This document shows, piece after piece, positions 1-64,000 of a stretch of DNA of 64,000 nt. The translations under genes and the position numbers were made by a program. The notes under the pieces were generated by a model that searched no databases, was not told where the DNA came from, and saw only the letters and a list, made by a program, of their open reading frames with translations. Source of the stretch: Salipiger pallidus (lineage in GTDB: Bacteria; Pseudomonadota; Alphaproteobacteria; Rhodobacterales; Rhodobacteraceae); assembly GCF_014643635.1 (NCBI RefSeq), contig NZ_BMJV01000006.1, forward strand, positions 124,001 through 188,000, read 5' to 3'. Position 1 is the stretch's first letter. The number at the start of each line of letters is the position of its first letter.

Positions 1-79
1 GCCTTTTCCTTCACTTTTTCCGGTCTCATCCCCGATGCCTTAGCCGGATCCCGCCGAGAGTGCACTTTACACAACTATA

Positions 80-110
80 AGACGGTCAAAACTTTCTTCT
101 GAAACCGTCT
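80..110. repeat. Inverted repeat in the leader of the export gene
   Basis: The 184 bases before the first gene hold no convincing gene. They contain a 7-bp inverted repeat, AGACGGT (80-86) and ACCGTCT (104-110), with 17 bases between the arms. It lies about 75 bases upstream of the TTG start. It may be an operator or a leader hairpin; the sequence does not decide. Confidence 0.3.
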
Positions 111-184
111 CGGCCCTGTCTATCATTGGCATGTCAGGCTAAGAAGGGCGTAGTTGAGAGAACGAATTTTCCGGGGGAACCGAG

Positions 185-1312
185 TTGCTTCGACCACATT
201 CATTTCTGAGCGCGCTTTGCGCGGCCCTGCTGCTTGCCTCCTGTACCATTCCCAGGGGAGCAGCTCTGCAATCCGAAGTGCTGGAGGAAAGCAATTCCGA
301 GGTGCCGACCTTCCAGGTCGTTTCGGTGACCCGCGCCAACATGCCGGCAATCGCCTCATGGCCCAAGACGGGCGATCGGAACACCACCGGCTGGCCTGCC
401 ACCTCGAGCGGCTACGACAGCAACGTGATCCACACAGGTGACAAACTCAACATCACCATCTGGGACAGCGAAGAGAATTCACTGCTGACCAACACCGCCG
501 AGAAATCGACCAACCTCAATGGTGTCGAGGTAGGTCCCAACGGATCGATCTTCGTGCCTTACATCAACATGGTGCAGGTGCGTGGCCTGACACCGCAGAT
601 GGCCCGTGGCCGTATCCAGGACCGGCTGGTGCAGATCGCGCCTTCGGCCCAGGTGCAGGTCAGCCTCGAACAGGGGCGTGGCAGCTCGGTCGATCTGGTG
701 GGTGGCGTGTCCAGACCCGGCGCATTCACCATGCCGTCGCGCAACTACAAGGTACTGGGCCTGATCGCCGACGGTGGTGGCATCTCGCCAGCCATCCGCA
801 ACCCCCAGGTCCGCCTGATCCGCGGCGGGACGACCTACGAGACCTCTGCCTCGCTGCTTCTGCGTGATGGTCAGCGCAACGCGCTTCTGCAACCCGGCGA
901 CACGGTCATCATCGAGCAGGACGACAAGAGCTTCACCGCTATCGGCGCTTCGGGCAGCGAAGACTTGGTCTATTTCCCCAAGGACGACCTGAGCGCCATG
1001 GAAGCCATCGCTCTCATGGGCGGGCTGTCGGATGGGCGCGCCGATCCCAAGGGCGTTCTTGTGTTGCGCGAGTATCCCGTGCGTCACCTGCGTTCGGACG
1101 GCACGGCCCCTGAGATGCAGCAGGTGGTCTTCACCTTTGACCTGACCAGCGCCGACGGTCTCTTCGCCGCGCGCAATTTCCACGTGAACCCCGACGACAC
1201 GGTCTATGCGACCGAAGCCTCGCTGACCCGCACGCAGGCGGTCATGGGCATCATCGGCAGCGCCTTCGGCCTTGGCCAGTCGGCCATCAGAACCACGAAC
1301 GTCCTGAACTGA
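185..1312 (+). CDS. Wza-like polysaccharide export outer-membrane lipoprotein
   Basis: This 375-residue protein is probably an outer-membrane polysaccharide exporter of the Wza/KpsD type. The start is TTG at 185, supported by a GGGGGA-type ribosome site just upstream and by the lipoprotein signal peptide that begins there: the lipobox LASC puts the lipidated cysteine at residue 20. Residues about 82-165 match a polysaccharide-export domain (IHTGDKLNITIWDSE), followed by SLBB-like segments near 168-260 and 265-330. Wza proteins usually sit in capsule clusters with a Wzc/Wzb pair. Here the next gene is convergent and a strong terminator follows, so this copy stands alone within the window, although partners may lie to the left. 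Confidence 0.85.
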   Translation: MLRPHSFLSALCAALLLASCTIPRGAALQSEVLEESNSEVPTFQVVSVTRANMPAIASWPKTGDRNTTGWPATSSGYDSNVIHTGDKLNITIWDSEENSLLTNTAEKSTNLNGVEVGPNGSIFVPYINMVQVRGLTPQMARGRIQDRLVQIAPSAQVQVSLEQGRGSSVDLVGGVSRPGAFTMPSRNYKVLGLIADGGGISPAIRNPQVRLIRGGTTYETSASLLLRDGQRNALLQPGDTVIIEQDDKSFTAIGASGSEDLVYFPKDDLSAMEAIALMGGLSDGRADPKGVLVLREYPVRHLRSDGTAPEMQQVVFTFDLTSADGLFAARNFHVNPDDTVYATEASLTRTQAVMGIIGSAFGLGQSAIRTTNVLN

Positions 1313-1350
1313 CCGGGGCGGTCGCACGCCCTTACATCCTCATAACTTAA

Positions 1351-1379
1351 AAGGGCGCATCCGAGGATGCGCCCTTTTT
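1351..1379. terminator. Intrinsic terminator after the export gene
   Basis: GGGCGCATCC and GGATGCGCCC pair around a very short loop, with AA on the left and TTTTT on the right. It lies between the convergent export and cytochrome genes and has the classic intrinsic form for the plus strand. Read from the minus strand the U-tract is short, so it probably serves the export gene mainly. Confidence 0.85.
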
Positions 1380-1410
1380 CATATCGTGGCCCGCGATCGA
1401 ACCGGGGCGG

Positions 1411-1845
1411 TCACCCCGCTGCGTCGGCGCTCACATCGCGCAGGTACTCGTAGACCGCAACACCGCCGTCGCGCAGCTTGAAGGTCATGCCCGACCGCGC
1501 ACCGCTGTCATCGAGGTATTCCTTGAGGAACCCTGTCGGGTCCTGAACGTAGGCTACAAAGCTCTCCTCATCCCAGACGAGGCCTTGCTCGCCAGCGGCG
1601 ACGATATCGTCGCGGTAGCGGTAATCCTCTTCGCTGCCGGCAGTCCGACCGATCACGCCATAGAGGTTCGGACCGGTGCGCCCCCCCTTGAACAGGACCG
1701 TGCCGTCATCCGCAGCAACCGTGTGGCAGGCCCGGCACCGCTTCTTGAAGACGTCGTAGCCTTCGGTATCGCTGAGCGGATCCTCGGCCTGCGCGGCCCC
1801 AGCAGCGGTCATCGCTGCAAGGACGAGTGCAATCTTTGCTATCAT
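1411..1845 (-). CDS. Exported class I cytochrome c
   Basis: This 144-residue periplasmic electron carrier begins with a cleavable signal peptide (residues 1-20, ending AAQA). A single haem-attachment site CRACH lies at 37-41 and a plausible sixth-ligand methionine sits in the C-terminal SGMTFKL. The insert between them (GRTGPNLYGVIGR) is typical of cytochromes c2/c554. The ATG at 1845 is preferred over a longer in-frame start because GGGAGA lies upstream and the signal peptide begins there. It is divergent from idi and converges with the export gene. The specific redox partner cannot be read from the sequence. Confidence 0.85.
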   Translation of the reverse strand: MIAKIALVLAAMTAAGAAQAEDPLSDTEGYDVFKKRCRACHTVAADDGTVLFKGGRTGPNLYGVIGRTAGSEEDYRYRDDIVAAGEQGLVWDEESFVAYVQDPTGFLKEYLDDSGARSGMTFKLRDGGVAVYEYLRDVSADAAG

Positions 1846-1982
1846 TTGGCTATCTCCCTTTGCGCGCTCCGGGGCCGACATTAACCCTTTGACGGAAATC
1901 GCAACAATAGGCCAAAGGTCACATGCGACCATATGGCATCGGGCGCTTGACGAACGGTACCAGGCCCGCGAAAGAAAGCGCC

Positions 1983-2504
1983 ATGCATGATCTCATTCCC
2001 GCCTGGGTCGACGGCACGCTGCAGCCGGTCGACAAACTGGACACCCACCTGCGCGGCCTGCGGCACAAGGCCGTGTCGGTCTTTGTGCTGCAGGAGGACC
2101 GCATGCTGATCCAGCGCAGGGCCCTGGGCAAGTACCACACGCCCGGCCTCTGGGCGAACAGCTGCTGCACCCATCCGCATTGGGACGAGACGCCCAAGGT
2201 CTGCGCTGGCCGCCGCCTGTCCGAAGAGCTGGGGATCGAGGGGCTGCCCCTCACCCCACGAGGACAGGTCGAATACCGCGCCGAGGTGGGCGGGGGCATG
2301 GTCGAGCACGAGGTGGTCGACATCTTCACCGCCGAGGCACCAGCCGATCTTGCCGTACGCCCGAACCCCGCCGAGGTCATGGGCACCGACTGGCTCACCC
2401 GGCCCGAGCTTGAACGGCTGATCGCGGACGAGCCGCAGCGCTTCACGCCATGGATGCGCATCTACCTTGCCGAACACGCTGCTCAGATCCTGCCGGATCT
2501 TTAA
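1983..2504 (+). CDS. idi: Isopentenyl-diphosphate delta-isomerase, type I
   Basis: This 173-residue enzyme interconverts isopentenyl and dimethylallyl diphosphate for isoprenoid (quinone, carotenoid) synthesis. It shows the type I Nudix-fold pattern: RRALGKYHTPGLWANSCCTHP, where a cysteine at 61/62 is the expected catalytic residue, then the degenerate Nudix helix RRLSEELGI and the acidic EHEVVDIF segment. An upstream in-frame ATG at 1923 would add 20 residues; I prefer 1983 because the family normally starts about seven residues before the tryptophan of IPAWV. It is a stand-alone gene that converges closely (6 bases) with the Smr gene. Confidence 0.92.
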   Translation: MHDLIPAWVDGTLQPVDKLDTHLRGLRHKAVSVFVLQEDRMLIQRRALGKYHTPGLWANSCCTHPHWDETPKVCAGRRLSEELGIEGLPLTPRGQVEYRAEVGGGMVEHEVVDIFTAEAPADLAVRPNPAEVMGTDWLTRPELERLIADEPQRFTPWMRIYLAEHAAQILPDL

Positions 2505-2510
2505 GCCGCG

Positions 2511-3119
2511 CTAGCGCCGTTTCCGCAGATAGACGTAATAGGCACCACCGCCGCCATGGCGGTTGTGTGCCTCGGTGATCTGAAGCACCGCCTGCGCCAC
2601 GCCCGGCAGGCGAAGCCATTGCGGCACCTGGGTTTTGAGGACCCCGCGCCGGCGGGGCATGGGATCATGCGGATCTTCGCGCAGGCCTTTGCCGGTGATC
2701 ACCAGCACCAGCCGCATGCCGCGCATCTGCGAGGTGAGGATGAAACGCACCAGCTGCGGATGCGCCTGATCCAGCGTCATGCCGTGCAGGTCAAGCCGCG
2801 CCTCGGGGACCAGCTTGCCCCGCTTCATGCGGGTGAACGCCTTGGAATCCATCCGCACCGGTTCACGTGACAACTGGTCAGAGGTGGTGCCACGGAAATC
2901 ATGATGCTCGGGGGCAGGGCGCGCGCCTGCGCCCAGATCGAAAGACGCAAGCCGGTCGGGTGGCGGCATACGCTCGGGCTGGCGACCGGATGCGCGATCC
3001 GGGGCAGGGGTCTTGGCCTTGGGCGGGGCGGGCGCATGGTGGCCGGGCAGGGGCTCTGCCGATTTCGCGACGAGGTGCCACAGCTCGATCTCATCGGGGC
3101 GCAGCCGGCGGCGGCTCAT
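2511..3119 (-). CDS. Smr domain protein
   Basis: This 202-residue protein has a proline- and charge-rich N-terminal half and a C-terminal Smr (MutS-related) domain: LDLHGMTLDQAH near residue 112 and VLVITGKG near 147. Smr domains bind or nick nucleic acids in several systems, and recent work links many of them to ribosome rescue; the specific role here is inference. Its ATG overlaps the mltA stop codon by four bases (ATGA), so the two are translationally coupled, in the order timA-mltA-smr. That arrangement recurs in Rhodobacterales. The plus strand gene idi ends just beyond its stop codon. Confidence 0.85.
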   Translation of the reverse strand: MSRRRLRPDEIELWHLVAKSAEPLPGHHAPAPPKAKTPAPDRASGRQPERMPPPDRLASFDLGAGARPAPEHHDFRGTTSDQLSREPVRMDSKAFTRMKRGKLVPEARLDLHGMTLDQAHPQLVRFILTSQMRGMRLVLVITGKGLREDPHDPMPRRRGVLKTQVPQWLRLPGVAQAVLQITEAHNRHGGGGAYYVYLRKRR

Positions 3120-4165
3120 AGCACCGACTCCGGCAAAAGAGCATAGGCGCGCTGGATCGGCAGCAGCACCACGAGCCGCCCCGGATCCATGACCTTACCC
3201 GCCTCGAGCCCGGCCATGTCGCCGGTGCCGAAGAAGATGTCCGCCCGCTGCGCGCCCTTGATGGCAGATCCGGTGTCCTGCGCGATCATCAGCCGCCTTA
3301 GCGGTGCGTTGCCGTCCTTTTCAATCCAGACCGGCGCCCCCAAGGGAGTATAGGCCGGGTCCACGGCGATAGACCGCATCGAGGTGATAGAGCGGTTCAT
3401 CGCCCCCAATGGGCCACGGTCGGCAGGCACTTCACTGACCTCACGGAAAAAGACATAGGACGGGTTGTGGAACAGTAGTTCCGGCCCGTCGAAGGGGTTG
3501 CCGCGCACCCAGTCCTTGATGCGCTCTGCAGACGCCTGATGCGCCTCCATCGACCCGCGGCGGATCAGCTCTTGCCCGATGGACCGGTAGGGCTGGCCAT
3601 TGGCACCGCCATACCCCACGCGGATATGCCGTCCGTCCGGCAGACGGATACGACCAGACCCTTGAATTTGCAAAAAGAACAGCTCTACCGGGTCATCGAC
3701 CCAGGCAATCTCGAGACCGCGCCCCTCCATCACGCCCGAGGTCAGGATCTCGCGTCGTGGCAGCCACGGGCTGACATCGCGGGCCTCGGTCGGCATGCGG
3801 TAAAGCGGGTAGCGAAAGCGCTGGGACGGGGCGAGGGAGCCTTCCAGCTCCGGCTCGAAGTAGCCGGTGAAGAGGCCGTCGCCGCCATCCGAAATGACGA
3901 CAGGACGAAAGAACAGCTCGAAGAAATCGCGTGCATCGGTGGTTTCACGAGCTACCGCGCACAGACTTTTCCAGTCGGGATCGTTCAGGTCACCGCAAGT
4001 GTTCAGGAAAACGGAAAGGGCCGCGGAATGGTCATCCGCGGCCCAGCCGTCGAGGCTGTCGAAATCTAGGATCTCGTATGTGGTGTCGAGATCGTCCGCC
4101 GAACCCATGGTTCCTGCCATTGCCACTGCCGCCACGAGGGCGGCCCGGATCGCCCTCAGCATCAT
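3116..4165 (-). CDS. mltA: Membrane-bound lytic murein transglycosylase A
   Basis: This 349-residue enzyme cleaves the MurNAc-GlcNAc bond of peptidoglycan with formation of 1,6-anhydro ends. A signal peptide covers about residues 1-23 without a lipobox, so this copy is probably soluble or loosely attached in the periplasm. The central MltA domain (GLFTGYFEPELEGS) is followed by the C-terminal 3D domain; aspartates at about 297 (AQDTGSAIKG) and 309 (RADIFFGTG) are the candidate catalytic pair. Two adjacent ATG codons (4165 and 4162) could both start it. It is coupled to the downstream Smr gene and follows the Tim44-like gene by three bases. Confidence 0.92.
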   Translation of the reverse strand: MMLRAIRAALVAAVAMAGTMGSADDLDTTYEILDFDSLDGWAADDHSAALSVFLNTCGDLNDPDWKSLCAVARETTDARDFFELFFRPVVISDGGDGLFTGYFEPELEGSLAPSQRFRYPLYRMPTEARDVSPWLPRREILTSGVMEGRGLEIAWVDDPVELFFLQIQGSGRIRLPDGRHIRVGYGGANGQPYRSIGQELIRRGSMEAHQASAERIKDWVRGNPFDGPELLFHNPSYVFFREVSEVPADRGPLGAMNRSITSMRSIAVDPAYTPLGAPVWIEKDGNAPLRRLMIAQDTGSAIKGAQRADIFFGTGDMAGLEAGKVMDPGRLVVLLPIQRAYALLPESVL

Positions 4166-4168
4166 TGT

Positions 4169-4834
4169 TTACTCGTCAGTTGCCACGAGCTGCCAGTTCG
4201 GATCGTCGCTGCCCATGCGGCGGGCGTATGTCCACACGTCCTTCTGACGCTTGATCGCGGTGGGGCTGCCTTCGATCACCTCGCCGTTGGCGTTTTTCAC
4301 CACCGAGGTCAGCTCGCCCACGTACTTGATCGTCACTTCACCAATGCGGGTTGCCTCGTCGAAGGTGGCATCCATAAGGCTCAGCTCGCGCACGCCGACG
4401 AACTCGGCCTCAATGGTCAGGCCCTGCTCGGCGCGCGAGCGGATGCCTTCGGCAAATGTCTCGTAAAGCTCGTCCGACAGGAACGGGCGCAGCTCGTCCA
4501 TATCGCCTTTCTCGTAGCCCATGAGGATCATCTCGTAGGCGCCGCGCGCGCCACCAAGGAATTCACCCACGCTGAACGACGGCTCGGCGCGCTTCATCTG
4601 TGCCAGCGCCTCGGCGGCGGGGCTACCTTCGGGGACATGGTCGATGATGTCGTGATCGGGACCGCCTTCGATCACCTCGAAGTCGGGACGTTGCGCATCA
4701 CGGGCGCTGGTGTCCTGAGCGGGAGCCTTGGGTTTCTCGAACCCGTCGCGTGTTCCAAGGACGCTGCGCAGGCGCAGGATCAGGAAAATCGCGATCCCGG
4801 CAAGGACCAGCAGCTGGATGATCGGCGTGTTCAT
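4169..4834 (-). CDS. Tim44/TimA-like inner-membrane protein
   Basis: This 221-residue protein has one N-terminal membrane segment (about residues 4-22), a charged linker, and a C-terminal Tim44-like domain (about 85-221: EILGGARGAYEMILMGYEKGD-like start, then the ending PNWQLVATDE). Alphaproteobacterial TimA proteins are relatives of the mitochondrial import adaptor Tim44 and are thought to be membrane-anchored. A GTG six bases upstream is in frame, but GAGGTG is well placed for the ATG at 4834 and overlaps the GTG, so I use the ATG. It heads the timA-mltA-smr operon and is divergent from fxsA. Confidence 0.85.
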   Translation of the reverse strand: MNTPIIQLLVLAGIAIFLILRLRSVLGTRDGFEKPKAPAQDTSARDAQRPDFEVIEGGPDHDIIDHVPEGSPAAEALAQMKRAEPSFSVGEFLGGARGAYEMILMGYEKGDMDELRPFLSDELYETFAEGIRSRAEQGLTIEAEFVGVRELSLMDATFDEATRIGEVTIKYVGELTSVVKNANGEVIEGSPTAIKRQKDVWTYARRMGSDDPNWQLVATDE

Positions 4835-4937
4835 CGGCACCTCATGCGCGCAAACGTGGAATTCTTAATGCGTCATCCCTATGTAGGTGCTGGGTCCCGG
4901 CAAGTCTACCGGCCCCCGGACGCAAGGGAGACCGCAT

Positions 4938-5447
4938 ATGTGGCTTTTTCTGGCATTTGTTGCAGTGCCACTGATCGAAATCGCGCTTTTTATCCAGGTG
5001 GGTGGGCTTATCGGCCTGTTGCCGACGCTGGCCGTCGTTTTGATAACGGCGATCATCGGCACCATGCTGGTACGCAGCCAGGGGGCTCAGGCCCTCGGGA
5101 ATTTGCAGAATTCCTTTTCCCGGCTCGAAGATCCCACCGCGCCACTGGCGCATGGTGCGATGATCCTTCTGGCCGGTGCTCTGCTGCTGACGCCGGGCTT
5201 TTTCACCGATGCATTCGGCTTCGCGCTTCTGGCGCCCCCGTTCCGCGAGGCGGTGCTGCGCTACGCCTCCAAGCGGGTGACCGTCACCCGCTTCAACATG
5301 GGCGGCATGCCCCCCGATGGGGATGTCCGGCGCGAACCGCACCCGCGGGGGCCGCACGGCCGTGAAGACGTCATCGAAGGTGAATACTCGGAAGTTCAGC
5401 AGGACAAGCGCCCCAATCACCCCGGTTCCGGCTGGACGAAGCATTGA
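4938..5447 (+). CDS. fxsA: FxsA family membrane protein
   Basis: This 169-residue protein has the FxsA fold: membrane segments at about 1-20, 24-46 and 75-97 (FLAFVAVPLIEIALFIQVGG, then the LLLTPGFFTDAFGFALL signature), followed by a polar, arginine-rich cytoplasmic tail. In E. coli FxsA relieves F-plasmid exclusion of phage T7; its normal job is unknown. The ATG at 4938 follows a good AAGGGAG site; an earlier in-frame start at 4887 lacks one. It lies upstream of secB on the same strand with a 55-base gap. Confidence 0.88.
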   Translation: MWLFLAFVAVPLIEIALFIQVGGLIGLLPTLAVVLITAIIGTMLVRSQGAQALGNLQNSFSRLEDPTAPLAHGAMILLAGALLLTPGFFTDAFGFALLAPPFREAVLRYASKRVTVTRFNMGGMPPDGDVRREPHPRGPHGREDVIEGEYSEVQQDKRPNHPGSGWTKH

Positions 5448-5502
5448 GGCGCTGCGCGCTGCCTGCTATTGCATGGCAAACCTTCAGAGGAGCAAGGCCA
5501 CA

Positions 5503-6015
5503 ATGGCAGAAGAAGCCCAGACCGGCGCCGAGAACGGCGCAGCACCCGCACCCGTAAAAATGAACGTGCTCGCGCAGTTCGTGCGCGACCTGTCGTTCGA
5601 AAACATCCTCGCCCAGAAGGGCGCGGGTGGTGACGTCCAGCCCGACGTTCAGGTTCAGGTCAACCTCGACGCCAAGAAGCGCACCGCCGAGAACCAGTAC
5701 GAAGTCGTGCTGAAGCTCAAGGTGACCTCCAAGGCCAAGACCTCGGGCGAGACGCTGTTCATCATCGAGATGGACTACGTCGGCGTCTTCAACATCGAGA
5801 ACGTGCCGAACGAGCAGATGCACCCGTTCCTGCTCATCGAATGCCCTCGGATGATTTTCCCGTTCGCGCGCCGGATCATTTCCGATTTGACCCGCGACGG
5901 TGGTTTCCCGCCGCTGAACCTCGAGATGATCGACTTCGTTGCGCTGTACCGCAACGAACTGGCACGCCGCGCCCAGGCGCAGGCCCCGGGCGGCGAGCAG
6001 AAACTGGACGCCTGA
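5503..6015 (+). CDS. secB: Protein-export chaperone SecB
   Basis: This 170-residue cytosolic chaperone keeps precursors unfolded and hands them to SecA. The SecB core is clear: VRDLSFENI near residue 23, the polar strand PDVQVQVNLDAKK, and the conserved GGFPPLNLEMIDF near 140. The start at 5503 follows AGAGGAGCAA; an upstream extension is open but lies over the fxsA tail and is not SecB-like. Its stop lies 7 bases from the end of the convergent dnaQ. Placement beside dnaQ-coaE-aroE-maf is the usual alphaproteobacterial order. Confidence 0.95.
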   Translation: MAEEAQTGAENGAAPAPVKMNVLAQFVRDLSFENILAQKGAGGDVQPDVQVQVNLDAKKRTAENQYEVVLKLKVTSKAKTSGETLFIIEMDYVGVFNIENVPNEQMHPFLLIECPRMIFPFARRIISDLTRDGGFPPLNLEMIDFVALYRNELARRAQAQAPGGEQKLDA

Positions 6016-6022
6016 TAAAGGC

Positions 6023-6754
6023 TCAGGCGCGCTTCCAAAGCGCGCCGTCTCCCATCTTATCAACGAAGGCGGCGTGAGCCGCCTTTTCCTCGTCGGTCAG
6101 ACGGGGCGGCAGCGGCTCGGGACGACGGGTCGGCCGCCAGTCCTCGTCCACCTCGGCACCGCCACTGCTCTGGCGCACCGGGCTGAGGACGAGGTCGGGC
6201 TGCTTGCCGCCAATGAGCTCGAGGTAGACCTCGGCAAGGATCTCGGAGTCGAGAAGCGCCCCGTGCAGGGTCCGGCTGGAGTTGTCGATGCCGAAGCGGC
6301 GGCACAGCGCGTCGAGCGACGCGGGCGAACCGGGGAACCGCCGCCGCGCGATCTCGAGCGTGTCGATGGCGCAATCCTTTGGCAGCAGGGGTTTGCCGGC
6401 CCAGTTCAGCTCCGCGTTGAGGAATTTGACGTCAAAGGTGGCATTGTGGATCACCAGCTTCGCGTCATTTCCCACGAATTCGATGAAGTCATCGACGATC
6501 TGTGCGAACAGCGGCTTGTCCCGCAGCGTGACCTCGCCCGGTTCGGCGGGACGCGGCGGTGACAGCAGGTCAGGACCAAGCCCGTGCACCCCGAAGGCCC
6601 CCTCCGGCATCCCCCGTTCGGGGTTGATATACTGGTGATAGGTGCGCCCGGTCGGCATGTGGTTGTAAAGCTCGACCGCGCCGATTTCGACGATGCGGTC
6701 ACCCTGTTCGGGCTCAAACCCCGTCGTTTCGGTGTCGAGAACGATCTCACGCAT
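6023..6754 (-). CDS. dnaQ: DNA polymerase III epsilon subunit (proofreading exonuclease)
   Basis: This 243-residue 3'-5' exonuclease edits replication errors. All three DnaQ exonuclease motifs are visible: DTETTGF (Exo I, residues 7-13), [14 protein letters not shown] (Exo II) and [15 protein letters not shown] (Exo III, with its His and Asp). A C-terminal proline-rich tail probably carries the alpha-subunit contact. The ATG at 6754 is chosen because the Exo I motif must lie near the N-terminus. It overlaps coaE by 8 bases and ends the maf-aroE-coaE-dnaQ operon. Its final codons form a hairpin (see 6026-6046). Confidence 0.95.
6026..6046. terminator. Hairpin at the secB/dnaQ convergence
   Basis: GGCGCGCTT (6026-6034) and AAGCGCGCC (6038-6046) form a perfect 9-bp stem with a 3-base loop inside the last codons of dnaQ. 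It lies 11 bases after the secB stop. There is no T-tract on the plus strand. It could end or protect the secB transcript, while in dnaQ it encodes the C-terminal GALWKRA. Confidence 0.4.
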
Positions 6755-7340
6755 GATCCATCCGCCTTTCGATATCCTGAAGCACCCTGTGCACCTGTTC
6801 GCGCGCGTGCTCAACCGTGTCGGTGATGATCACATAGTCGGACCGCGCCACCTTTTCCGCATTCGGCATCTGCCGGGCAAGGATGCGGTCCAGATCCTCG
6901 GCACTCATGGTGCCGCGCGCCAGCACGCGGCGTCGCTGCTCATCTCGGGGGATAGACACGCAGGCGACCGCATCCATCTCGGCTTCACCGCCGGTCTCGA
7001 ACAGAAGCGGGATGTCGAAGACGCAGATGCGGCCCTCGTTGGCAGCACGGAACGCCTCACGGTCGGCGCGCACCAGCGGATGCACGATGGCTTCGATGCG
7101 GGGCAGGGCAGTGGCGTCGCTTGCGATTACATCGCGCAGGGCATCGCGGGACACGGCGCCATCACGGATCGCATGGGGGAAGACATCTTCGATAGGGGCG
7201 ACCGCCGAGCCTCCGGCACTATAAAGCCGGTGCACCGCCGCGTCCGCATCCCAGACTGCACAGCCCGCATCGGCGAAGAGGGCCGCCGTGGTCGACTTAC
7301 CCATACCAATCGAGCCGGTGAGGCCCAGCCGGAAGCTCAT
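6747..7340 (-). CDS. coaE: Dephospho-CoA kinase
   Basis: This 197-residue enzyme performs the last step of coenzyme A synthesis, phosphorylating the 3'-hydroxyl of dephospho-CoA. The P-loop GSIGMGKST lies at about 9-17, followed by the [10 protein letters not shown] substrate segment and the lid-type [11 protein letters not shown]. The start at 7340 overlaps the aroE stop by four bases (ATGA), and the gene end overlaps dnaQ by eight. The extension upstream of this ATG is arginine-rich antisense sequence to aroE and is not used. Confidence 0.95.
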
Positions 7341-8170
7341 CCCAAGATCGCGGCACGCGTCGCCTCGTCGACGACGGGACGCTTCCCGAACCAGCGTTCG
7401 AAGCCGGGCACGGCCTGGTGGATCAGCATGCCGAGGCCATCGACACAGGTGCATCCCACTTCGGCCGCCTCACGCAGCAGCCTCGTCTGAAGCGGCGTGT
7501 AGACGATGTCCGTCACCACCGTGCCCTTGCGCAGACCGTCCAGCGGCACGCGCAGCTCGGGCTTGCCCACCATACCCAGCGAAGTGGAGTTCACCACCAG
7601 CGCCGCGTCATCCATCATATTGCCAATCTGCACCCACTCGACGACCTTCACGCGTGTTCCGAATTCCTCGCGCAGCGCCTCGGCGCGGTTACGAGTGCGG
7701 TTCGAGATGCGCACCTCGGGCACTCCCACTTCAAGAAGCGATGCAAGAACTGCCCGCGCCGCGCCGCCAGCGCCCAGCAGGACCGCGGGGCCCGACGTCG
7801 GCTCCCACTGTGGAGCGTTTTGGCGCAGGTTCTCCATAAAGCCGTAGCCGTCAGTATTGTCGGCGTGGATCTTTCCGTCCTTGTGGAAAATTATAGTGTT
7901 CGCCGCCCCGATCAGCGTCGCGCGGTCAGAAACGAAATCCGCGATCTCCATCACCCGCTCCTTGAACGGGATGGTGACGTTGACACCGACGAACCCAAGA
8001 TCCGGCAACATGCGCAGCGCCTCCGCCAACCGGTCAGACGTCACCTCCATTGGGATGTAGTGCCCGGCAAGGCCATAGGTGCGCAGCCAATGGCCATGCA
8101 GCAATGGAGAGCGGGAATGAGCGATGGGCGAGCCGATCACCCCTGCGAGCGGAATCCTACTGTCAGTCAT
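7337..8170 (-). CDS. aroE: Shikimate dehydrogenase
   Basis: This 277-residue NADPH-dependent enzyme reduces 3-dehydroshikimate in the aromatic amino acid pathway. Substrate-binding GSPIAHSRSPLLH lies at the N-terminus, VNVTIPFKE carries the catalytic lysine, NTDGYGF carries the partner aspartate, and LGAGGAARAVL is the nucleotide-binding glycine motif. The C-terminal DGLGMLIHQA is also typical. It is coupled by four-base overlaps on both sides, to maf upstream and coaE downstream. Confidence 0.95.
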   Translation of the reverse strand: MTDSRIPLAGVIGSPIAHSRSPLLHGHWLRTYGLAGHYIPMEVTSDRLAEALRMLPDLGFVGVNVTIPFKERVMEIADFVSDRATLIGAANTIIFHKDGKIHADNTDGYGFMENLRQNAPQWEPTSGPAVLLGAGGAARAVLASLLEVGVPEVRISNRTRNRAEALREEFGTRVKVVEWVQIGNMMDDAALVVNSTSLGMVGKPELRVPLDGLRKGTVVTDIVYTPLQTRLLREAAEVGCTCVDGLGMLIHQAVPGFERWFGKRPVVDEATRAAILG

Positions 8171-8766
8171 TCTGGAATGATCCCCCGGAGCGTCAGAAAC
8201 GCAAGAAGTTCAAGAAGAGGCAGGCCAAGGATGGTGAAGTGGTCGCCTTCGACGCGGGAGAAGAGGCGCACGCCCTCCTCCTCCATCTTATAGCCGCCCA
8301 CGGAGGTGCGGATGCTGTCCCAGTTCCGCTCCACGTAATCATCGAGATAGGCGTCGGAGAACTTGCGCATCACCAGCCGGGCCACACCCACATGGCGCCA
8401 GATCGGTTCTCCCCCATGGTAAATCACCGCGGCCGAATAAAGGTGATGCCGTTCCCCACGCAGAAGACGCAGCTGATCGCGGGCTTCGTCAGGCGTTTCA
8501 GGTTTAGAGATTATATTTTTCCCCAGGCCAAGCACCTGATCGCAGCCCAGCGTGAAGTCATCCGGCGCTTTACGGGCGACGCTGCGCGCCTTGTACTCTG
8601 CAAGAGTGTCCGCAACGTCCCTGGGCCCGGCTTCATCCAGCGAAAGTGAGTCGCGGATGGCAGTTTCGTCAACTTTTGCGGGTTCGATTCGATGAGGAAC
8701 GCCCGCATTGCGCAACATGTCGGCGCGGATCTGCGAACCGGAAGCGAGGATGAGCGCCGGATTCAT
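8167..8766 (-). CDS. maf: Maf-like nucleotide pyrophosphatase
   Basis: This 199-residue protein belongs to the Maf/HAM1-like fold that hydrolyses non-canonical or modified nucleoside triphosphates. Family signatures are ILASGSQIRADML at 5-17 and LGCDQVLGL near 80. The ATG at 8766 has no strong ribosome site but matches the family N-terminus; a longer in-frame version would reach into the gene-free interval. It is the first gene of the leftward maf-aroE-coaE-dnaQ operon. A DnaA-box-like TTTTCCACA (minus strand, 8766-8774) abuts its start codon. Confidence 0.92.
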   Translation of the reverse strand: MNPALILASGSQIRADMLRNAGVPHRIEPAKVDETAIRDSLSLDEAGPRDVADTLAEYKARSVARKAPDDFTLGCDQVLGLGKNIISKPETPDEARDQLRLLRGERHHLYSAAVIYHGGEPIWRHVGVARLVMRKFSDAYLDDYVERNWDSIRTSVGGYKMEEEGVRLFSRVEGDHFTILGLPLLELLAFLTLRGIIPE

Positions 8767-9041
8767 GTGGAAAACTCTGTTGGACTCTTCGTGGGCCGTT
8801 CTGGGGATGGTTCTGGGGAAAAACCTGCGGACATGCAAGCAGGTGGACAACCCCGATGTTTCACGGAGCGACTCAGTGATTCCTGAGTCTGTGGGAAAGG
8901 ATAACTTCCACATGTGGATGACCCCGGCCAGTGGGGAGTCTTCCCGATTTACTCCCAAGCTTTGCTTAAACCTTCAAACCCCTTATTTTTAAGGGGCATA
9001 ATGCAGGTTTTGGCCGCCTTACCCTGACTCCTCCCACAATC

Positions 9042-9050
9042 TTATCCACA
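9042..9050 (+). promoter_or_regulatory. Consensus DnaA box
   Basis: TTATCCACA is an exact match to the consensus DnaA recognition box. It lies about 60 bases from the AT-rich stretch and 40 bases from the second TCCAC-NN-GTGGA palindrome in the maf-rho gap. Confidence 0.7.
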
Positions 9051-9278
9051 GGCTGATCCCATCGGGACAAGCGGTGCAAAAACAAATAATCCACCGGTGG
9101 ACAGGGTCCCAACGAACAAAATCATCCTTAATCTTAATTCTTAAAATTGGGTTACCCGGTCCCCGAGTCCTCGGCCTCCAGCGCTCACCGGAAAAGATTG
9201 ACTCACCACCCCCTGAGAAGTACCCCACTAGCCGACCCCCGTTCGGGACAGTCGTTTTCCGAAAGACACCATTTGCGA

Positions 9279-9294
9279 GGCCGCTTGCGCGGCC
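9279..9294 (+). other. Hairpin immediately before the rho ribosome site
   Basis: GGCCGC (9279-9284) and GCGGCC (9289-9294) form a 6-bp GC stem with loop TTGC, ending two bases before GGAAGGA, the rho ribosome site. It could sequester or stabilise the rho leader. Rho genes are often autoregulated through their leaders, but nothing more specific can be read here. Confidence 0.4.
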
Positions 9295-9309
9295 CGGAAG
9301 GACGCATGC

Positions 9310-10581
<1,272 letters not shown>

Positions 10582-10601
10582 GGACCGGCCGGGAGGCAGT
10601 C

Positions 10602-11885
10602 TTGGACACCATCTTTGCTCTTGCAAGCGCGCCGGGTAAGGCCGGCGTGTCGGTCATCCGACTCTCGGGTCCATTGGCATGGGACGCGGCCAGCCGACTT
10701 GCAGGTCGGTTGCCGCACCCCCGACATTCTGCACTGCGGAAATTACGCGATCAGCAGGGTCAGGTGCTTGATGAAGCGCTTGTCTTGACCTTCGAAGAGG
10801 GCGCGAGCTTTACCGGTGAGAAGGTTGTAGAACTTCACCTTCATGGAAGTATCGCGATTCAGCGCGCAGTGATGCGTGAACTGGATGCCGTCGATTCTTT
10901 GCGTATCGCAGAACCAGGAGAGTTCACGCGTCGCGCCCTTGAAAACGACCGCTTGGACCTGACCCAGGTTGAAGCGCTTTCTGATCTAATTGAAGCAGAA
11001 ACTGAAAGTCAGCGCATCCAGGCACTGCGCGTATTTTCCGGAGCTCTGGGCGAAAAGGTTGAGGCGTGGCGAAAGGATCTGATAGCGGCTGCGTCCCTGA
11101 TAGAAGTCACGATCGACTTTGCTGATGAAGACGTGCCGGTCGATGTCACTGAGCCGGTTTGCGAGCTTTTGGACAAAGTCGCTGCCGCGCTAAACGCACA
11201 ACTGTCTGGGCTGGACGCAGCAGAGCGTATCAGGACCGGTTTCGAGATTGCCATTCTTGGGGCGCCCAATGTCGGTAAATCTACACTACTGAACGCTCTC
11301 GCAGGTCGTGATGCGGCCATAACCTCTGATATTGCTGGTACGACCCGCGATGTCATCGAGGTCCGTATGGAAATTGCTGGTTTGCCTGTCACTCTCCTAG
11401 ACACTGCTGGACTGCGCGAGACGGAAGATCCGGTTGAAAAGCTTGGGATTGAGCGTGCAAGGCTGCGCGGCGAAAGCTCTGATCTTCGTGTCATCCTAAC
11501 CGATGATCGTGGGATGCCTGACGTTGATCTCCGCGAAGGTGACATTGTCGTCCGCTCCAAAGCCGATGAGACGTCTGATAAGGTTGGGATTTCAGCCAAG
11601 ACTGGGCTCGGCATAGATGCGTTGATCAAGGAAATTGGCGAACATCTCGAAGGTTTGACTGCAGGAGCCGGGCTCGCGACGCGAGAACGCCACCGGGTGG
11701 CTTTTCTTGAAGGTTACCATGCGATAAGACAGGCAAAAGAGCTGCTTCTTCGCGGTTCGGACTGGTATGATTTGGCGGCTGAAGAGCTGCGTGGCGCGAT
11801 TCGATCACTGGAACTGCTCATCGGGCGCGTGGATGTCGAGAATTTGCTCGACGAGATCTTCTCGAATTTTTGCCTCGGCAAGTAA
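10602..11885 (+). CDS. mnmE: tRNA modification GTPase MnmE
   Basis: This 427-residue GTPase works with MnmG to install the carboxymethylaminomethyl group at U34 of certain tRNAs. It starts with TTG at 10602 after GGGAGG. The N-terminal folate-binding domain is followed by the G domain: P-loop GAPNVGKST near 223, switch II DTAG near 266; the C-terminus ends FCLGK, with the family's invariant cysteine. Codon third positions look richer in A/T than in distant genes such as maeB. It is 20 bases after rho and its stop TAA lies in the ribosome site of mnmG. Confidence 0.96.
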
Positions 11886-11889
11886 GGAG
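11884..11889 (+). promoter_or_regulatory. mnmG ribosome-binding site
   Basis: AAGGAG overlaps the mnmE stop codon. A GTG at 11889 shares its last base and is too close to be served by it, whereas the in-frame GTG at 11898 lies eight bases after it. This favours 11898 as the mnmG start and puts the whole spacer and the start codon inside the parS palindrome. Confidence 0.6.
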
Positions 11890-11905
11890 TGTTTCACGTG
11901 AAACA
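11890..11905. other. parS site 1, across the mnmG translation start
   Basis: TGTTTCACGTGAAACA is a perfect 16-bp palindrome identical to the conserved bacterial parS centromere site bound by ParB. It covers the spacer between the AAGGAG ribosome site and the GTG at 11898 and runs into codon 3 of mnmG. The parA and parB genes lie 2.5-4.3 kb downstream, as expected for a chromosomal partition locus. Confidence 0.95.
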
Positions 11906-13766
11906 TCGCGACTTCGACGTTATCGTTGTGGGTGGTGGCCATGCGGGTACTGAAGCGGCATCAGCCTCCGCTAGGATGGGGGCGAAAACGGCGCTGGTGA
12001 CCCTGAACCTCGATGGCATCGGCGCAATGTCCTGTAATCCGGCCATTGGTGGATTGGGAAAGGGGCATCTTGTCCGCGAGATTGATGCGATGGATGGCAT
12101 CATGGGCCGCGTCGCTGATCAGGCAGGTATTCAGTTTCGGCTACTGAACCGTCGTAAAGGTCCGGCTGTACAGGGGCCGCGTGCACAAGCGGACCGCAAG
12201 CTCTATCGCCGCGCAATGCAAGCTGAGATGACCAGACAATCCGGGATCCGCCTGGTGTTCGGAGAGGCAGTCGACCTCATTATTGACGGCGGTCAGGCTA
12301 GGGGAGTCATCCTCGGGGATGGGTCAACCATCAATGCTGGTGCGGTGATTCTGACAACTGGAACGTTCCTTCGTGGCGTTATCCATATTGGTGACGTGTC
12401 GCGTCCTGGTGGTCGAATGGGGGAAAAGCCATCGGAAAAGCTGGCAGAGCGCATCGACGATCTCGGTTTACCGCTTGGCCGTTTAAAAACAGGCACGCCG
12501 CCTCGGCTTGATGGCCGCACCGTTGCTTGGGCCGAGCTTGAGGGGCAGCCGGGTGATGAAGAACCCGTCGTGTTCAGTTTCCTATCCAAGAAGCCCTTTG
12601 TCCGCCAAGTTTCTTGCGGCATCACTCACACAAATGAGCGAACTCACGACATCATTCGTGAGAACTTGGGCAGGTCTGCGATGTATGGTGGTCATATTGA
12701 GGGGATAGGCCCTCGATACTGTCCGTCTATCGAGGACAAGGTGGTGCGTTTCTCGGACAAGACCTCCCATCAGATCTTCCTTGAGCCGGAAGGCCTGGAT
12801 GATCCCACTATTTACCCCAATGGGATCTCAACCTCGCTCCCTGAGGACGTGCAGCTAGAGTATGTGCGGTCGATCAAAGGGCTTGAGAATGTTGAAATCA
12901 TGCAGCCGGGCTACGCGATCGAATATGATTTTGTCGATCCGCGATCGCTTGATTTGCGGCTTGGGATCAAGGATGTGAGTGGCCTCTATTTGGCTGGTCA
13001 GATTAATGGCACGACTGGATATGAAGAGGCAGCAGCACAAGGATTGGTAGCGGGGTTGAACGCTGCATCTGAAGCGTTGGGGCGCGACGAGGTGCTGTTT
13101 GGCCGCTCAGATTCCTACATCGGCGTTATGATCGATGATTTGACCTCCCGTGGAGTGACCGAACCGTACCGGATGTTTACATCTCGCGCGGAGTTCAGGT
13201 TGTCATTGCGAGCGGACAACGCCGATCAACGTCTCACTCCAAAGGCAATTTCGCTTGGATGTGTGGCCTCAGAGCGCCGTCGCGCTTTTGAAGACAAGAT
13301 GGAACGTTGGAGCGAGGTTAAGACCTCTCTGGAATCTAAACTCTTTGGTCAAAAAGATCTCGCCCAAGCCGGTGTCCAACTTTCTGCGGACGGGCAGAAG
13401 CGTAACGGTTTCCAGCTATTGGCGCTGCCCGATGTTTCGGTAAAAACGCTTTCCAGAATTGACCCGGATCTTGAGTATGTCGACCATGAGATCGCAATTC
13501 AGTTGGAGCGGGACGCTCTTTATGCGAACTATATCGCGCGACAACAACGCGATGTAGATGCGCTTCGTCGAGATGAGAACCTTTCAATTCCGACAGATTT
13601 CAGCTTCCTTCAGCTCGAAGGCCTCTCAAATGAGCTGAAGCAGAAGCTAGAGAAGGCTCGCCCATCTAACCTGTCTCAGGCAGGTAAAGTGGATGGCATG
13701 ACACCGGCAGCGCTCTCTCTTTTGCTGCTTCGCATCCGTCGCGATACTCAGGCACGCACTGCATGA
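11898..13766 (+). CDS. mnmG: tRNA uridine-5-carboxymethylaminomethyl modification enzyme MnmG
   Basis: This FAD-dependent partner of MnmE has about 622 residues. The FAD dinucleotide motif [10 protein letters not shown] lies at the N-terminus, followed by [22 protein letters not shown]-type signature pieces near 45-65 and the second family signature [16 protein letters not shown] near 365-380. The C-terminal helical domain is complete. Two GTG starts are possible: 11889 (adding MFHV before the lysine) and 11898; spacing from AAGGAG favours 11898. The gene's start region is a parS site. Base composition is lower in GC than the distant genes. Its stop overlaps the rsmG start by four bases. Confidence 0.96.
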
Positions 13767-14386
13767 CCGTGTTGCACGAAAATCTGACTGGACTAGATGT
13801 TTCACGTGAAACAACGGAGCGTCTGCAACACTTAGACGTTCTGCTGCGAAAATGGACACCGAAGATAAACCTGATCTCCAAGAACTCCGTCAACGAAAGC
13901 TGGTCCCGGCATATTCTAGATTCGGCCCAAGTCTTTGAAGTTAACTTAATGGATGTGGATAAGTGGGTGGATATCGGATCTGGGGGAGGGTTTCCCGGGC
14001 TCGTCGTGGCGATCCTGTCAAAGGAATTGAGGCCTGATTTAAAGGTAGTAATGATCGAAAGCGATCAAAGGAAGTGTGCATTCCTGCGCTCTGTATTGCG
14101 GGAAACTGGCGTAAAGGCTGATGTTATCACAGCCCGCATCGAAGAGGTTGAGTCACAGAAGGCTGATGTTCTTAGCGCTCGTGCATTGGCTGACTTGACC
14201 ACTCTCTTGGGTTTCGCGGAACATCATCTTGCACCGTCCGGCCACTGCGTCTTTTTAAAAGGCGCTAGTTGGGAAAAAGAAATCGCGGACGCAGAGAAAA
14301 CGTGGAAGTTCACCTACAGTCAGCGTAAAAGTATTACAGATCCAAACGCAGTCGTCCTGACCATCGGAGCGCCGACCCATGTCTGA
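13763..14386 (+). CDS. rsmG: 16S rRNA (guanine-527-N7) methyltransferase
   Basis: This 207-residue SAM-dependent enzyme methylates G527 of 16S rRNA; its loss gives low-level streptomycin resistance in other bacteria. Motifs visible are HILDSAQVF, the SAM-binding [15 protein letters not shown] near 70-84 and [15 protein letters not shown]. The ATG at 13763 overlaps the mnmG stop by four bases. Codons 12-17 encode DVSRET through the second parS site. The gene is notably AT-rich for this chromosome: two 60-base blocks (13921 and 14281) have 26 and 27 G/C. It overlaps parA by eight bases. Confidence 0.95.
13798..13813. other. parS site 2, inside rsmG
   Basis: A second perfect TGTTTCACGTGAAACA palindrome lies about 1.9 kb after the first, within codons 12-18 of rsmG. 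In that frame it reads V-S-R-E-T. Being in coding sequence, it is constrained both as a ParB nucleation site and as protein. Confidence 0.95.
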
Positions 14387-15188
14387 TCCGTCGCGGCCCA
14401 GCAGCGCCAAAATCATAGCAATCGCGAACCAGAAGGGCGGTGTCGGCAAGACCACTACGACCATCAACCTTGGGGCGGCCCTGGCAGAGAGGGGACTTCG
14501 TGTTCTCGTGGTCGATCTTGACCCACAGGGCAATTCGTCGACCGGCTTGGGGATCGAGCCTGGCGAGCGGGAATACACGAGTTATGAGCTACTCTTGGAT
14601 GATGTACCACTAAATGAAGTTGTTCAGAGCACAGCGCAGGAAAATCTGTCGCTCATCCCAGCGACGGTGGACCTGAGCTCCGCAGATGTTGAGTTGGTGT
14701 CTAACGAAAAACGCAGCTTCCTGCTGCATGACGCCCTGCGCCAGCCGGACATCGATTTTTTCCGGTTCGATTACATTCTGATAGACTGCCCTCCGTCTTT
14801 GAACCTGCTCACGGTCAACGCGATGGTCGCGGCTCATTCGGTCCTCGTGCCGTTGCAGAGCGAGTTCTTCGCGCTCGAGGGCCTGTCGCAGCTGATGCTA
14901 ACGATCCGCGAAGTACGGCAGAGCGCGAACCCTGATTTGCGCATCGAGGGCGTTCTTCTTACCATGTTCGACGCTCGCAACAATCTGTCGCGCCAAGTCG
15001 AGGATGATGCGCGGGACAACCTCGGAGACCTGGTCTTTTCGACCGTCATTCCCCGCAACGTTCGGGTCAGTGAAGCGCCGTCCTACGCGATTCCCGTCCT
15101 GACATATGACAGCCAGTCCAAGGGGGCCGTGGCCTACCGGGCGCTGGCGGATGAACTTCTTCGCAAGAACGCGAAGCTGGCCGCCTGA
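14379..15188 (+). CDS. parA: Chromosome partitioning ATPase ParA
   Basis: This 269-residue deviant Walker ATPase moves ParB-parS complexes. The P-loop is NQKGGVGKTTTTINLG at about 14-29 with the signature lysine, followed by VDLDPQGNSSTGLG (Walker A') and DYILIDCPPSLNLLT (Walker B). The start follows GGAGCGCCGACCC and overlaps rsmG by eight bases. The gap to parB is 37 bases. Together with two parS sites this forms a complete chromosomal ParABS locus about 5 kb from the proposed origin. Confidence 0.97.
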   Translation: MSDPSRPSSAKIIAIANQKGGVGKTTTTINLGAALAERGLRVLVVDLDPQGNSSTGLGIEPGEREYTSYELLLDDVPLNEVVQSTAQENLSLIPATVDLSSADVELVSNEKRSFLLHDALRQPDIDFFRFDYILIDCPPSLNLLTVNAMVAAHSVLVPLQSEFFALEGLSQLMLTIREVRQSANPDLRIEGVLLTMFDARNNLSRQVEDDARDNLGDLVFSTVIPRNVRVSEAPSYAIPVLTYDSQSKGAVAYRALADELLRKNAKLAA

Positions 15189-15225
15189 CAGGATAAAGAA
15201 AAGATAAATTGAGAGAGCAGCAGTC

Positions 15226-16143
15226 ATGGCAGAGAAAAAAGAGCAACGCAGGGGTCTTGGCCGAGGGCTCTCTGCGCTGATGTCCGACGTCGATATTGCG
15301 CCGTCGCGCACCGAAGAGCCCAGCACTCCGAAGTCCCCCGATCGGATGGTGCCGATCGAGAATGTGATTCCGAACAAGGATCAGCCGCGACGTAGTTTTA
15401 CCGATGAACAGCTGAAAGAACTTTCGGACTCGATCCGTGCAAAGGGTATTCTTCAGCCGATCATCGTCCGACCTGCGCCGGGTGATGAGACGAAGTTTGA
15501 AATCGTCGCTGGTGAACGCCGCTGGCGCGCTGCGCAGCTCGCCAAACAGCACGAAGTTCCGGTCCTTGTCCGCGACCTGAATGATCAGGAAACACTTGAG
15601 ATTGCGATCATCGAGAACATCCAGCGGGCTGACCTGAACGCGATCGAAGAAGCTGCCGGCTACAAGCAGCTCATGTTCAAGTTTGGACACACGCAGGAGA
15701 AGATTGCAGAAGCGCTAGGGAAGAGCCGGAGCCATATTGCGAACCTTCTGCGTCTTCTGAACCTCCCGGAGGGCGTTCAGGAATTCGTACGCAATGGTGA
15801 ACTGAGCGCTGGACATGCCCGTACGCTGGTGACCGCCAAGGACCCTGACGCCATGGCGCAGGAAATCATCCGCAAGAAGCTGACGGTCCGCCAGGCCGAA
15901 GCGCTTCTGCGCGCGGAAACCCAGCCGGCGCGGCCAAAGGTTTCGTCGACGCCCAAGGCGGCTAGTGAAGAAGGCGAGAAGGATGCCGACACCCGAGCGC
16001 TCGAAGGCGATCTGTCAGCCGCTCTTGGCATGAAGGTGACCGTGTCACACAAGCCGGGAACCACGCAGGGTAGGGTTACGATCGCTTACGAGGATCTGGA
16101 CGAACTCGACACCCTTTGCATGATCCTCAGCTCAGGTCGTTGA
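15226..16143 (+). CDS. parB: Chromosome partitioning protein ParB
   Basis: This 305-residue CTPase-type clamp loads at parS and spreads on neighbouring DNA. The N-terminus has the ParA-contacting RGLGRGLSALM, then the CTP-binding part with GERRWRAAQLA (GERRxR, near 93-103) and NIQRADLNAIEEA, then the parS-recognising helix-turn-helix TQEKIAEALGKSRSHIANLL. A short acidic linker precedes the C-terminal dimerisation domain. The start follows GAGAGAGCA. A strong terminator follows. Confidence 0.97.
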   Translation: MAEKKEQRRGLGRGLSALMSDVDIAPSRTEEPSTPKSPDRMVPIENVIPNKDQPRRSFTDEQLKELSDSIRAKGILQPIIVRPAPGDETKFEIVAGERRWRAAQLAKQHEVPVLVRDLNDQETLEIAIIENIQRADLNAIEEAAGYKQLMFKFGHTQEKIAEALGKSRSHIANLLRLLNLPEGVQEFVRNGELSAGHARTLVTAKDPDAMAQEIIRKKLTVRQAEALLRAETQPARPKVSSTPKAASEEGEKDADTRALEGDLSAALGMKVTVSHKPGTTQGRVTIAYEDLDELDTLCMILSSGR

Positions 16144-16171
16144 TCCGGTCGAAAGTTGATAGATTGAGAAG

Positions 16172-16202
16172 AGGCCCCGGCGATCTGGGCCGGGGCCTTT
16201 TC
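16172..16202 (+). terminator. Intrinsic terminator after parB
   Basis: AGGCCCCGG (16172-16180) pairs with CCGGGGCCT (16190-16198) around a 9-base loop and is followed by TTTTCGTTTT. It ends the rho-to-parB run and lies just after the parB stop; the convergent hemW ends 18 bases further on. Confidence 0.85.
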
Positions 16203-16219
16203 GTTTTCAAGCCGTGGAC

Positions 16220-17386
16220 TCAGACACTGAGAAGTTCTGAGGTTAGCGTGTTGAGCACCAAGCGCCCTTGCGGCGTTGCACCGAACCGATCATCTTCCCG
16301 CCAGATTAGCCCGAGGTCTTGGTAATAAGCCAGCGGAAGCGCGTCGGCCCAGGTGCCGCCGATCTTGCGGGCGCGGGTCATGCTGACGCCTTCGGTCAGG
16401 CGAAGGCCCATGAGCAAAAACTCATTCCAGACATCAGCACGGGGCAGGGGCTCAAGCTCGGCATCTGCGGATCCTGTTTCTGCGGCCCTGATCCAGTCGC
16501 CGGGCATCTTACGAGCGACGGTGGCGTGCCGCGTGCCGTTCATGGTGACGCGGCCATGGGCACCGGGGCCGATGCCCACGTAGTCACCGCTGCGCCAGTA
16601 GACGAGATTATGCCGCGACATGGCGTCGGGTAGGGCGTAATTAGACACTTCGTAGGCTGAAAAGCCCTTGGCAGCGGCGATTTCGGCAGTCGCTTCGTAC
16701 ATGTCGGCGCCGAGGTCTTCGTCCGGAAGGCCGCGCAACTTCCCCGCCTGAGCCCGATCCCAGAAGGCGGTGCCTTGCTCGACCGTGAGCTGGTAAAGCG
16801 AAAGATGATCTCCCGCGAGATCCAGCGCTTCGTTAAGTTCTGTTTCCCACTCCGGCAGGCTCTGACCTTGGCGTCCGTAGATCAGGTCAAAGCTCACGCG
16901 GTCGAAGCAGGACCGCGCCACGTCGAGCGCCTTCAGCGCATCGTCGACCCCATGCAAACGTCCGAGCCGGCGCAGATCATCCGGGCGCAGCGCTTGCACG
17001 CCAAGGGATACCCGGTTCACGCCGGCATGAGCGAAGCCTTCGAACTTGGAGATCTCGACTGAGCGGGGATTGGCCTCAAGCGTGATTTCGATGTCATTCG
17101 ACCACGCCCAGTGGGCCCGGCTGGCGTCGATCACGGCGCGGACGGTGTCTGGAGCCATCAAGGACGGGGTCCCGCCACCGAAATAAATGCTGTCGAGCTT
17201 GCGCCCCTCGGTGAGGGCGCCGTAGCGGTGAAGCTCGGACACCAGCGCCTCCGCCCATCTCGACTGATCGACATGGGCGGTGACATGGCTGTTGAAGTCG
17301 CAATAGGGGCACTTGGCCTCGCAGAAGGGCCAATGCACGTAAAGGCCGAAGCCCCCCTCGCGCCAGCTGGTGTACGGTTCAGCCAA
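16220..17386 (-). CDS. hemW: Radical SAM haem chaperone HemW
   Basis: This 388-residue protein resembles coproporphyrinogen dehydrogenase HemN but belongs to the HemW group thought to bind and deliver haem. The [4Fe-4S]-SAM motif is CEAKCPYCDF (CxxxCxxC) at about residues 23-30, and YFGGGTPSL follows. The alternative HemN role would require additional N-terminal cysteine context that I do not see. Its start overlaps the rdgB end by eight bases, making rph-rdgB-hemW a tight leftward operon, an order common in alphaproteobacteria. Confidence 0.93.
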   Translation of the reverse strand: MAEPYTSWREGGFGLYVHWPFCEAKCPYCDFNSHVTAHVDQSRWAEALVSELHRYGALTEGRKLDSIYFGGGTPSLMAPDTVRAVIDASRAHWAWSNDIEITLEANPRSVEISKFEGFAHAGVNRVSLGVQALRPDDLRRLGRLHGVDDALKALDVARSCFDRVSFDLIYGRQGQSLPEWETELNEALDLAGDHLSLYQLTVEQGTAFWDRAQAGKLRGLPDEDLGADMYEATAEIAAAKGFSAYEVSNYALPDAMSRHNLVYWRSGDYVGIGPGAHGRVTMNGTRHATVARKMPGDWIRAAETGSADAELEPLPRADVWNEFLLMGLRLTEGVSMTRARKIGGTWADALPLAYYQDLGLIWREDDRFGATPQGRLVLNTLTSELLSV

Positions 17387-17990
17387 AGCAGCCCGTCACG
17401 AACTTGGCGAAGGCATCGGCGCGGTGGCTGATCTTGTTCTTCTCCCAGCGGTCCATCTCGCCGAAGGTGATGTCGTAGCCCTGCGGCTGGAACACCGGGT
17501 CGTAACCATGGCCTTGCTCGCCGCGCATGGGCCAGACGACAGCGCCTTCCATGGTGCCGGGGAAGACCTCGTCATGTCCATCGGGCCATGCAAGGACCAG
17601 CGTGCAGCAGAAACGCGCGGTCCAAGGCTGTTCGGCATCGCTGGCGACCAGCTCGTCATGAGCGCGAGTCATGGCCATGAGAAAGTCGCGACCCGTCTCT
17701 GTTTCGGCCCAATCGGCAGTGTAGACACCAGGAGCACCGTTCAGGGCGTCAATCTCGATACCGCTGTCGTCAGACAGGGCCGGCAGCCCAGTCGCCTTGG
17801 CGGCGGCATGGGCCTTGATGCGGGCGTTTTCCACGAAGGTGGTGCCGTCTTCGACCGGTTCGGGCAGATCCATCTCGGCGGCGCCGACGACGCTGACGCC
17901 GTAAGGGGCCAGAAGGTCGCGGATCTCATCCAGCTTGCCCTTGTTGTGGGTGGCGACAAGCAGCTTGTCACCCGTGAAACGCCGGGTCAT
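17379..17990 (-). CDS. rdgB: XTP/dITP pyrophosphatase (non-canonical purine NTPase)
   Basis: This 203-residue HAM1/RdgB family enzyme hydrolyses ITP, dITP and XTP so that deaminated purines are not incorporated. Family signatures: [12 protein letters not shown] at 11-22, the catalytic [19 protein letters not shown] near 69-87 and GYDPVF plus the C-terminal [10 protein letters not shown]. The ATG at 17990 overlaps the rph stop by four bases. A longer frame exists upstream but runs antisense-like over rph and is not used. Confidence 0.95.
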
Positions 17991-18700
17991 GCGCAGGCCG
18001 CCTTCTGGGCTGCAACCAGTTCGGACACGCCCTTTTCGGCAAGGTCCATCAGCTGGGTCATCTGATCGCGCGAGAACACAGACCCCTCGGCCGAGGTCTG
18101 CACCTCGATCAGGGCACCGTCGCCGCGCAGGATGAAGTTGCCGTCGACGCCTGCTTCGCTGTCCTCGGCATAGTCGAGGTCGAGGATCGCCTGGCCGGCA
18201 TATATCCCGCAGGAGACGGCTGCCACCGGCGACACCAGCGGATCGGTGACGATGTCGCGGGCCTTGAGCAGCTTGTTGACCGCAAGACGCAGGGCGACCC
18301 AGCCGCCGGTGATCGCGGCGCAACGGGTGCCGCCGTCAGCCTGGATCACGTCGCAGTCTACGGTGATCTGACGTTCGCCAAGCGCGTTGCGGTCGACCCC
18401 GGCGCGCAGGGCGCGGCCAATGAGGCGCTGGATCTCGACGGTGCGGCCCCCTTGCTTGCCGGTGGTCGCCTCGCGGCGCATGCGCGATCCGGTCGAACGG
18501 GGCAGCATGCCGTATTCCGCCGTCACCCAGCCAAGGCCCGAGCCTTTGATGAAGGGGGGCACGCGGGGCTCCAGAGAGGCGGTGCAAATCACGTGGGTGC
18601 CGCCAATCTTGATGAGGCACGAGCCTTCAGCATGTTTCGTGACGCCGGTCTCGATTGAAACCTCACGCATTTCACTTAGATCTCGTCCAGACGGTCTCAT
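17987..18700 (-). CDS. rph: Ribonuclease PH
   Basis: This 237-residue phosphorolytic exoribonuclease trims tRNA 3' ends. It shows [19 protein letters not shown] at the start, [21 protein letters not shown]-type catalytic stretch near 83-100, and the phosphate-site [12 protein letters not shown] near 119-130. The start at 18700 follows AAAGGGG. The open frame extends further upstream over hrcA but only this ATG fits the family N-terminus. It is divergent from hrcA. Confidence 0.96.
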
Positions 18701-18762
18701 TGGTGCCCCTTTCGTCAGTTGCGTTCGGGGATAATCTTGCCCGACAATCCCCGCAACCCCGA

Positions 18763-18790
18763 TTGACCTCGCCAGAGGCCCGCTTTTAAT
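18763..18790 (+). promoter_or_regulatory. Possible promoter of hrcA-grpE
   Basis: TTGACC (18763-18768) and TTTAAT (18785-18790) are spaced by 16 bases, resembling a sigma-70 type -35/-10 pair, about 25 bases before the hrcA start. I found no CIRCE inverted repeat in the 111-base rph-hrcA gap, so HrcA self-control through that element is not supported here. Confidence 0.35.
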
Positions 18791-18814
18791 GGTCATGAGG
18801 ACCCGGAGAGAGTG

Positions 18815-19879
18815 ATGACAGAGGGAAGCAGAATTCTTGACGAGATGAACGATCGCTCGCGCGAAGTGTTTCGCCGCGTGGTCGAAAGCTATCTTGAACT
18901 CGGCGAACCCGTCGGGTCGCGCACGCTGACCCGGACGCTGTCCGAGAAGGTGTCGGCGGCGACGATCCGGAACGTGATGCAGGATCTCGAATACCTCGGT
19001 CTGCTCGACAGTCCGCATGTGAGCGCCGGACGCATCCCCACGCAGCTTGGTCTGCGGATGTTCGTGGATGGTTTGCTCGAGGTGCGGGATCTCGACCAGT
19101 CGGACCGGCAGATGCTCGACGCCACGCGCGGGAAGGGCGCCGATGACGTGGGTGGTTTCCTCGACCGGGTCGGGGCAGCGCTGTCTGGGGTGACGCAGGG
19201 TGCGAGCCTTGTGATGACCCCCAAGCACGAAGCGCCGATCCGGCATATCGAGTTCGTCAGCCTTGGCCATGACCGGGCGCTGGTGGTGCTCGTATTCGCC
19301 GATGGCCATGTGGAGAACCGGCTCTTCACCCCGCCGCCAGGGCAGACTCCGAGTTCCATGCGCGAGGCCGCCAACTTCCTCAACGCGCTGATCGAAGGAC
19401 GGACCCTGTCCGAGCTGCGCGGCATCATGGCCGAGGAGATCGCCAAGCGCCGGCAAGAGATCGACGGCCTTGCCGCCGAGATGATCGAGGCCGGGCTGGC
19501 CAGCTGGGAAGGCGAGGGCGACAATTCCGCCCGGCTGATCGTGCGCGGCCGGTCACACCTTCTGGCAAGCGAATCCGAAAGCACTGAACTGGACCGCATC
19601 CGCACGCTTTTCGACGACCTCGAGCGCAAGCGGGACATTGCCGAGTTCCTCGATCTGGCCGAGAGCGGCGATGGCGTGCGCATTTTTATCGGCTCCGAGA
19701 ACAAACTTTTCTCACTTTCGGGTTCCTCTCTGGTGGTGTCTCCTTATATGAACGCGGACCGTAAGATCATCGGCGCGGTGGGCGTGATCGGCCCCACGCG
19801 CCTCAACTATGGCCGGATCGTACCGATTGTGGATTACACGGCCCAGCTGGTCGGCAAGCTGATTGCCGAGCGGAGCTAG
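18815..19879 (+). CDS. hrcA: Heat-inducible transcription repressor HrcA
   Basis: This 354-residue repressor controls groESL and related chaperone genes through CIRCE operators. The N-terminal winged helix contains [24 protein letters not shown]-type signature and [18 protein letters not shown] near 43-60; the C-terminal part includes the GAF-like ligand region. A GTG three bases upstream is in frame, but GGAGAG has better spacing to the ATG at 18815. It is followed by grpE after nine bases, the usual pairing. dnaK and dnaJ are not in this window. Confidence 0.95.
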
Positions 19880-19888
19880 AGGTTAAAC

Positions 19889-20443
19889 ATGGCAGACCCG
19901 AAGAACGACGAGTTTCTGGACGATATCGAAGCGGCAGAGGCCGAGGCCTACGCTGAGGACGAAGCCGAGATCGACGACGCTGCGCTGGAGCTTGATTCGC
20001 TCCGGGCCGAGCGGGACGATTTCAAGGATCGCTACATGCGGGCCCTGGCCGATGCCGACAACGCCCGCAAGCGCGCCGACAAGGATCGCCGCGAGGCGCA
20101 GCAGTACGGCGGCTCCAAGCTGGCCCGCGATCTGCTGCCGGTCTACGACAACCTGCACCGTGCGCTTGGCGTGGCCAAGGAAGAGAACGCGGCGGCGCCG
20201 CTCGTCGAAGGCATCGAGCTGACCCTGCGCGAGCTGGTGAACGTCTTCTCCAAGCACGGCATGACAACGATCTCGCCGCAGGTGGGTGACAAGTTCGACC
20301 CGCAGCATCACGAGGCGATGTTCGAGGCGCCGGTGCCGGGCACCAAGGCGGGCGAGATCATTCAGGTGTCTGCCGAGGGCTTCATGCTCTACGACCGTCT
20401 GCTGCGTCCGGCGCAGGTGGGTGTGAGCTCCATGCAGGGCTGA
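19889..20443 (+). CDS. grpE: Nucleotide exchange factor GrpE
   Basis: This 184-residue co-chaperone drives ADP release from DnaK. An acidic N-terminal tail (residues 1-35) is followed by the long coiled coil (about 36-90, with RDDFKDRYMRALADADNARKR-type heptads) and the C-terminal beta domain including VGDKFDPQHHEAMFE. Length is normal. It is the second gene after hrcA. A repeat of the GGCGTA-N10-GAAGAAG type lies 59 bases after its stop. Confidence 0.96.
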   Translation: MADPKNDEFLDDIEAAEAEAYAEDEAEIDDAALELDSLRAERDDFKDRYMRALADADNARKRADKDRREAQQYGGSKLARDLLPVYDNLHRALGVAKEENAAAPLVEGIELTLRELVNVFSKHGMTTISPQVGDKFDPQHHEAMFEAPVPGTKAGEIIQVSAEGFMLYDRLLRPAQVGVSSMQG

Positions 20444-20465
20444 TTGCCTGGCGGTGAGCGGGAAT

Positions 20466-20480
20466 GGGGGCGCTGCCCCC
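20466..20480. other. Short GC hairpin between grpE and mutS
   Basis: GGGGGC (20466-20471) and GCCCCC (20475-20480) form a 6-bp stem with a 3-base loop in the 109-base convergent gap. No T-tract follows on either strand. Confidence 0.35.
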
Positions 20481-20501
20481 TCGGCCTGCGACCTCACCCC
20501 C

Positions 20502-20525
20502 GGCGTATTTTGAAAGAGAAGAAGA
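20502..20525 (+). repeat. Intergenic 3' motif, copy A (GGCGTA-N10-GAAGAAG)
   Basis: GGCGTA (20502-20507), ten bases, then GAAGAAG (20518-20524) and A. It matches copy B at 54767-54790 at 22 of 24 positions and shares the two blocks and spacing with copy C at 55404-55426 on the minus strand. It lies 59 bases after grpE, in the sense direction of that gene. Confidence 0.6.
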
Positions 20526-20528
20526 TGG

Positions 20529-20552
20529 GGGCGGTGCCGTGTGGCGCCGCCC
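20529..20552 (-). terminator. Hairpin directly after mutS
   Basis: GGGCGGTGCC (20529-20538) and GGCGCCGCCC (20543-20552) form a 10-bp stem, with one wobble, around GTGT. It abuts the mutS stop codon at 20553. There is no U-tract, so it may be a 3' stabiliser or a weak terminator. Confidence 0.45.
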
Positions 20553-23201
20553 TTACTGTTTCACGGGAAGCAGGGCCTTGAGATCGTATAGCGCCTGCAG
20601 CGCTTCGCGCGGGGTGAGGTCGTCCGGGTTGATCGTGCTCAGGCTCTGTTCGAGCTGCGACGGCTCCGTGCTGGCCTTCGGACTGGGGGGCGGCGCCGCG
20701 GCGGCGGAAAAGAGGGGCAGGTCGTCGATCAGGGCCTTGGGCGCGGCGCTGTCGCGTTCGCCCTTTTCCAGCGCTTCGAGGACCGTGCGGGCACGGGCGA
20801 TCACCGGCTTGGGAAGTCCGGCGAGCTGTGCCACTTGTACCCCGTAGGAGCGGTCGGCGGCGCCGTCCTTGACCTCGTGCAGAAAGATCACCTCGCCGTC
20901 CCATTCCTTGACTGCAACGGTGGCGTTTTTCACGCCGGCAAGTTTCCCCGCAAGTTGGGTGAGTTCGTGGTAGTGGGTGGCGAAAAGGCCGCGGACCCTG
21001 TTGCTGGCGTGCAGATGCTCCAGTGTCGCCCAGGCGATTGAGAGGCCGTCGTAGGTGGCGGTGCCGCGGCCGATCTCGTCGAGGATCACCAGCGCACGGT
21101 CGTCCGCCTGATTGAGGATGGCGGCGGTTTCCACCATTTCGACCATAAAGGTCGAGCGGCCACGAGCCAGATCGTCCGACGCGCCCACGCGGCTGAAGAT
21201 CTGGCTGACGAGGCCGATATGGGCACTTTGTGCGGGGACGTGGCAGCCCATCTGAGCAAGCAATGCAATAAGGGCGTTCTGCCGCAGGTAGGTCGATTTA
21301 CCCGCCATGTTCGGGCCGGTGAGCAGGTTAACGGCGGCGGCGTCCCCTTCGGCGTTCAGGGCACAGTCATTGGCAATGAACGGCCCGGCCCCCTGCTGTT
21401 GCAGGGCACGCTCCACCACCGGGTGGCGGCCACCGCGAATGTCGAAAGCGCGGCTGTCATCCACCTTGGGGCGGGTCCAGTCCTGCGCTTTCGACAGGTC
21501 CGCAAGGCCGAGGGCAAGATCGAACTCCGACAGGGCAAGGCCGGTTTCCGCGAGGGCGGGAGCCTCGGCCAAAATGGCATCTTTCAAGGCAGCATAGAGA
21601 CGCTTTTCGATCTCGAGCGCCTCGTTGCCGGCATTGAGAATGCGGGTTTCGAGCTCGGTCAGTTCCACCGTGGTGAATCGCACCTGGTTTGCGGTGGTCT
21701 GGCGATGGATGAAGGTCTCGTTCAGGGGGGCGGACATCATCTTTTCGGCGTGGGTGGCCGTGGTTTCGATGAAGTAGCCCAGCACGTTGTTATGCTTGAT
21801 CTTGAGCGCGTTGACGCCCGCCTGTTCGGCGTAGCGCCCCTGCATGGCAGCGATCACGCTCCGCCCTTCGTCGCGCAGTTCGCGCGCCTCGTCGAGGGCG
21901 GCATCGTAGCCAGGTGCGATGAAGCCGCCGTCACGGGTGAGCAAGGGTGGTTCGGCCACCAAGGCGGCGTCGAGCAGGTCCAGCAGCTCGTCCTGTCCTG
22001 CGAGGGAGGCCTTGGCGTCGTCAAGCAGCGGGGGCAGAGCGGCCTGGTCGAGCCGCTGGCTCAGTTCCTGTGCCTGGGTGAGGGCACCGCGTACTGCCGT
22101 GAGGTCACGCGGGCCGCCCCGGTCGAGGCCAAGCCGCGAAAGGGCACGGTCGATGTCGGGCACCTTGCGAAGCATGTCGCGCAAGGCTTGGGCGTCGGCG
22201 GTCTGCATGGCCCAATCGACTGCATCAAGCCGTCCGTGGATCACCGACAGATCGCGCGACGGCGACGACACTCGCCGTTCCAGAAGCCGCCCGCCGCCGG
22301 GGGTGACCGTGCGGTCGATCACCGACAGAAGCGAACCCTGCCGCCCCCCATTCATTGAATGCGTCAGTTCGAGGTTGCGACGTGTGGCCGCATCGATCTG
22401 CAGCAAGCGCGAGATGGCGTCGCGCTGCGGTACGCGCAGCAGCGGCAGTTTGCCCTTTTGTGTGATGTCGAGGTAGTCGACTAGTGCACCCATGGCGGCA
22501 AGCTCGGCCCGCTCGAAATTTCCGAAACCTGAAAGAGTCTGCACGCCGAAGAGGGTGCACAGCCGCGTCTCGGCCCCGGCGCTGTCGAAGGACGCGCGGC
22601 CAAGCACCGTGGGATCGATTCCCAGATCAGAGAAAACTTCCCGAAGCACTTCGTCGGTGCCGTCAGACACCAGCAGCTCGGAGGGCGCCAGCCGCGCCAG
22701 TTCCGCGCCAATGCGGCTCTGACCAAGGGGCATGACATGAAAGGCGCCGGTCGAAATGTCAGCCCAGGACAGGGCCCATTCGTCGCGAACCTTGCCCAAA
22801 GCGGCAAGGTAGTTGTGGCGCCGCGCCTCGAGCAGGGAATCCTCGGTCAGGGTGCCGGGGGTCACAAGGCGCACCACGTCGCGGCGCACCACGGACTTGT
22901 GCCCACGCTTCTTGGCCTCGGCTGGGCTTTCCATCTGCTCGCAGACTGCGACACGGAACCCCTTGCGGATCAGTGTCAGAAGATAGCCTTCGGCGGCATG
23001 GACCGGCACACCGCACATGGGGATGTCGTCGCCATCATGCTTGCCGCGCTTGGTCAGCGCGATGTCGAGAGCCTCGGCCGCGGCGGCGGCATCGTCGAAG
23101 AACAGCTCGTAGAAATCGCCCATGCGGTAGAACAGCAGCGCGTCCGGATGCCCTGCCTTGATCTCGAGATATTGCGCCATCATCGGCGTGACTGCCGTCA
23201 T
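20553..23201 (-). CDS. mutS: DNA mismatch repair protein MutS
   Basis: This 882-residue ATPase recognises base mismatches. The N-terminal mismatch-binding domain has the conserved FYRMGDFYELF pattern (near 24-34) whose first Phe stacks on the mismatch. The C-terminal ABC-type ATPase shows Walker A GPNMAGKST near 640, the FSRVGASDDLARGRSTFMVEM signature split over 680-705, and Walker B VILDEIGRGT. The helix-turn-helix (YDGLSIAWATLEHL) follows. Length is normal. It is convergent with grpE and divergent from maeB. Its terminal codons include a two-mismatch parS-like sequence, which I regard as chance. Confidence 0.96.
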   Translation of the reverse strand: MTAVTPMMAQYLEIKAGHPDALLFYRMGDFYELFFDDAAAAAEALDIALTKRGKHDGDDIPMCGVPVHAAEGYLLTLIRKGFRVAVCEQMESPAEAKKRGHKSVVRRDVVRLVTPGTLTEDSLLEARRHNYLAALGKVRDEWALSWADISTGAFHVMPLGQSRIGAELARLAPSELLVSDGTDEVLREVFSDLGIDPTVLGRASFDSAGAETRLCTLFGVQTLSGFGNFERAELAAMGALVDYLDITQKGKLPLLRVPQRDAISRLLQIDAATRRNLELTHSMNGGRQGSLLSVIDRTVTPGGGRLLERRVSSPSRDLSVIHGRLDAVDWAMQTADAQALRDMLRKVPDIDRALSRLGLDRGGPRDLTAVRGALTQAQELSQRLDQAALPPLLDDAKASLAGQDELLDLLDAALVAEPPLLTRDGGFIAPGYDAALDEARELRDEGRSVIAAMQGRYAEQAGVNALKIKHNNVLGYFIETTATHAEKMMSAPLNETFIHRQTTANQVRFTTVELTELETRILNAGNEALEIEKRLYAALKDAILAEAPALAETGLALSEFDLALGLADLSKAQDWTRPKVDDSRAFDIRGGRHPVVERALQQQGAGPFIANDCALNAEGDAAAVNLLTGPNMAGKSTYLRQNALIALLAQMGCHVPAQSAHIGLVSQIFSRVGASDDLARGRSTFMVEMVETAAILNQADDRALVILDEIGRGTATYDGLSIAWATLEHLHASNRVRGLFATHYHELTQLAGKLAGVKNATVAVKEWDGEVIFLHEVKDGAADRSYGVQVAQLAGLPKPVIARARTVLEALEKGERDSAAPKALIDDLPLFSAAAAPPPSPKASTEPSQLEQSLSTINPDDLTPREALQALYDLKALLPVKQ

Positions 23202-23336
23202 GTTCTTCCCCGTCTGCCTGCTGTGATTTGCATATCAAAGGCCCGGACCGAGACGAAAGGCGAAAACCACGCAGTTGAGCGGAGGTGCGCCCTGCGGTAT
23301 GAGCAACGACGCCGGATTGCCAGGAGAGTAAACGAC

Positions 23337-25592
23337 ATGGCCAAGATGAAGTTCACGCGGGAAGAGGCGCTCGCCTTTCACCTTGAGCCCACGCCGGGCA
23401 AATGGGAGGTGCAGGCGACGGTGCCGATGACCACGCAGCGGGACCTGTCGTTGGCCTATTCGCCGGGCGTCGCCGTGCCTTGTGAAGATATCGCCCAGAA
23501 CCCCGAGCTGGCCTATGATTACACCAACAAGGGCAACCTCGTCGCGGTGATCTCGAACGGGACGGCTGTTCTGGGTCTTGGCAACCTTGGCGCGCTGGGG
23601 TCAAAGCCGGTGATGGAAGGCAAGTCGGTTCTGTTCAAGCGGTTCGCCGATGTGAACTCCATCGACATCGAGCTGGATACCGAAGACCCGGATGAATTCA
23701 TCAAGGCAGTGAAGCTGATGGCTCCCACCTTCGGGGGCATCAACCTCGAGGACATCAAGGCGCCCGAGTGCTTCATCATTGAACAGCAGCTGAAAGAGCT
23801 ATGCGATATTCCGGTGTTCCACGACGACCAGCATGGCACCGCCGTGATCTGCGCCGCCGGCCTCATCAACGCGCTGCATCTGTCGGGCAAGAAGATCGAG
23901 GACGTTAAAATCGTGCTCAACGGCGCCGGGGCGGCGGGCATCGCCTGCCTCGAGCTGGTCAAGGCCATGGGCGCCAAGCATGACAACTGCATCATGTGCG
24001 ACACCAAGGGCGTGATCTATCAGGGCCGGACCGAGGGCATGAACCAGTGGAAGTCGGCCCATGCCGCGACCACCTCGGCCCGCACGCTTGAGGATGCGAT
24101 GAAGGATGCGGACGTGTTCCTTGGCGTGTCGGCCAAGGGCGCGGTAACGCCGGCCATGGTGGAAAGCATGGCCGAGAACCCGGTTATCTTCGCCATGGCC
24201 AATCCCGACCCCGAGATCACCCCCGAAGAGGCCCACGAGGTGCGCCCCGACGCCATCGTCGCCACCGGGCGGTCGGACTACCCGAACCAGGTGAACAACG
24301 TGCTGGGCTTCCCGTATCTCTTCCGCGGCGCGCTCGACATTCACGCGCGGGCCATCAACGACGAGATGAAGATCGCCTGCGCCGAGGCGCTTGCCGCCAT
24401 CGCCCGCGAGGATGTGCCGGACGAGGTGGGGCTGGCCTATGGCAAGCAGCTGAGCTTCGGGCGCGATTACATCATCCCGACGCCGTTCGATCCGCGCCTC
24501 ATACACCGCATTCCCACCGCTGTGGCCAAGGCGGGCATGGATACCGGCGTGGCGCGGCGGCCCATCATCGACATGGACGCCTACGAGGAAACGCTCAAGG
24601 GCCGCATGGACAGCACCGCGCCGATGCTGCGGTCGATCAACAACCGCGCCCGTCAGGCGCAGGCCCGGATGCTGTTCGCGGAAGGCGACGATCCGCGCGT
24701 GCTGCGCGCCGCGGTCATGTACCAGCGCAACGGCTTCGGCAAATCCATCGTCGTGGGCCGCGACGAAGACGTAAAGCGCAAGCTCGAAGAGCTGGGGCTT
24801 GGCGATGCGATCCGCGAGATCGAGGTGGTGAACGCCGCCAACACCCGGCATCTCGAGACCTACAAGGATTTCCTCTACGAGCGTCTTCAGCGCCGGGGCC
24901 GCGACCTCAAGGACATCCACCGTCTTGCGGCGCGGGACCGTCACGTCTTTGCCTCGCTGATGCTCGCGCACGGGCATGCGGACGGCCTTGTCACCGGCGC
25001 GACCCGCAAGTCAGCGCATGTGATGGAGCGGATCAACACCGTCTTCGACGCCGATGCGCAGCATGGCGCGGTCGGGGTGACGGCGCTTCTGCTCAACGGG
25101 CGGATCGTTCTGATTTCCGACACGCTGGTGCATGAATGGCCGGACGAGAACGACCTTGCCACCATCGCTGAACGTGCCGCCGGTGTGGCGCGGCATCTGG
25201 GCCTTGAACCGCGGGTGGCCTTCGTGTCCTTCTCGACCTTCGGATACCCGGTGTCGGAACGTGCCACCAAGATGCATGTGGCGCCGCAGGTGCTGGATCA
25301 GCGTGGCGTTGATTTCGAGTACGAGGGAGAGATGGCCGTGGACGTGGCGCTGAACGTCAAGGCGCAGGAGGCTTATCCCTTCCAGCGTCTCACCGGCCCG
25401 GCCAATATCCTCGTGGTGCCTGCGCGGCACTCGGCGTCGATCTCGGTCAAGCTCATGCAGGAGATGGCAGGGGCCACGGTGATCGGGCCGATCCTTGCCG
25501 GTGTCGACAACTCGATCCAGATCTGCTCGACGGGCATGACTGCGAACGACATCCTCAACATGGCGGTTCTGGCGGCCTGCAAGGTCGGCTGA
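23337..25592 (+). CDS. maeB: NADP-dependent malic enzyme with phosphotransacetylase-like domain
   Basis: This 751-residue protein oxidatively decarboxylates malate to pyruvate. Residues 1 to about 430 are the malic enzyme: TTQRDLSLAYSPGVAVPCED with the catalytic tyrosine region, FHDDQHGTA for metal, and the NADP-binding NGAGAAGIACLE. Residues about 430-751 are a phosphate acetyltransferase-like domain, which in MaeB-type enzymes is usually regulatory (acetyl-CoA sensing) rather than catalytic. The start at 23337 follows GGAG; an open extension of some 200 codons upstream is antisense to mutS and is rejected. It is followed closely by the PfkB kinase. Confidence 0.95.
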   Translation: MAKMKFTREEALAFHLEPTPGKWEVQATVPMTTQRDLSLAYSPGVAVPCEDIAQNPELAYDYTNKGNLVAVISNGTAVLGLGNLGALGSKPVMEGKSVLFKRFADVNSIDIELDTEDPDEFIKAVKLMAPTFGGINLEDIKAPECFIIEQQLKELCDIPVFHDDQHGTAVICAAGLINALHLSGKKIEDVKIVLNGAGAAGIACLELVKAMGAKHDNCIMCDTKGVIYQGRTEGMNQWKSAHAATTSARTLEDAMKDADVFLGVSAKGAVTPAMVESMAENPVIFAMANPDPEITPEEAHEVRPDAIVATGRSDYPNQVNNVLGFPYLFRGALDIHARAINDEMKIACAEALAAIAREDVPDEVGLAYGKQLSFGRDYIIPTPFDPRLIHRIPTAVAKAGMDTGVARRPIIDMDAYEETLKGRMDSTAPMLRSINNRARQAQARMLFAEGDDPRVLRAAVMYQRNGFGKSIVVGRDEDVKRKLEELGLGDAIREIEVVNAANTRHLETYKDFLYERLQRRGRDLKDIHRLAARDRHVFASLMLAHGHADGLVTGATRKSAHVMERINTVFDADAQHGAVGVTALLLNGRIVLISDTLVHEWPDENDLATIAERAAGVARHLGLEPRVAFVSFSTFGYPVSERATKMHVAPQVLDQRGVDFEYEGEMAVDVALNVKAQEAYPFQRLTGPANILVVPARHSASISVKLMQEMAGATVIGPILAGVDNSIQICSTGMTANDILNMAVLAACKVG

Positions 25593-25625
25593 GCCCGCCT
25601 GTACTCAAAGAGAAAGGACAGGATC

Positions 25626-26501
25626 GTGACGATCTACAACCTTGGATCCATCAACGCGGACCTGTCCTATGCGCTGCCGCATCTGGTCGCGCCCGGTGAA
25701 ACCCTCGCCGCCACAGACCTGCGGCGCGGGCTGGGCGGCAAGGGGGCCAACATGTCCGTCGCCGCCGCGCGGGCCGCGGGCCGGGTGCTGCACATCGGGG
25801 CCGTCGGAGCGGATGGCGGCTGGGCCGTCGAGCGGATGATGGAATACGGCGTCGACACGCGGCATATCGCGACGGTGGATGCACCCACCGGCCACGCCAT
25901 CATCATGGTGGATTCCCACGGCGAGAACAGCATCATCATTCATCGGGGCGCCAACTATGCGATCCCCAAGGATATCGTCGCGCAGGCGCTGTCCGATGCC
26001 TCGACCGGGGACATCCTGTTGCTGCAGAACGAAACCCTGATGCAGGCCGAGGCTGCCCGCATGGCGCATGACATGGGGCTGCGCGTGATCTATGCCGCCG
26101 CGCCCTTCGACGCCGAGGCCGCGCGCGAGGTCATTCCCCACACCGACATCCTCGTGCTCAACGCCATCGAAATGGAACAGCTTCTGGCCACGACCGGGAT
26201 GGATCTGCCCAAGCTTGGCGTGGGCTGTGTCATCGTCACCGAAGGTAGATACGGTGGGCGCCTGCACCGGGCCGAGAATGGCTGGGCCGCTGAACGGTTC
26301 GAAACGCCCAAGGTCGAGCCTGTCGACACGACCGGCGCGGGCGACACCTTTACCGGCTACCTTGCGGCGGGGCTCGACCGGGGGATGCCGCTGCAGCAGG
26401 CGATCCGGCTGGCAAGCCGGGCCGGAGCGCTGATGGTCACCCGGCACGGTGCGGCGGACGCGATCCCCGACCTCAAGGACCTGCAGGACTCGGGGCTGTG
26501 A
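25626..26501 (+). CDS. PfkB-family carbohydrate kinase (ribokinase-like)
   Basis: This 291-residue sugar kinase resembles ribokinase. The N-terminal PfkB signature GGKGANMSVAAARA at about 38-51 and the C-terminal DTTGAGDTFTGYLAAGL near 237-253, with the catalytic aspartate in GAGD, are intact. It starts with GTG after AAAGGACAGG and lies 33 bases after maeB, so it may be co-transcribed. No ribose or other sugar transporter neighbours it, so the substrate is unresolved; ribose is only the most likely guess. Confidence 0.85.
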   Translation: MTIYNLGSINADLSYALPHLVAPGETLAATDLRRGLGGKGANMSVAAARAAGRVLHIGAVGADGGWAVERMMEYGVDTRHIATVDAPTGHAIIMVDSHGENSIIIHRGANYAIPKDIVAQALSDASTGDILLLQNETLMQAEAARMAHDMGLRVIYAAAPFDAEAAREVIPHTDILVLNAIEMEQLLATTGMDLPKLGVGCVIVTEGRYGGRLHRAENGWAAERFETPKVEPVDTTGAGDTFTGYLAAGLDRGMPLQQAIRLASRAGALMVTRHGAADAIPDLKDLQDSGL

Positions 26502-26514
26502 TCGGCCCCTCGGG

Positions 26515-27168
26515 TCAGCCGCCCACGAAGGGCGCATCGCTGCCCCAAAGCTCGCGCACGCGCTGATCGCGGCCGCAGGCCTCGCGGTAGCGATCATATG
26601 CGTTGGACTGGCGGATCGGGCCGAACCGGCTCAGGATGAGATTGTCGCCCTTGTAATAATCCTGGTGCTCGGCCTCGGCGGGCCAGAATGTCTGTTCGGG
26701 CAGGATCGGGGTCACCACCTTTGCACCAAGGGCGGACTGGGCATTGGCCTTGGCCTGCTGCGCCGCGGCCTTGTCGGAGCCCGAGGCAAAGATCGCAGTG
26801 CGGTAGCTTTCGCCCCGGTCGCAGAACTGACCACCGGCATCAAGCGGATCGACGGACCGGAAAAACAGCGAATACAGCTGGTCCCGGCTGACCTTGCTGT
26901 CGTCATACCGGATTTGCACCGCCTCATAATGGCCAGTGCCGCCGCGGCTGACCTGTTTGTAGCTTGGATTGTCGGTGGACCCGCCGGTATAACCGGACAC
27001 CGCCTCGATGACGCCGGGGACCTTCTCGAAGTCGGCCTCCACGCACCAGAAGCAGCCACCGGCGACGGTAATCTTCTGTTCTGCGGCAAAAGTAGGGGCC
27101 GTCAGCAGTGGGATGGCGGCTAGGCTGGCAAGGGCAAGACGGGTGGCTCTGCGAAAAATATGGGGCAT
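26515..27168 (-). CDS. msrA: Exported peptide-methionine (S)-S-oxide reductase
   Basis: This 217-residue enzyme repairs methionine-S-sulfoxide. The active-site [11 protein letters not shown] lies near residues 37-47, and the rest of the MsrA fold ([26 protein letters not shown]) is complete. A clear signal peptide covers residues 1-29 (hydrophobic core [14 protein letters not shown], cleavage after FAA), so this MsrA works in the periplasm, unlike the usual cytosolic form. It converges with the PfkB gene at a 13-base gap. Confidence 0.93.
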
Positions 27169-27319
27169 GGCGGTTCTCCTCTGTCCGTAATGCTGGTGCA
27201 GGGTGGCGGGCGGATCAATCCCGTGGGCGTCGCTTCACCGGAAGGTGAGCGAGGCGGAGGGTTACGAAAGACCTGCGCGGGGAAACCATCTGTCAACTTT
27301 CCTGCCTCAGGGTGTCCAC

Positions 27320-28033
27320 ATGAGAATCGCGATGTGGTCCGTGCCGCGAAGTCTTTCGACGGCGATGATGTATGCCTTCGGCAACAGGCCCGACTTCCAT
27401 GTCGTGGATGAGCCGTTCTATGGCCCTTACCTGCGGCGCACCTGGTTGCCGCATCCAATGTCCTACGAGATCCGGCGCGACCGGGTCCGTACTGCCAAGG
27501 AGGTGGCTAGGTCTCTTTCTGGGCCCATCCCCGACGGCAAGGCGCATGCGCTACACAAGCATATGTGTCCGCACATGATCCGTGGAATCCCGCGGGAATT
27601 CATGAAGGATTGCACGCATGTCTTCCTTATCCGCGACCCGGCGCGCGTGATATCGAGTTTTGCCCAAGGGCTCGAGACACCCACAGAACACGACCTCGGG
27701 TACGAGGTGCAGGCAGAGCTGTTCGACCATGTAGTGAAAATTGGTCTGCAGCCTCATGTCATATGCATGGGGGACATTCTCGAAGACCCTGAGGGACGGT
27801 TGACGGACCTGTGCGATGCCATCGGCCTCGATTTCCTTCCGGACATGATATCATGGCCCAGTGGCGGCCACCCGGGAGAGGGCATCTGGGCGTCTTACTG
27901 GTACGAGGATGCGCACCGCTGGACCGGCTTCCCCGATCCCGAAGGCGCGGTGCCAGCGCTCGAGGGGCGCAACGCTGATCTGTGCCGGAAGGTCATGCCT
28001 CACTACGAAAAGCTTCTCGAACGGGCGATGTGA
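27320..28033 (+). CDS. Sulfotransferase-like protein
   Basis: This 237-residue protein begins with a PAPS 5'-phosphate loop-like motif, WSVPRSLSTAMM (residues 6-17), and has a 3'-phosphate-site candidate FLIRDPARVISSF near 103-115, both typical of the sulfotransferase superfamily. The long C-terminal region is consistent with the branched-chain-aminotransferase-associated sulfotransferase-like group. The ATG at 27320 is chosen because the P-loop must be near the N-terminus; an upstream frame extension from 27203 lacks support. Substrate unknown. It lies alone between msrA (divergent) and a secreted protein gene. Confidence 0.7.
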   Translation: MRIAMWSVPRSLSTAMMYAFGNRPDFHVVDEPFYGPYLRRTWLPHPMSYEIRRDRVRTAKEVARSLSGPIPDGKAHALHKHMCPHMIRGIPREFMKDCTHVFLIRDPARVISSFAQGLETPTEHDLGYEVQAELFDHVVKIGLQPHVICMGDILEDPEGRLTDLCDAIGLDFLPDMISWPSGGHPGEGIWASYWYEDAHRWTGFPDPEGAVPALEGRNADLCRKVMPHYEKLLERAM

Positions 28034-28166
28034 CAGACGCTGCGCCAAGGCAAAAACCTGCAAAAAAATCGGATTTTCTGAAACCAGTCACTCCCGTCCT
28101 CCGTGTATTCGCCAGAACCGAGGTCGAACTGGCCATCGGAAGACCGAAAACACGACAGGAGAGACC

Positions 28167-28577
28167 ATGAAAATCCTCGCACTGACCGCCGCTTTTGGAC
28201 TGACCGCCACCGCCGCATTCGCTGACGACCACATGAGCAACGCCGTTGAAGCCATGGATCAGGATGTGTCCAATGGCGTGGTAAGCGCCGATAAGGTCAC
28301 CGCCGAGCAGAACGGCTGGCTCGTCGTGCACCGTACCGACTCCGAGATGGCACCGGGCCCCGTTGTCGGCCACGCACCGCTCCGCGCCGGCGAGACCATG
28401 GATGTCGCCGCCATCCTCACCGAAGACGTCGCATCGGGCGACATGCTGATGCTGATGGTCCACGGTGAAGACGGTGGCTCGGAAACCGGCATCTTCGAAT
28501 ACACCCTCGGCGCATCTGAAGACGGCCCTATCCGTGTCAACGATGAGCTGGTGATGACGGTCATCACCGCCGAGTGA
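28167..28577 (+). CDS. Secreted DUF7282-like protein
   Basis: This 136-residue protein has a signal peptide (residues 1-20, ending AFA) and a single small domain (about 45-136) with WLVVHRTDSEMAPGPVVGHAPL, GETMDVAAILTEDV and a C-terminal VNDELVMTVIT. That pattern resembles DUF7282, a domain of unknown function found in halophilic archaea and proteobacteria. The charge is acidic. The start follows CAGGAGAG. It is 134 bases after the sulfotransferase-like gene. Two strong hairpins separate it from argG. Confidence 0.75.
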   Translation: MKILALTAAFGLTATAAFADDHMSNAVEAMDQDVSNGVVSADKVTAEQNGWLVVHRTDSEMAPGPVVGHAPLRAGETMDVAAILTEDVASGDMLMLMVHGEDGGSETGIFEYTLGASEDGPIRVNDELVMTVITAE

Positions 28578-28590
28578 CCCCAGATCCCCG

Positions 28591-28622
28591 CAAGCGTTCC
28601 ATCCCAATGTGGAACGCTTGCA
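28591..28622 (+). terminator. Hairpin after the DUF7282-like gene
   Basis: GCAAGCGTTCCA (28591-28602) and TGGAACGCTTGC (28611-28622) form a perfect 12-bp stem with an 8-base loop, 14 bases after the stop codon. No U-tract follows, so it may act as a 3' stabiliser rather than an intrinsic terminator. Confidence 0.6.
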
Positions 28623-28750
28623 CGAAAGGCCGTCTCAACCCCTGACGCGCCTTTCAAGGTCGTCTCCATCCCTTCACTCGGAGGCGGCTTCAGTGCCAGT
28701 AGGGGCATCGTTCCAAACCGGTGCCTCGTGTTTTCTTACGCACGAAAGCA

Positions 28751-28782
28751 GACCCCCGCCGGATGCGTATCCGGCGGGGGTC
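28751..28782. terminator. Long perfect hairpin between DUF7282 gene and argG
   Basis: GACCCCCGCCGGAT (28751-28764) and ATCCGGCGGGGGTC (28769-28782) form a 14-bp stem around a 4-base loop, GCGT. It lies 26 bases beyond the end of argG (minus) and 174 bases after the secreted protein gene, so it probably ends the argG transcript. There is no strong U-tract on either strand. Confidence 0.6.
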
Positions 28783-28807
28783 ACTTGTTTCAGCGATGTG
28801 GCGAGGG

Positions 28808-30028
28808 TCAGCCCTTGAGACGACGGTTTCGTGCAGCCAGCAGCTTCAGGCGCAGCGCGTTCAGCTGGATGAAGCCCTTTGCGTCTTCCTGGTTGTAAGC
28901 GCCAGCGTCCTCTTCGAAGGTCACGTGCGCCTCGGAATACAGCGAATGCTCGGACCAGCGGGCGACAGTGCGTGCCGAGCCCTTGTAGAGCTTCAGACGG
29001 ACGGTGCCGGTGACATGCTCCTGGCTCTTGTCGATCAGGGCCTGCAGCATCTCGCGCTCGGGCGAGAACCAGAAGCCGTTGTAGATCAGCTCGGCGTACC
29101 GCGGCATGATCGAGTCCTTGAGGTGGCCGGCGCCGCTGTCGAGCGTGATCTGCTCGATGCCGCGGTGCGCTTCCAGCAGGACGGTGCCGCCGGGGGTCTC
29201 GTAGATGCCGCGAGACTTCATGCCCACGAAGCGGTTTTCCACGAGGTCCAGAACGCCGATGCCGTGCTTGCCGCCCAGCTCGTTAAGCTTGGTGAGGATC
29301 GTCGCGGGCGACATCGCCTCACCGTCGATCGACACCGCGTCGCCCTTTTCGAAGCCGACTTCGATGTACTCGGGCTCGTTCGGGGCCTGCTCCACGGGAA
29401 CGGTGCGCTGCAGCACGTAATCAGGCGCTTCGTCTGCGGGGTTCTCGAGAACCTTGCCCTCGGAGGAGGTGTGCAAGAGGTTCGCATCAACCGAGAAGGG
29501 AGCCTCGCCGCGCTTGTCCTTGGCGATCGGGATCTGGTTCTTCTCGGCGAAGTCGATGAGCTTCGTGCGCGAGGTCAGGTCCCACAGGCGCCACGGCGCG
29601 ATCACCTTGATGTCGGGGTTGAGCGCGTAGGCCGCCAGCTCGAACCGTACCTGGTCATTGCCCTTGCCGGTCGCACCATGCGCCACGGCATCGGCGCCTT
29701 CGGCGGCGGCGATCTCGACGAGGCGCTTGGAAATCAGCGGACGCGCGATCGAGGTGCCCAGAAGGTACAGCCCCTCGTACAGCGCGTTGGCCCGGAACAT
29801 CGGGAAGACGAAGTCGCGCACGAACTCTTCGCGCAGGTCTTCGATGTAGACCTTGGAGACGCCCAGCATCTCGGCCTTGGCGCGGGCGGGCTCGAGCTCT
29901 TCACCCTGTCCTAGGTCGGCGGTGAAGGTCACCACCTCACAGCCGTACTCGGTCTGCAACCATTTGAGGATGATCGAGGTGTCGAGGCCACCGGAATAGG
30001 CCAGGACGACTTTCTTGGGCGCGGACAT
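28808..30028 (-). CDS. argG: Argininosuccinate synthase
   Basis: This 406-residue enzyme joins citrulline and aspartate, with ATP, in arginine synthesis. The ATP-pyrophosphatase P-loop [12 protein letters not shown] lies at 9-20, and [13 protein letters not shown] and the citrulline-site [13 protein letters not shown] pieces follow. Length is normal. It is monocistronic here and divergent from a membrane protein gene. The start at 30028 follows a plausible GAAGG site. Confidence 0.96.
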
Positions 30029-30178
30029 GCGGGCTTCCTTCCGTGACTTCCGTGAAATCTGCCGCGCGGGTTATAGCCTTTTGATGCCGGGAGCAAGGTT
30101 GCCACGTTGACCACGGGGGCTGCTGTGCTAGCCATGCGCAGACATTGCGGTAAAAAACGTGCAAAGGCAGGCGAGCGA

Positions 30179-30922
30179 ATGGGCTGGAAGATCTTTCTAC
30201 ACTCGGTGCGGATGGTTCTCGACAACCTCGACGTCGCGCTGCGAATCTCGCTAGGGCTGTACCTCGTGCAGGTCGCCATGCAGGTCGTCGTGTTCAACGC
30301 CACATCAAGCCTGCCCGCAGACCCGGTGGACATGCCCGAGGGTGGAGGCATGCCGTTCGAGGCGCTGGTGCTGGCCGTGCTTGCGTTGGTCACCAGCCTC
30401 TGGATCGCGGTGGGCTGGCATCGCTACGCGCTCGAGGGCGAAGAGCCCGCGGCCTTCCTGCCGCGCTGGCGTGGATCCGAGCTTGGCAGCTATGTGTGGA
30501 AGTCCATCGTGATTGCCTTCGCGCTCGGGGTGGTGCTGGCAGTGGTCGGCGGCATCGCGGTATCGGCGGCCATGGCGGTGCCGGGGCTTCTCGGCATAGT
30601 GTCCTTCGGCCTCGTGGGGCTGATCAGCTACCTGTTCTTCCGGGTCGGCCTCGTGCTGCCCGCCGCTGCGGTGGGCCGCCCGCTGACCATGCGTGAAAGC
30701 TGGCAGGCGACGGGCGACGGCGACAAGGCCGTGCTTATGCTGGCGCTGATCGTCATCGGCGCGCAGGTTCTGATTTCCGTGCCCGCGATGATCGACGGGA
30801 ACACCAGCTCGGTCGTCTCGCTGATCTATTCGGTGGTGGTGAACTGGTTCGTGACGATGATCGGCGTGTCGATCCTGACGACGCTTTACGGTCATTTCAT
30901 CGAAGGCCGCCCCATCGACTAG
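30179..30922 (+). CDS. Membrane protein of unknown function
   Basis: I do not recognise this 247-residue protein. It has about six hydrophobic segments (near 18-40, 60-80, 104-126, 130-150, 180-200 and 205-232), with a short periplasmic-looking loop rich in Pro and Gly between the first two. No catalytic motif, signal peptide or known transporter signature is visible. The start at 30179 is the first ATG with the hydrophobic start that follows it; the frame is open farther upstream without a good ribosome site. It lies between argG (divergent) and ilvA (38 bases downstream), so it may be co-transcribed with ilvA. Confidence 0.75.
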   Translation: MGWKIFLHSVRMVLDNLDVALRISLGLYLVQVAMQVVVFNATSSLPADPVDMPEGGGMPFEALVLAVLALVTSLWIAVGWHRYALEGEEPAAFLPRWRGSELGSYVWKSIVIAFALGVVLAVVGGIAVSAAMAVPGLLGIVSFGLVGLISYLFFRVGLVLPAAAVGRPLTMRESWQATGDGDKAVLMLALIVIGAQVLISVPAMIDGNTSSVVSLIYSVVVNWFVTMIGVSILTTLYGHFIEGRPID

Positions 30923-30960
30923 CGCTTGCCTTGTGGCTGGCGATGGGTCATTCCACGGGC

Positions 30961-32187
30961 ATGACCAGCTTTCATGACAGGGCCCGCGCCGCAGCCGAGG
31001 CGATGCGCGAGGTTTTCCCCGAGACGCCGCTTCAGCGCAACGCCCATCTCAGCGACCGGTTCGGCGCGGATGTCTGGCTCAAGCGCGAGGATCTGAGCCC
31101 GGTGCGCAGCTACAAGCTGCGCGGGGCCTTCAACGCCATGCGCAAGCAGGAAGGCACGGAGCTTTTTGTGTGTGCCAGCGCCGGCAACCATGCGCAGGGG
31201 GTGGCCTACATGTGCCGCCATTTCGGCGCGCGGGGCGTGATCTTCATGCCGGTCACTACGCCGGACCAGAAGATCCAGAAGACCCGGATCTTTGGCGGTG
31301 ATGCCATCGAAATCGTCCTGACTGGCGACTATTTCGATGACACGCTGGCTGCGGCCAAGGACTATTGCGCTGAAAAAGGCGGGCAGTTCCTGCCGCCCTT
31401 CGATGATGACGACGTGATCGAAGGTCAGGCCAGCGTCGCGTTCGAGATCGAAACCCAGCTTGGCCGTGTGCCTGACCATGTCATCGTTCCCGTGGGCGGT
31501 GGCGGCCTCTCGGCCGGGATGCTCAGCTATTTCGGCACCAATACCGGCTATACCTTCGTGGAACCCACCGGGGGCGCCTGCCTGCGGGCAGCGCTCGAGG
31601 CGGGGCATCCGGTGACGCTGGACCGGGTGGACACGTTCGCCGACGGGGCGGCGGTGGCGCGTATCGGTGAGCGCACCTTCGAGGCGCTCAAGGGCGTGGG
31701 CGTGGCCAGCACCCTGACCATCGACGAGAACCGTCTGTGCATCACCATGCTCGACATGCTCAATGTCGAGGGCGTGGTGCTCGAGCCTGCTGGGGCGCTG
31801 TCCGTCGACGCGCTGAAGGATCTCGGACAGGCGATCCGGGGCAAGACGGTGGTGTGCATCACCTCTGGCGGCAATTTCGATTTCGAGCGTCTGCCCGAGG
31901 TGAAGGAACGGGCGCAGCGGTACACCGGGGTGAAGAAATACTTCATCCTGCGCCTGCCGCAGCGGCCCGGCGCACTGAAGGATTTCCTCGGGTTCCTCGG
32001 GCCGGAGGATGACATCACGCGGTTCGAATACCTCAAGAAATCCGCCCGCAACTTCGGCTCTGTGATGATCGGGATCGAAACCTCGGACCCGGGCAATTTC
32101 GCGCGTCTCTACGACATCCTCGACTCGCGCGGGTACAGCTATCGTGACATCACTGAAGATGACGTGCTGGCGCAGTTCCTGATCTGA
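30961..32187 (+). CDS. ilvA: Threonine ammonia-lyase (biosynthetic-type)
   Basis: This 408-residue PLP enzyme deaminates threonine to 2-oxobutanoate, the first step of isoleucine synthesis. The PLP lysine lies in PVRSYKLRGAFNAM near residue 52, SAGNHAQG near 80 and the glycine loop VGGGGLSAGM near 180. The C-terminal ~75 residues (YFILRLPQRPGALKDFL) are ACT-like, suggesting feedback control. Starts at 30931 (TTG) and 30943 (ATG) are also open; 30961 gives the family length. It runs with the unknown membrane protein upstream and converges with the Hpt gene. Confidence 0.88.
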   Translation: MTSFHDRARAAAEAMREVFPETPLQRNAHLSDRFGADVWLKREDLSPVRSYKLRGAFNAMRKQEGTELFVCASAGNHAQGVAYMCRHFGARGVIFMPVTTPDQKIQKTRIFGGDAIEIVLTGDYFDDTLAAAKDYCAEKGGQFLPPFDDDDVIEGQASVAFEIETQLGRVPDHVIVPVGGGGLSAGMLSYFGTNTGYTFVEPTGGACLRAALEAGHPVTLDRVDTFADGAAVARIGERTFEALKGVGVASTLTIDENRLCITMLDMLNVEGVVLEPAGALSVDALKDLGQAIRGKTVVCITSGGNFDFERLPEVKERAQRYTGVKKYFILRLPQRPGALKDFLGFLGPEDDITRFEYLKKSARNFGSVMIGIETSDPGNFARLYDILDSRGYSYRDITEDDVLAQFLI

Positions 32188-32199
32188 TCGGTCCGGGGA

Positions 32200-32535
32200 T
32201 CAGGCGGCCAGCCTGGCCTCAAGTTCCAAGAAGAATTCTGATCGGGATTCGACATAAGCTGTCCTGATGCGCCCGGTGTCTATGGCATCCATCACGCCAT
32301 TGCGGGCGCCGACCTCTCCGGCCTGGCACAGCGCGGCAAGCTTCTTGAACCCTAGGTTCAGAGCGCTGCCCTTCAGGAAATGCAGCTGCCTCTCGAGATT
32401 GGCCGCATCGCACGGGGCGTCAGGCAAGTGGTCCAGCGTATCCTCCACCTCCCGGAGGAATAGGTCGACGACTTCGTGAAAGTCATCGATGCCGATTTCG
32501 TCACGCAGTTCGGCGATGCGGTTCCAATCGATCAT
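32200..32535 (-). CDS. Histidine phosphotransfer (Hpt) domain protein
   Basis: This 111-residue protein is a single Hpt domain, a helical bundle that shuttles phosphate between sensor kinases and response regulators. The phosphorylated histidine is at residue 52 in LHFLKGSALNLG, followed by the LAALCQAGE helix. There is no kinase domain, so it cannot autophosphorylate by itself. It is divergent, across 145 bases, from a receiver-phosphatase protein, which makes that protein its most likely partner. Its end is 12 bases from the ilvA stop on the other strand. Confidence 0.88.
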   Translation of the reverse strand: MIDWNRIAELRDEIGIDDFHEVVDLFLREVEDTLDHLPDAPCDAANLERQLHFLKGSALNLGFKKLAALCQAGEVGARNGVMDAIDTGRIRTAYVESRSEFFLELEARLAA

Positions 32536-32680
32536 CGCTCACCTCCTGCCTGCGACACTAATGCGCAAAAGATGAACGGAAGGTTAGAACAGGGAGGTCT
32601 GGCAAAAGGTTTAGCCTAAAGGATGCGTTAAATCTGGTGGGATAGACCCGGCCTGAGGGAAATGCCCGTCAGGAACGCCT

Positions 32681-33934
32681 TTGCACTCGGAAGCCTTCGA
32701 CATCACCACGGCCGGCAGCCCCGCCTCGGCCCCGCTTCGGCGGGTGCTGATCGTGGATGACAGCCCGGTACAGCTCAAGATCCTCAGCGTCATGATGAAG
32801 CGTTGGGGGTTCGATGTCTGGCAGGCCGAAAGCGGGGAAGAGGCGTTGGAGCTTTGTCGTCAGGTCATGCCCGACGCAGTGTTGTCGGACTGGATGATGC
32901 CGGGCATGGACGGCTTGGAATTCTGTCGCCAGTTCAGGGCCATGAGCGGCGACAGCTACGGCTATTTCATCCTTCTCACCTCGAAAAGTGAAAAGGGGGA
33001 AATCGCACGTGGACTCGATGCGGGGGCAGATGACTTTCTGACCAAGCCGGTGAATGCGGACGAATTGCGCGCGCGGATGAATGCAGGGGGGCGCATCCTG
33101 TCGATGCAGCGGGAACTGACCCGAACCCTGGATCAGCTGCGCCAGGCCTATGATGCCATCGACCGCGACCTGCGGCAGGCGCGCACCATTCAAGAGGCGC
33201 TGGTTCCTGAACGCAGCAGACAGTTCGGCCCGGCACAGGTCAGCCTGCTGCTCAAGCCCTGCGGGCATGTGGGTGGAGATCTGGTGGGCATGTTCGGCCC
33301 TAACCCCAGCGGGCTGGGGGTCTATAGCATCGATGTGTCCGGCCATGGTATCACCTCCGCGCTCATGACCGCGCGGGTGGCGGGCTACCTTGGCAGTGAT
33401 TTCCCGGACCAGAACATCGCGTTGGCCCGTGACGCCACCGGTCTGCCGGTCTACCGCCCTCCAGAGGAGGTGGCGCTTCGCCTCAACGATCGGCTCTCGG
33501 CGGATCCCGGGGTGCTCGAATACCTGACGATGGCTTACCTGACGCTGGATCTTGGCACCGGACGTGTGACCTTGGTGCAGGCCGGACATCCGCCGCCACT
33601 GGTCATCCGGGCGGATGGCGCGATGCATTTCATCGGCGATGGCGGATTGCCCATCGGGTTGATCAGCGGGGTGTCCTACGCGCCGATCGAGATCACGCTT
33701 CACGACGGGGACCGACTCCTTCTCTATTCCGACGGCATCACTGAAACGGAGCTTCCCGGGGGTGGCATGCTCAACCAGCAGGGGCTGGCCGAGCTTGCGG
33801 CGGAATGTCTCGATGCGCGGGGTACCGAGTTCCTTGATGATCTTTACTGGCGGCTGAGCCAGCGCACGCGGCCTGGCAGCGTCCTGTCCGATGACGTCTC
33901 TGCCGCGCTGGTCGAATTCGGTACAAGGGCATGA
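32681..33934 (+). CDS. Response regulator with PP2C (SpoIIE-type) phosphatase output
   Basis: This 417-residue protein joins an N-terminal receiver domain (about 20-140; phosphoacceptor Asp70 in VLSDWMMPG, Lys122 in TKP) to a short coiled coil (140-175) and a C-terminal SpoIIE-type PP2C phosphatase (about 190-415). Metal-binding acidic residues are visible in HVGGDLVG (Asp200) and SIDVSGHG (Asp218). The layout matches RbaY, a phosphatase that acts in a partner-switching pathway affecting gene-transfer agent production in Rhodobacter capsulatus; that equivalence is inference. It starts at TTG 32681 after AGGAACGCC. No STAS or anti-sigma kinase gene is in the window. Confidence 0.85.
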   Translation: MHSEAFDITTAGSPASAPLRRVLIVDDSPVQLKILSVMMKRWGFDVWQAESGEEALELCRQVMPDAVLSDWMMPGMDGLEFCRQFRAMSGDSYGYFILLTSKSEKGEIARGLDAGADDFLTKPVNADELRARMNAGGRILSMQRELTRTLDQLRQAYDAIDRDLRQARTIQEALVPERSRQFGPAQVSLLLKPCGHVGGDLVGMFGPNPSGLGVYSIDVSGHGITSALMTARVAGYLGSDFPDQNIALARDATGLPVYRPPEEVALRLNDRLSADPGVLEYLTMAYLTLDLGTGRVTLVQAGHPPPLVIRADGAMHFIGDGGLPIGLISGVSYAPIEITLHDGDRLLLYSDGITETELPGGGMLNQQGLAELAAECLDARGTEFLDDLYWRLSQRTRPGSVLSDDVSAALVEFGTRA

Positions 33935-33943
33935 CCCCGGCGA

Positions 33944-34381
33944 TCAGAGCAGGCAGCGCCGCACAAAATCCGCGTCGCCAGGATTCCCGAGCACGTCCAC
34001 CGCGACATCCGGCGGAACCCAGTGGGCCGTGTGCCCCGGCTCGCGCGGGGCTTCGACCGGGCGGACCGGGAAGGCGGCATAGATGATGCACAGCTTCTCG
34101 GCCCAGAGATCGTATTCAGGCATGAAGGTGAAGCGCCGGAACGCTCCGAGCCGCCGTGGCCGCGCGATATGCCAGCCGGTTTCCTCGTAGACCTCGCGGT
34201 ACAGCGCGGCGAGGGGCTGTTCACCGGCATCTATCCCGCCGCCGGGCAGCTGAAATTCCGGCCAGGGCGTTTCCTGATGGGTCAGCAGCAGCGCGCCGTC
34301 CCGTTCCAGGATGGCGTAGGCGCCGGGGCGCAGGGTGTAGCGGCGTCCCTCTTCGGGCGCGTCTCCGTAGCGGGCGATCAT
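33944..34381 (-). CDS. Nudix hydrolase
   Basis: This 145-residue protein has an intact Nudix box: the GGGIDAGEQPLAALYREV segment followed by YEETGW. The flanking context (LPGGGIDAGE preceded by LTHQETPWPEFQ) is like the MutT/ADP-ribose group, but the substrate cannot be read. The start at 34381 precedes MIARYGDAPEEGRR. It converges with the response-regulator phosphatase at a 9-base gap and is divergent from hslO by 78 bases. Confidence 0.88.
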   Translation of the reverse strand: MIARYGDAPEEGRRYTLRPGAYAILERDGALLLTHQETPWPEFQLPGGGIDAGEQPLAALYREVYEETGWHIARPRRLGAFRRFTFMPEYDLWAEKLCIIYAAFPVRPVEAPREPGHTAHWVPPDVAVDVLGNPGDADFVRRCLL

Positions 34382-34459
34382 TGGGTGTCCCCTTTTTTCC
34401 GAGCGGATCCTGTCCTATATGGGGCCGATATGCCAAGGCCCGGCACACAAGGAAACCCC

Positions 34460-35437
34460 ATGACCATCGGCAGCAAACTCGCCTGGGATGACAGCGTCCT
34501 CCCGTTCCAGCTCGATATTTCCGACATTCGCGGACGCGTCGCACGCCTTGACGGGGTGCTGGACGGTGTCCTGTCCCAGCATGATTACCCCGAGCCGATC
34601 GAAACGCTCGTGGCCGAAATGGTGCTGCTGACCGCGCTGATCGGTCCGACCATCAAGCTGCAGTGGAAACTGTCTCTGCAGGTTCAGACCCGCGGTGCCC
34701 TGCGCATGATCGCGACCGATTACTACGCCCCCGAGAACGAGGGCGAGCCGGCCCGCATCCGTGCCTACGCCAGCTTTGACCGCGACCAGGTCACCGATGC
34801 CCCCGCCTTCGATCAGCTCGAAGAGGGGTATTTTGCGGTCTTGATCGACCAAGGGCCCGGGAACACGCCATACCAGGGCATCAGCCCGCTGGCGGGCGGG
34901 TCGCTCGCAGCCAGCGCCGAGGGGTATTTCGCCCAGTCTGAGCAGCTGCCGACTCGGTTCAAGCTGAACTACGGCAAGGCGATGAACGCCGACGGGTCGG
35001 GCAGCTGGCGCGCTGGCGGCATCCTTGTGCAGACCATGCCCAAGGCCTCGCCCTTCGTGCAGGACGGCGGCAGCGGTGAAAACGGCCTGCTGCGCCCCGA
35101 GGATCTGGTGCAGGGTGACGAGGAAGAGAACTGGCGCCGCGTCAACTTCCACGTGGACACGGTGGATGAGCTCGAGCTTATCGGCCCCGATCTGCCGCCA
35201 ACCGACCTGCTGTTCCGCCTGTTTCACGAGGAACAGCCGCGGGTCTATGACGCGCAGGCGGTGCGCTTTGGCTGTACCTGCTCTGAGGACAAGGTGCGCC
35301 AGTCGCTGTCGATCTACTCGGCCAAGGACATCGAGAAGATGACCACCGAGGACGGCAGGGTCACCGCCGATTGCCAGTTCTGCGGTGCCCATTACGACAT
35401 GGACCCCGCTTCCGTAGGGTTCGAGGCCAAGAGGTGA
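34460..35437 (+). CDS. hslO: Redox-regulated chaperone Hsp33
   Basis: This 325-residue holdase is switched on by oxidation and unfolding of its zinc domain. The C-terminal cysteine sets are visible: CTCSEDK near 272 and CQFCGAH near 304, spaced as CxC and CxxC. The N-terminal chaperone core (YPEPIETLVAEMVLLTAL) is complete. The ATG at 34460 follows AAGGAAACCCC. It overlaps the following Nudix gene by four bases and heads the hslO-nudix-cca-lysE run. Confidence 0.95.
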   Translation: MTIGSKLAWDDSVLPFQLDISDIRGRVARLDGVLDGVLSQHDYPEPIETLVAEMVLLTALIGPTIKLQWKLSLQVQTRGALRMIATDYYAPENEGEPARIRAYASFDRDQVTDAPAFDQLEEGYFAVLIDQGPGNTPYQGISPLAGGSLAASAEGYFAQSEQLPTRFKLNYGKAMNADGSGSWRAGGILVQTMPKASPFVQDGGSGENGLLRPEDLVQGDEEENWRRVNFHVDTVDELELIGPDLPPTDLLFRLFHEEQPRVYDAQAVRFGCTCSEDKVRQSLSIYSAKDIEKMTTEDGRVTADCQFCGAHYDMDPASVGFEAKR

Positions 35438-36051
35438 CGGAGACCGGCGCAGGCATCGACCACCAGATCGCAGCCTTGCGCCGCGCGTTGCAGGCGCCGG
35501 GTGCGCCATCTTCGGATTTCGACCTCAACCCCGGCACTGTCCTGCCCGAAGGGCGCAAGCTGCGCGAGGCCGGGGTTCTTGTGACCTTTGTTCCTGGGGC
35601 AGGCGGGCTCGATCTTGTCCTGACCAAGCGGTCGTCCCGGCTCAAACACCATCCCGGGCAGATCGCGTTCCCCGGCGGCAAGGTGGAACCCGTCGATGAC
35701 GGCCCTGTCGCTGCCGCGCTGCGCGAGGCGCATGAAGAGGTTGGCCTGCCTCCTGCATCGGTGGAGATCCTCGGAACGATGCCCGCCCATGAGACGGTGA
35801 CGGGGTTCCTCGTCACCCCCGTTCTGGGGCTTGTGAAGGACGGTTTCAGCCCGGTCGCCGAACCCGGTGAAGTGGCTGAGATCTTCCGCGTGCCCTTCGA
35901 CCACGTCACCGATCCCGCCAATTTCCGCATCGAGGGCCGACGTTGGCGTGGTCAGCGGCGGCTCTATTACGTGGCTCCTTTCGGTCCCTATTACATCTGG
36001 GGCGCCACGGCGCGAATGCTGAGGGCCCTCGCGGCACGGATGCATCCATGA
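35434..36051 (+). CDS. Nudix CoA/ADP-ribose-type pyrophosphatase (YeaB/NudL-like)
   Basis: This 205-residue protein has the NudL extra signature LTKRSSRLKHHPGQIAFPGG next to the Nudix box GGKVEPVDDGPVAAALREAH and EEVGL. NudL proteins hydrolyse coenzyme A and related pyrophosphates. The GTG start at 35434 overlaps the hslO stop (GTGA). Its stop overlaps the cca ATG by four bases, so translation of hslO, this gene, cca and lysE is probably coupled. The frame is open upstream into hslO, which I ignore. Confidence 0.88.
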   Translation: MTETGAGIDHQIAALRRALQAPGAPSSDFDLNPGTVLPEGRKLREAGVLVTFVPGAGGLDLVLTKRSSRLKHHPGQIAFPGGKVEPVDDGPVAAALREAHEEVGLPPASVEILGTMPAHETVTGFLVTPVLGLVKDGFSPVAEPGEVAEIFRVPFDHVTDPANFRIEGRRWRGQRRLYYVAPFGPYYIWGATARMLRALAARMHP

Positions 36052-37196
36052 GCACGGTCGGGGGGGAGTGGCTGAGCCGCGATGAAACGCAATCGGTTCT
36101 TAAGATGCTCGAGGCGGGCGGCCATGTGGCGCTTGCCGTGGGCGGCTGCGTGCGCAACGCGCTGATCGGCGCGCCCGTGGCCGATGTGGACATTGCAACA
36201 GATGCACCGCCCGAACGGGTGATTGAGCTGGCGCAAGCAGCCGGGCTGAAGCCCGTGCCCACCGGGATTGACCATGGCACCGTCACCGTGGTCGCGAACG
36301 GTATTGGCCACGAGGTCACCACCTTCCGCGCCGATGTGGAAACCGATGGCCGCCGCGCGGTGGTGCGGTTTTCGGACAACGTGGCCGAGGATGCAGCCCG
36401 GCGCGATTTCACCATGAATGCGCTTTACGCCGATGCGCGCGGCACGCTGCTGGACCCGCTTGGAGGACTGCCGGACCTCGAGGCTCGGCGCGTGCGCTTC
36501 ATCGGTGACGCGGGCCAGCGCATCCGCGAGGATTACCTGCGCACCCTGCGCTTCTTCCGCTTCAACGCTTGGTACGGCGACCCGGACCTGGGGCTTGATG
36601 CCGAGGCGCTCGCGGGGATCGCCGCGAACCTTAAAGGGCTCGAGGCGCTTTCGGCTGAAAGGGTGGGGCAGGAGATGACCCGCCTCATGGCCGCGCCAGA
36701 CCCCGCGCCCTCGGCCGCCGCGATGGAGCAGGCGGGGGTGCTTTCGCGAGTTCTGCCAGGGGCCAGCGCCCGCGCCCTTGGGCCATTGGTGCATGTCGAA
36801 GAAGCGCTGGGCGTCGCGCCCGATCCGCTGTTGCGGCTGGCGGCAACGGGGGAGGCTGATGCCCGGACCCTGAGGCTGTCCAAGGCGCAGAGGCGGCAAC
36901 TCGAGCTTTATCAGACACTAATGTCCGAGATGACCGACTTGCCCGAGATTGCCTGGCGGCATGGGCCAGACACCGCGCGCAAGCTGGCCGCGCTGCGGGC
37001 AGCCACCTTCGAACAGCCCCCCGCGGCGGATACTGAAGCGCAGATCACGAAAGGTGCCGAGGCCGCGTTTCCCGTGAAACCGCGCGACCTCATGCCCGCC
37101 TTCGAGGGTCCCGCGCTGGGTGAGGAACTCAAGCGGCTCGAACGTGCGTGGATCGCCTCGGGCTTCACTCTGTCTCGGGATGACCTTCTGCAATGA
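36048..37196 (+). CDS. cca: CCA tRNA nucleotidyltransferase / poly(A) polymerase family
   Basis: This 382-residue class II nucleotidyltransferase adds or repairs the CCA end of tRNAs. Motifs: VGGCVRNALIGAPVADVDIA at 31-50 with the paired aspartates, RRDFTMNAL near 114, and the template-type EDYLRTLRFFRFNA near 161. There is no HD domain, unlike E. coli Cca, so it is of the alphaproteobacterial kind; exact CCA versus poly(A) specificity cannot be proved. It is four-base coupled to genes on both sides. Confidence 0.9.
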   Translation: MSTVGGEWLSRDETQSVLKMLEAGGHVALAVGGCVRNALIGAPVADVDIATDAPPERVIELAQAAGLKPVPTGIDHGTVTVVANGIGHEVTTFRADVETDGRRAVVRFSDNVAEDAARRDFTMNALYADARGTLLDPLGGLPDLEARRVRFIGDAGQRIREDYLRTLRFFRFNAWYGDPDLGLDAEALAGIAANLKGLEALSAERVGQEMTRLMAAPDPAPSAAAMEQAGVLSRVLPGASARALGPLVHVEEALGVAPDPLLRLAATGEADARTLRLSKAQRRQLELYQTLMSEMTDLPEIAWRHGPDTARKLAALRAATFEQPPAADTEAQITKGAEAAFPVKPRDLMPAFEGPALGEELKRLERAWIASGFTLSRDDLLQ

Positions 37197-37777
37197 CCAT
37201 CGACCCGCTTTACGTCTTTGTCTTCCTCGGCCTGTTCTCGCCCGGCCCGAACGTCATCCTTCTGACGTCGTCGGGGGCCCGTTTCGGCCTGAGCGCCAGC
37301 CTGCCACACCTCTTCGGCGTGGTGGTGGGCGTTGGTGTGACGGCGGGGCTGACCGGGCTTGGTATCGCGGCGCTACTGGCTCAGGCGCCGATGCTCGAGC
37401 TGGTTCTGAAGGTGGCGGCAAGCCTCTGGATGCTGTGGATGGCATGGGGGCTGTGGAACTCACAGGCGCGCAAGGGCAAGGCAGAGCGTGACCGACCCAT
37501 GACCTTCCTCGAGGCGGCGCTGTTCCAGTGGGTAAATCCGAAGGTCTGGGCGGTGGCGCTGGCCGCAGCCTCCGCCTATCCCGGGGCAGGGGGCGCGTGG
37601 GCCGAGGCATTGCGGCTTGGCTCGGCCTTTTCGGGGATCAATCTCATCTGTTGCCTGTTTTGGACCAGCGCTGGCGCGATGCTCACCTACCTGCTGACGA
37701 CACCGACCGCGTGGAAGGTCTTTACCCGTGTGATGGCCCTTCTGCTGGGCAGCTTTTCCGTCATGGTCTTCCTGTAG
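37193..37777 (+). CDS. LysE/RhtB family amino acid exporter
   Basis: This 194-residue membrane protein has the LysE signature SPGPNVILLTSSGARFG at 16-32 and six hydrophobic segments (about 2-16, 38-60, 65-85, 110-130, 138-160 and 165-190). LysE-family proteins export amino acids or related solutes; the substrate is not visible. Its ATG overlaps the cca stop by four bases, but function need not follow cca. Confidence 0.85.
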   Translation: MTIDPLYVFVFLGLFSPGPNVILLTSSGARFGLSASLPHLFGVVVGVGVTAGLTGLGIAALLAQAPMLELVLKVAASLWMLWMAWGLWNSQARKGKAERDRPMTFLEAALFQWVNPKVWAVALAAASAYPGAGGAWAEALRLGSAFSGINLICCLFWTSAGAMLTYLLTTPTAWKVFTRVMALLLGSFSVMVFL

Positions 37778-37819
37778 GGAATCGGTAACACTCCGCGCTC
37801 CAGACACAGGAGAGCACCC

Positions 37820-39694
37820 TTGTTCCGCTTCTTCGAAAACCTGGTCGATCCCTACACGCCCCACGCCAGTACCGACCGACCCCCGCAGCGTTTGCTGCCT
37901 TTCATCATGGAGTACGCCCAGCCGTTCCGGAAGCTGTTCGTGTGTGCGGGGCTCCTGTCCGTCGCGGTGGCCGCGGTCGAGATCTGGCTGATCTGGATCA
38001 TGGGCTGGGTGGTCGACATCCTCGCCGGCGAGCCTGCGCAGGTCTGGGAGGATCACGGCACCGCGCTGATCCTGCTGGGGCTGTTCCTGCTGTTCATACG
38101 GCCGCTCATTCAGGCGCTGGACGTGCTGGTTCTCAACAACGCGATCATGCCGCAGTTCGGCACGCTGATCCGCTGGCGGGCGCATGGGCAGGTGTTGCGC
38201 CAGTCCGTCGGCTGGTTCGAGAACGACTTCGCCGGGCGCATCGCCAACCGCATCATGCAGACGCCTCCCGCCGCTGGCGAGGCGGTGTTCCAGGTGTTCG
38301 ACGCGCTGACCTTCGCCATCGCCTACGTGGCTGGCGCGGCTATCGTGCTGGGGGATGCGGACATTCGGCTGATGCTGCCGCTGGTCTTCTGGCTGCTCGG
38401 TTACGCCGCGCTGATGACATGGACGATCCGCCGGGTCGGTCCCGCCTCCGAGGCGGCGTCCGAGGCGCGGAGCATGGTGAATGGCCGGGTGGTGGATGCC
38501 TATACCAACATTCACAGCGTCAAGATGTTCGCCCAGTCCGGGCAGGAACTGGACTACGCCCGCGAGGCGATCGACCAGGCCCGCGCCACGTTCCAGCGGG
38601 AAATGCGGCTCTATACCATCATGGACGTGGCGCTCGTGGCGCTCAACGGGCTGCTGATCGTCGGGGTGACCGGCTGGGGCATCCTGCTGTGGATGCAAGG
38701 CGAGGCCAGCGTTGGCATCGTTGCCGCCGCCACTGCGCTGGCGCTGCGGCTCAACGCCATGACCGGGTGGATCATGTGGGCGCTCACCACTTTCTTCCGC
38801 CAGCTCGGCGTGGTGTCCGAAGGGATGAAGACCATCGCCCAACCCATCGAGCTGACCGATGCGCCGGATGCCAAACCGCTGGCGCTGACGCGCGGTGAGA
38901 TCGTGTTGGACAAGGTGACCCACCATTACGGGCGCGGGCACGGCGGGCTGGATGCCATCGATCTGACCATCGCACCGGGCGAGAAGATCGGCCTCGTGGG
39001 ACGGTCGGGGGCGGGCAAGTCGACCCTGGTGAAGCTGCTGCTGCGTTTCTACGACACGGAATCGGGGCGCATCCTTCTTGATGGGCAGGCGCTGCCCGAC
39101 GTCACGCAGGACAGCCTGCGGCGGTCGATTGGCATGGTCCAGCAAGATAGCACGCTGCTGCACCGCTCGGTCCGTGACAACCTGCGCTACGGGCGCCCGG
39201 ACGCCACCGAAGATCAGGTGATCGAGGCCGCGAAACGTGCGGAAGCGCATGAGTTCATTCTTGGCCTTCAGGACGCTCAGGGGCGCACCGGCTACGACGC
39301 CCACGTGGGCGAGCGGGGCGTGAAGCTGTCAGGCGGGCAGAGGCAGCGGATCGCGCTGGCGCGGGTAATCCTGAAGGATGCTCCGATCCTGCTGCTGGAT
39401 GAGGCCACCAGCGCCCTCGATTCCGAGGTCGAGGCCGCCATTCAGGATACGCTTTACGGCATGATGCAGGGCAAAACGGTGATCGCCATCGCGCACCGCC
39501 TGTCGACCATCGCGCAGATGGATCGCATCCTTGTGCTCGACGGTGGGAAGATCGCCGAAGAGGGGACCCATGACGTGCTTTTGGAGAGGGGCGGCCTATA
39601 TGCATCGTTCTGGGCCCGCCAGTCCGGAGGGTTCATGGACCCGGACAGCCAGGGCGCCCAAGCCAGCAACGATCCCGAGAAGGCCGCGGAATGA
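37820..39694 (+). CDS. ABC transporter, fused membrane-ATPase exporter (first of two)
   Basis: This 624-residue half-transporter has a six-helix membrane domain (about 30-320) and an ATPase domain (about 350-600). Walker A is GRSGAGKST, the signature is LSGGQRQR, and Walker B is ILLLDEATSALDS. It starts with TTG at 37820 after AGGAGAGCACC. It overlaps the next exporter gene by four bases. The pair probably forms a heterodimeric exporter of MsbA-type lipids, drugs or peptides; the substrate is unknown. Both ATPase sites look canonical. Confidence 0.88.
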   Translation: MFRFFENLVDPYTPHASTDRPPQRLLPFIMEYAQPFRKLFVCAGLLSVAVAAVEIWLIWIMGWVVDILAGEPAQVWEDHGTALILLGLFLLFIRPLIQALDVLVLNNAIMPQFGTLIRWRAHGQVLRQSVGWFENDFAGRIANRIMQTPPAAGEAVFQVFDALTFAIAYVAGAAIVLGDADIRLMLPLVFWLLGYAALMTWTIRRVGPASEAASEARSMVNGRVVDAYTNIHSVKMFAQSGQELDYAREAIDQARATFQREMRLYTIMDVALVALNGLLIVGVTGWGILLWMQGEASVGIVAAATALALRLNAMTGWIMWALTTFFRQLGVVSEGMKTIAQPIELTDAPDAKPLALTRGEIVLDKVTHHYGRGHGGLDAIDLTIAPGEKIGLVGRSGAGKSTLVKLLLRFYDTESGRILLDGQALPDVTQDSLRRSIGMVQQDSTLLHRSVRDNLRYGRPDATEDQVIEAAKRAEAHEFILGLQDAQGRTGYDAHVGERGVKLSGGQRQRIALARVILKDAPILLLDEATSALDSEVEAAIQDTLYGMMQGKTVIAIAHRLSTIAQMDRILVLDGGKIAEEGTHDVLLERGGLYASFWARQSGGFMDPDSQGAQASNDPEKAAE

Positions 39695-41529
39695 CCCTTT
39701 CCGACATGATAGACCCATTTTCCCGCGCGCAGACCCCGCCGCCGCAGACGCTTGGGCGCTTCGTGCGCTGGGCGCTGAAAGGCGCATGGCCGGTGCTGCT
39801 TCCGGCGGCGCTGCTGTCGACGCTGGGTGGCATCACCGAGGTGCTGAGCGCGTGGATGCTGGGCGCGGTGATCGACCGGGCGACAGAAACCGAACCGGGC
39901 GCGCTCTGGGCCGAGCAGGGAATGTTCCTGCTGGGCTGCGCAGCGTTCTTCATCCTGCTGCGCCCGGCAGTGCTTGGCCTGTCGGCCTATGCGCAATCGG
40001 TCGTCATGCAGCCGAACGTCTTCAACCTGATCCTCAGCCGCGTACACCGCTACACGCTGGGCCATTCGGTGACCTTCTTCGACAATGATTTCGCGGGCCG
40101 CATCTCTCAGAAGGAGATGCAGACCGCGCGCGCGCTCAATGAAACCGTGTCCGAGGTGATCCAGGCGATCCTTTTCGCGCTGGCCTCGGTGGTGGGCTCG
40201 CTGCTGCTGGTGGGGTCCATTGACTGGCGCATCGCCATCGGGCTGGTGGTCTGGATCGTGGGCTATGCCCTCCTGATCAACTACTTCATGCCGCGCATCC
40301 GCGAACGGTCCAAGGCTCGGGCGGCGGCGCGCGCCATGGTCACCGGGCAGCTTGTGGACACGGTAACCAATATCAAGACCGTCAAGCTCTTTGCCCATGA
40401 CGAGTTCGAGGATCAGGCCGCGCTGGGGGCCATGGCCACCTACCGTGAACGCTTCATCGCCTTCGGGCATGTCTCGGCGCAGTTCCGGTTCTGGCTGATG
40501 GCGCTGGCGGGCACGCTTCCCGTGGTGCTCATCGGCTCGGCGCTGATGTTCTGGAGCAGCGGGTTCGTCACTGCGGGCGACATCGCCGCCACCGGCGCCG
40601 TGGCGATCCGCCTCAGCCAGATGACTGGCTGGGTCAGCTTCGTGCTCATGGGGATCTACGCCAACGTCGGCGAGCTGGAGGATGGCATCCGGACCATCAC
40701 GCCGTCGCACACGCTGCTGGATGCGCCCGGTGCGCAGCCGCTGGAGGTGCGCGAGGGCCGGATCGAATTCCGAGACGTGGAGTTTTCGTATGGCCGCGAG
40801 GAAGGTGGGATCGAGCGGATCGCGCTGGATATCGCCGCCGGTGAAAAGGTGGGGGTCGTCGGGGCCTCGGGGGCGGGCAAGTCCACCATGGTGGCGCTGA
40901 TGTTGCGGCTCTACGACGCTGAAAAGGGCGGCATCTACATCGACGGCCAGAACATCTCCGAGGTGACGCAGGAAAGCCTGCGCCGCCAGATCGGCATGGT
41001 CACGCAGGAAACCGCGATGTTCAACCGCTCGGCGCTGGACAACATCCGTTACGGTCGGCCAGATGCGACGCTGAACGAGGTCATCGCCGCCGCCGAAAAG
41101 GCCGAAGCGCATGAGTTCATCCAGTCCCTGCGCGATCACATGGGCAACACCGGCTATGACGCGCATCTGGGTGAGCGGGGCGTCAAGCTGTCAGGCGGGC
41201 AGCGGCAGCGCATCGCGCTCGCCCGCGCCATCCTCAAGGACGCGCCGATCCTCGTGCTCGACGAAGCCACCTCTGCCCTCGATTCAGAGGTCGAGGCGGC
41301 GATCCAGTCGGCGCTCGACCGGGTGATGGAGGGCAAGACCGTCATGGCCATTGCCCACCGCCTGTCGACCCTGTCGGAAATGGACCGCATCATCGTGCTT
41401 GATCACGGTCGCATCGCCGAGGCCGGCACCCATGACGCACTTCTGGCGCAGAACGGGCTTTATGCCCGCTACTGGAACCGCCAGTCCGGCGGGTTCATCA
41501 TGGCCGAGGCCGACGAAGCCGCCGAATAG
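39691..41529 (+). CDS. ABC transporter, fused membrane-ATPase exporter (second of two)
   Basis: This 612-residue partner has the same layout: membrane domain about 25-320, ATPase domain about 345-600. Walker A is GASGAGKST, the signature is LSGGQRQRIALARAI, and Walker B is ILVLDEATSALDS. The two proteins are clearly paralogous, sharing blocks such as AHEFI and GYDAHLGERGVKLSGGQ/GYDAHVGERGVKLSGGQ. The ATG overlaps the upstream stop by four bases, supporting a coupled heterodimer. No substrate-binding protein adjoins. Confidence 0.88.
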   Translation: MTLSDMIDPFSRAQTPPPQTLGRFVRWALKGAWPVLLPAALLSTLGGITEVLSAWMLGAVIDRATETEPGALWAEQGMFLLGCAAFFILLRPAVLGLSAYAQSVVMQPNVFNLILSRVHRYTLGHSVTFFDNDFAGRISQKEMQTARALNETVSEVIQAILFALASVVGSLLLVGSIDWRIAIGLVVWIVGYALLINYFMPRIRERSKARAAARAMVTGQLVDTVTNIKTVKLFAHDEFEDQAALGAMATYRERFIAFGHVSAQFRFWLMALAGTLPVVLIGSALMFWSSGFVTAGDIAATGAVAIRLSQMTGWVSFVLMGIYANVGELEDGIRTITPSHTLLDAPGAQPLEVREGRIEFRDVEFSYGREEGGIERIALDIAAGEKVGVVGASGAGKSTMVALMLRLYDAEKGGIYIDGQNISEVTQESLRRQIGMVTQETAMFNRSALDNIRYGRPDATLNEVIAAAEKAEAHEFIQSLRDHMGNTGYDAHLGERGVKLSGGQRQRIALARAILKDAPILVLDEATSALDSEVEAAIQSALDRVMEGKTVMAIAHRLSTLSEMDRIIVLDHGRIAEAGTHDALLAQNGLYARYWNRQSGGFIMAEADEAAE

Positions 41530-41570
41530 TGGACTGGACGGGCGCGCCGTTGCGGTGCATTTGGGGGGCC

Positions 41571-42797
41571 ATGGAACAGGTCATGATAGAACGGCTCGGG
41601 CACCAGGGAGACGGCATCGCGCAGGGCGCGGATGGCACCGTCTTCGTGCCAGGCGCACTCCCCGGCGAAGTGGTGGAAGGCGAGGTCGCAGGCGACCAGA
41701 TGGCCGCGCCGCGCATCCTCACCCCGTCGTCGATGCGGGTGAAGGCCCCTTGCCGCCACGCCCGCAGCTGCGGTGGCTGCCAGTTGCAGCACGCCCGCGA
41801 GGATTTCACCGAAAGCTGGAAACAGCAGGTGGTGCGCAACGCCCTCTCAGCCCATGGGTTGGAATGTGATTTCCGTCCCTGCGCCATCTCGGCCCCGCAG
41901 ACCCGTCGCCGGGCGGCATTCTCGGCCACCCGCACCAAGAAGGGCGCACTGGCCGGGTTCCACATGAAACGGTCGGACGTGATCATCTCGGTCCCCGATT
42001 GCCTGCTGGTCGATCCCGCGCTCGCCGCCGCCCTTCCGCTGGTCGAGGAGCTCGCTGTGCTCGGCGCCAGCCGCAAGGGCGAGATCTCGGTGCTGGTGAC
42101 GCAAAGCGGCTCGGGCCTCGATGTCGCCGTCACCGGTGGCAAGGAGCTTGATGCGCAGTTGCAATCGGACCTTGCGGCCATCGCCCGCGCCCATGGCTGC
42201 GCCCGCATCGCCTGGGGCGACGAGGTGGCGCTGACCCGGATGCCCGCCACGCAGGTCATGGGCCGCGCAGAGGTTGTGCCGCCTCCCGGCGCATTCCTGC
42301 AGGCCACCCCGGAAGGTGAGGCCGCGCTTCTGGCGGACGTGCGCGAGATCGTGGGTGATGCCGGGCACGTGGTCGACCTGTTCGCCGGTTGCGGCACCTT
42401 TGCGCTGCCTCTGGCGGAAAACGCGCGGGTGCACGCGGTCGAGGGCGACAAGGCCATGACCGCCGCGCTCGACAAGGGCTGGCGCATGGCCAAGGGGCTG
42501 CGTCATGTCACCACCGAGGCGCGCGATCTGTTCCGAAATCCGCTGCTGCCGGACGAGCTGCGCCGCTTCGAGGCGGCGGTGATCGACCCGCCACGCGCCG
42601 GGGCCGAGGCGCAGATCGCCCAGCTGGTTGAGGCGCGCATTCCGCGAATCGCTCACGTGTCGTGCAACCCGGTAACCTTCGCCCGCGACGCTGCGGCGCT
42701 GGTGGGAGCGGGCTACACGCTGGACTGGCTGCGGGTCGTGGACCAGTTCCGCTGGTCGACTCACGTGGAACTGGTGGCCGCCTTCACGCGTCCGTGA
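41571..42797 (+). CDS. SAM-dependent RNA methyltransferase (RlmD/TrmA-like)
   Basis: This 408-residue enzyme matches the RumA/TrmA class that makes 5-methyluridine in RNA. The Fe-S cysteine set is CRHARSCGGCQLQH near 60-73, and the catalytic region contains VIDPPRAGAE and the HVSCNPVTFARD motif with the nucleophilic cysteine. The N-terminal TRAM-like part is short. The in-frame GTG at 41529 overlaps the previous stop; ATG at 41571 follows a G-run, and ATG at 41583 is also possible, so the first residues are uncertain. It follows the ABC exporters. Confidence 0.87.
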   Translation: MEQVMIERLGHQGDGIAQGADGTVFVPGALPGEVVEGEVAGDQMAAPRILTPSSMRVKAPCRHARSCGGCQLQHAREDFTESWKQQVVRNALSAHGLECDFRPCAISAPQTRRRAAFSATRTKKGALAGFHMKRSDVIISVPDCLLVDPALAAALPLVEELAVLGASRKGEISVLVTQSGSGLDVAVTGGKELDAQLQSDLAAIARAHGCARIAWGDEVALTRMPATQVMGRAEVVPPPGAFLQATPEGEAALLADVREIVGDAGHVVDLFAGCGTFALPLAENARVHAVEGDKAMTAALDKGWRMAKGLRHVTTEARDLFRNPLLPDELRRFEAAVIDPPRAGAEAQIAQLVEARIPRIAHVSCNPVTFARDAAALVGAGYTLDWLRVVDQFRWSTHVELVAAFTRP

Positions 42798-42851
42798 GGT
42801 TGATGTGAGGCTGACATTTTCGCGCCGACGCTGCGCGCGACGCTAGGCCGT

Positions 42852-42891
42852 TCGGGAATTTTGCGATATAAGATTCGCAAAAAGAACCCGA
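42852..42891. repeat. Extended inverted repeat in the leader of an L,D-transpeptidase gene
   Basis: TTTTGCGA (42859-42866) and TCGCAAAA (42875-42882) are perfect 8-bp arms around 8 bases, and outer arms TCGGG (42852-42856) and CCCGA (42887-42891) extend the symmetry. The loop includes TATAAG, a possible -10 element. It lies about 20-60 bases before the ATG at 42911, so it could be an operator or a leader hairpin. Confidence 0.45.
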
Positions 42892-42910
42892 CAAAAACAC
42901 GAGCGGACAA

Positions 42911-43414
42911 ATGCGGTTTATCAGGCTTACCCTATTCATTGCCCTTGCGGGGATGCTGGCGGCGTGCGGCACCCCCAGCAAATTCAAGACGTACAATGGC
43001 CCCGAGATCACATCGGTGCTGGTCGATAAGAGCGACCGGAAGATGTACTTGATGCACCACCAGAAGGTGCAGGAAAGCTACGATATCGGGCTTGGTTTCC
43101 AGCCCGAAGGGCACAAGCAGTTCGAAGGCGACGGCCGTACGCCTGAGGGCATGTATTTCATCGACCGGCGCAACCCGAACTCGAACTTCCATCTCAGCAT
43201 CGGGCTGTCCTACCCCAATCCCTACGACCGGGCCTTTGCCGCGTCGATGGGCAAGAGCCCGGGTGGCGATATCTTCATTCACGGCGGTCCACCCAAGGAC
43301 TCAAAGAACCGCAAGCAGGACTGGACCTGGGGCTGCATCGCGCTGACCGACAAACAGATCGAGGATGTCTATGCCATGGTGCAGGACGGCACGCCGATCT
43401 ACATCCAGCCCTGA
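42911..43414 (+). CDS. Lipoprotein L,D-transpeptidase (YkuD family)
   Basis: This 167-residue enzyme has a lipobox LAAC (lipidated Cys19) and a YkuD catalytic site: His124 in IFIHGGPP and Cys142 in WTWGCIAL, within the typical H-x(17)-C spacing. YkuD proteins form 3-3 peptidoglycan cross-links or attach proteins to the wall. Length is near the minimal catalytic size. The start is well placed after a repeat-containing leader. A bidirectional terminator follows and the CAP gene is convergent beyond it. Confidence 0.9.
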   Translation: MRFIRLTLFIALAGMLAACGTPSKFKTYNGPEITSVLVDKSDRKMYLMHHQKVQESYDIGLGFQPEGHKQFEGDGRTPEGMYFIDRRNPNSNFHLSIGLSYPNPYDRAFAASMGKSPGGDIFIHGGPPKDSKNRKQDWTWGCIALTDKQIEDVYAMVQDGTPIYIQP

Positions 43415-43442
43415 TGCCGGAACATCGCACCAGATCATGAAA

Positions 43443-43466
43443 AAAGGGGGCCTCACGGCCCCCTTT
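43443..43466. terminator. Bidirectional terminator
   Basis: AAAGGGGGCC (43443-43452) and GGCCCCCTTT (43457-43466) form a 10-bp stem around TCAC, flanked by an A run on the left and a T run on the right. It can serve both the L,D-transpeptidase (plus) and the CAP protein (minus). Confidence 0.85.
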
Positions 43467-43488
43467 GTCATTACCCCATGTCGCGGGG

Positions 43489-44034
43489 TCACATGCCCGG
43501 CGTCGCAGCCATGCCCGGCGCGCCGGTGACCAGTGTCCACCAAATCTTGCCGTTGTCTTCCTGATACCATGCGAAGCCCAGATCGCGGGCGGTGGGGTCG
43601 AGGATGACGTCACGGGTCGGCGCATCTTCCATCCAGGCGGCAAGGGTCTCAAGCTCGGTCTCGTAGGTTTCCGAGATGTTCTCGCCGATGAGGCGACCGC
43701 TGTAGCCCACGCGCTGCACCCGGTCGATCGGCGACGAGCCGTCCGAGCCAAAATGCCAAGGGCGATTCTGCACTGCCATGTCGCGCGAATGGGTCGCGGC
43801 GGCAGCGTTGAGCTGCGCGTTCAGCTGAAGCTGCGGAACCCCGCGCGCCTGGCGCAGCGAGTTCACGGAATCAAGCATGCTGTATTCGATGTCCGCCTCG
43901 GATCCGGGCGGGATGCGGTACGCGCGGGGCAGGGGCTTGCCATCGGGGCCAAGGGTGACCGGTGTGGTGACGGCAGGGGCACAGGCCGCGGCAAGCAGGG
44001 CGCCGGAGACCGCGAGGAAGGAACGTCGGTTCAT
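43489..44034 (-). CDS. CAP (SCP/PR-1) domain lipoprotein
   Basis: This 181-residue protein has a lipobox AAAC (Cys18) after a twin-arginine-like MNRRSFLAVSG start, and a CAP domain with THSRDMAVQNR near 82, GENISETYETELE near 117 and the C-terminal WWTLVTG. CAP proteins are extracellular and of varied function; many bacterial ones are linked to envelope work. It converges with the L,D-transpeptidase and is divergent from a second one across 204 bases. Confidence 0.85.
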   Translation of the reverse strand: MNRRSFLAVSGALLAAACAPAVTTPVTLGPDGKPLPRAYRIPPGSEADIEYSMLDSVNSLRQARGVPQLQLNAQLNAAAATHSRDMAVQNRPWHFGSDGSSPIDRVQRVGYSGRLIGENISETYETELETLAAWMEDAPTRDVILDPTARDLGFAWYQEDNGKIWWTLVTGAPGMAATPGM

Positions 44035-44105
44035 AGTACAGCCTTGTTACATTCAAGTTTCGACAGACGAATACAGCCCGCCAGACATCATATCAAACGC
44101 ACATA

Positions 44106-44150
44106 GGCGTGATAACGCCGGTGTCGAGCCTCATATCCGCCGACTGAGGC
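44106..44150. repeat. Two small inverted repeats in the CAP/transpeptidase divergent gap
   Basis: GGCGT-GATA-ACGCC lies at 44106-44119 and GCCTCA/TGAGGC at 44128-44133 and 44145-44150. They lie between the divergent CAP and second L,D-transpeptidase genes and are candidate operator or leader hairpins. The rest of this 204-base gap shows nothing else I can name. Confidence 0.3.
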
Positions 44151-44238
44151 TTTACGGCACTAGCCTCGCGGCAGTAATATGCCGGCAAGTCCCGTTAGCG
44201 GGGCATTTACCCTCTCATCGCTGCACGAGGAAATCAAC

Positions 44239-44823
44239 ATGGCTAAGAAGAGCTTTGATCGCCGCGCCTTTCTCGCGTCGGGGGCAGCACTTGTTGCCTC
44301 CCCGGCGCTGGCTCAAGATTTTACCGGGTCCGTCGAGATCGAGCGCGACATCTCTCCTGTGATCCGCCGCAATGCCTCGAGCTTCCGAACGCTCGACTGG
44401 CAGGGGCATTTCAGCAACCTGACCAACGGTGCGATCCTGGTGGACACCACGTCGCGCGCTCTGCACTACTGGCAGGAAAACGGCACGTACCATCTGTACC
44501 CCTGCTCGGTTCCGCTGACCGAGGATCTGACTCGTCGTGGCCGGACCAGCATCACGCTGAAGGATCCCGAGCCCGACTGGCGCCCGACCCCGTCGATGAA
44601 AGAGCGCAACCCCGAGTGGCCCGATTACGTCGGTCCCGGCCCGGACAACCCCCTTGGCACCCGCTCCATGCACCTGAGCTGGACTTACTACCGTATCCAC
44701 GGCACCCACGACACGCGCAAGATCGGCCGTAGATCGTCCAATGGCTGCATTGGTTTGTACAACAACCATGTCGAAGAACTTTACGAGATGGCACAGGTTG
44801 GCACGCAGGTGTTGCTTATTTGA
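44239..44823 (+). CDS. Exported L,D-transpeptidase (YkuD family), second copy
   Basis: This 194-residue enzyme has a likely Tat-type signal (FDRRAFLASGAALVASPALA, cleaved near residue 25) and no lipobox. The YkuD catalytic site is His154 in RIHGTHD and Cys170 in SSNGCIGLYN. The central ERNPEWPDYVGPGPDNPLGT matches exported YbiS/ErfK relatives. It differs enough from the lipoprotein copy at 42911 to be an ancient paralogue. The start follows GAGGAAATCAAC. Confidence 0.9.
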   Translation: MAKKSFDRRAFLASGAALVASPALAQDFTGSVEIERDISPVIRRNASSFRTLDWQGHFSNLTNGAILVDTTSRALHYWQENGTYHLYPCSVPLTEDLTRRGRTSITLKDPEPDWRPTPSMKERNPEWPDYVGPGPDNPLGTRSMHLSWTYYRIHGTHDTRKIGRRSSNGCIGLYNNHVEELYEMAQVGTQVLLI

Positions 44824-44918
44824 CGACACTGTGTTGCCGGTACGGCGCACCGGGCGAGTAGCGTTGCAATCGCCATGATTTGCTGCTTAGAAATTGATTA
44901 CGAGGTAAGTCTTAAGAT

Positions 44919-44949
44919 CTTGACGTGGAAAAAATCGTCCTACGTCAAG
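44919..44949. repeat. 8-bp dyad before the small membrane protein
   Basis: CTTGACGT (44919-44926) and ACGTCAAG (44942-44949) are perfect arms with 15 bases between. It lies 20 bases before the start of the 64-residue protein, a good position for an operator. A sigma-70-like TTGACG overlaps the first arm. Confidence 0.45.
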
Positions 44950-44968
44950 CAATTATCTGGAGGATATC

Positions 44969-45163
44969 ATGAAGAAACTCGCTCTCGCAACTGTGCTCGC
45001 CGCAACTGCATCCACCGCAATGGCTGGCTCCTACGCCAAAGACGACGTGGTCATGGAACCCGTTGTCGTCGTGGAAGAGACCCAGCAGTCGTCCTCTTCG
45101 GCCGGCATCCTGATCCCGCTGGTTCTGCTGGCAGTGGTCGCAGCCGCCGTTTCGGCTGACTGA
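44969..45163 (+). CDS. Very small exported or membrane protein
   Basis: I do not recognise this 64-residue protein. It has a signal-like N-terminus (MKKLALATVLAATASTAMA, cut after residue 19), an acidic-valine stretch (VVMEPVVVVEE) and a C-terminal hydrophobic helix (about 46-62) ending in D, so it could span the inner membrane once. The start follows TGGAGGATATC. It has its own dyad-bearing leader and intrinsic terminator, so it is probably a separate transcript. Such a small protein between envelope genes and hemH occurs in other Rhodobacterales, from memory only. Confidence 0.75.
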   Translation: MKKLALATVLAATASTAMAGSYAKDDVVMEPVVVVEETQQSSSSAGILIPLVLLAVVAAAVSAD

Positions 45164-45190
45164 TCGCCTCAGGCGTTCGACAGACAAAAT

Positions 45191-45220
45191 AAAAGGCGGT
45201 GCTTCGGCACCGCCTTTTTT
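45191..45220 (+). terminator. Intrinsic terminator with UUCG loop
   Basis: GGCGGTGC (45195-45202) and GCACCGCC (45207-45214) close a TTCG tetraloop, with four A's on the left and TTTTTT on the right. It is one of the strongest terminators in the window and ends the small-protein gene; on the minus strand it would also end hemH. Confidence 0.92.
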
Positions 45221-45266
45221 CATTTCCGGGATGGGGCATCCCGAGAGCGAGAGAGGCAGTGGGTCG

Positions 45267-46334
45267 TCAGACCCAGCCGCCAAGGTTCTCGGAAATCACG
45301 GTGCTGAGCGCGTCGATATGCGCCGCGTCATCGTTGAGGCAGGGGATGTATGTGAAACGCTCACCCCCCGCATGCTCAAAGCTTTCGCGGATCTCTTCGT
45401 TGATTTCTTCGAGGGTCTCGATGCAGTCAGCGCTGAAGGCGGGCGCGATGACGGCGATCTTCTTTTTGCCCTGCTTTGCCAGCTCGGCGACGTGATCAAC
45501 GGTGTAGGGCTTGAGCCATTCCTCGGGGCCAAAGACCGACTGGAAGGTCGTGGTGATCTCGGTCTTGTCCCAGCCCAGCCGTTCGCGCAGCAAGCGCGTC
45601 GTCTTCTGGCACTGGCAATGGTAGGGGTCGCCTTGCATCAGGTAGCGTTTCGGCATGCCGTGGTAGCTGACCACGAGGATGTCGGGCTTGTCCTCCATCG
45701 CCGCGTAGCCGCGTTCCACCGATTGCGCCAGCGCCTCGATATACTGCGGATGCTCGAAGTAGGGGTCCACGACACGAGCTGTGGGCTGCCAGGTCTGGTC
45801 CATCAGCGCACGGAAGAACTGGTCGTTCGCGGTGGCGGAGGTGGCGCCTGCGTATTGCGGATAGAGCGGGAAGAACAGGATCTTGCGGCAGCCAGCCTTG
45901 ACCATGGCATCGACCTTGGACTGCGTCGACGGATTGCCGTAGCGCATGCAGAAATCGACCATGACGTCGCTGCCATAGGCCTCGCGCATCTTCGCGGCAA
46001 TGGCAGCGGTCTGGGCCTTGGTGATGGTCATGAGGGGCGATTCATTCAGCTCCTCGTTCCAGATCGACTTGTAGTTCGCGCCCGAGCTGAAGGGCCGCTT
46101 GCCAAGGATCACCGTCTGCAGCAGCGGTTGCCACTTCCACGCCGGGTAATCGATGACCCGCTTGTCCGACAGGAATTCGTTCAGGTAGCGGCGCATCGGC
46201 CAGTAGCTGTAATGGTCGGGCGTGCCGAGGTTCGCCAGCAGGACGCCCACCTTGGGCGCGGTCACCTCGGGGTGGTCGGTGGGAGCGTGTACCGGGCGGC
46301 TGGCGGGGGTGTCGAGCATGGTCCTGACCTTCAT
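45267..46334 (-). CDS. hemH: Ferrochelatase
   Basis: This 355-residue enzyme inserts Fe(II) into protoporphyrin IX to make haem. Signatures are GVLLANLGTPD near 30, KYGNPSTQSKV-like metal region (FCMRYGNPST), and SYHGMPKRYLMQGDPYHCQC near 205, which carries the conserved histidine; CLNDDAAHID near the end. An ATG at 46319 (five residues in) has an AAGG closer to it, so the first five residues are uncertain. It is between the small protein and a methyltransferase gene. Confidence 0.95.
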   Translation of the reverse strand: MKVRTMLDTPASRPVHAPTDHPEVTAPKVGVLLANLGTPDHYSYWPMRRYLNEFLSDKRVIDYPAWKWQPLLQTVILGKRPFSSGANYKSIWNEELNESPLMTITKAQTAAIAAKMREAYGSDVMVDFCMRYGNPSTQSKVDAMVKAGCRKILFFPLYPQYAGATSATANDQFFRALMDQTWQPTARVVDPYFEHPQYIEALAQSVERGYAAMEDKPDILVVSYHGMPKRYLMQGDPYHCQCQKTTRLLRERLGWDKTEITTTFQSVFGPEEWLKPYTVDHVAELAKQGKKKIAVIAPAFSADCIETLEEINEEIRESFEHAGGERFTYIPCLNDDAAHIDALSTVISENLGGWV

Positions 46335-46373
46335 ACTGGGCGTGTCGTTTAGGTATCGCGACCGCGGGGGTTA

Positions 46374-47204
46374 TCAATCGTTCAAGTTGGTTTCACTGGT
46401 GTTCAGGGCATCGGCGAGACGTTGTGCCGCAGAGCCCGGGCGCAGGGGTTTTTGCTGGCTGTCGTCCGGGGTCCAGCCGGTGAGCGTGACGATCTCGAAG
46501 CTGGCGGGCACGCGACCATCGGGGCCGGCAAAGCCTTCGGCGTAAAGCTCGGCAGTGCGCAGCATGATCCCGCGCCGGGTGGGGCGGCGCAGGCGGGCCG
46601 CAAGGGCATTGGTCTCGCCCATGGCGCGCAGGTCACGCATCAGGTGCAGCGCGGTCTCATAGCTGGCGGTCAGGGTGTAGCTGTCGGCCACCGGCAAGGC
46701 GAACCCGGCGCGCTGCAGCAGGCCGCCAAGGTCGCGGATCTCGCCCATGGGAAGCACGCGGGGGGACAGCCCGCCGGTCACCTCGACCTCGGCCTGACCA
46801 AGCGCGGCACGCAGTTCGGTCAGGGTCTGACCACCAAAGCACATGCCCAGGAACAGCCCGTCGGCCTTCAGCGCCCGCCGGCATTGCACCAGCTGGCCCA
46901 CCGGATCATTGGCCCAGTGCAGCGCCATGGCGTGAATCACCAGATCATGAGCGCCTTCGGCAAGGTCCAGCACCTCGGTGTCGGGAATGCAGCGCAGCCC
47001 GGGCAGCAGCCCCTCCCAGACTTGCGGAAATGCCGTCACCACCACCGGAGATCTAAACTCTCTGTTAACCACCATGAGGCGATCCTGCACCTCGTCGCGG
47101 GCGGCCTCGTGCAGGAATGTTGCGCCGCTGCGCGCAGCACGAGCGCGGTGCCGGTCAAGGGCGGGGCGGTCGATCAGGGGATCTGGCTTGGACGGGCTGG
47201 ACAT
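46374..47204 (-). CDS. SAM-dependent methyltransferase, BioC/Ndufaf5-like
   Basis: This 276-residue protein is a class I methyltransferase; the N-terminal RPALDRHRARAARSGATFLHEAARDE region resembles BioC or the mitochondrial complex I assembly factor Ndufaf5. The central VIHAMALHWANDP and LKADGLFLGMCFGG are typical of that group. The usual glycine-rich SAM-loop is degraded, so activity is uncertain. The ATG at 47204 is ordinary; a TTG at 47240 is also open. It is divergent from comF across 15 bases, so their control regions overlap. Confidence 0.7.
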   Translation of the reverse strand: MSSPSKPDPLIDRPALDRHRARAARSGATFLHEAARDEVQDRLMVVNREFRSPVVVTAFPQVWEGLLPGLRCIPDTEVLDLAEGAHDLVIHAMALHWANDPVGQLVQCRRALKADGLFLGMCFGGQTLTELRAALGQAEVEVTGGLSPRVLPMGEIRDLGGLLQRAGFALPVADSYTLTASYETALHLMRDLRAMGETNALAARLRRPTRRGIMLRTAELYAEGFAGPDGRVPASFEIVTLTGWTPDDSQQKPLRPGSAAQRLADALNTSETNLND

Positions 47205-47219
47205 GGAGGTTTGCTTAGA

Positions 47220-47948
47220 ATGTTCGCCCCCGCCTTGCAAACCTTGTTGCGCCTTGTCTACCCGCCGCGCTGTTTGATGTGCGGCGGTCTTGTTGAGCAG
47301 GACTTCGGACTATGCGGCACCTGCTGGGGGAGCACCCCCTTTACCGCGGGGCTGTCCTGCACCACCTGCTGCGCGCCTCTGCCGGGCGAGTCTGATGAGC
47401 TTGAGTTCTGTGATGCCTGCCTGCAGAGACCTCCGCCGTGGACCCGCGCTGTGACGCCTCTGCTCTACCGCGACAATGCCCGCGTGCTGGTGCTCAGGAT
47501 GAAGCACGGCGATCGTCAGGACATTGCCGCCGCCGGGGCGGTCTGGATGGCCCACAGGGCGCGCGGCGTGGTCGGACCCAGGACCATCGCCGTGCCGATC
47601 CCGCTTCACCTGCGCCGCCATCTGAAGCGCCGCTACAATCAGGCGGCCCTGTTGGCCCGGGGCATCGCGCGCGAGCTTGATATCGACTGGTGCCCCGATG
47701 CTCTGCGCCGTGTGCGCCATACGCCCAGCCTAGACGGCCTTTCGCGCGAGGAACGGTTCCTCACGCTGGGGGATGTGCTCGTGGCGAACCCGGCGCGCAC
47801 GCGGCTACTGGAGGGGCGGCAGGTGCTGCTGGTGGATGATGTGATGACCTCGGGGGCGACGCTCTGGGCAGCGACCGAGGCTTGTCTTGATGCCGGGGCC
47901 ACCGAAGTTTGTGTTGCGGTGCTGGCACGCGTTGCAAAGGATGCCTAG
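47220..47948 (+). CDS. ComF-family phosphoribosyltransferase
   Basis: This 242-residue protein is of the ComF type, linked in other bacteria to DNA uptake. The N-terminal four-cysteine zinc-type region (CLMCGGL, CGTCW, CTTC, CDAC) is followed by the PRTase signature VLLVDDVMTSGAT near 203-215 and the RRYNQAALLARGIA region. The start follows GGAGG at a rather long spacing. The downstream genes grxC and nit are close and in the same direction. Confidence 0.9.
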   Translation: MFAPALQTLLRLVYPPRCLMCGGLVEQDFGLCGTCWGSTPFTAGLSCTTCCAPLPGESDELEFCDACLQRPPPWTRAVTPLLYRDNARVLVLRMKHGDRQDIAAAGAVWMAHRARGVVGPRTIAVPIPLHLRRHLKRRYNQAALLARGIARELDIDWCPDALRRVRHTPSLDGLSREERFLTLGDVLVANPARTRLLEGRQVLLVDDVMTSGATLWAATEACLDAGATEVCVAVLARVAKDA

Positions 47949-47987
47949 ATCCCTTCTGATACTTTACGACATATGAAGGGCCTGACG

Positions 47988-48245
47988 ATGCAACCGATCG
48001 AAATCTACACCACCCAACTTTGCGGTTTCTGCCACGCGGCAAAGCGCCTGCTGAAACAGAAGGGCGCCGAGTTCACCGAAATCGACGTGGGCGCCGAACC
48101 GGACCGCCGGGCCGAGATGACCCAGCGCGCCAACGGCGGGCGCACCGTGCCGCAGATCTTCGTAGGCGACACCCACGTGGGCGGCTGTGATGAGCTTTAC
48201 GCTCTGGATCGGGACGGCAAGCTCGATACGCTGCTGGCGGGCTGA
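47988..48245 (+). CDS. grxC: Glutaredoxin 3
   Basis: This 85-residue thiol-redox protein has the active site CGFC at 12-15 in YTTQLCGFCHAAK, followed by GGRTVPQIFVGDTHVGGCDEL with the cis-proline and the glutathione site. An in-frame ATG at 47973 would add five residues, but AAGGG is better spaced for 47988. It overlaps the nitrilase-family start by one base. Grx3 reduces disulfides and glutathione adducts in the cytosol. Confidence 0.95.
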   Translation: MQPIEIYTTQLCGFCHAAKRLLKQKGAEFTEIDVGAEPDRRAEMTQRANGGRTVPQIFVGDTHVGGCDELYALDRDGKLDTLLAG

Positions 48246-49078
48246 TGCGGGCGGCGCTGCTTCAGATCACCTCGTCGGACGATCCGTCCGAGAACCTTGC
48301 CATGGTGCGCGAGGCGCTGCGCGGTGCGGTGGCCGAGGGCGCAGGATTTGTCCTGACGCCCGAGGTGACCAACTGCGTGTCCTCCTCGCGCCGCCATCAG
48401 GCCGAGGTGCTGCGCCCCGAGGCGGAGGATGTCGTCCTTGCCGGCCTGCGGGACGAGGCGGCGAAGGCGGGGATCTGGGTGCTTCTGGGTTCGATTGCGC
48501 TGAAATCCGAGCCGCCCGAGACCCGCTTTGCCAACCGGTCGATCATGATCGGCCCCGATGGCGGGATCGTCGCGCGCTATGACAAGCTGCACATGTTCGA
48601 CGTGCAGGTGACCGAGACCGAAACCTACCGCGAATCCGAAGGCTTCGCGCCGGGGGATCGCGCGGTGATCGCCGATTGTGAGTTTGCCAAGGTCGGTATG
48701 ACCGTCTGCTACGACGTGCGCTTTCCCGAACTGCACCGCAGCCTTGCCAAGGCTGGGGCGCAGATCCTCACCGTGCCGGCCGCGTTCTCTCCCGCTACCG
48801 GTCCCGGACACTGGGAGCCACTGTTGCGTGCCCGCGCCATCGAGACTGGCGCCTACGTGCTGGCACCCGCTCAATGCGGACAGCATTCGGTACGCGAGGG
48901 GCGCCCCCGTGCCACTCATGGTCATTCTCTGGCGGTCGATCCTTGGGGGAAGGTGCTGGCCGATGCCGGGGAAAGGCCCGGCATGCTGCTGGTTGACCTC
49001 GACCTTGCGCGCGTCCAGAAGGCTCGCAGCCAGATCCCGGCGCTTCAACACGATCGACCTTTCGCACCGCCGACATGA
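48245..49078 (+). CDS. Carbon-nitrogen hydrolase (nitrilase superfamily, Nit-like)
   Basis: This 277-residue enzyme has the catalytic triad: Glu40 in LTPEVTN, a lysine in YDKLHMFDV near 115, and the cysteine in GMTVCYDVRFPEL near 150. The pattern is closest to the Nit1/Nit2 omega-amidase or deaminated-glutathione amidase group, which would fit the neighbouring grxC, but that is inference. The start overlaps the grxC stop by one base and the stop overlaps the MarR start by four. Confidence 0.88.
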   Translation: MRAALLQITSSDDPSENLAMVREALRGAVAEGAGFVLTPEVTNCVSSSRRHQAEVLRPEAEDVVLAGLRDEAAKAGIWVLLGSIALKSEPPETRFANRSIMIGPDGGIVARYDKLHMFDVQVTETETYRESEGFAPGDRAVIADCEFAKVGMTVCYDVRFPELHRSLAKAGAQILTVPAAFSPATGPGHWEPLLRARAIETGAYVLAPAQCGQHSVREGRPRATHGHSLAVDPWGKVLADAGERPGMLLVDLDLARVQKARSQIPALQHDRPFAPPT

Positions 49079-49515
49079 CCGACAATCGCAATGCCATCGC
49101 CATCTCGCTGTTCAGTGAACTGCTCATGGCAGAACAGATGTTGCGCAACCGGCTGACACGAGTGCTGCCGAATCGCATGGAAATCTCGCATTTTTCGGTG
49201 CTCAATCACCTCGCCCGCGTCGCCGAGGAAAAGAGCCCGGCCCAGCTGGCGCGGAGCTTTCACGTCACGCGTGGGGCGATGACCAACACGCTCGCCAAGC
49301 TTGAGATGGCCGGTTACGTCCATATTCGGCCGGACTGGGATGATGCCCGGCGCAAGATGGTCGCTATCAGCCCCGCAGGAAAGCGCGCCCGCGAGGACGC
49401 GCTTCAGGCCATGGCCCCGGTGATCGAGGGCATGGTCGCCGAACTGGGCAACGACAAGGTCAAGGCGGCCCTGCCAGTGCTGCGCGAGCTGCGTATCAAG
49501 CTCGAGGCTGACTGA
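49075..49515 (+). CDS. MarR-family transcriptional regulator
   Basis: This 146-residue protein has a winged helix: NRMEISHFSVLNHLARV, then RSFHVTRGAMTNTLAKLEMAGYVHIRPDWDDARRKM, where the recognition helix and the wing DDARRK are typical of MarR. It is likely a dimer that senses a small ligand. It is coupled to the nitrilase-family gene by four bases. The target operator cannot be read; it may be its own operon. Confidence 0.9.
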   Translation: MTDNRNAIAISLFSELLMAEQMLRNRLTRVLPNRMEISHFSVLNHLARVAEEKSPAQLARSFHVTRGAMTNTLAKLEMAGYVHIRPDWDDARRKMVAISPAGKRAREDALQAMAPVIEGMVAELGNDKVKAALPVLRELRIKLEAD

Positions 49516-49518
49516 GCT

Positions 49519-50910
49519 TTACTGGGACGCCTCGGCGCTGTCTTGTTTGGCCTCAGGATGGTCTTCAGTCTCAGCTTCGGGTTCCGGCTCAGCCTTGGCC
49601 TCGGCAGAAAGGCTGTCGCGCATTTTCGCCGCCTCTTGTCCCAGCGCTTCGAGGTCCACGAGGGTCAGTGTGCCGTCCTGCTTGTGGATGTCGCCTCCGA
49701 TCATGACGAAGGTCACGTCGTCGGGGGACACTCCGTCGATGATCCGCGCAGCGAGCCCTTCGCCCGAGCCCAGCCCGTCGGGCGAGATGGCAATGATGTC
49801 CGCAAGCCCGCCTTCGACCAGCTCTCCGGTGCCATCGGGTGCCTGCACCGAAACGCCGCCCAGCCGGGTTGCCCAGTCGAGCACCGCTTCCGCGGGTGGG
49901 GCAGGGTGATCGCCTGCATCCTTGCGACCGGCGGCAGCAGTCTTCCGCATGGTTTCAAACATGTCGACCGTTCCGTCCGGCAGCGCGTTCTCGACGGCAA
50001 GGCCCAGCCCGAGATCGGTTTCCGCCAGCAGCGCGGTATCATGGAAGGGTCTGTCGCCGGTGGCAGGGTCCAGCATCAGGGCCGCACCGCTGTCCGCCAG
50101 AGCCTGCAGGTCCTCTATCGGCGCCGCGCCCATGCCGACCACCTGAACGTTCGGTCCCAGCATATCGTCTGCGGCAATCGTGAGCACGTTGTGCAGACCG
50201 GCGGCTTCCTCGGTTTCGGCCATGTGAAAGGTCATTGGTAGCCCGAGCTTGTCCACGCTGGTCGCCTCGTCCTGCCAGACAGCGGGTTCCGACCGGTCAG
50301 GCCCACGTAGGGCCACCCCGAGGCCGATGCGCCCGAATTCCCAGCCTTCCTGCGTGGCGCGCAGATCCTCAAGATCCATTGCCGCGTCACTTTCGGCGGT
50401 TTGTGAATACCCGTAGGAGAAACGCCCCCGCACGCCGCTGTCGCGCATCGCGGTGATTTCGGCCCGTGCATATTCGGGTCCCTGCAGGTTGGTGGCGGCG
50501 TTGTTCACCCAGGTGATGCCGGAATTCACCGCCTGCGCGAGACCGAGCTTCACCGCAAGCGTCGCGGCCTCGGGGGTCCAGCCCCCGGCCATAGCATCAA
50601 TGTCCTCTCCCTGCGCCAGCGAGGTCCACAGATGGCGGTGGGTGTCCACAAGCCCCGGCATCAGAAGCTGCCCCGACAGGTCGATGACCTCGGCGTTCGC
50701 ACCGTCAACCTCTGGGCCCATCTCGATGATGCGGTCGCCTTCGACCAGAAGGTCCAGCCGTTCGGGCTCTGTCCATCCACCTTCCATGGTGACGACCTCT
50801 GCACCGGTCAGTAGGATACGTTTCGCATCATCCTCATCCTGCGCCAGCGCAACGGCGGGAGAGAGACCGAGCGCAAGGGCGACCGGAGCAAGCGTGGAGA
50901 GACGGTTCAT
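49519..50910 (-). CDS. Exported amidohydrolase-family protein, metal site partly altered
   Basis: This 463-residue protein has a signal peptide (1-23, ending ALA) and an amidohydrolase barrel. The first metal pair His91/His93 is kept in DTHRHLW, and His229 is kept in TFHMAETEE. Where cytosine-deaminase/ATZ-type relatives normally have a second histidine, here Gly259 is seen (VVGMGA), and the usual metal Asp appears as Glu307 (AVENALPDG). The C-terminus is an acidic, Ala/Glu-rich tail. It could still be active with another metal arrangement, or be a non-catalytic relative. The periplasmic location is unusual for this family. Confidence 0.75.
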   Translation of the reverse strand: MNRLSTLAPVALALGLSPAVALAQDEDDAKRILLTGAEVVTMEGGWTEPERLDLLVEGDRIIEMGPEVDGANAEVIDLSGQLLMPGLVDTHRHLWTSLAQGEDIDAMAGGWTPEAATLAVKLGLAQAVNSGITWVNNAATNLQGPEYARAEITAMRDSGVRGRFSYGYSQTAESDAAMDLEDLRATQEGWEFGRIGLGVALRGPDRSEPAVWQDEATSVDKLGLPMTFHMAETEEAAGLHNVLTIAADDMLGPNVQVVGMGAAPIEDLQALADSGAALMLDPATGDRPFHDTALLAETDLGLGLAVENALPDGTVDMFETMRKTAAAGRKDAGDHPAPPAEAVLDWATRLGGVSVQAPDGTGELVEGGLADIIAISPDGLGSGEGLAARIIDGVSPDDVTFVMIGGDIHKQDGTLTLVDLEALGQEAAKMRDSLSAEAKAEPEPEAETEDHPEAKQDSAEASQ

Positions 50911-51017
50911 GTAAAATGGCCTTTCAGGAGCGCGTTGCAGACCGAACCGGCAGGGGCAGTGGATGGTTCCCGCCGCCTCACTGCCGGGGCGCCGCTCCGG
51001 GATGCCATAAGCGGAGT

Positions 51018-51320
51018 TCAGCGCAGGGCGTCCGCCATGTTGGAGACGCCGAATTCCGTGATGGTCACGGTGACAACGCCTTCGGTGCAGAACGGATCCC
51101 CTGCGATCAACGCCTCGATCGCGGCGCGGTCCGGTGCAGTGGCGATCACGACACCGCCCGAGCGCGGGGTCTTGGGCCCGGAGACAAGGAAATGCCCCTC
51201 GGCAAAGCAGCGCTTCACAAACTCCATATGCGGGGGCAGCACCGGCTGCACCTCTTCGAAGGGCACCGCGTATTCGATGTCCACCACGAAGAGGACATTG
51301 CCATCGGGGATCACGCTCAT
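51018..51320 (-). CDS. YciI-like protein
   Basis: This 100-residue protein has the YCII fold: [29 protein letters not shown], with the His/Asp pair usually near DR and GDP ([16 protein letters not shown]), then a C-terminal [12 protein letters not shown] strand. YCII proteins are small enzymes or binding proteins of mostly unknown role. Its ATG overlaps the ubiG stop by four bases, so it is probably translated with ubiG. A YCII protein beside ubiG is a recurring neighbour from memory, not proven. Confidence 0.82.
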
Positions 51321-52093
51321 GCCTGCTCTCCCGCGCCTTGCTCTTCCATGGCCCGGTCCCCGGGTGCCAGCGCGGCGGTGACGTAGTTCACCGACAGGTC
51401 GCGCTCCGAGATGCGCCAAGACCAGCTGACCGGGTTGAAGACATAGCCTTTGCGGTCCACCGGGGTCATTCCCGCCTGCCGAAGCAGGTCGTAAAGCTCG
51501 TCCGGGGTGATGAACTTGGACCACTCATGGGTGCCCTTGGGCAGCCAGCGCATGACCCACTCGGCCCCGACGATAGCCATCGCAAAGCTTTTCGCATTGC
51601 GGTTCAGCGTCGAACAAAGATGCAGCCCGCCTGGCTTCAGCAGCTCGCGGCAAGCGGTCAGGTAGGCCAGCGGATCTGCCACGTGTTCCACCACCTCCAT
51701 GTTCAGCACCACGTCGAACCGCTCGCCACTGGCGGCAAGCGCTTCTGCGGTGGTGTGGCGGTAGTCGATGTCGATGCCTTCCTGCTCCGCATGAAGCTGC
51801 GCCACGGGGATGTTGCGCTCGGCCGCGTCGACGCCCACTACGATGGCGCCAAGCCGCGCCATGGGTTCGCACAGAAGGCCACCGCCGCACCCGATATCGA
51901 CGATGCGCAGCCCCTCGAACGGGCGGTCCGCGTTCAGATCGCGCGAAAACTCACCGGCGACCTGCTTCGTGATGTAATCGAGCCGCACAGGATTCATCAT
52001 GTGCAGCGGCTTGAACTTGCCATGCGGGTCCCACCATTCCGCAGACATGGCCTCGAACTTGGCAATTTCGGACGGATCGACGGTCACGCTCAT
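51317..52093 (-). CDS. ubiG: Ubiquinone O-methyltransferase UbiG
   Basis: This 258-residue enzyme performs both O-methylations in ubiquinone synthesis. The SAM motif [17 protein letters not shown] lies near 65-81, with [14 protein letters not shown] and the C-terminal FVLPWSW-like [28 protein letters not shown] well placed before the ATG at 52093 fits the normal N-terminus ([12 protein letters not shown]). A longer start at 52147 is open and would abut the divergent pip start. It is followed by the YciI-like gene. Confidence 0.93.
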
Positions 52094-52145
52094 CGGATCA
52101 ATTTCCTCATGGTCTTTCGGGTCTTCATGCCAATATAGTTCGGTC

Positions 52146-53159
52146 ATGGACAAGTTCTCGGGCCAAAAAAGCGCAGTGCATCACCTTTACCCGCCAATCG
52201 ACCCGTTTGATCAACGCATGATCGACATGGGAGATGGGCACAAGATCTATATGGAGCAGTGCGGCAACCCGCATGGCGTGCCGGTGATCGTGCTGCATGG
52301 CGGACCGGGGGGCGGCTGCTCCCCCACCATGCGCCGCTATTTCGATCCGCGGGTGTTCCGCGTGGTGTTGTTCGACCAGCGCGGCTGCGGACGCTCGCGC
52401 CCCCACGCTTCGGTCGAGGACAACACCACCTGGCACCTCGTGCGCGACATCGAACGCATCCGCGAGATCCTCGGGATCGACAAGTTCGTCGTCTTCGGTG
52501 GCAGCTGGGGCGCGACGCTGTCGCTGATCTATGCCATCAGCCATCCGGACCGGGTGCGTCACCTCGTGCTGCGCGGCGTCTTCATGATGACCCGGGCGGA
52601 GCTTGACTGGTTCTACGGCGGTGGCGCGGGGCAGTTCTGGCCCGAACCCTGGGCGCGGTTTACCGACCTTATCCCCGAAGACGAACATGATGACTTGATC
52701 GGCGCCTACCACCGTCGCCTGTTCTCGGGGAATGCGAGGGATGAAACCCGCTATGCCCGAGCCTGGTCGTCGTGGGAGAATGCGCTGGCGTCGGTCTATT
52801 CCAACGGCAACGGCGGTGAGGCCCCCGGCGATTACGCCCGGGCCTTCGCCCGGCTGGAGAACCACTATTTCGTCAACGAGGGCTTCCTCGAGGAAGACGG
52901 CTGGATCCTGAACAACGTGGATCGTCTGCACGGCATCCCCGGTGCCATCGTGCAGGGACGTTACGACATGATCTGCCCGCCCCGCCGCGCGTGGGAGCTG
53001 GCGCAGGCCTGGCCCGACGCCGAGCTGCGGATGATCCGCAACGCCGGCCACGCCCTGTCCGAGCCGGGGATCAGTGCCGAACTTGTGCGCGTGATGGATC
53101 AGATCGCCAAGGCCACGGGTTTACAGGATGAGCAGGACGGTTACATTCGTCCGGTCTGA
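52146..53159 (+). CDS. pip: Prolyl aminopeptidase (proline iminopeptidase)
   Basis: This 337-residue alpha/beta hydrolase removes N-terminal proline from peptides. The nucleophile Ser120 lies in GGSWGATLS; the oxyanion HGGPGGG is at 51-57, the acid is in GRYDMICPP and the histidine in NAGHAL. The N-terminus [10 protein letters not shown] is typical of the family. The start is divergent from ubiG, sharing the CATG palindrome, without a strong ribosome site, so the first residues are less certain than the rest. Confidence 0.92.
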
Positions 53160-53192
53160 TTTCGCAGCCCCAGAGCTCAGGAGAGCCCGAAG

Positions 53193-54740
53193 ATGAGCGG
53201 CTTTGCCCGACGTCGCCTGATCCAGTCCGCCCTCGCGGCCGCCGTCCTTGGCGCGTCGGGGCTTGCCGCCGCACCCGCGCGGTCGGGTGGCACACTGCGC
53301 GCGGGGCTGAGCGGGGCGCATCCCTCGGACAGCTGGGATGCACGCAGGCACATGGGGCTTTTCATGCTGGCCGCCGGGCATGGCGCCGTCTTCGACACGC
53401 TGACCGAGGTCGCCGCCGACGGCAGCCTCCGTGGAGAGCTGGCCACCGACTGGCAGGCGTCCGAGGGCGCGCTCGTCTGGACCATGAGCCTACGCAAGGA
53501 TGTTCGCTTCCACGATGGCACGCCCTTCGTGGCGGATGACGTCATCGCATCGCTGCGCCTTCACGTGGAACCGGGATCGGTGTCGGGGGCCCACCCGCTG
53601 GTGGCCGGCATTGCCCAGACCGAGCGTCTGTCGGATCATCGCCTACGCTTCACCCTTGCCGCGCCGAACGCGGATTTCCCCTGGCTGCTGGCCGATCCGC
53701 GGCTGGTGATCTACCCCTCTGGTCAGATGGTGCGCGCCATGGCCGAGGGTATCGGCACCGGCCTCTACCGGGTCGAACACTTCGAGCCGGGCCGCCGCTT
53801 CATCGGCCGCAGGGTCGAAGCGCATTACAAAGACGGTCAGGCGGGATGGTTCGACAGGCTCGAGTTCACCGCGCTGGGTGATGGCGCGGCACGGGTGTCG
53901 GCGCTGCGGTCGGGGCAGGTGGATACGGTGGACCGGGTGGGTGCGCACCGCGCTGCGCGGCTTGCCACGGACCCGAACCTGCGCTTGCAGGACATCGCCG
54001 GAAACCAGAGTGTCGGGTTTGCCATGCGTACCGCCACCGCGCCCTTCGATGCGCTGCACGTCCGCAAGGCGCTGCGCCACGCCATCGACCGCGAGGCGAT
54101 CCTCGCGCAGGTGCTGAAAGGTCATGGCCGCATCGCGGCAGACAGCCCCATCGGCCCCGGAAACCAATACGCCGCCGAGCTCTCGCCTGCGCCCTTCGAC
54201 CCGGATCTTGCCCGCCATCACCTGCGCATGGCCGGCCTCGAGGGTCTGAGCCTGCCCTTGTCGGTCTCTGACGCCGCCTTCGACGGGGCCGAGGAGGCCG
54301 CAGCTCTCTTCGCTGCTTCTGCGGCCACCGCCGGGATTGAGATCACCCCACAGCGCGAGCCCTCCGAGAGCTACTGGCAGGAAAGCTGGCAACGCCGCCC
54401 CTTCGCCGCGAGCGCATGGTCGGGCCGGGTGACCGAGGACTGGATTTTGTCAACTGCGCTGCAGCACGGTGCCCCGTGGAACGATACCCAATGGGGCATG
54501 GAGCAAAGCCCGCGCTTCCAGTCTCTCCTGTCCGAAGCCCGCTCGGAACTCAATGGCACCCGCCGCCGTGGGCTTTATGCCGAGATGCAGCAGATCCTGT
54601 GTGACGAGGGTGGCCTGTTGCTGCCGGTCTTTGCAAATCACCTGCAGGCCACCGGCGAGCGGGTGGCAACCCCGGCCACCATCGGCAGTGCCATGGCCAT
54701 GGACAATGCCCGTTTCGCGGAACGTTGGTGGCGCGCCTAG
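53193..54740 (+). CDS. Orphan peptide/nickel-type ABC substrate-binding protein
   Basis: This 515-residue protein belongs to solute-binding family 5 (peptides, opines, nickel). A Tat-like signal (FARRRLIQSALAAAVLGASG) precedes GGTLRAGLSGAH. The family pieces are complete: TDWQASEGALVWTMSLRKDV near 85-105, the conserved FHDGTPFVADDV and the C-terminal lobe. There are no permease or ATPase genes beside it, unlike usual family 5 operons, so it may feed a transporter encoded elsewhere. It is 34 bases after pip and may be co-transcribed. Confidence 0.87.
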   Translation: MSGFARRRLIQSALAAAVLGASGLAAAPARSGGTLRAGLSGAHPSDSWDARRHMGLFMLAAGHGAVFDTLTEVAADGSLRGELATDWQASEGALVWTMSLRKDVRFHDGTPFVADDVIASLRLHVEPGSVSGAHPLVAGIAQTERLSDHRLRFTLAAPNADFPWLLADPRLVIYPSGQMVRAMAEGIGTGLYRVEHFEPGRRFIGRRVEAHYKDGQAGWFDRLEFTALGDGAARVSALRSGQVDTVDRVGAHRAARLATDPNLRLQDIAGNQSVGFAMRTATAPFDALHVRKALRHAIDREAILAQVLKGHGRIAADSPIGPGNQYAAELSPAPFDPDLARHHLRMAGLEGLSLPLSVSDAAFDGAEEAAALFAASAATAGIEITPQREPSESYWQESWQRRPFAASAWSGRVTEDWILSTALQHGAPWNDTQWGMEQSPRFQSLLSEARSELNGTRRRGLYAEMQQILCDEGGLLLPVFANHLQATGERVATPATIGSAMAMDNARFAERWWRA

Positions 54741-54766
54741 AGGCTGCCGCCGGACCGCTTCCGGCG

Positions 54767-54790
54767 GGCGTATTTTTCAAGAGAAGAAGA
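54767..54790 (+). repeat. Intergenic 3' motif, copy B (GGCGTA-N10-GAAGAAG)
   Basis: GGCGTA (54767-54772), ten bases, GAAGAAG (54783-54789), A. Identical to copy A at 22 of 24 positions. It lies 27 bases after the binding-protein gene in its sense direction. Confidence 0.6.
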
Positions 54791-54822
54791 CTAGGCGTGT
54801 CGCCTCCTCCGGCGGCAGCGCA

Positions 54823-54838
54823 TTAAGTTTGGCTTAAC
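54823..54838 (+). promoter_or_regulatory. CtrA-like box, outlying repeat copy R0
   Basis: TTAA-GTTTGGC-TTAAC fits the CtrA recognition pattern TTAA-N7-TTAAC exactly. It shares 14 of 18 bases with repeat R5 of the array at 55334-55351. Binding is inference. Confidence 0.4.
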
Positions 54839-55188
54839 CTAGGTGGCCGATCCCGCCGCCGCGACCACTGCGAGCGGCCTGCTTCAGCACATCAGGGCGG
54901 CTTGCACTGATCGAGGGGGCTCGGGGCCTGTCCTCGATACAACGCTCGTTGGTTGAACACAGGCTGCAGGTCTTTCAGCTCCGGCTTGCCGCGTCTTGAG
55001 CATGTGGCTTTGACGTCTAAGAAGGATGTCCGTGGGCCTGCCGATAGCTGTCGGTCAAGGCGCATGGCCTTGTTTTCATCCTTCTGGCCAAGCACCGCCT
55101 CGGTTTTTTGGGTGATGACAGGATCACGGCGACCGGTGAAGAATGGTGTGGGCCCGTCAGCTGCATGTCATGCTCGGCGGTGCTTTCT

Positions 55189-55377
55189 TTTAACCTTCAT
55201 GTGAACAAGCAAGCCATTGGCGGGTTTAACCTTGGTGTAACCCTGAGTGGCCACTAAGACTCGGTTTTGGTGTAATGAAGCAAGTCGACACCGAAATTTA
55301 ACCTTGTTGTAACCAACTGGTTCGCGCCAAGGCTTTAACCTTGGCTTAACCAAGCGCAGTTTAACCTTCGTGTAACG
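55189..55377. repeat. Array of degenerate 18-bp repeats, period near 36 bp
   Basis: Unit starts: R1 55189, R2 55225, R3 partial at about 55260, R4 55297, R5 55334, R6 55360. Consensus TTTAACCTTNGTGTAACC. R2, R4 and R6 differ at few positions (R2 TTTAACCTTGGTGTAACC, R4 TTTAACCTTGTTGTAACC, R6 TTTAACCTTCGTGTAACG). R5 reads TTTAACCTTGGCTTAACC and R1 TTTAACCTTCATGTGAAC; R3 keeps only the right half (TTTTGGTGTAATG). Starts are 36, 35, 37, 37 and 26 apart, so repeats of 18 alternate with unrelated 18-19-base gaps. Each unit contains TNTAACC twice, 11 bases apart. It lies downstream of hslU and no known gene sits beside it. Confidence 0.8.
55335..55350 (+). promoter_or_regulatory. CtrA-like box in repeat R5
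   Basis: TTAA-CCTTGGC-TTAAC matches TTAA-N7-TTAAC exactly. The neighbouring R2, R4 and R6 units match with a single base change, GTAAC for TTAAC. Rhodobacterales carry CtrA, but whether it binds here is untested. Confidence 0.4.
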
Positions 55378-55403
55378 AAAAGGGGCAGGCACCGAGCCCG
55401 CCC

Positions 55404-55426
55404 CTTCTTCTTTTACCAACTACGCC
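55404..55426 (-). repeat. Intergenic 3' motif, copy C (GGCGTA-N10-GAAGAAG)
   Basis: On the minus strand GGCGTA (55426-55421), ten bases, GAAGAAG (55410-55404). It lies 38 bases after hslU in its sense direction. The ten-base middle differs from copies A and B. Confidence 0.5.
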
Positions 55427-55463
55427 GGGGAGCGCGAGGGGCTGGCCCCTCGTCTTGGCGACA

Positions 55464-56768
55464 TCACAGCACGTAGCGGCTGAGGTCCGTGGATTTCGTC
55501 AACTCTCCCAGATAGGTCTCGACGAAGGCCGCATCGACGACGATCTCCTCGCCAGCGCGATCCGGCGCGTTGAAGGAAAGCTCTTCGAACACCCGCTCCA
55601 TCACCGTGTAGAGACGGCGGGCGCCGATATTCTCGATGCTATCGTTGACCTCGGCGGCGATGCGGGCCAGCGCGTGGATGCCGTCGTCTGTGAAGGTGAC
55701 CGTGACCTCTTCGGTGGCCATCAGCGCCGTGTACTGGCGGGTGAGGGCGTTGTCCGTTTCGGTCAGGATGCGGACGAAATCATCCTCGGTCAGTGCCCGC
55801 AGGTTCACCCGGATCGGCAGGCGACCCTGAAGCTCCGGCAGCAGGTCCGACGGCTTGGCGATGTGGAACGCTCCCGACGCGATGAAGAGGATGTGGTCGG
55901 TCTTTACCGGCCCATGTTTGGTGCTCACGGTGGTGCCTTCGATCAGTGGCAGCAAGTCGCGCTGCACGCCTTCGCGGGACACGTCGCCGCCACGGGTTTC
56001 CTGCCGCGCCGCAACCTTGTCGATCTCGTCGAGGAAGACGATGCCATTCTGCTCGACCGACTCCACGGCGGCCTTCTTGACCACCTCGTCATCAAGCAGC
56101 TTGTCCGCCTCTTCCTGGATCAGGATCTCGTAGCTTTCGGCTACGCGCAGTTTCTTGCGGGTCGTGCGCCCGCCAAAGGCCTTCCCGAAGATGTCACCGA
56201 GGTTCATCATCCCCATCTGACCGGGCTGGCCGGGGATCTCCATTCCGCCAAGGGGGTTGGTGGTGTCGGCCACCTCGAGCTCGATCTCGGTGTCGTCCAG
56301 TTCGCCGTTGCGCAGCTTCTTGCGGAACATCTCGCGGGTGCTCTCGCGGGCGTCGGAGCCGGCAATGGCCTCGATCACGCGTTCTTCGGCGGCCTTGTGG
56401 GCCGAGGCCTTCACGTCCTCGCGCATGTATTCACGGGTGAGTGCAATGGCGCTGTCCACGAGATCGCGCACGATCTGTTCAACATCACGGCCCACATAGC
56501 CCACTTCGGTGAACTTGGTGGCCTCGACCTTGATGAAGGGGGCGCGGGCGAGTTTTGCGAGGCGGCGGGAGATCTCGGTCTTGCCGACGCCGGTGGGGCC
56601 TATCATCAGGATGTTCTTGGGATAGACCTCTTCACGCAGGTCGGGACCGAGCTGCTTGCGGCGCCAGCGGTTGCGCAGGGCCACGGCCACGGCGCGCTTG
56701 GCGTCCTGCTGGCCGATGATGAACCGGTCGAGCTCCGAGACGATCTCGCGGGGGGTCAGGTCAGTCAT
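55464..56768 (-). CDS. hslU: ATP-dependent protease ATPase subunit HslU
   Basis: This 434-residue AAA+ unfoldase feeds HslV. Walker [18 protein letters not shown] lies near 55-71, with the pore-related GYVGRDV near 92 and Walker [13 protein letters not shown] near 247; the C-terminus ends YVL, close to the usual HslV-docking tail. The I-domain insert ([16 protein letters not shown]) is present. It follows hslV by 11 bases. Downstream lies the repeat-bearing interval. Confidence 0.96.
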
Positions 56769-56779
56769 GGGGTGTCCTC

Positions 56780-57337
56780 TCAGGCCGAGATCTGTTCGAC
56801 GGTCAGCTTGCCGTTGGTGTAGACGCAGATGTCCGACGCGATGGCCATGGCGCCACGGGCGATGTCCTCGGCGCTCTTGTCGCTGTCGTACATGCCGCGC
56901 GCGGCGGCGAGGGCGAAGTTGCCGCCCGACCCGATCGCCGCGATGTCATGCTCGGGTTCCAGCACGTCGCCGGCGCCGGTGATGACGTAGAGATCCTTGC
57001 CGTCGGTGACGATCAGCATCGCCTCGAGCTTTTGCAGATACTTGTCCGTGCGCCAGTCCTTGGCCAGATCGACGCAGGCGCGCTGAAGCTGGCCCGGCGT
57101 CTTCTCAAGCTTGCCCTCCAGACGCTCCAACAGGGTAAAGGCGTCGGCGGTGGAACCCGCAAAGCCGCAGACCACGTCATAGCCGCCGGGGGACAGGCGC
57201 CGCACCTTGCGGGCGGTGCCCTTGATGACGGTCTGGCCAAGGCTCACCTGTCCGTCGCCCGCGACCACCACTTCGCCACCCTTGCGGACGCCGATGATCG
57301 TGGTGCCATGCCAGCCGGGGAATTCCTTGTCGGCCAT
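56780..57337 (-). CDS. hslV: ATP-dependent protease peptidase subunit HslV
   Basis: This 185-residue threonine protease assembles with HslU. The mature N-terminal Thr is in the [12 protein letters not shown] segment, after a 10-residue propeptide that is present in alphaproteobacteria; the rest ([36 protein letters not shown]) is typical. The ATG at 57337 has AGGAG at a good distance. Further upstream in-frame codons are not used. It begins the hslV-hslU pair. Confidence 0.95.
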
Positions 57338-57455
57338 AGTGTCGTCTCCTGTGTTCGTGTCTGCCGCCATATGGGGGCGCATCAGCTGCGCCACAACCCG
57401 AGGGGTCAGATAGGTCGCCGCAGACATATGGGAAACGGGCGGCTCCGAAAAGCAG

Positions 57456-57479
57456 AAGGCCCCGCCGAAGCGGGGCCTT
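57456..57479 (-). terminator. trxA terminator
   Basis: AAGGCCCCGC and GCGGGGCCTT (57456-57465 and 57470-57479) form a 10-bp stem around a tetraloop that reads TTCG on the minus strand, followed there by CTGCTTTT. It lies 25 bases after the trxA stop. Confidence 0.8.
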
Positions 57480-57503
57480 GCAGTCGTCCGAGGTGGACGA
57501 GAA

Positions 57504-57824
57504 TTAAATGGATTCCTTGATCCAGCTTTCCAGCGAAGCCTTGGGCGCCGCGCCGGTGCGGTTCGAGATGACTTGGCCGTCCTTGAACATGAACAGCGCC
57601 GGAATGCCGCGAACGCCCAGTTGGGCGGCCATCACCTGATCCTTGTCCACGTCGATCTTGGCAACCTTGATCTTGCCTTCATACTGTTCGGACAGCTCTT
57701 CCAGAGCCGGGCCGATCTGCTTGCAGGGGCCGCACCATTCGGCCCAGAAATCGACCACTACGGGGATGTCGGAGTTCTTCACTTCTTCGTCGAATGTCGC
57801 GTCGGTGACGGGAACGGTGGCCAT
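57504..57824 (-). CDS. trxA: Thioredoxin
   Basis: This 106-residue redox protein has the WCGPC active site (Cys31 and Cys34) in [16 protein letters not shown] and the cis-proline in [12 protein letters not shown]. Length is normal for TrxA. The start at 57824 follows CCAGGAGAG. It is followed by its own terminator, and by hslV further on, and preceded by addA with a 72-base gap. It supplies electrons to ribonucleotide reductase, PAPS reductase and others. Confidence 0.96.
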
Positions 57825-57896
57825 TGGGACTCTCCTGGAGGTTGGCAGCTTGTCTTGAGTGTCGGGGCGCAAACCTAGGTACGCCCCGAGGAGACG

Positions 57897-60800
57897 TCAA
57901 GCAGTCGTAGATCTTTCGAGGGCGGACGACACAAGATCGTGTGGCAAAGCCATCCATTCCTGCGTTGCAGTCCAGATTATCCCGGTTTCGATGCGCTTGT
58001 CGGGCCATACCTGCGCCAGTGCAGCGGCATAGGCGCCCATCTGCCGCAAGAGGCCGTCTGGCACGTCCTCGGGGCGTCGGGGCACCGTGCGGTTGGTCTT
58101 GAAATCCGCCGCGATCACGGTGTCCTCGGTGACGATCAGCCGGTCGATGATGCCGTTGATCCGGCCGACCGGCGTGATGTCGGCAGACACCGGGATCTCG
58201 GCCAGCGTGCCGGGGGCAAAGACATGCGCCAGCGGCGCGGCGGCCAGCACCGCAAGAGCCTCGGCGGCGATCTGGTCCGCGTGTTCCGGCAACTCTTCGG
58301 CCAGTGCCAGTACATGGGGCACCGTGGCGGCGCGCCGGTCCTCGGGCAGGGCGGCAAGATGTTCCAGCAGCAGGTGCAGGATGGTGCCGCGCAGCATCGC
58401 CTCTTCGGTGTCGTCCCCGGCCTCGCCCGCTAATGCCTTGGCGCCTCCAAGGTCGGACGGGGACCGCGCACCGGGCAGTGTCTCGGGCGCGTCTGCAGGC
58501 ACCGAGAACACCTGCGGCAGGGGCGTGTCTGGCACCACCACGACCTCGGGCACATCAAGCGGCAGGTCGTCCCAGTCGGTGCCGATGCGCAGGCCTTCAT
58601 CGCTGCCCCATTCGCCCCAGCGATACTCTTGCGCGGCGGCGCCGGATTTCTTCAGACCCTGTTCCACCTGCTCGAACCAAGACGCGCCGTCCTTGCCAAG
58701 ATCGCCGGCGGCGCTGACCACAAGCCATTTCTCGGCCCGGGTGAGCGCGACATAGAGCAGGCGGTCCCGCTCCCGTTCGCTGGCGCGCTTCACCTCGTCT
58801 GCGGCGTCGATCTGGGCCTGCGGCTGATCGGCTGCCGAGCTTTTCCAGACCACGCCGCCCTCCGTGGGCAGCAGATCCTCACGGATGCGGGCATCGGGCT
58901 TGGCGCAGTCAGGCAGGATGACGATGGGCGCCTCGAGACCCTTGGCCCCATGTACCGTCATCACCCGGATACGCCCGCCGGCACTGTCGGGAGCGCGCTT
59001 GATCTCGAGATCATCGGTCTGCATCCATTCGAGGAAGCCGGTGAGCGACGGCACCTCTGTCTGCTCGTAGGCCAGCGCCTGCGACAGCAGCGCGTTGATG
59101 CCGTCCTCCGCCTCCTGCCCGAGCCGCCCGAGCAGGCGGGCGCGGCCCTTGTGTCGCGTAAGGATGCGTTCGATCAGGTCGAAGGGGCGCAGGAAATCGG
59201 TCTGGCTGCGCAGATCGTCCAGCATGGTCATGGTGGCGGGATAGGCATCCCTGTTGCGGCGCAACTCGGGCCAGAGGTGCCCCTTACGGTGATGCGACAG
59301 GGTAAAGAGCTGCTGTTCCGACAGGCCGAACAGTGGCGAGCGCAGGGCAGTGGCCAGCGACAGGTCATCCTCGGGCGTCGACAGGAAGGCGAGCAGCGCG
59401 CCGATGTCGCGCACCGCAAGCTCCGACATCACCTTGAGCCGGTCGGCCCCGGCGATGGGCAGATCGAGTTGCTTGCAGGCGCGGATGATCTCGGAAAACA
59501 GCTGCCCCCGCCCGCGCACGAGGATCAGAAAGTCGCCCGCGTGGATCGGGCGGGCGCGGTAGGTGCCGCTGTGACCGACCTCTTGCGGAAGCGGCGTGCC
59601 GATGGTGTCCGAGATGAACCGTGCGATGCGATTGGCCAGCACGACGCGGTGGTGCGTTTCGCCCACGCGGTCGACGGGTTCGAACCAGTCGCCATCGTCC
59701 TTTTCCGGCTTCGCAGGCTCGATCGCGGGCCAAAGGTCGACCCGGCCCGGCATGGCGGACTTGAAGGCGCGGTGCTTCTGATCCTCGGAGAACCCGGCCT
59801 CTTCGCGGCTTTCGAAAGTGTTGTCCACAAGCCTCAGGATCGGCTCTGCGGAGCGGAAGCTGTATTCCAGCATCATCCGGGACAGCGGCGCTTCGGTGCG
59901 CTGCAGGCGTTCCGCGAACTCGTCGCACATGCGGTCGAATTCGCGCGGATCGGCGCCCTGGAAGCTGTAGATGGACTGTTTCTTGTCGCCCACGACAAAG
60001 ATGGTGCGTCGGACCTCGGCGCGGGCCCCTTCGCCGCTGGTGAATTCCTGCGCCAGCCGTTCGATCACCTGCCACTGCACTGGCGAAGTATCCTGCGCCT
60101 CGTCCACGAGGATGTGGTCGATGCCGCCATCCAGCCGGTAGAGCACCCATTCCGCGACCCTTTCGTCCGACAGAAGATCCCGGGCGCGGGTCACGAGGTC
60201 GTCGAAATCAAGCCAGCCACGGCGCTGCTTTTCCACCTCGTAGGCCGGCAGGAAGGCGGCCGCGAAACGATGCAGCGCCTCCTCGCGTTTCAGGGCGGCA
60301 AGGGCAAGGCGGGTGCTGCGAGCATCCTCGACCCGCATGGCCAGCTGATCGAGCTCATCGAGCGCCGGCCCCAGCGCGGTCTTCACGTCCTTGGTTGGAA
60401 AGCGGCTGCTGCGGGTGCCCTTCTGGGTCAGCACCGTCGCCTCGAGCGCCATGAGGCTCTCAAGGTTGCGCCCGGTGTAGGCTGCAAGCTTGACGGCGGC
60501 CCCCTTGTCGGTGCTCTTGCCCGCCTGCAGCAGCGGCAGAAGCTGCGCCACCAGCGCGTCCTCGGACCCGAGGAAAACGTCCCGCAGCACGGTCTCTTCG
60601 CTGGCATCAGCGGGGACGCCGTAGAGGGCCCGCAAGTCGGCAGAGCTGCGGGCGGGAACGAAAGCGTCCTTGTTCCGGCACAGATCGGCCATGAGCGCCG
60701 AGTAGTCTTCGGGCATCCAAGGCGCGAGCCCGGCCACCAGATGCGCCTGCGGGCCTTCGGACATGCGGTCGAGGATTTCGGCCCGCAAAAGCTGCGCGGC

Positions 60801-61250
60801 GCGGTCCTCCATCTCGTGAAACTGCGGGGACACTCCAGCCTCAAGCGGGAAGCGCCGCAGCAGCGAGGCGCAGAACGAATGGATTGTCTGGATGCGCAGC
60901 CCGCCCGGCGTCTCGATGGCACGGGCAAAAAGCGTGCGCGCCCCGGCGAGCCGCTCCTGCGGGAGCGGGCCGTCAAGGCCGAGTTGCCGCAGCTCATCGC
61001 GCAGGGCGTCGTCGTCCTTCATCGCCCAGTCGCCAAGGCGGCGGAACAGGCGGTTCTGCATCTCGGTCGCGGCGGCCTTGGTGTAGGTCAGGCACAGGAT
61101 ATGTTCGGGCATCACCCCATCGAGCAGCAGCCGCGCCACCCGGTCGGTCAGCACGCGGGTCTTGCCCGAGCCTGCGTTGGCCGACAGCCAGGTCGAGGTG
61201 TCGGGGCGCGCGGCAGTCACCTGCGCTTCGGTTGCCTCGTCGCGCTTCAT
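57897..61250 (-). CDS. addA: Double-strand break repair helicase AddA
   Basis: This 1117-residue UvrD/RecB-type helicase-nuclease subunit works with AddB on double-strand ends. Walker A is SANAGSGKTRVLTDRV near 24-39, ILVDEAQDTSPVQW gives motif II, and MTVHGAKGLEAPIVILPD motif V. The C-terminal nuclease contains AADFKTNRTVPR. The ATG at 61250 overlaps the addB stop by four bases. The gene is one of the longest in the window. The minus-strand order addB-addA-trxA is usual in Rhodobacterales. Confidence 0.95.
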   Translation of the reverse strand: MKRDEATEAQVTAARPDTSTWLSANAGSGKTRVLTDRVARLLLDGVMPEHILCLTYTKAAATEMQNRLFRRLGDWAMKDDDALRDELRQLGLDGPLPQERLAGARTLFARAIETPGGLRIQTIHSFCASLLRRFPLEAGVSPQFHEMEDRAAQLLRAEILDRMSEGPQAHLVAGLAPWMPEDYSALMADLCRNKDAFVPARSSADLRALYGVPADASEETVLRDVFLGSEDALVAQLLPLLQAGKSTDKGAAVKLAAYTGRNLESLMALEATVLTQKGTRSSRFPTKDVKTALGPALDELDQLAMRVEDARSTRLALAALKREEALHRFAAAFLPAYEVEKQRRGWLDFDDLVTRARDLLSDERVAEWVLYRLDGGIDHILVDEAQDTSPVQWQVIERLAQEFTSGEGARAEVRRTIFVVGDKKQSIYSFQGADPREFDRMCDEFAERLQRTEAPLSRMMLEYSFRSAEPILRLVDNTFESREEAGFSEDQKHRAFKSAMPGRVDLWPAIEPAKPEKDDGDWFEPVDRVGETHHRVVLANRIARFISDTIGTPLPQEVGHSGTYRARPIHAGDFLILVRGRGQLFSEIIRACKQLDLPIAGADRLKVMSELAVRDIGALLAFLSTPEDDLSLATALRSPLFGLSEQQLFTLSHHRKGHLWPELRRNRDAYPATMTMLDDLRSQTDFLRPFDLIERILTRHKGRARLLGRLGQEAEDGINALLSQALAYEQTEVPSLTGFLEWMQTDDLEIKRAPDSAGGRIRVMTVHGAKGLEAPIVILPDCAKPDARIREDLLPTEGGVVWKSSAADQPQAQIDAADEVKRASERERDRLLYVALTRAEKWLVVSAAGDLGKDGASWFEQVEQGLKKSGAAAQEYRWGEWGSDEGLRIGTDWDDLPLDVPEVVVVPDTPLPQVFSVPADAPETLPGARSPSDLGGAKALAGEAGDDTEEAMLRGTILHLLLEHLAALPEDRRAATVPHVLALAEELPEHADQIAAEALAVLAAAPLAHVFAPGTLAEIPVSADITPVGRINGIIDRLIVTEDTVIAADFKTNRTVPRRPEDVPDGLLRQMGAYAAALAQVWPDKRIETGIIWTATQEWMALPHDLVSSALERSTTA

Positions 61251-64000
61251 TCGAGGATCTCCCGCTCTGCGGTGTCGATCACGTCCCATTCGCCGAAGCG
61301 CGAGAGGTGATCGTAGTTCGAAAAGTCACTGTCCCGGAGCAGGGCGGCGCGAGCAGTAAAGCCGCGTTCCGGTTCGAACCAGCGGGTGATGAGCTGCTCG
61401 AATTCGGCCCAGACCTGTTTCGCGGGCATCTCGTCAAGGGGCGCGGGCACCTCCTTGGGATTGGTCGCAACCGACACGAAGACGGCCCGTTCCGTGTGCC
61501 TCGGGGCGAGATCGGGGAAGGCGCCGTTTTCCACCATCGCGGCCTCGAGCAGGAGCTGCTTGTCGAAATGCCGCTGCTGGTCGGCGGTGGGGGCGGCTCC
61601 GGTCTTGTAGTCGTAAAGATGCGCAAGGCCCCGGTCGTCGATGTCGATGCGGTCTGCCTGTCCCTTGAGGCGGAAGCCAAGCGCGGGCAAGTCCGCGTGG
61701 CCGCGCACCTCGTAGCGGGCGGGCCGTGCGATGGCCTGCCGGGCGCGTTCGGTTTCGGTGAACCAGTCCGCGATGCGCCCCAGCCGCGCCTGCCACAGGT
61801 GGCGGATCGTGGGGAACGGCACCTCTTCGGGGTTGCCGACGATCTCGGCCCCCTTCGCCAGAAGCGCGGACACACTGAGCTGAGCGGGATCAGAGACGGA
61901 GTCCTTCACGAATTCCTCAAGCACCCGGTGGATGATGATCCCACGCAAAAGCGCATCGGGCGCCCGTTGCAGCGGGTTCAGCGGGTAGAGCCTGAGCACC
62001 CGGCGGGCATAGATGCTGTAGGGATCGCGGATGAGCGTCTTGATCTCGGTCACCGACAGCTGCCGTGGCCGCGCGGCAACGGGCGGCGCGGGGGACGGGC
62101 GCGGTGCAGGGGCTAGAGGGGTGGGCTTTTCCAGCGCGCGGACCAGCCGCAGGTAGTGCCTGCCGCGCTCGCGCATGGCCTTGAGTGCCTCGGGGCCGCC
62201 TTGATCCGGCAGGCCATTCATCAGGTTCGTCAGGCGGTTGAGCCAGCGCGACGGCACGGTTTCCGCGTCGTCGGATTTCAGCGCGCGGGTCAGCACCACC
62301 TCCTTGGCGGCGACAGCCTGCTGGAAATCATGCGCCGCGAGGCCGATGCGCCGTTCAGGCACCAGCAGCCCCGCCTTTTGCCGCATCCGGCGGTTCAGCC
62401 ACGGATCCGCGCCGGGCAGTTCGGGCCACGAGTTCTCGTTGAGGCCGCCGAGGATCAGAAGGTCCGCGCCCATGACGCGGGCCTCGAGCGTGCCCCAGAT
62501 CAGGATGCGCGGATGCGGGGCATCGCGGTCGCGCAATTCCTCGCGTTGCAGGATCGCGGCGAAGAGGTCGGCGTAGTCACGAGCGTCAAGGTCGGTGCCA
62601 TGGGCGGCCTCCTCGCGCAGGCCCTCGACGGTGGCGCGGGCCGTGCGCCCGGCGGCCTCGCGCCAAAGCTCGGAGTCCGCACCACCGGGGCCGGCGGCGA
62701 TGGCCTCGGCGCGGGCGATGTGATCCTCGAGCCAGTCCATAAGGGGCCGGGGGCCACGCACGGGCGGCTGGCAGAAGCAGGCGATGATCCACTCGGCCCA
62801 GGCCTCGCGGTCCGTCGCGGCGCCCCAGCCGCGCAGCTGGTCGGGCCGGGGGTAGGGCCACGACTTGTTGCGCATGTGCAGTTCCAGCTCATGCGTGGCC
62901 AGAAGGTGCGGCCCGCGATCCTCGCCGCTGTGGGTGAGCGGGTGCTTGAGCAGGGTCAGCAGCGCCTCGGCGGTCAGATCATGCTGAAACAGGGTCGAAA
63001 CATGGCGCAGGAACCGGCCCGGAGGGGTCAGCTGCAACGGTGTGCCGGCGCTGTCATCGGGCAGGATGTTCCACCGGTCGAGCGCCGCGGTCACCTGCCG
63101 GGTGAGCATCCTGTCGGGGGTGATGAGCGCGGCGGTGACGCCGGTTTCCGCCGCCTCGCGCAGGCGCATGGCGATGGCGGTGGCCTCGTCACGGCGGGAC
63201 TGTGCCTCGATCAGGGTGAGGCCGTCGGTGGCTTCGGCGAGGCTCGGCAAGGTCGGTCCCTCGGCGCGCCACTGGTCGGTGACCGGCGCGGGCCGCAGGG
63301 CGAGGGACACCAGCCGGTTGCGGCCCGGCGCGGGGGCGGCCTCGGTCGTCCAAGGGGTGATCTGCGATGGGGCCATGTGCAGATCGTGCATCAGCCGGGC
63401 AAAGCGGAACTGGGGGTGGTCCTCGCCGGTCAGCGCATCGGTGAGCCCGTTCCACACCGCATCCGGGGTGTCGAAATCGAAGCCCGGAAGCACCAGCGCC
63501 CCCTGCGGCAGGCGCGACACCGCCATCATCAGCCGGTGTGTCATCCCGCGCGAGCCGGTGGAGCCGGCGAGGATCACCGGGTGTTCCGGCGGGGCCTTGT
63601 CCCAGTCGATCAGTCTCTGTTCCAGCGCAAGACGGCGGAACGCATTGGTGTCGGGCGCGTCCTCGGCGTTCTCGAAATAGCGCTGCACGATCTGGAAGAA
63701 CGACAGCGCGCGCTGCCAGTGACCGGATTCGTCACTCACGTCGAGGTCGGCAAGATCATCGGGCGACACGCCTTCGTCCTGCATCTCGTCCATCAGCGTG
63801 GCGAGGCTGTCCGACAGGTCGAACAGCGCCGTGCGCGGTGCCAGGTCAGGCTGCGCCTCGAGCAATTTCGACACGAGCCCGGTCAGCTCCAGCCGCCGGC
63901 GCAAAGGCGACACGGGCGCGGGCAGGTGCGCGAGCGCCAGCGGGTCCGCCACGCCGGTCAGAAGGCGGATGCGCGGCAGCAGCGTCGCCGGGCCGTCGTC
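61247..64000 (-). CDS. addB: Double-strand break repair protein AddB (partial)
   Basis: This is the C-terminal 917 residues of AddB; the frame stays open to the window edge with no start, and the leading residues DDGPATLLPRIRLLTG fit the interior of the N-terminal domain, so the start lies outside. The body resembles an inactive helicase fold with a C-terminal RecB-like nuclease: GQADRIDIDDRGLAHLYDYKTG, with the DYKTG acidic motif. An Fe-S cluster, if present, cannot be confirmed from cysteines I see. It is coupled to addA by four bases. Confidence 0.93.
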   Translation of the reverse strand, partial: DDGPATLLPRIRLLTGVADPLALAHLPAPVSPLRRRLELTGLVSKLLEAQPDLAPRTALFDLSDSLATLMDEMQDEGVSPDDLADLDVSDESGHWQRALSFFQIVQRYFENAEDAPDTNAFRRLALEQRLIDWDKAPPEHPVILAGSTGSRGMTHRLMMAVSRLPQGALVLPGFDFDTPDAVWNGLTDALTGEDHPQFRFARLMHDLHMAPSQITPWTTEAAPAPGRNRLVSLALRPAPVTDQWRAEGPTLPSLAEATDGLTLIEAQSRRDEATAIAMRLREAAETGVTAALITPDRMLTRQVTAALDRWNILPDDSAGTPLQLTPPGRFLRHVSTLFQHDLTAEALLTLLKHPLTHSGEDRGPHLLATHELELHMRNKSWPYPRPDQLRGWGAATDREAWAEWIIACFCQPPVRGPRPLMDWLEDHIARAEAIAAGPGGADSELWREAAGRTARATVEGLREEAAHGTDLDARDYADLFAAILQREELRDRDAPHPRILIWGTLEARVMGADLLILGGLNENSWPELPGADPWLNRRMRQKAGLLVPERRIGLAAHDFQQAVAAKEVVLTRALKSDDAETVPSRWLNRLTNLMNGLPDQGGPEALKAMRERGRHYLRLVRALEKPTPLAPAPRPSPAPPVAARPRQLSVTEIKTLIRDPYSIYARRVLRLYPLNPLQRAPDALLRGIIIHRVLEEFVKDSVSDPAQLSVSALLAKGAEIVGNPEEVPFPTIRHLWQARLGRIADWFTETERARQAIARPARYEVRGHADLPALGFRLKGQADRIDIDDRGLAHLYDYKTGAAPTADQQRHFDKQLLLEAAMVENGAFPDLAPRHTERAVFVSVATNPKEVPAPLDEMPAKQVWAEFEQLITRWFEPERGFTARAALLRDSDFSNYDHLSRFGEWDVIDTAEREILE

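Follow-up and report, generated by a model that had tools for sequence, protein, structure and literature searches.

A cluster of predicted CtrA boxes in a convergent gene gap of Salipiger pallidus

Results

A convergent gap beside hslU carries a run of 18-bp direct repeats

We analysed a stretch of 64,000 nucleotides (the window) from contig NZ_BMJV01000006.1 of Salipiger pallidus, a genome of 4.44 Mb in 23 contigs. An earlier note on this DNA had placed an array of short repeats in a convergent gap next to hslU, and we confirmed that the array lies where a substrate-binding protein gene and hslU face each other across a gap of 723 bp (Table 1). The hairpin at 55380..55406, which was missed by a simple terminator scan, has TTCTTCTTTT next to it on its plus side. 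Both ends of the gap (54743-54789 and 55396-55452) consist of a terminator-like repeat of the form GGCGTATTT...GAAGAAG that is dispersed across the genus, where it occurs alone or as a hairpin. The arms 54767-54789 and 55404-55426 are complementary and are close neighbours in locus L099; because such arms also occur singly at other places, we dropped the idea of an insertion into a palindrome and claim no insertion.

We found no recognisable gene in the gap, and rejected that possibility, since none of the nine open reading frames (ORFs) in or reaching into it matched Pfam at E ≤ 1. No NCBIfam match was obtained for three of the nine. A 38-aa ORF (54884-55003, minus strand) had a weak match to PHROG 30065, a family of unknown function (E 0.0023); among the other eight, one had two PHROG matches (E 0.3 and 0.45) and seven had none. 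The ORF at 55168-55419 (minus strand), in which the boxes are translated as YTKVK-like repeats, matched nothing.

Table 1. Positions of genes, boxes and hairpins in and around the convergent gap (window coordinates; rank, position in the scan of the window with the full matrix).
Feature	Position	Strand	Remarks
ABC transporter substrate-binding protein gene (SBP_bac_5)	53193..54740	+	ORF and Pfam match
Terminator-like hairpin following the substrate-binding protein gene	54747..54767	+	terminator scan and folding
Lineage-specific core of the gap	54790..55403		57% GC, against 64% for the window
Outlying CtrA-type box	54822..54839	+	perfect TTAA-N7-TTAA; 367 bp upstream of the array; rank 3
Box 1	55189..55206	+	left half intact, right half decayed; rank 19
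Box 2	55225..55242	+	rank 4
Box 3	55260..55277	+	decayed; rank 1819
Box 4	55297..55314	+	rank 2
Box 5	55334..55351	+	sole perfect TTAACC-N5-TTAACC found in the genome; rank 1
Box 6	55360..55377	+	rank 7
Hairpin that could end transcription both ways	55380..55406		-18.5 kcal/mol on the plus strand, -24.4 on the minus strand
Hairpin just after hslU	55435..55452	-	belongs to the genus-wide dispersed repeat
hslU, convergent neighbour	55464..56768	-	matched by a record annotated hslU

The array contains five 18-bp boxes (1, 2, 4, 5 and 6), all on the plus strand, that differ from TTTAACCTTNGTGTAACC at no more than three positions. Shuffled sequence is expected to yield 0.01 such copies, and none of 100 shuffles yielded five. 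The earlier note had counted six degenerate copies; the sixth (box 3, best placed at 55260) is badly decayed, with 9 of 17 fixed letters retained, and is probably no longer a functional site. With box 3 placed there, the start-to-start intervals are 36, 35, 37, 37 and 26 bp, such that the proposed spacing of about 36 bp describes four of the five intervals but not the last. Random placement put four of five intervals inside a 3-bp range in 1.3% of trials, in a test that was devised post hoc with the spacing already known. The gaps between successive boxes measure 18, 17, 19, 19 and 8 bases, rather than the 18-19 bases first described; they are mostly dissimilar, as had been claimed, with the exception of those after boxes 1 and 3, which are 0.59 identical and have AAGCAAG in common. 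Mean identity is 0.82 among the boxes (five boxes, box 3 left out) and 0.33 among the gaps (four gaps without the 8-base one, compared over their first 17 bases), as if the boxes had been kept and the gaps had not.

Each box is a direct repeat of 7+4+7 architecture with an 11-bp period, consistent with the earlier description of half-sites 11 bases apart, and in most boxes the right half-site reads GTAACC. All seven TTAACC words in the 723-bp gap are on the plus strand. The 11-bp distance places both halves of a box on one face of the helix; by contrast, the 36 bp between adjacent boxes correspond to ~3.4 helical turns, which places neighbouring boxes on different faces.

The boxes match the CtrA motif

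CtrA is an OmpR-family response regulator and a master regulator in these bacteria. The CtrA site published for alphaproteobacteria is TTAA-N7-TTAA (PMC6180460; PMC9437464), and the unit of the array, TTAACC-N5-TTAACC, is this site plus flanks. Allowing one mismatch, we found TTAA-N7-TTAA at nine places in the window, against 1.26 expected; five of these, two perfect and three with one mismatch, are inside the convergent gap, and the two perfect ones are the only ones in the window. The outlying box contains one of them (54823-54837), which lies outside the coordinates of the earlier note and had been missed.

In the whole genome, TTAACC-N5-TTAACC occurs within one mismatch at 15 places, three of which, including the only perfect match, are in the array. 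Three of the twelve places outside the array precede flagellin, radC and recA genes (names by our own reading), and nine could be tied to no CtrA function. Within two mismatches there are 96 places, against 73 for the reversed pattern, indicating that most weak genome-wide matches are due to chance. The genome has 17 matches to PF00486, 16 of them above the cut-off. One of these proteins, the only one of the 17 scanned and chosen by eye, reaches 433.2 bits against the NCBIfam model NF045991 (RespRegCtrARhodob; cut-off 350), and we conclude that CtrA is encoded.

The array resembles CtrA-type promoters of flagellin and radC genes in the genus

We next compared the array with CtrA-type promoters in the genus, taking the 250 bp upstream of recA, flagellin and radC genes and seeking TTAA-N7-TTAA within one mismatch. 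For recA, a box was present ~150 bp upstream in all 19 loci used (shuffle mean 1.4), a set that left out a partial match in one genome (G019) and a second, weaker match in another (G007). For flagellin, 21 loci were tried and seven were dropped because the start was not found; a box ~110 bp upstream was present in 8 of the remaining 14 (shuffle mean 0.5), and three of the six loci without a box are second copies. All three radC loci had an upstream box. The radC sites and the recA and flagellin sites of S. pallidus itself were all found with a TTAACC pattern, and hence are not independent. Of 18 exact matches in sister species, five (in G005, G008, G009, G010 and G012) lie ~100 bp before a flagellin match and two precede radC. 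Because TTAA-N7-TTAA is its own reverse complement, we judged direction from the AACC words, which are on the strand of the gene in 28 of 30 promoter boxes and leave two undecided.

A matrix was built from 18 distinct recA, flagellin and radC sites, none of them from the array, and used to score 127,966 window positions on both strands; like the two smaller matrices described below, it was seeded with TTAA-N7-TTAA and used sites that had been picked by that pattern. Boxes 5, 4, 2 and 6 ranked 1, 2, 4 and 7, and the outlier at 54822 ranked 3. With a 13-site matrix limited to recA of relatives and to those flagellin loci that were not among the exact matches, the same boxes ranked 2, 3, 7 and 14 and the outlier ranked 1. 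With a matrix of nine recA sites from relatives, they ranked 20, 23, 112 and 265, the outlier ranked 10, and the two remaining boxes ranked 2059 and 14613. The lower ranks on the recA-only matrix suggest that the array resembles the flagellin and radC sites more closely than the recA sites. Regulation of recA has been described in two ways: in D. shibae the gene is attributed to LexA (PMC6473078), and it is also listed among CtrA-controlled genes (PMC8116508). In most recA loci (L282-L300) a conserved stretch near TTGAAATGTTC, resembling an SOS element, follows the CtrA-type box. In seven flagellin loci (L305-L309, L311, L312) a conserved stretch near CCAATCTCTCGTGRTACGG comes right after the box, and is likely the -10 region.

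The motif, the likeness to CtrA-type promoter sites of the genus and the presence of ctrA in the genome together indicate that the array is very probably a cluster of CtrA boxes. By this reading of the sequence, four good boxes and a weak one are found in 189 bp, with one good box 367 bp upstream, all in one direction. The earlier suggestion of a protein-bound regulatory element is thereby supported, and the predicted protein can be named.

Direct repeats arranged in this way are common across the OmpR family, and the genome has 16 above-threshold PF00486 matches, such that the array might instead bind another regulator of this family, e.g. PhoB or CenR. We consider this improbable, since the array fits the flagellin/recA/radC matrix; PhoB and CenR were the alternatives compared. 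CTGTCAT-type boxes (at least 11 of 14 letters), which are unlike the array, precede pstS (identified by our own reading) in five of nine regions from the genus, the region of S. pallidus not being among the five, and no CtrA-like site above the cut-off lies within ~120 bp of pstS there. We rejected a Pho box on these grounds. We also rejected a CenR site: the one published for R. sphaeroides, TGA-N8-TGA (PMC9275681), differs from the array box.

Most predicted start points fall inside the next box or the hairpin

In R. sphaeroides, CtrA promoters start transcription 23-24 nt after the site (PMC6180460). Start points predicted at this distance in the array fall mostly inside the next box; the one after box 5 falls in box 6, and the one after box 6 falls inside the hairpin at 55380-55406. 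Only two start points are not covered by a good box, namely that after the outlier and that after box 2, which may be free because it falls in the decayed box 3. Inspecting the sequence by eye, we saw the element conserved after the flagellin boxes after none of the array boxes. As regards a gene for the boxes to drive, downstream on the plus strand there is only the hairpin, followed by the antisense strand of hslU. Because most predicted start points lie within the next box or the hairpin, and neither a flagellin-like element nor a gene or RNA family was found, we infer that CtrA may be bound here without starting a gene, and we favour a CtrA-binding platform over a promoter.

The main rival reading, which had been raised in part by the earlier note as a nearby untranslated RNA, is that CtrA activates, through these boxes, an untranslated RNA on the plus strand, running from box 2 or from the outlier at 54822 to the hairpin at 55380-55413, or an antisense RNA of hslU. 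The boxes do point in the plus direction, just as AACC words lie on the strand of the gene in nearly all of the promoter boxes; the hairpin with its adjoining TTCTTCTTTT lies directly past box 6; and two start points are uncovered. There is one sigma-70-like site, at 55115-55144 on the plus strand (9 of 12 matches; shuffles give 0.1), and the predicted fold of the plus strand of the core is more stable than those of all 20 shuffles (z -2.5, compared with -1.7 for the minus strand). However, Rfam gave no match up to E = 1 in 54301-56100, no promoter in the gap was convincing, the element seen at flagellin genes is missing by eye, a terminator-like site at 55056-55072 on the plus strand would cut a transcript from the outlier, and the hairpin could equally be the terminator of hslU itself. 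Weighing these points, we regard such an RNA as rather doubtful.

The array is distant from the likely origin and matches no plasmid or phage record

The earlier note had described the array as iteron-like, a description that holds for the layout only. Allowing one mismatch, we found no DnaA box in 54741-55463. The skew minimum (9963) and a perfect DnaA box (9042) place the likely oriC near 9 kb of the window, ~46 kb from the array. These observations led us to reject an origin of the Cori type. At the likely oriC (8913-9260) there is also a DnaA box with one mismatch at 8913, together with a run of TTAA words; perfect parS sites are at 11890 and 13798. Searched at the "distant" sensitivity setting against 50,697 phage and 72,556 plasmid records, the core had no match. 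A plasmid iteron array was rejected because the core matched no plasmid and its ORFs belong to no Pfam family. When 10 kb of the window were searched separately against plasmids, 37 records were returned, all with short matches that covered at most 6% of the query.

The core could also be the remnant of a phage or mobile element that brought in a cluster of CtrA sites. Phages with dense TTAA-N7-TTAA gaps have been published (PMC9437464), the core is lower in GC than the window and was not seen in sister species among the matches listed, and the 38-aa ORF resembles PHROG 30065. Against this, the phage and plasmid records gave no match, none of the nine gap ORFs matched Pfam, eight of them had no PHROG match better than E 0.3, and alignments of the core elsewhere in its own genome reached at most 45 bases among the matches listed. 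We consider such a remnant unlikely.

The cluster was not seen in the sister species searched

We observed no box cluster within 1.5 kb of hslU in any of 29 relatives, including 19 sister species; three of the 29 had one isolated weak match each. The two-box pattern without mismatches occurred in one of 20 genomes of the genus, that of S. pallidus itself. A stricter two-box form was present in two of the 394 family genomes; besides S. pallidus this was G147, in which the arrangement is different: on contig C22 (L107, 1999-2037), four TTAACC half-sites in 11-bp steps lie shortly before an ORF.

Among the matches listed, no alignment of the core (54800-55385) with any of 19 sister species was longer than 47 bases. 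The flanking gene pair is convergent in 17 of the 19, with a gap of 179-230 bp in four and 836-1358 bp in 13. In these 13 of the 17 (L084-L088, L091-L098) the gap contains an extra ORF beginning (M/V)KRS, which is missing in S. pallidus. We rejected the possibility that the core is a remnant of this ORF, since tblastx (E ≤ 0.01) returned only the arms and scattered stretches of 14-36 residues. On the alignments obtained, the core is either new to the S. pallidus lineage or retained in it alone. The earlier note had named two findings that would count against its reading: random spacing, which was not found, and a lack of conservation in sister species, which was. Because the cluster was not seen in the sister species searched, conservation gives no support to a function.

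This absence would also fit a neutral relic: a box multiplied by local duplications within idle DNA, its copies now degenerating without consequence for the cell. Consistent with such a history, box 3 has degenerated badly, half of the right half-site of box 1 is gone, and the gap after box 1 resembles that after box 3. Recent neutral duplication would not, however, yield four boxes near the consensus separated by mostly dissimilar gaps, and we judge a relic to be quite unlikely.

Discussion

We propose that a dimer of phosphorylated CtrA would bind each box through its two half-sites, which lie one turn apart, that neighbouring boxes would be occupied on different faces of the helix, and that this binding would start no gene. 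The array would then be a local platform that takes up CtrA (a sink), blocks polymerase between the convergent genes (a roadblock), or both. As a whole, the reading of the array as a CtrA-box cluster that acts as such a platform seems to us somewhat more probable than its negation; that a sink or roadblock is the main effect is a tentative proposal, to which we give less than even weight. The available data fit sink and roadblock equally.

Clusters of CtrA sites have been described before, and we compared the array with them. The Caulobacter origin (Cori) has five TTAA-N7-TTAA CtrA sites in one intergenic region (PMC1914354) and is similar to the array in this respect. By contrast, the CtrA sites of Cori are spread over an origin that has five DnaA boxes as well as an IHF site, while the S. 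pallidus gap has no DnaA box, and boxes 1-5 differ from Cori in being near-regular in spacing and in pointing one way. LPEG phages, such as Brevundimonas phage vB_BsubS-Delta with 12 TTAA-N7-TTAA sites in a 1,312-bp gap (PMC9437464), likewise have dense sites in a gap. The genes beside the gap of vB_BsubS-Delta are divergent, and a small ORF directly follows its cluster; the S. pallidus gap is convergent, chromosomal and has no ORF of a known family. Single CtrA promoters in the Rhodobacterales (fla2 of R. sphaeroides; flagellin and recA in the genus) have the same kind of box, and in the genus the box keeps the same direction towards its gene. However, those promoters have one site before a gene, whereas the array lines up several sites ahead of a terminator-like hairpin. 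The earlier note knew of no such element at this place; clusters of TTAA-N7-TTAA are in fact published for the Caulobacter origin and for phages, but in the parts consulted of the open-licence literature that we searched, no CtrA cluster was described in a convergent chromosomal gap without a gene to drive. The array is therefore a new placement of a known kind of CtrA-site cluster.

CtrA sites are usually read as parts of promoters or origins. If our reading is true, a dense, same-direction cluster with neither a gene nor an origin would lend itself to the question of whether spare sites buffer a master regulator in bacteria. In E. coli, datA titrates DnaA. A promoterless array ~46 kb from oriC might be a chromosomal CtrA buffer gained in one species only, an idea that we offer as a speculation with little probability. 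On such a model, the array would be doubled together with the origin region early in replication and would soak up CtrA, and could set a threshold for, or the cell-to-cell spread of, genes for motility, gene transfer and repair.

The motif itself calls for some caution, since direct repeats of TTAACC may stand for CtrA sites in alphaproteobacteria but for Pho boxes in cyanobacteria. Cyanobacterial Pho boxes, the sites of SphR, are CTTAACCT direct repeats with an 11-bp period (PMC1906773); their half-site is nearly identical to that of the array and the period is the same. They belong, however, to another phylum and another regulator, and five of nine pstS regions in the genus of S. pallidus have CTGTCAT-type boxes instead. 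A pattern search of genome contigs gave 39 stretches, none of them titled Rhodobacterales; two were from alphaproteobacterial bins (L187, L188), and the L187 stretch is a run of 11-bp repeats. A pattern search of viral contigs gave 75 stretches, and pieces of two match a cyanophage. No relative of the substrate-binding protein was found in the viral contigs. Eleven viral contigs (L214, L228, L232, L250, L253, L266, L270, L273, L274, L277 and L278) have clusters of TTAACC-N5-TTAACC, with 8 to 30 matches each when two mismatches are allowed, mostly in 11-bp steps. These clusters resemble cyanobacterial Pho-box arrays (CTTAACCT) on cyanophages, as judged from the two of the eleven that were searched: L277 matches Synechococcus phage S-CBS4 with 71% identity over 8% of the piece searched, and a protein of L232 also matches this phage.
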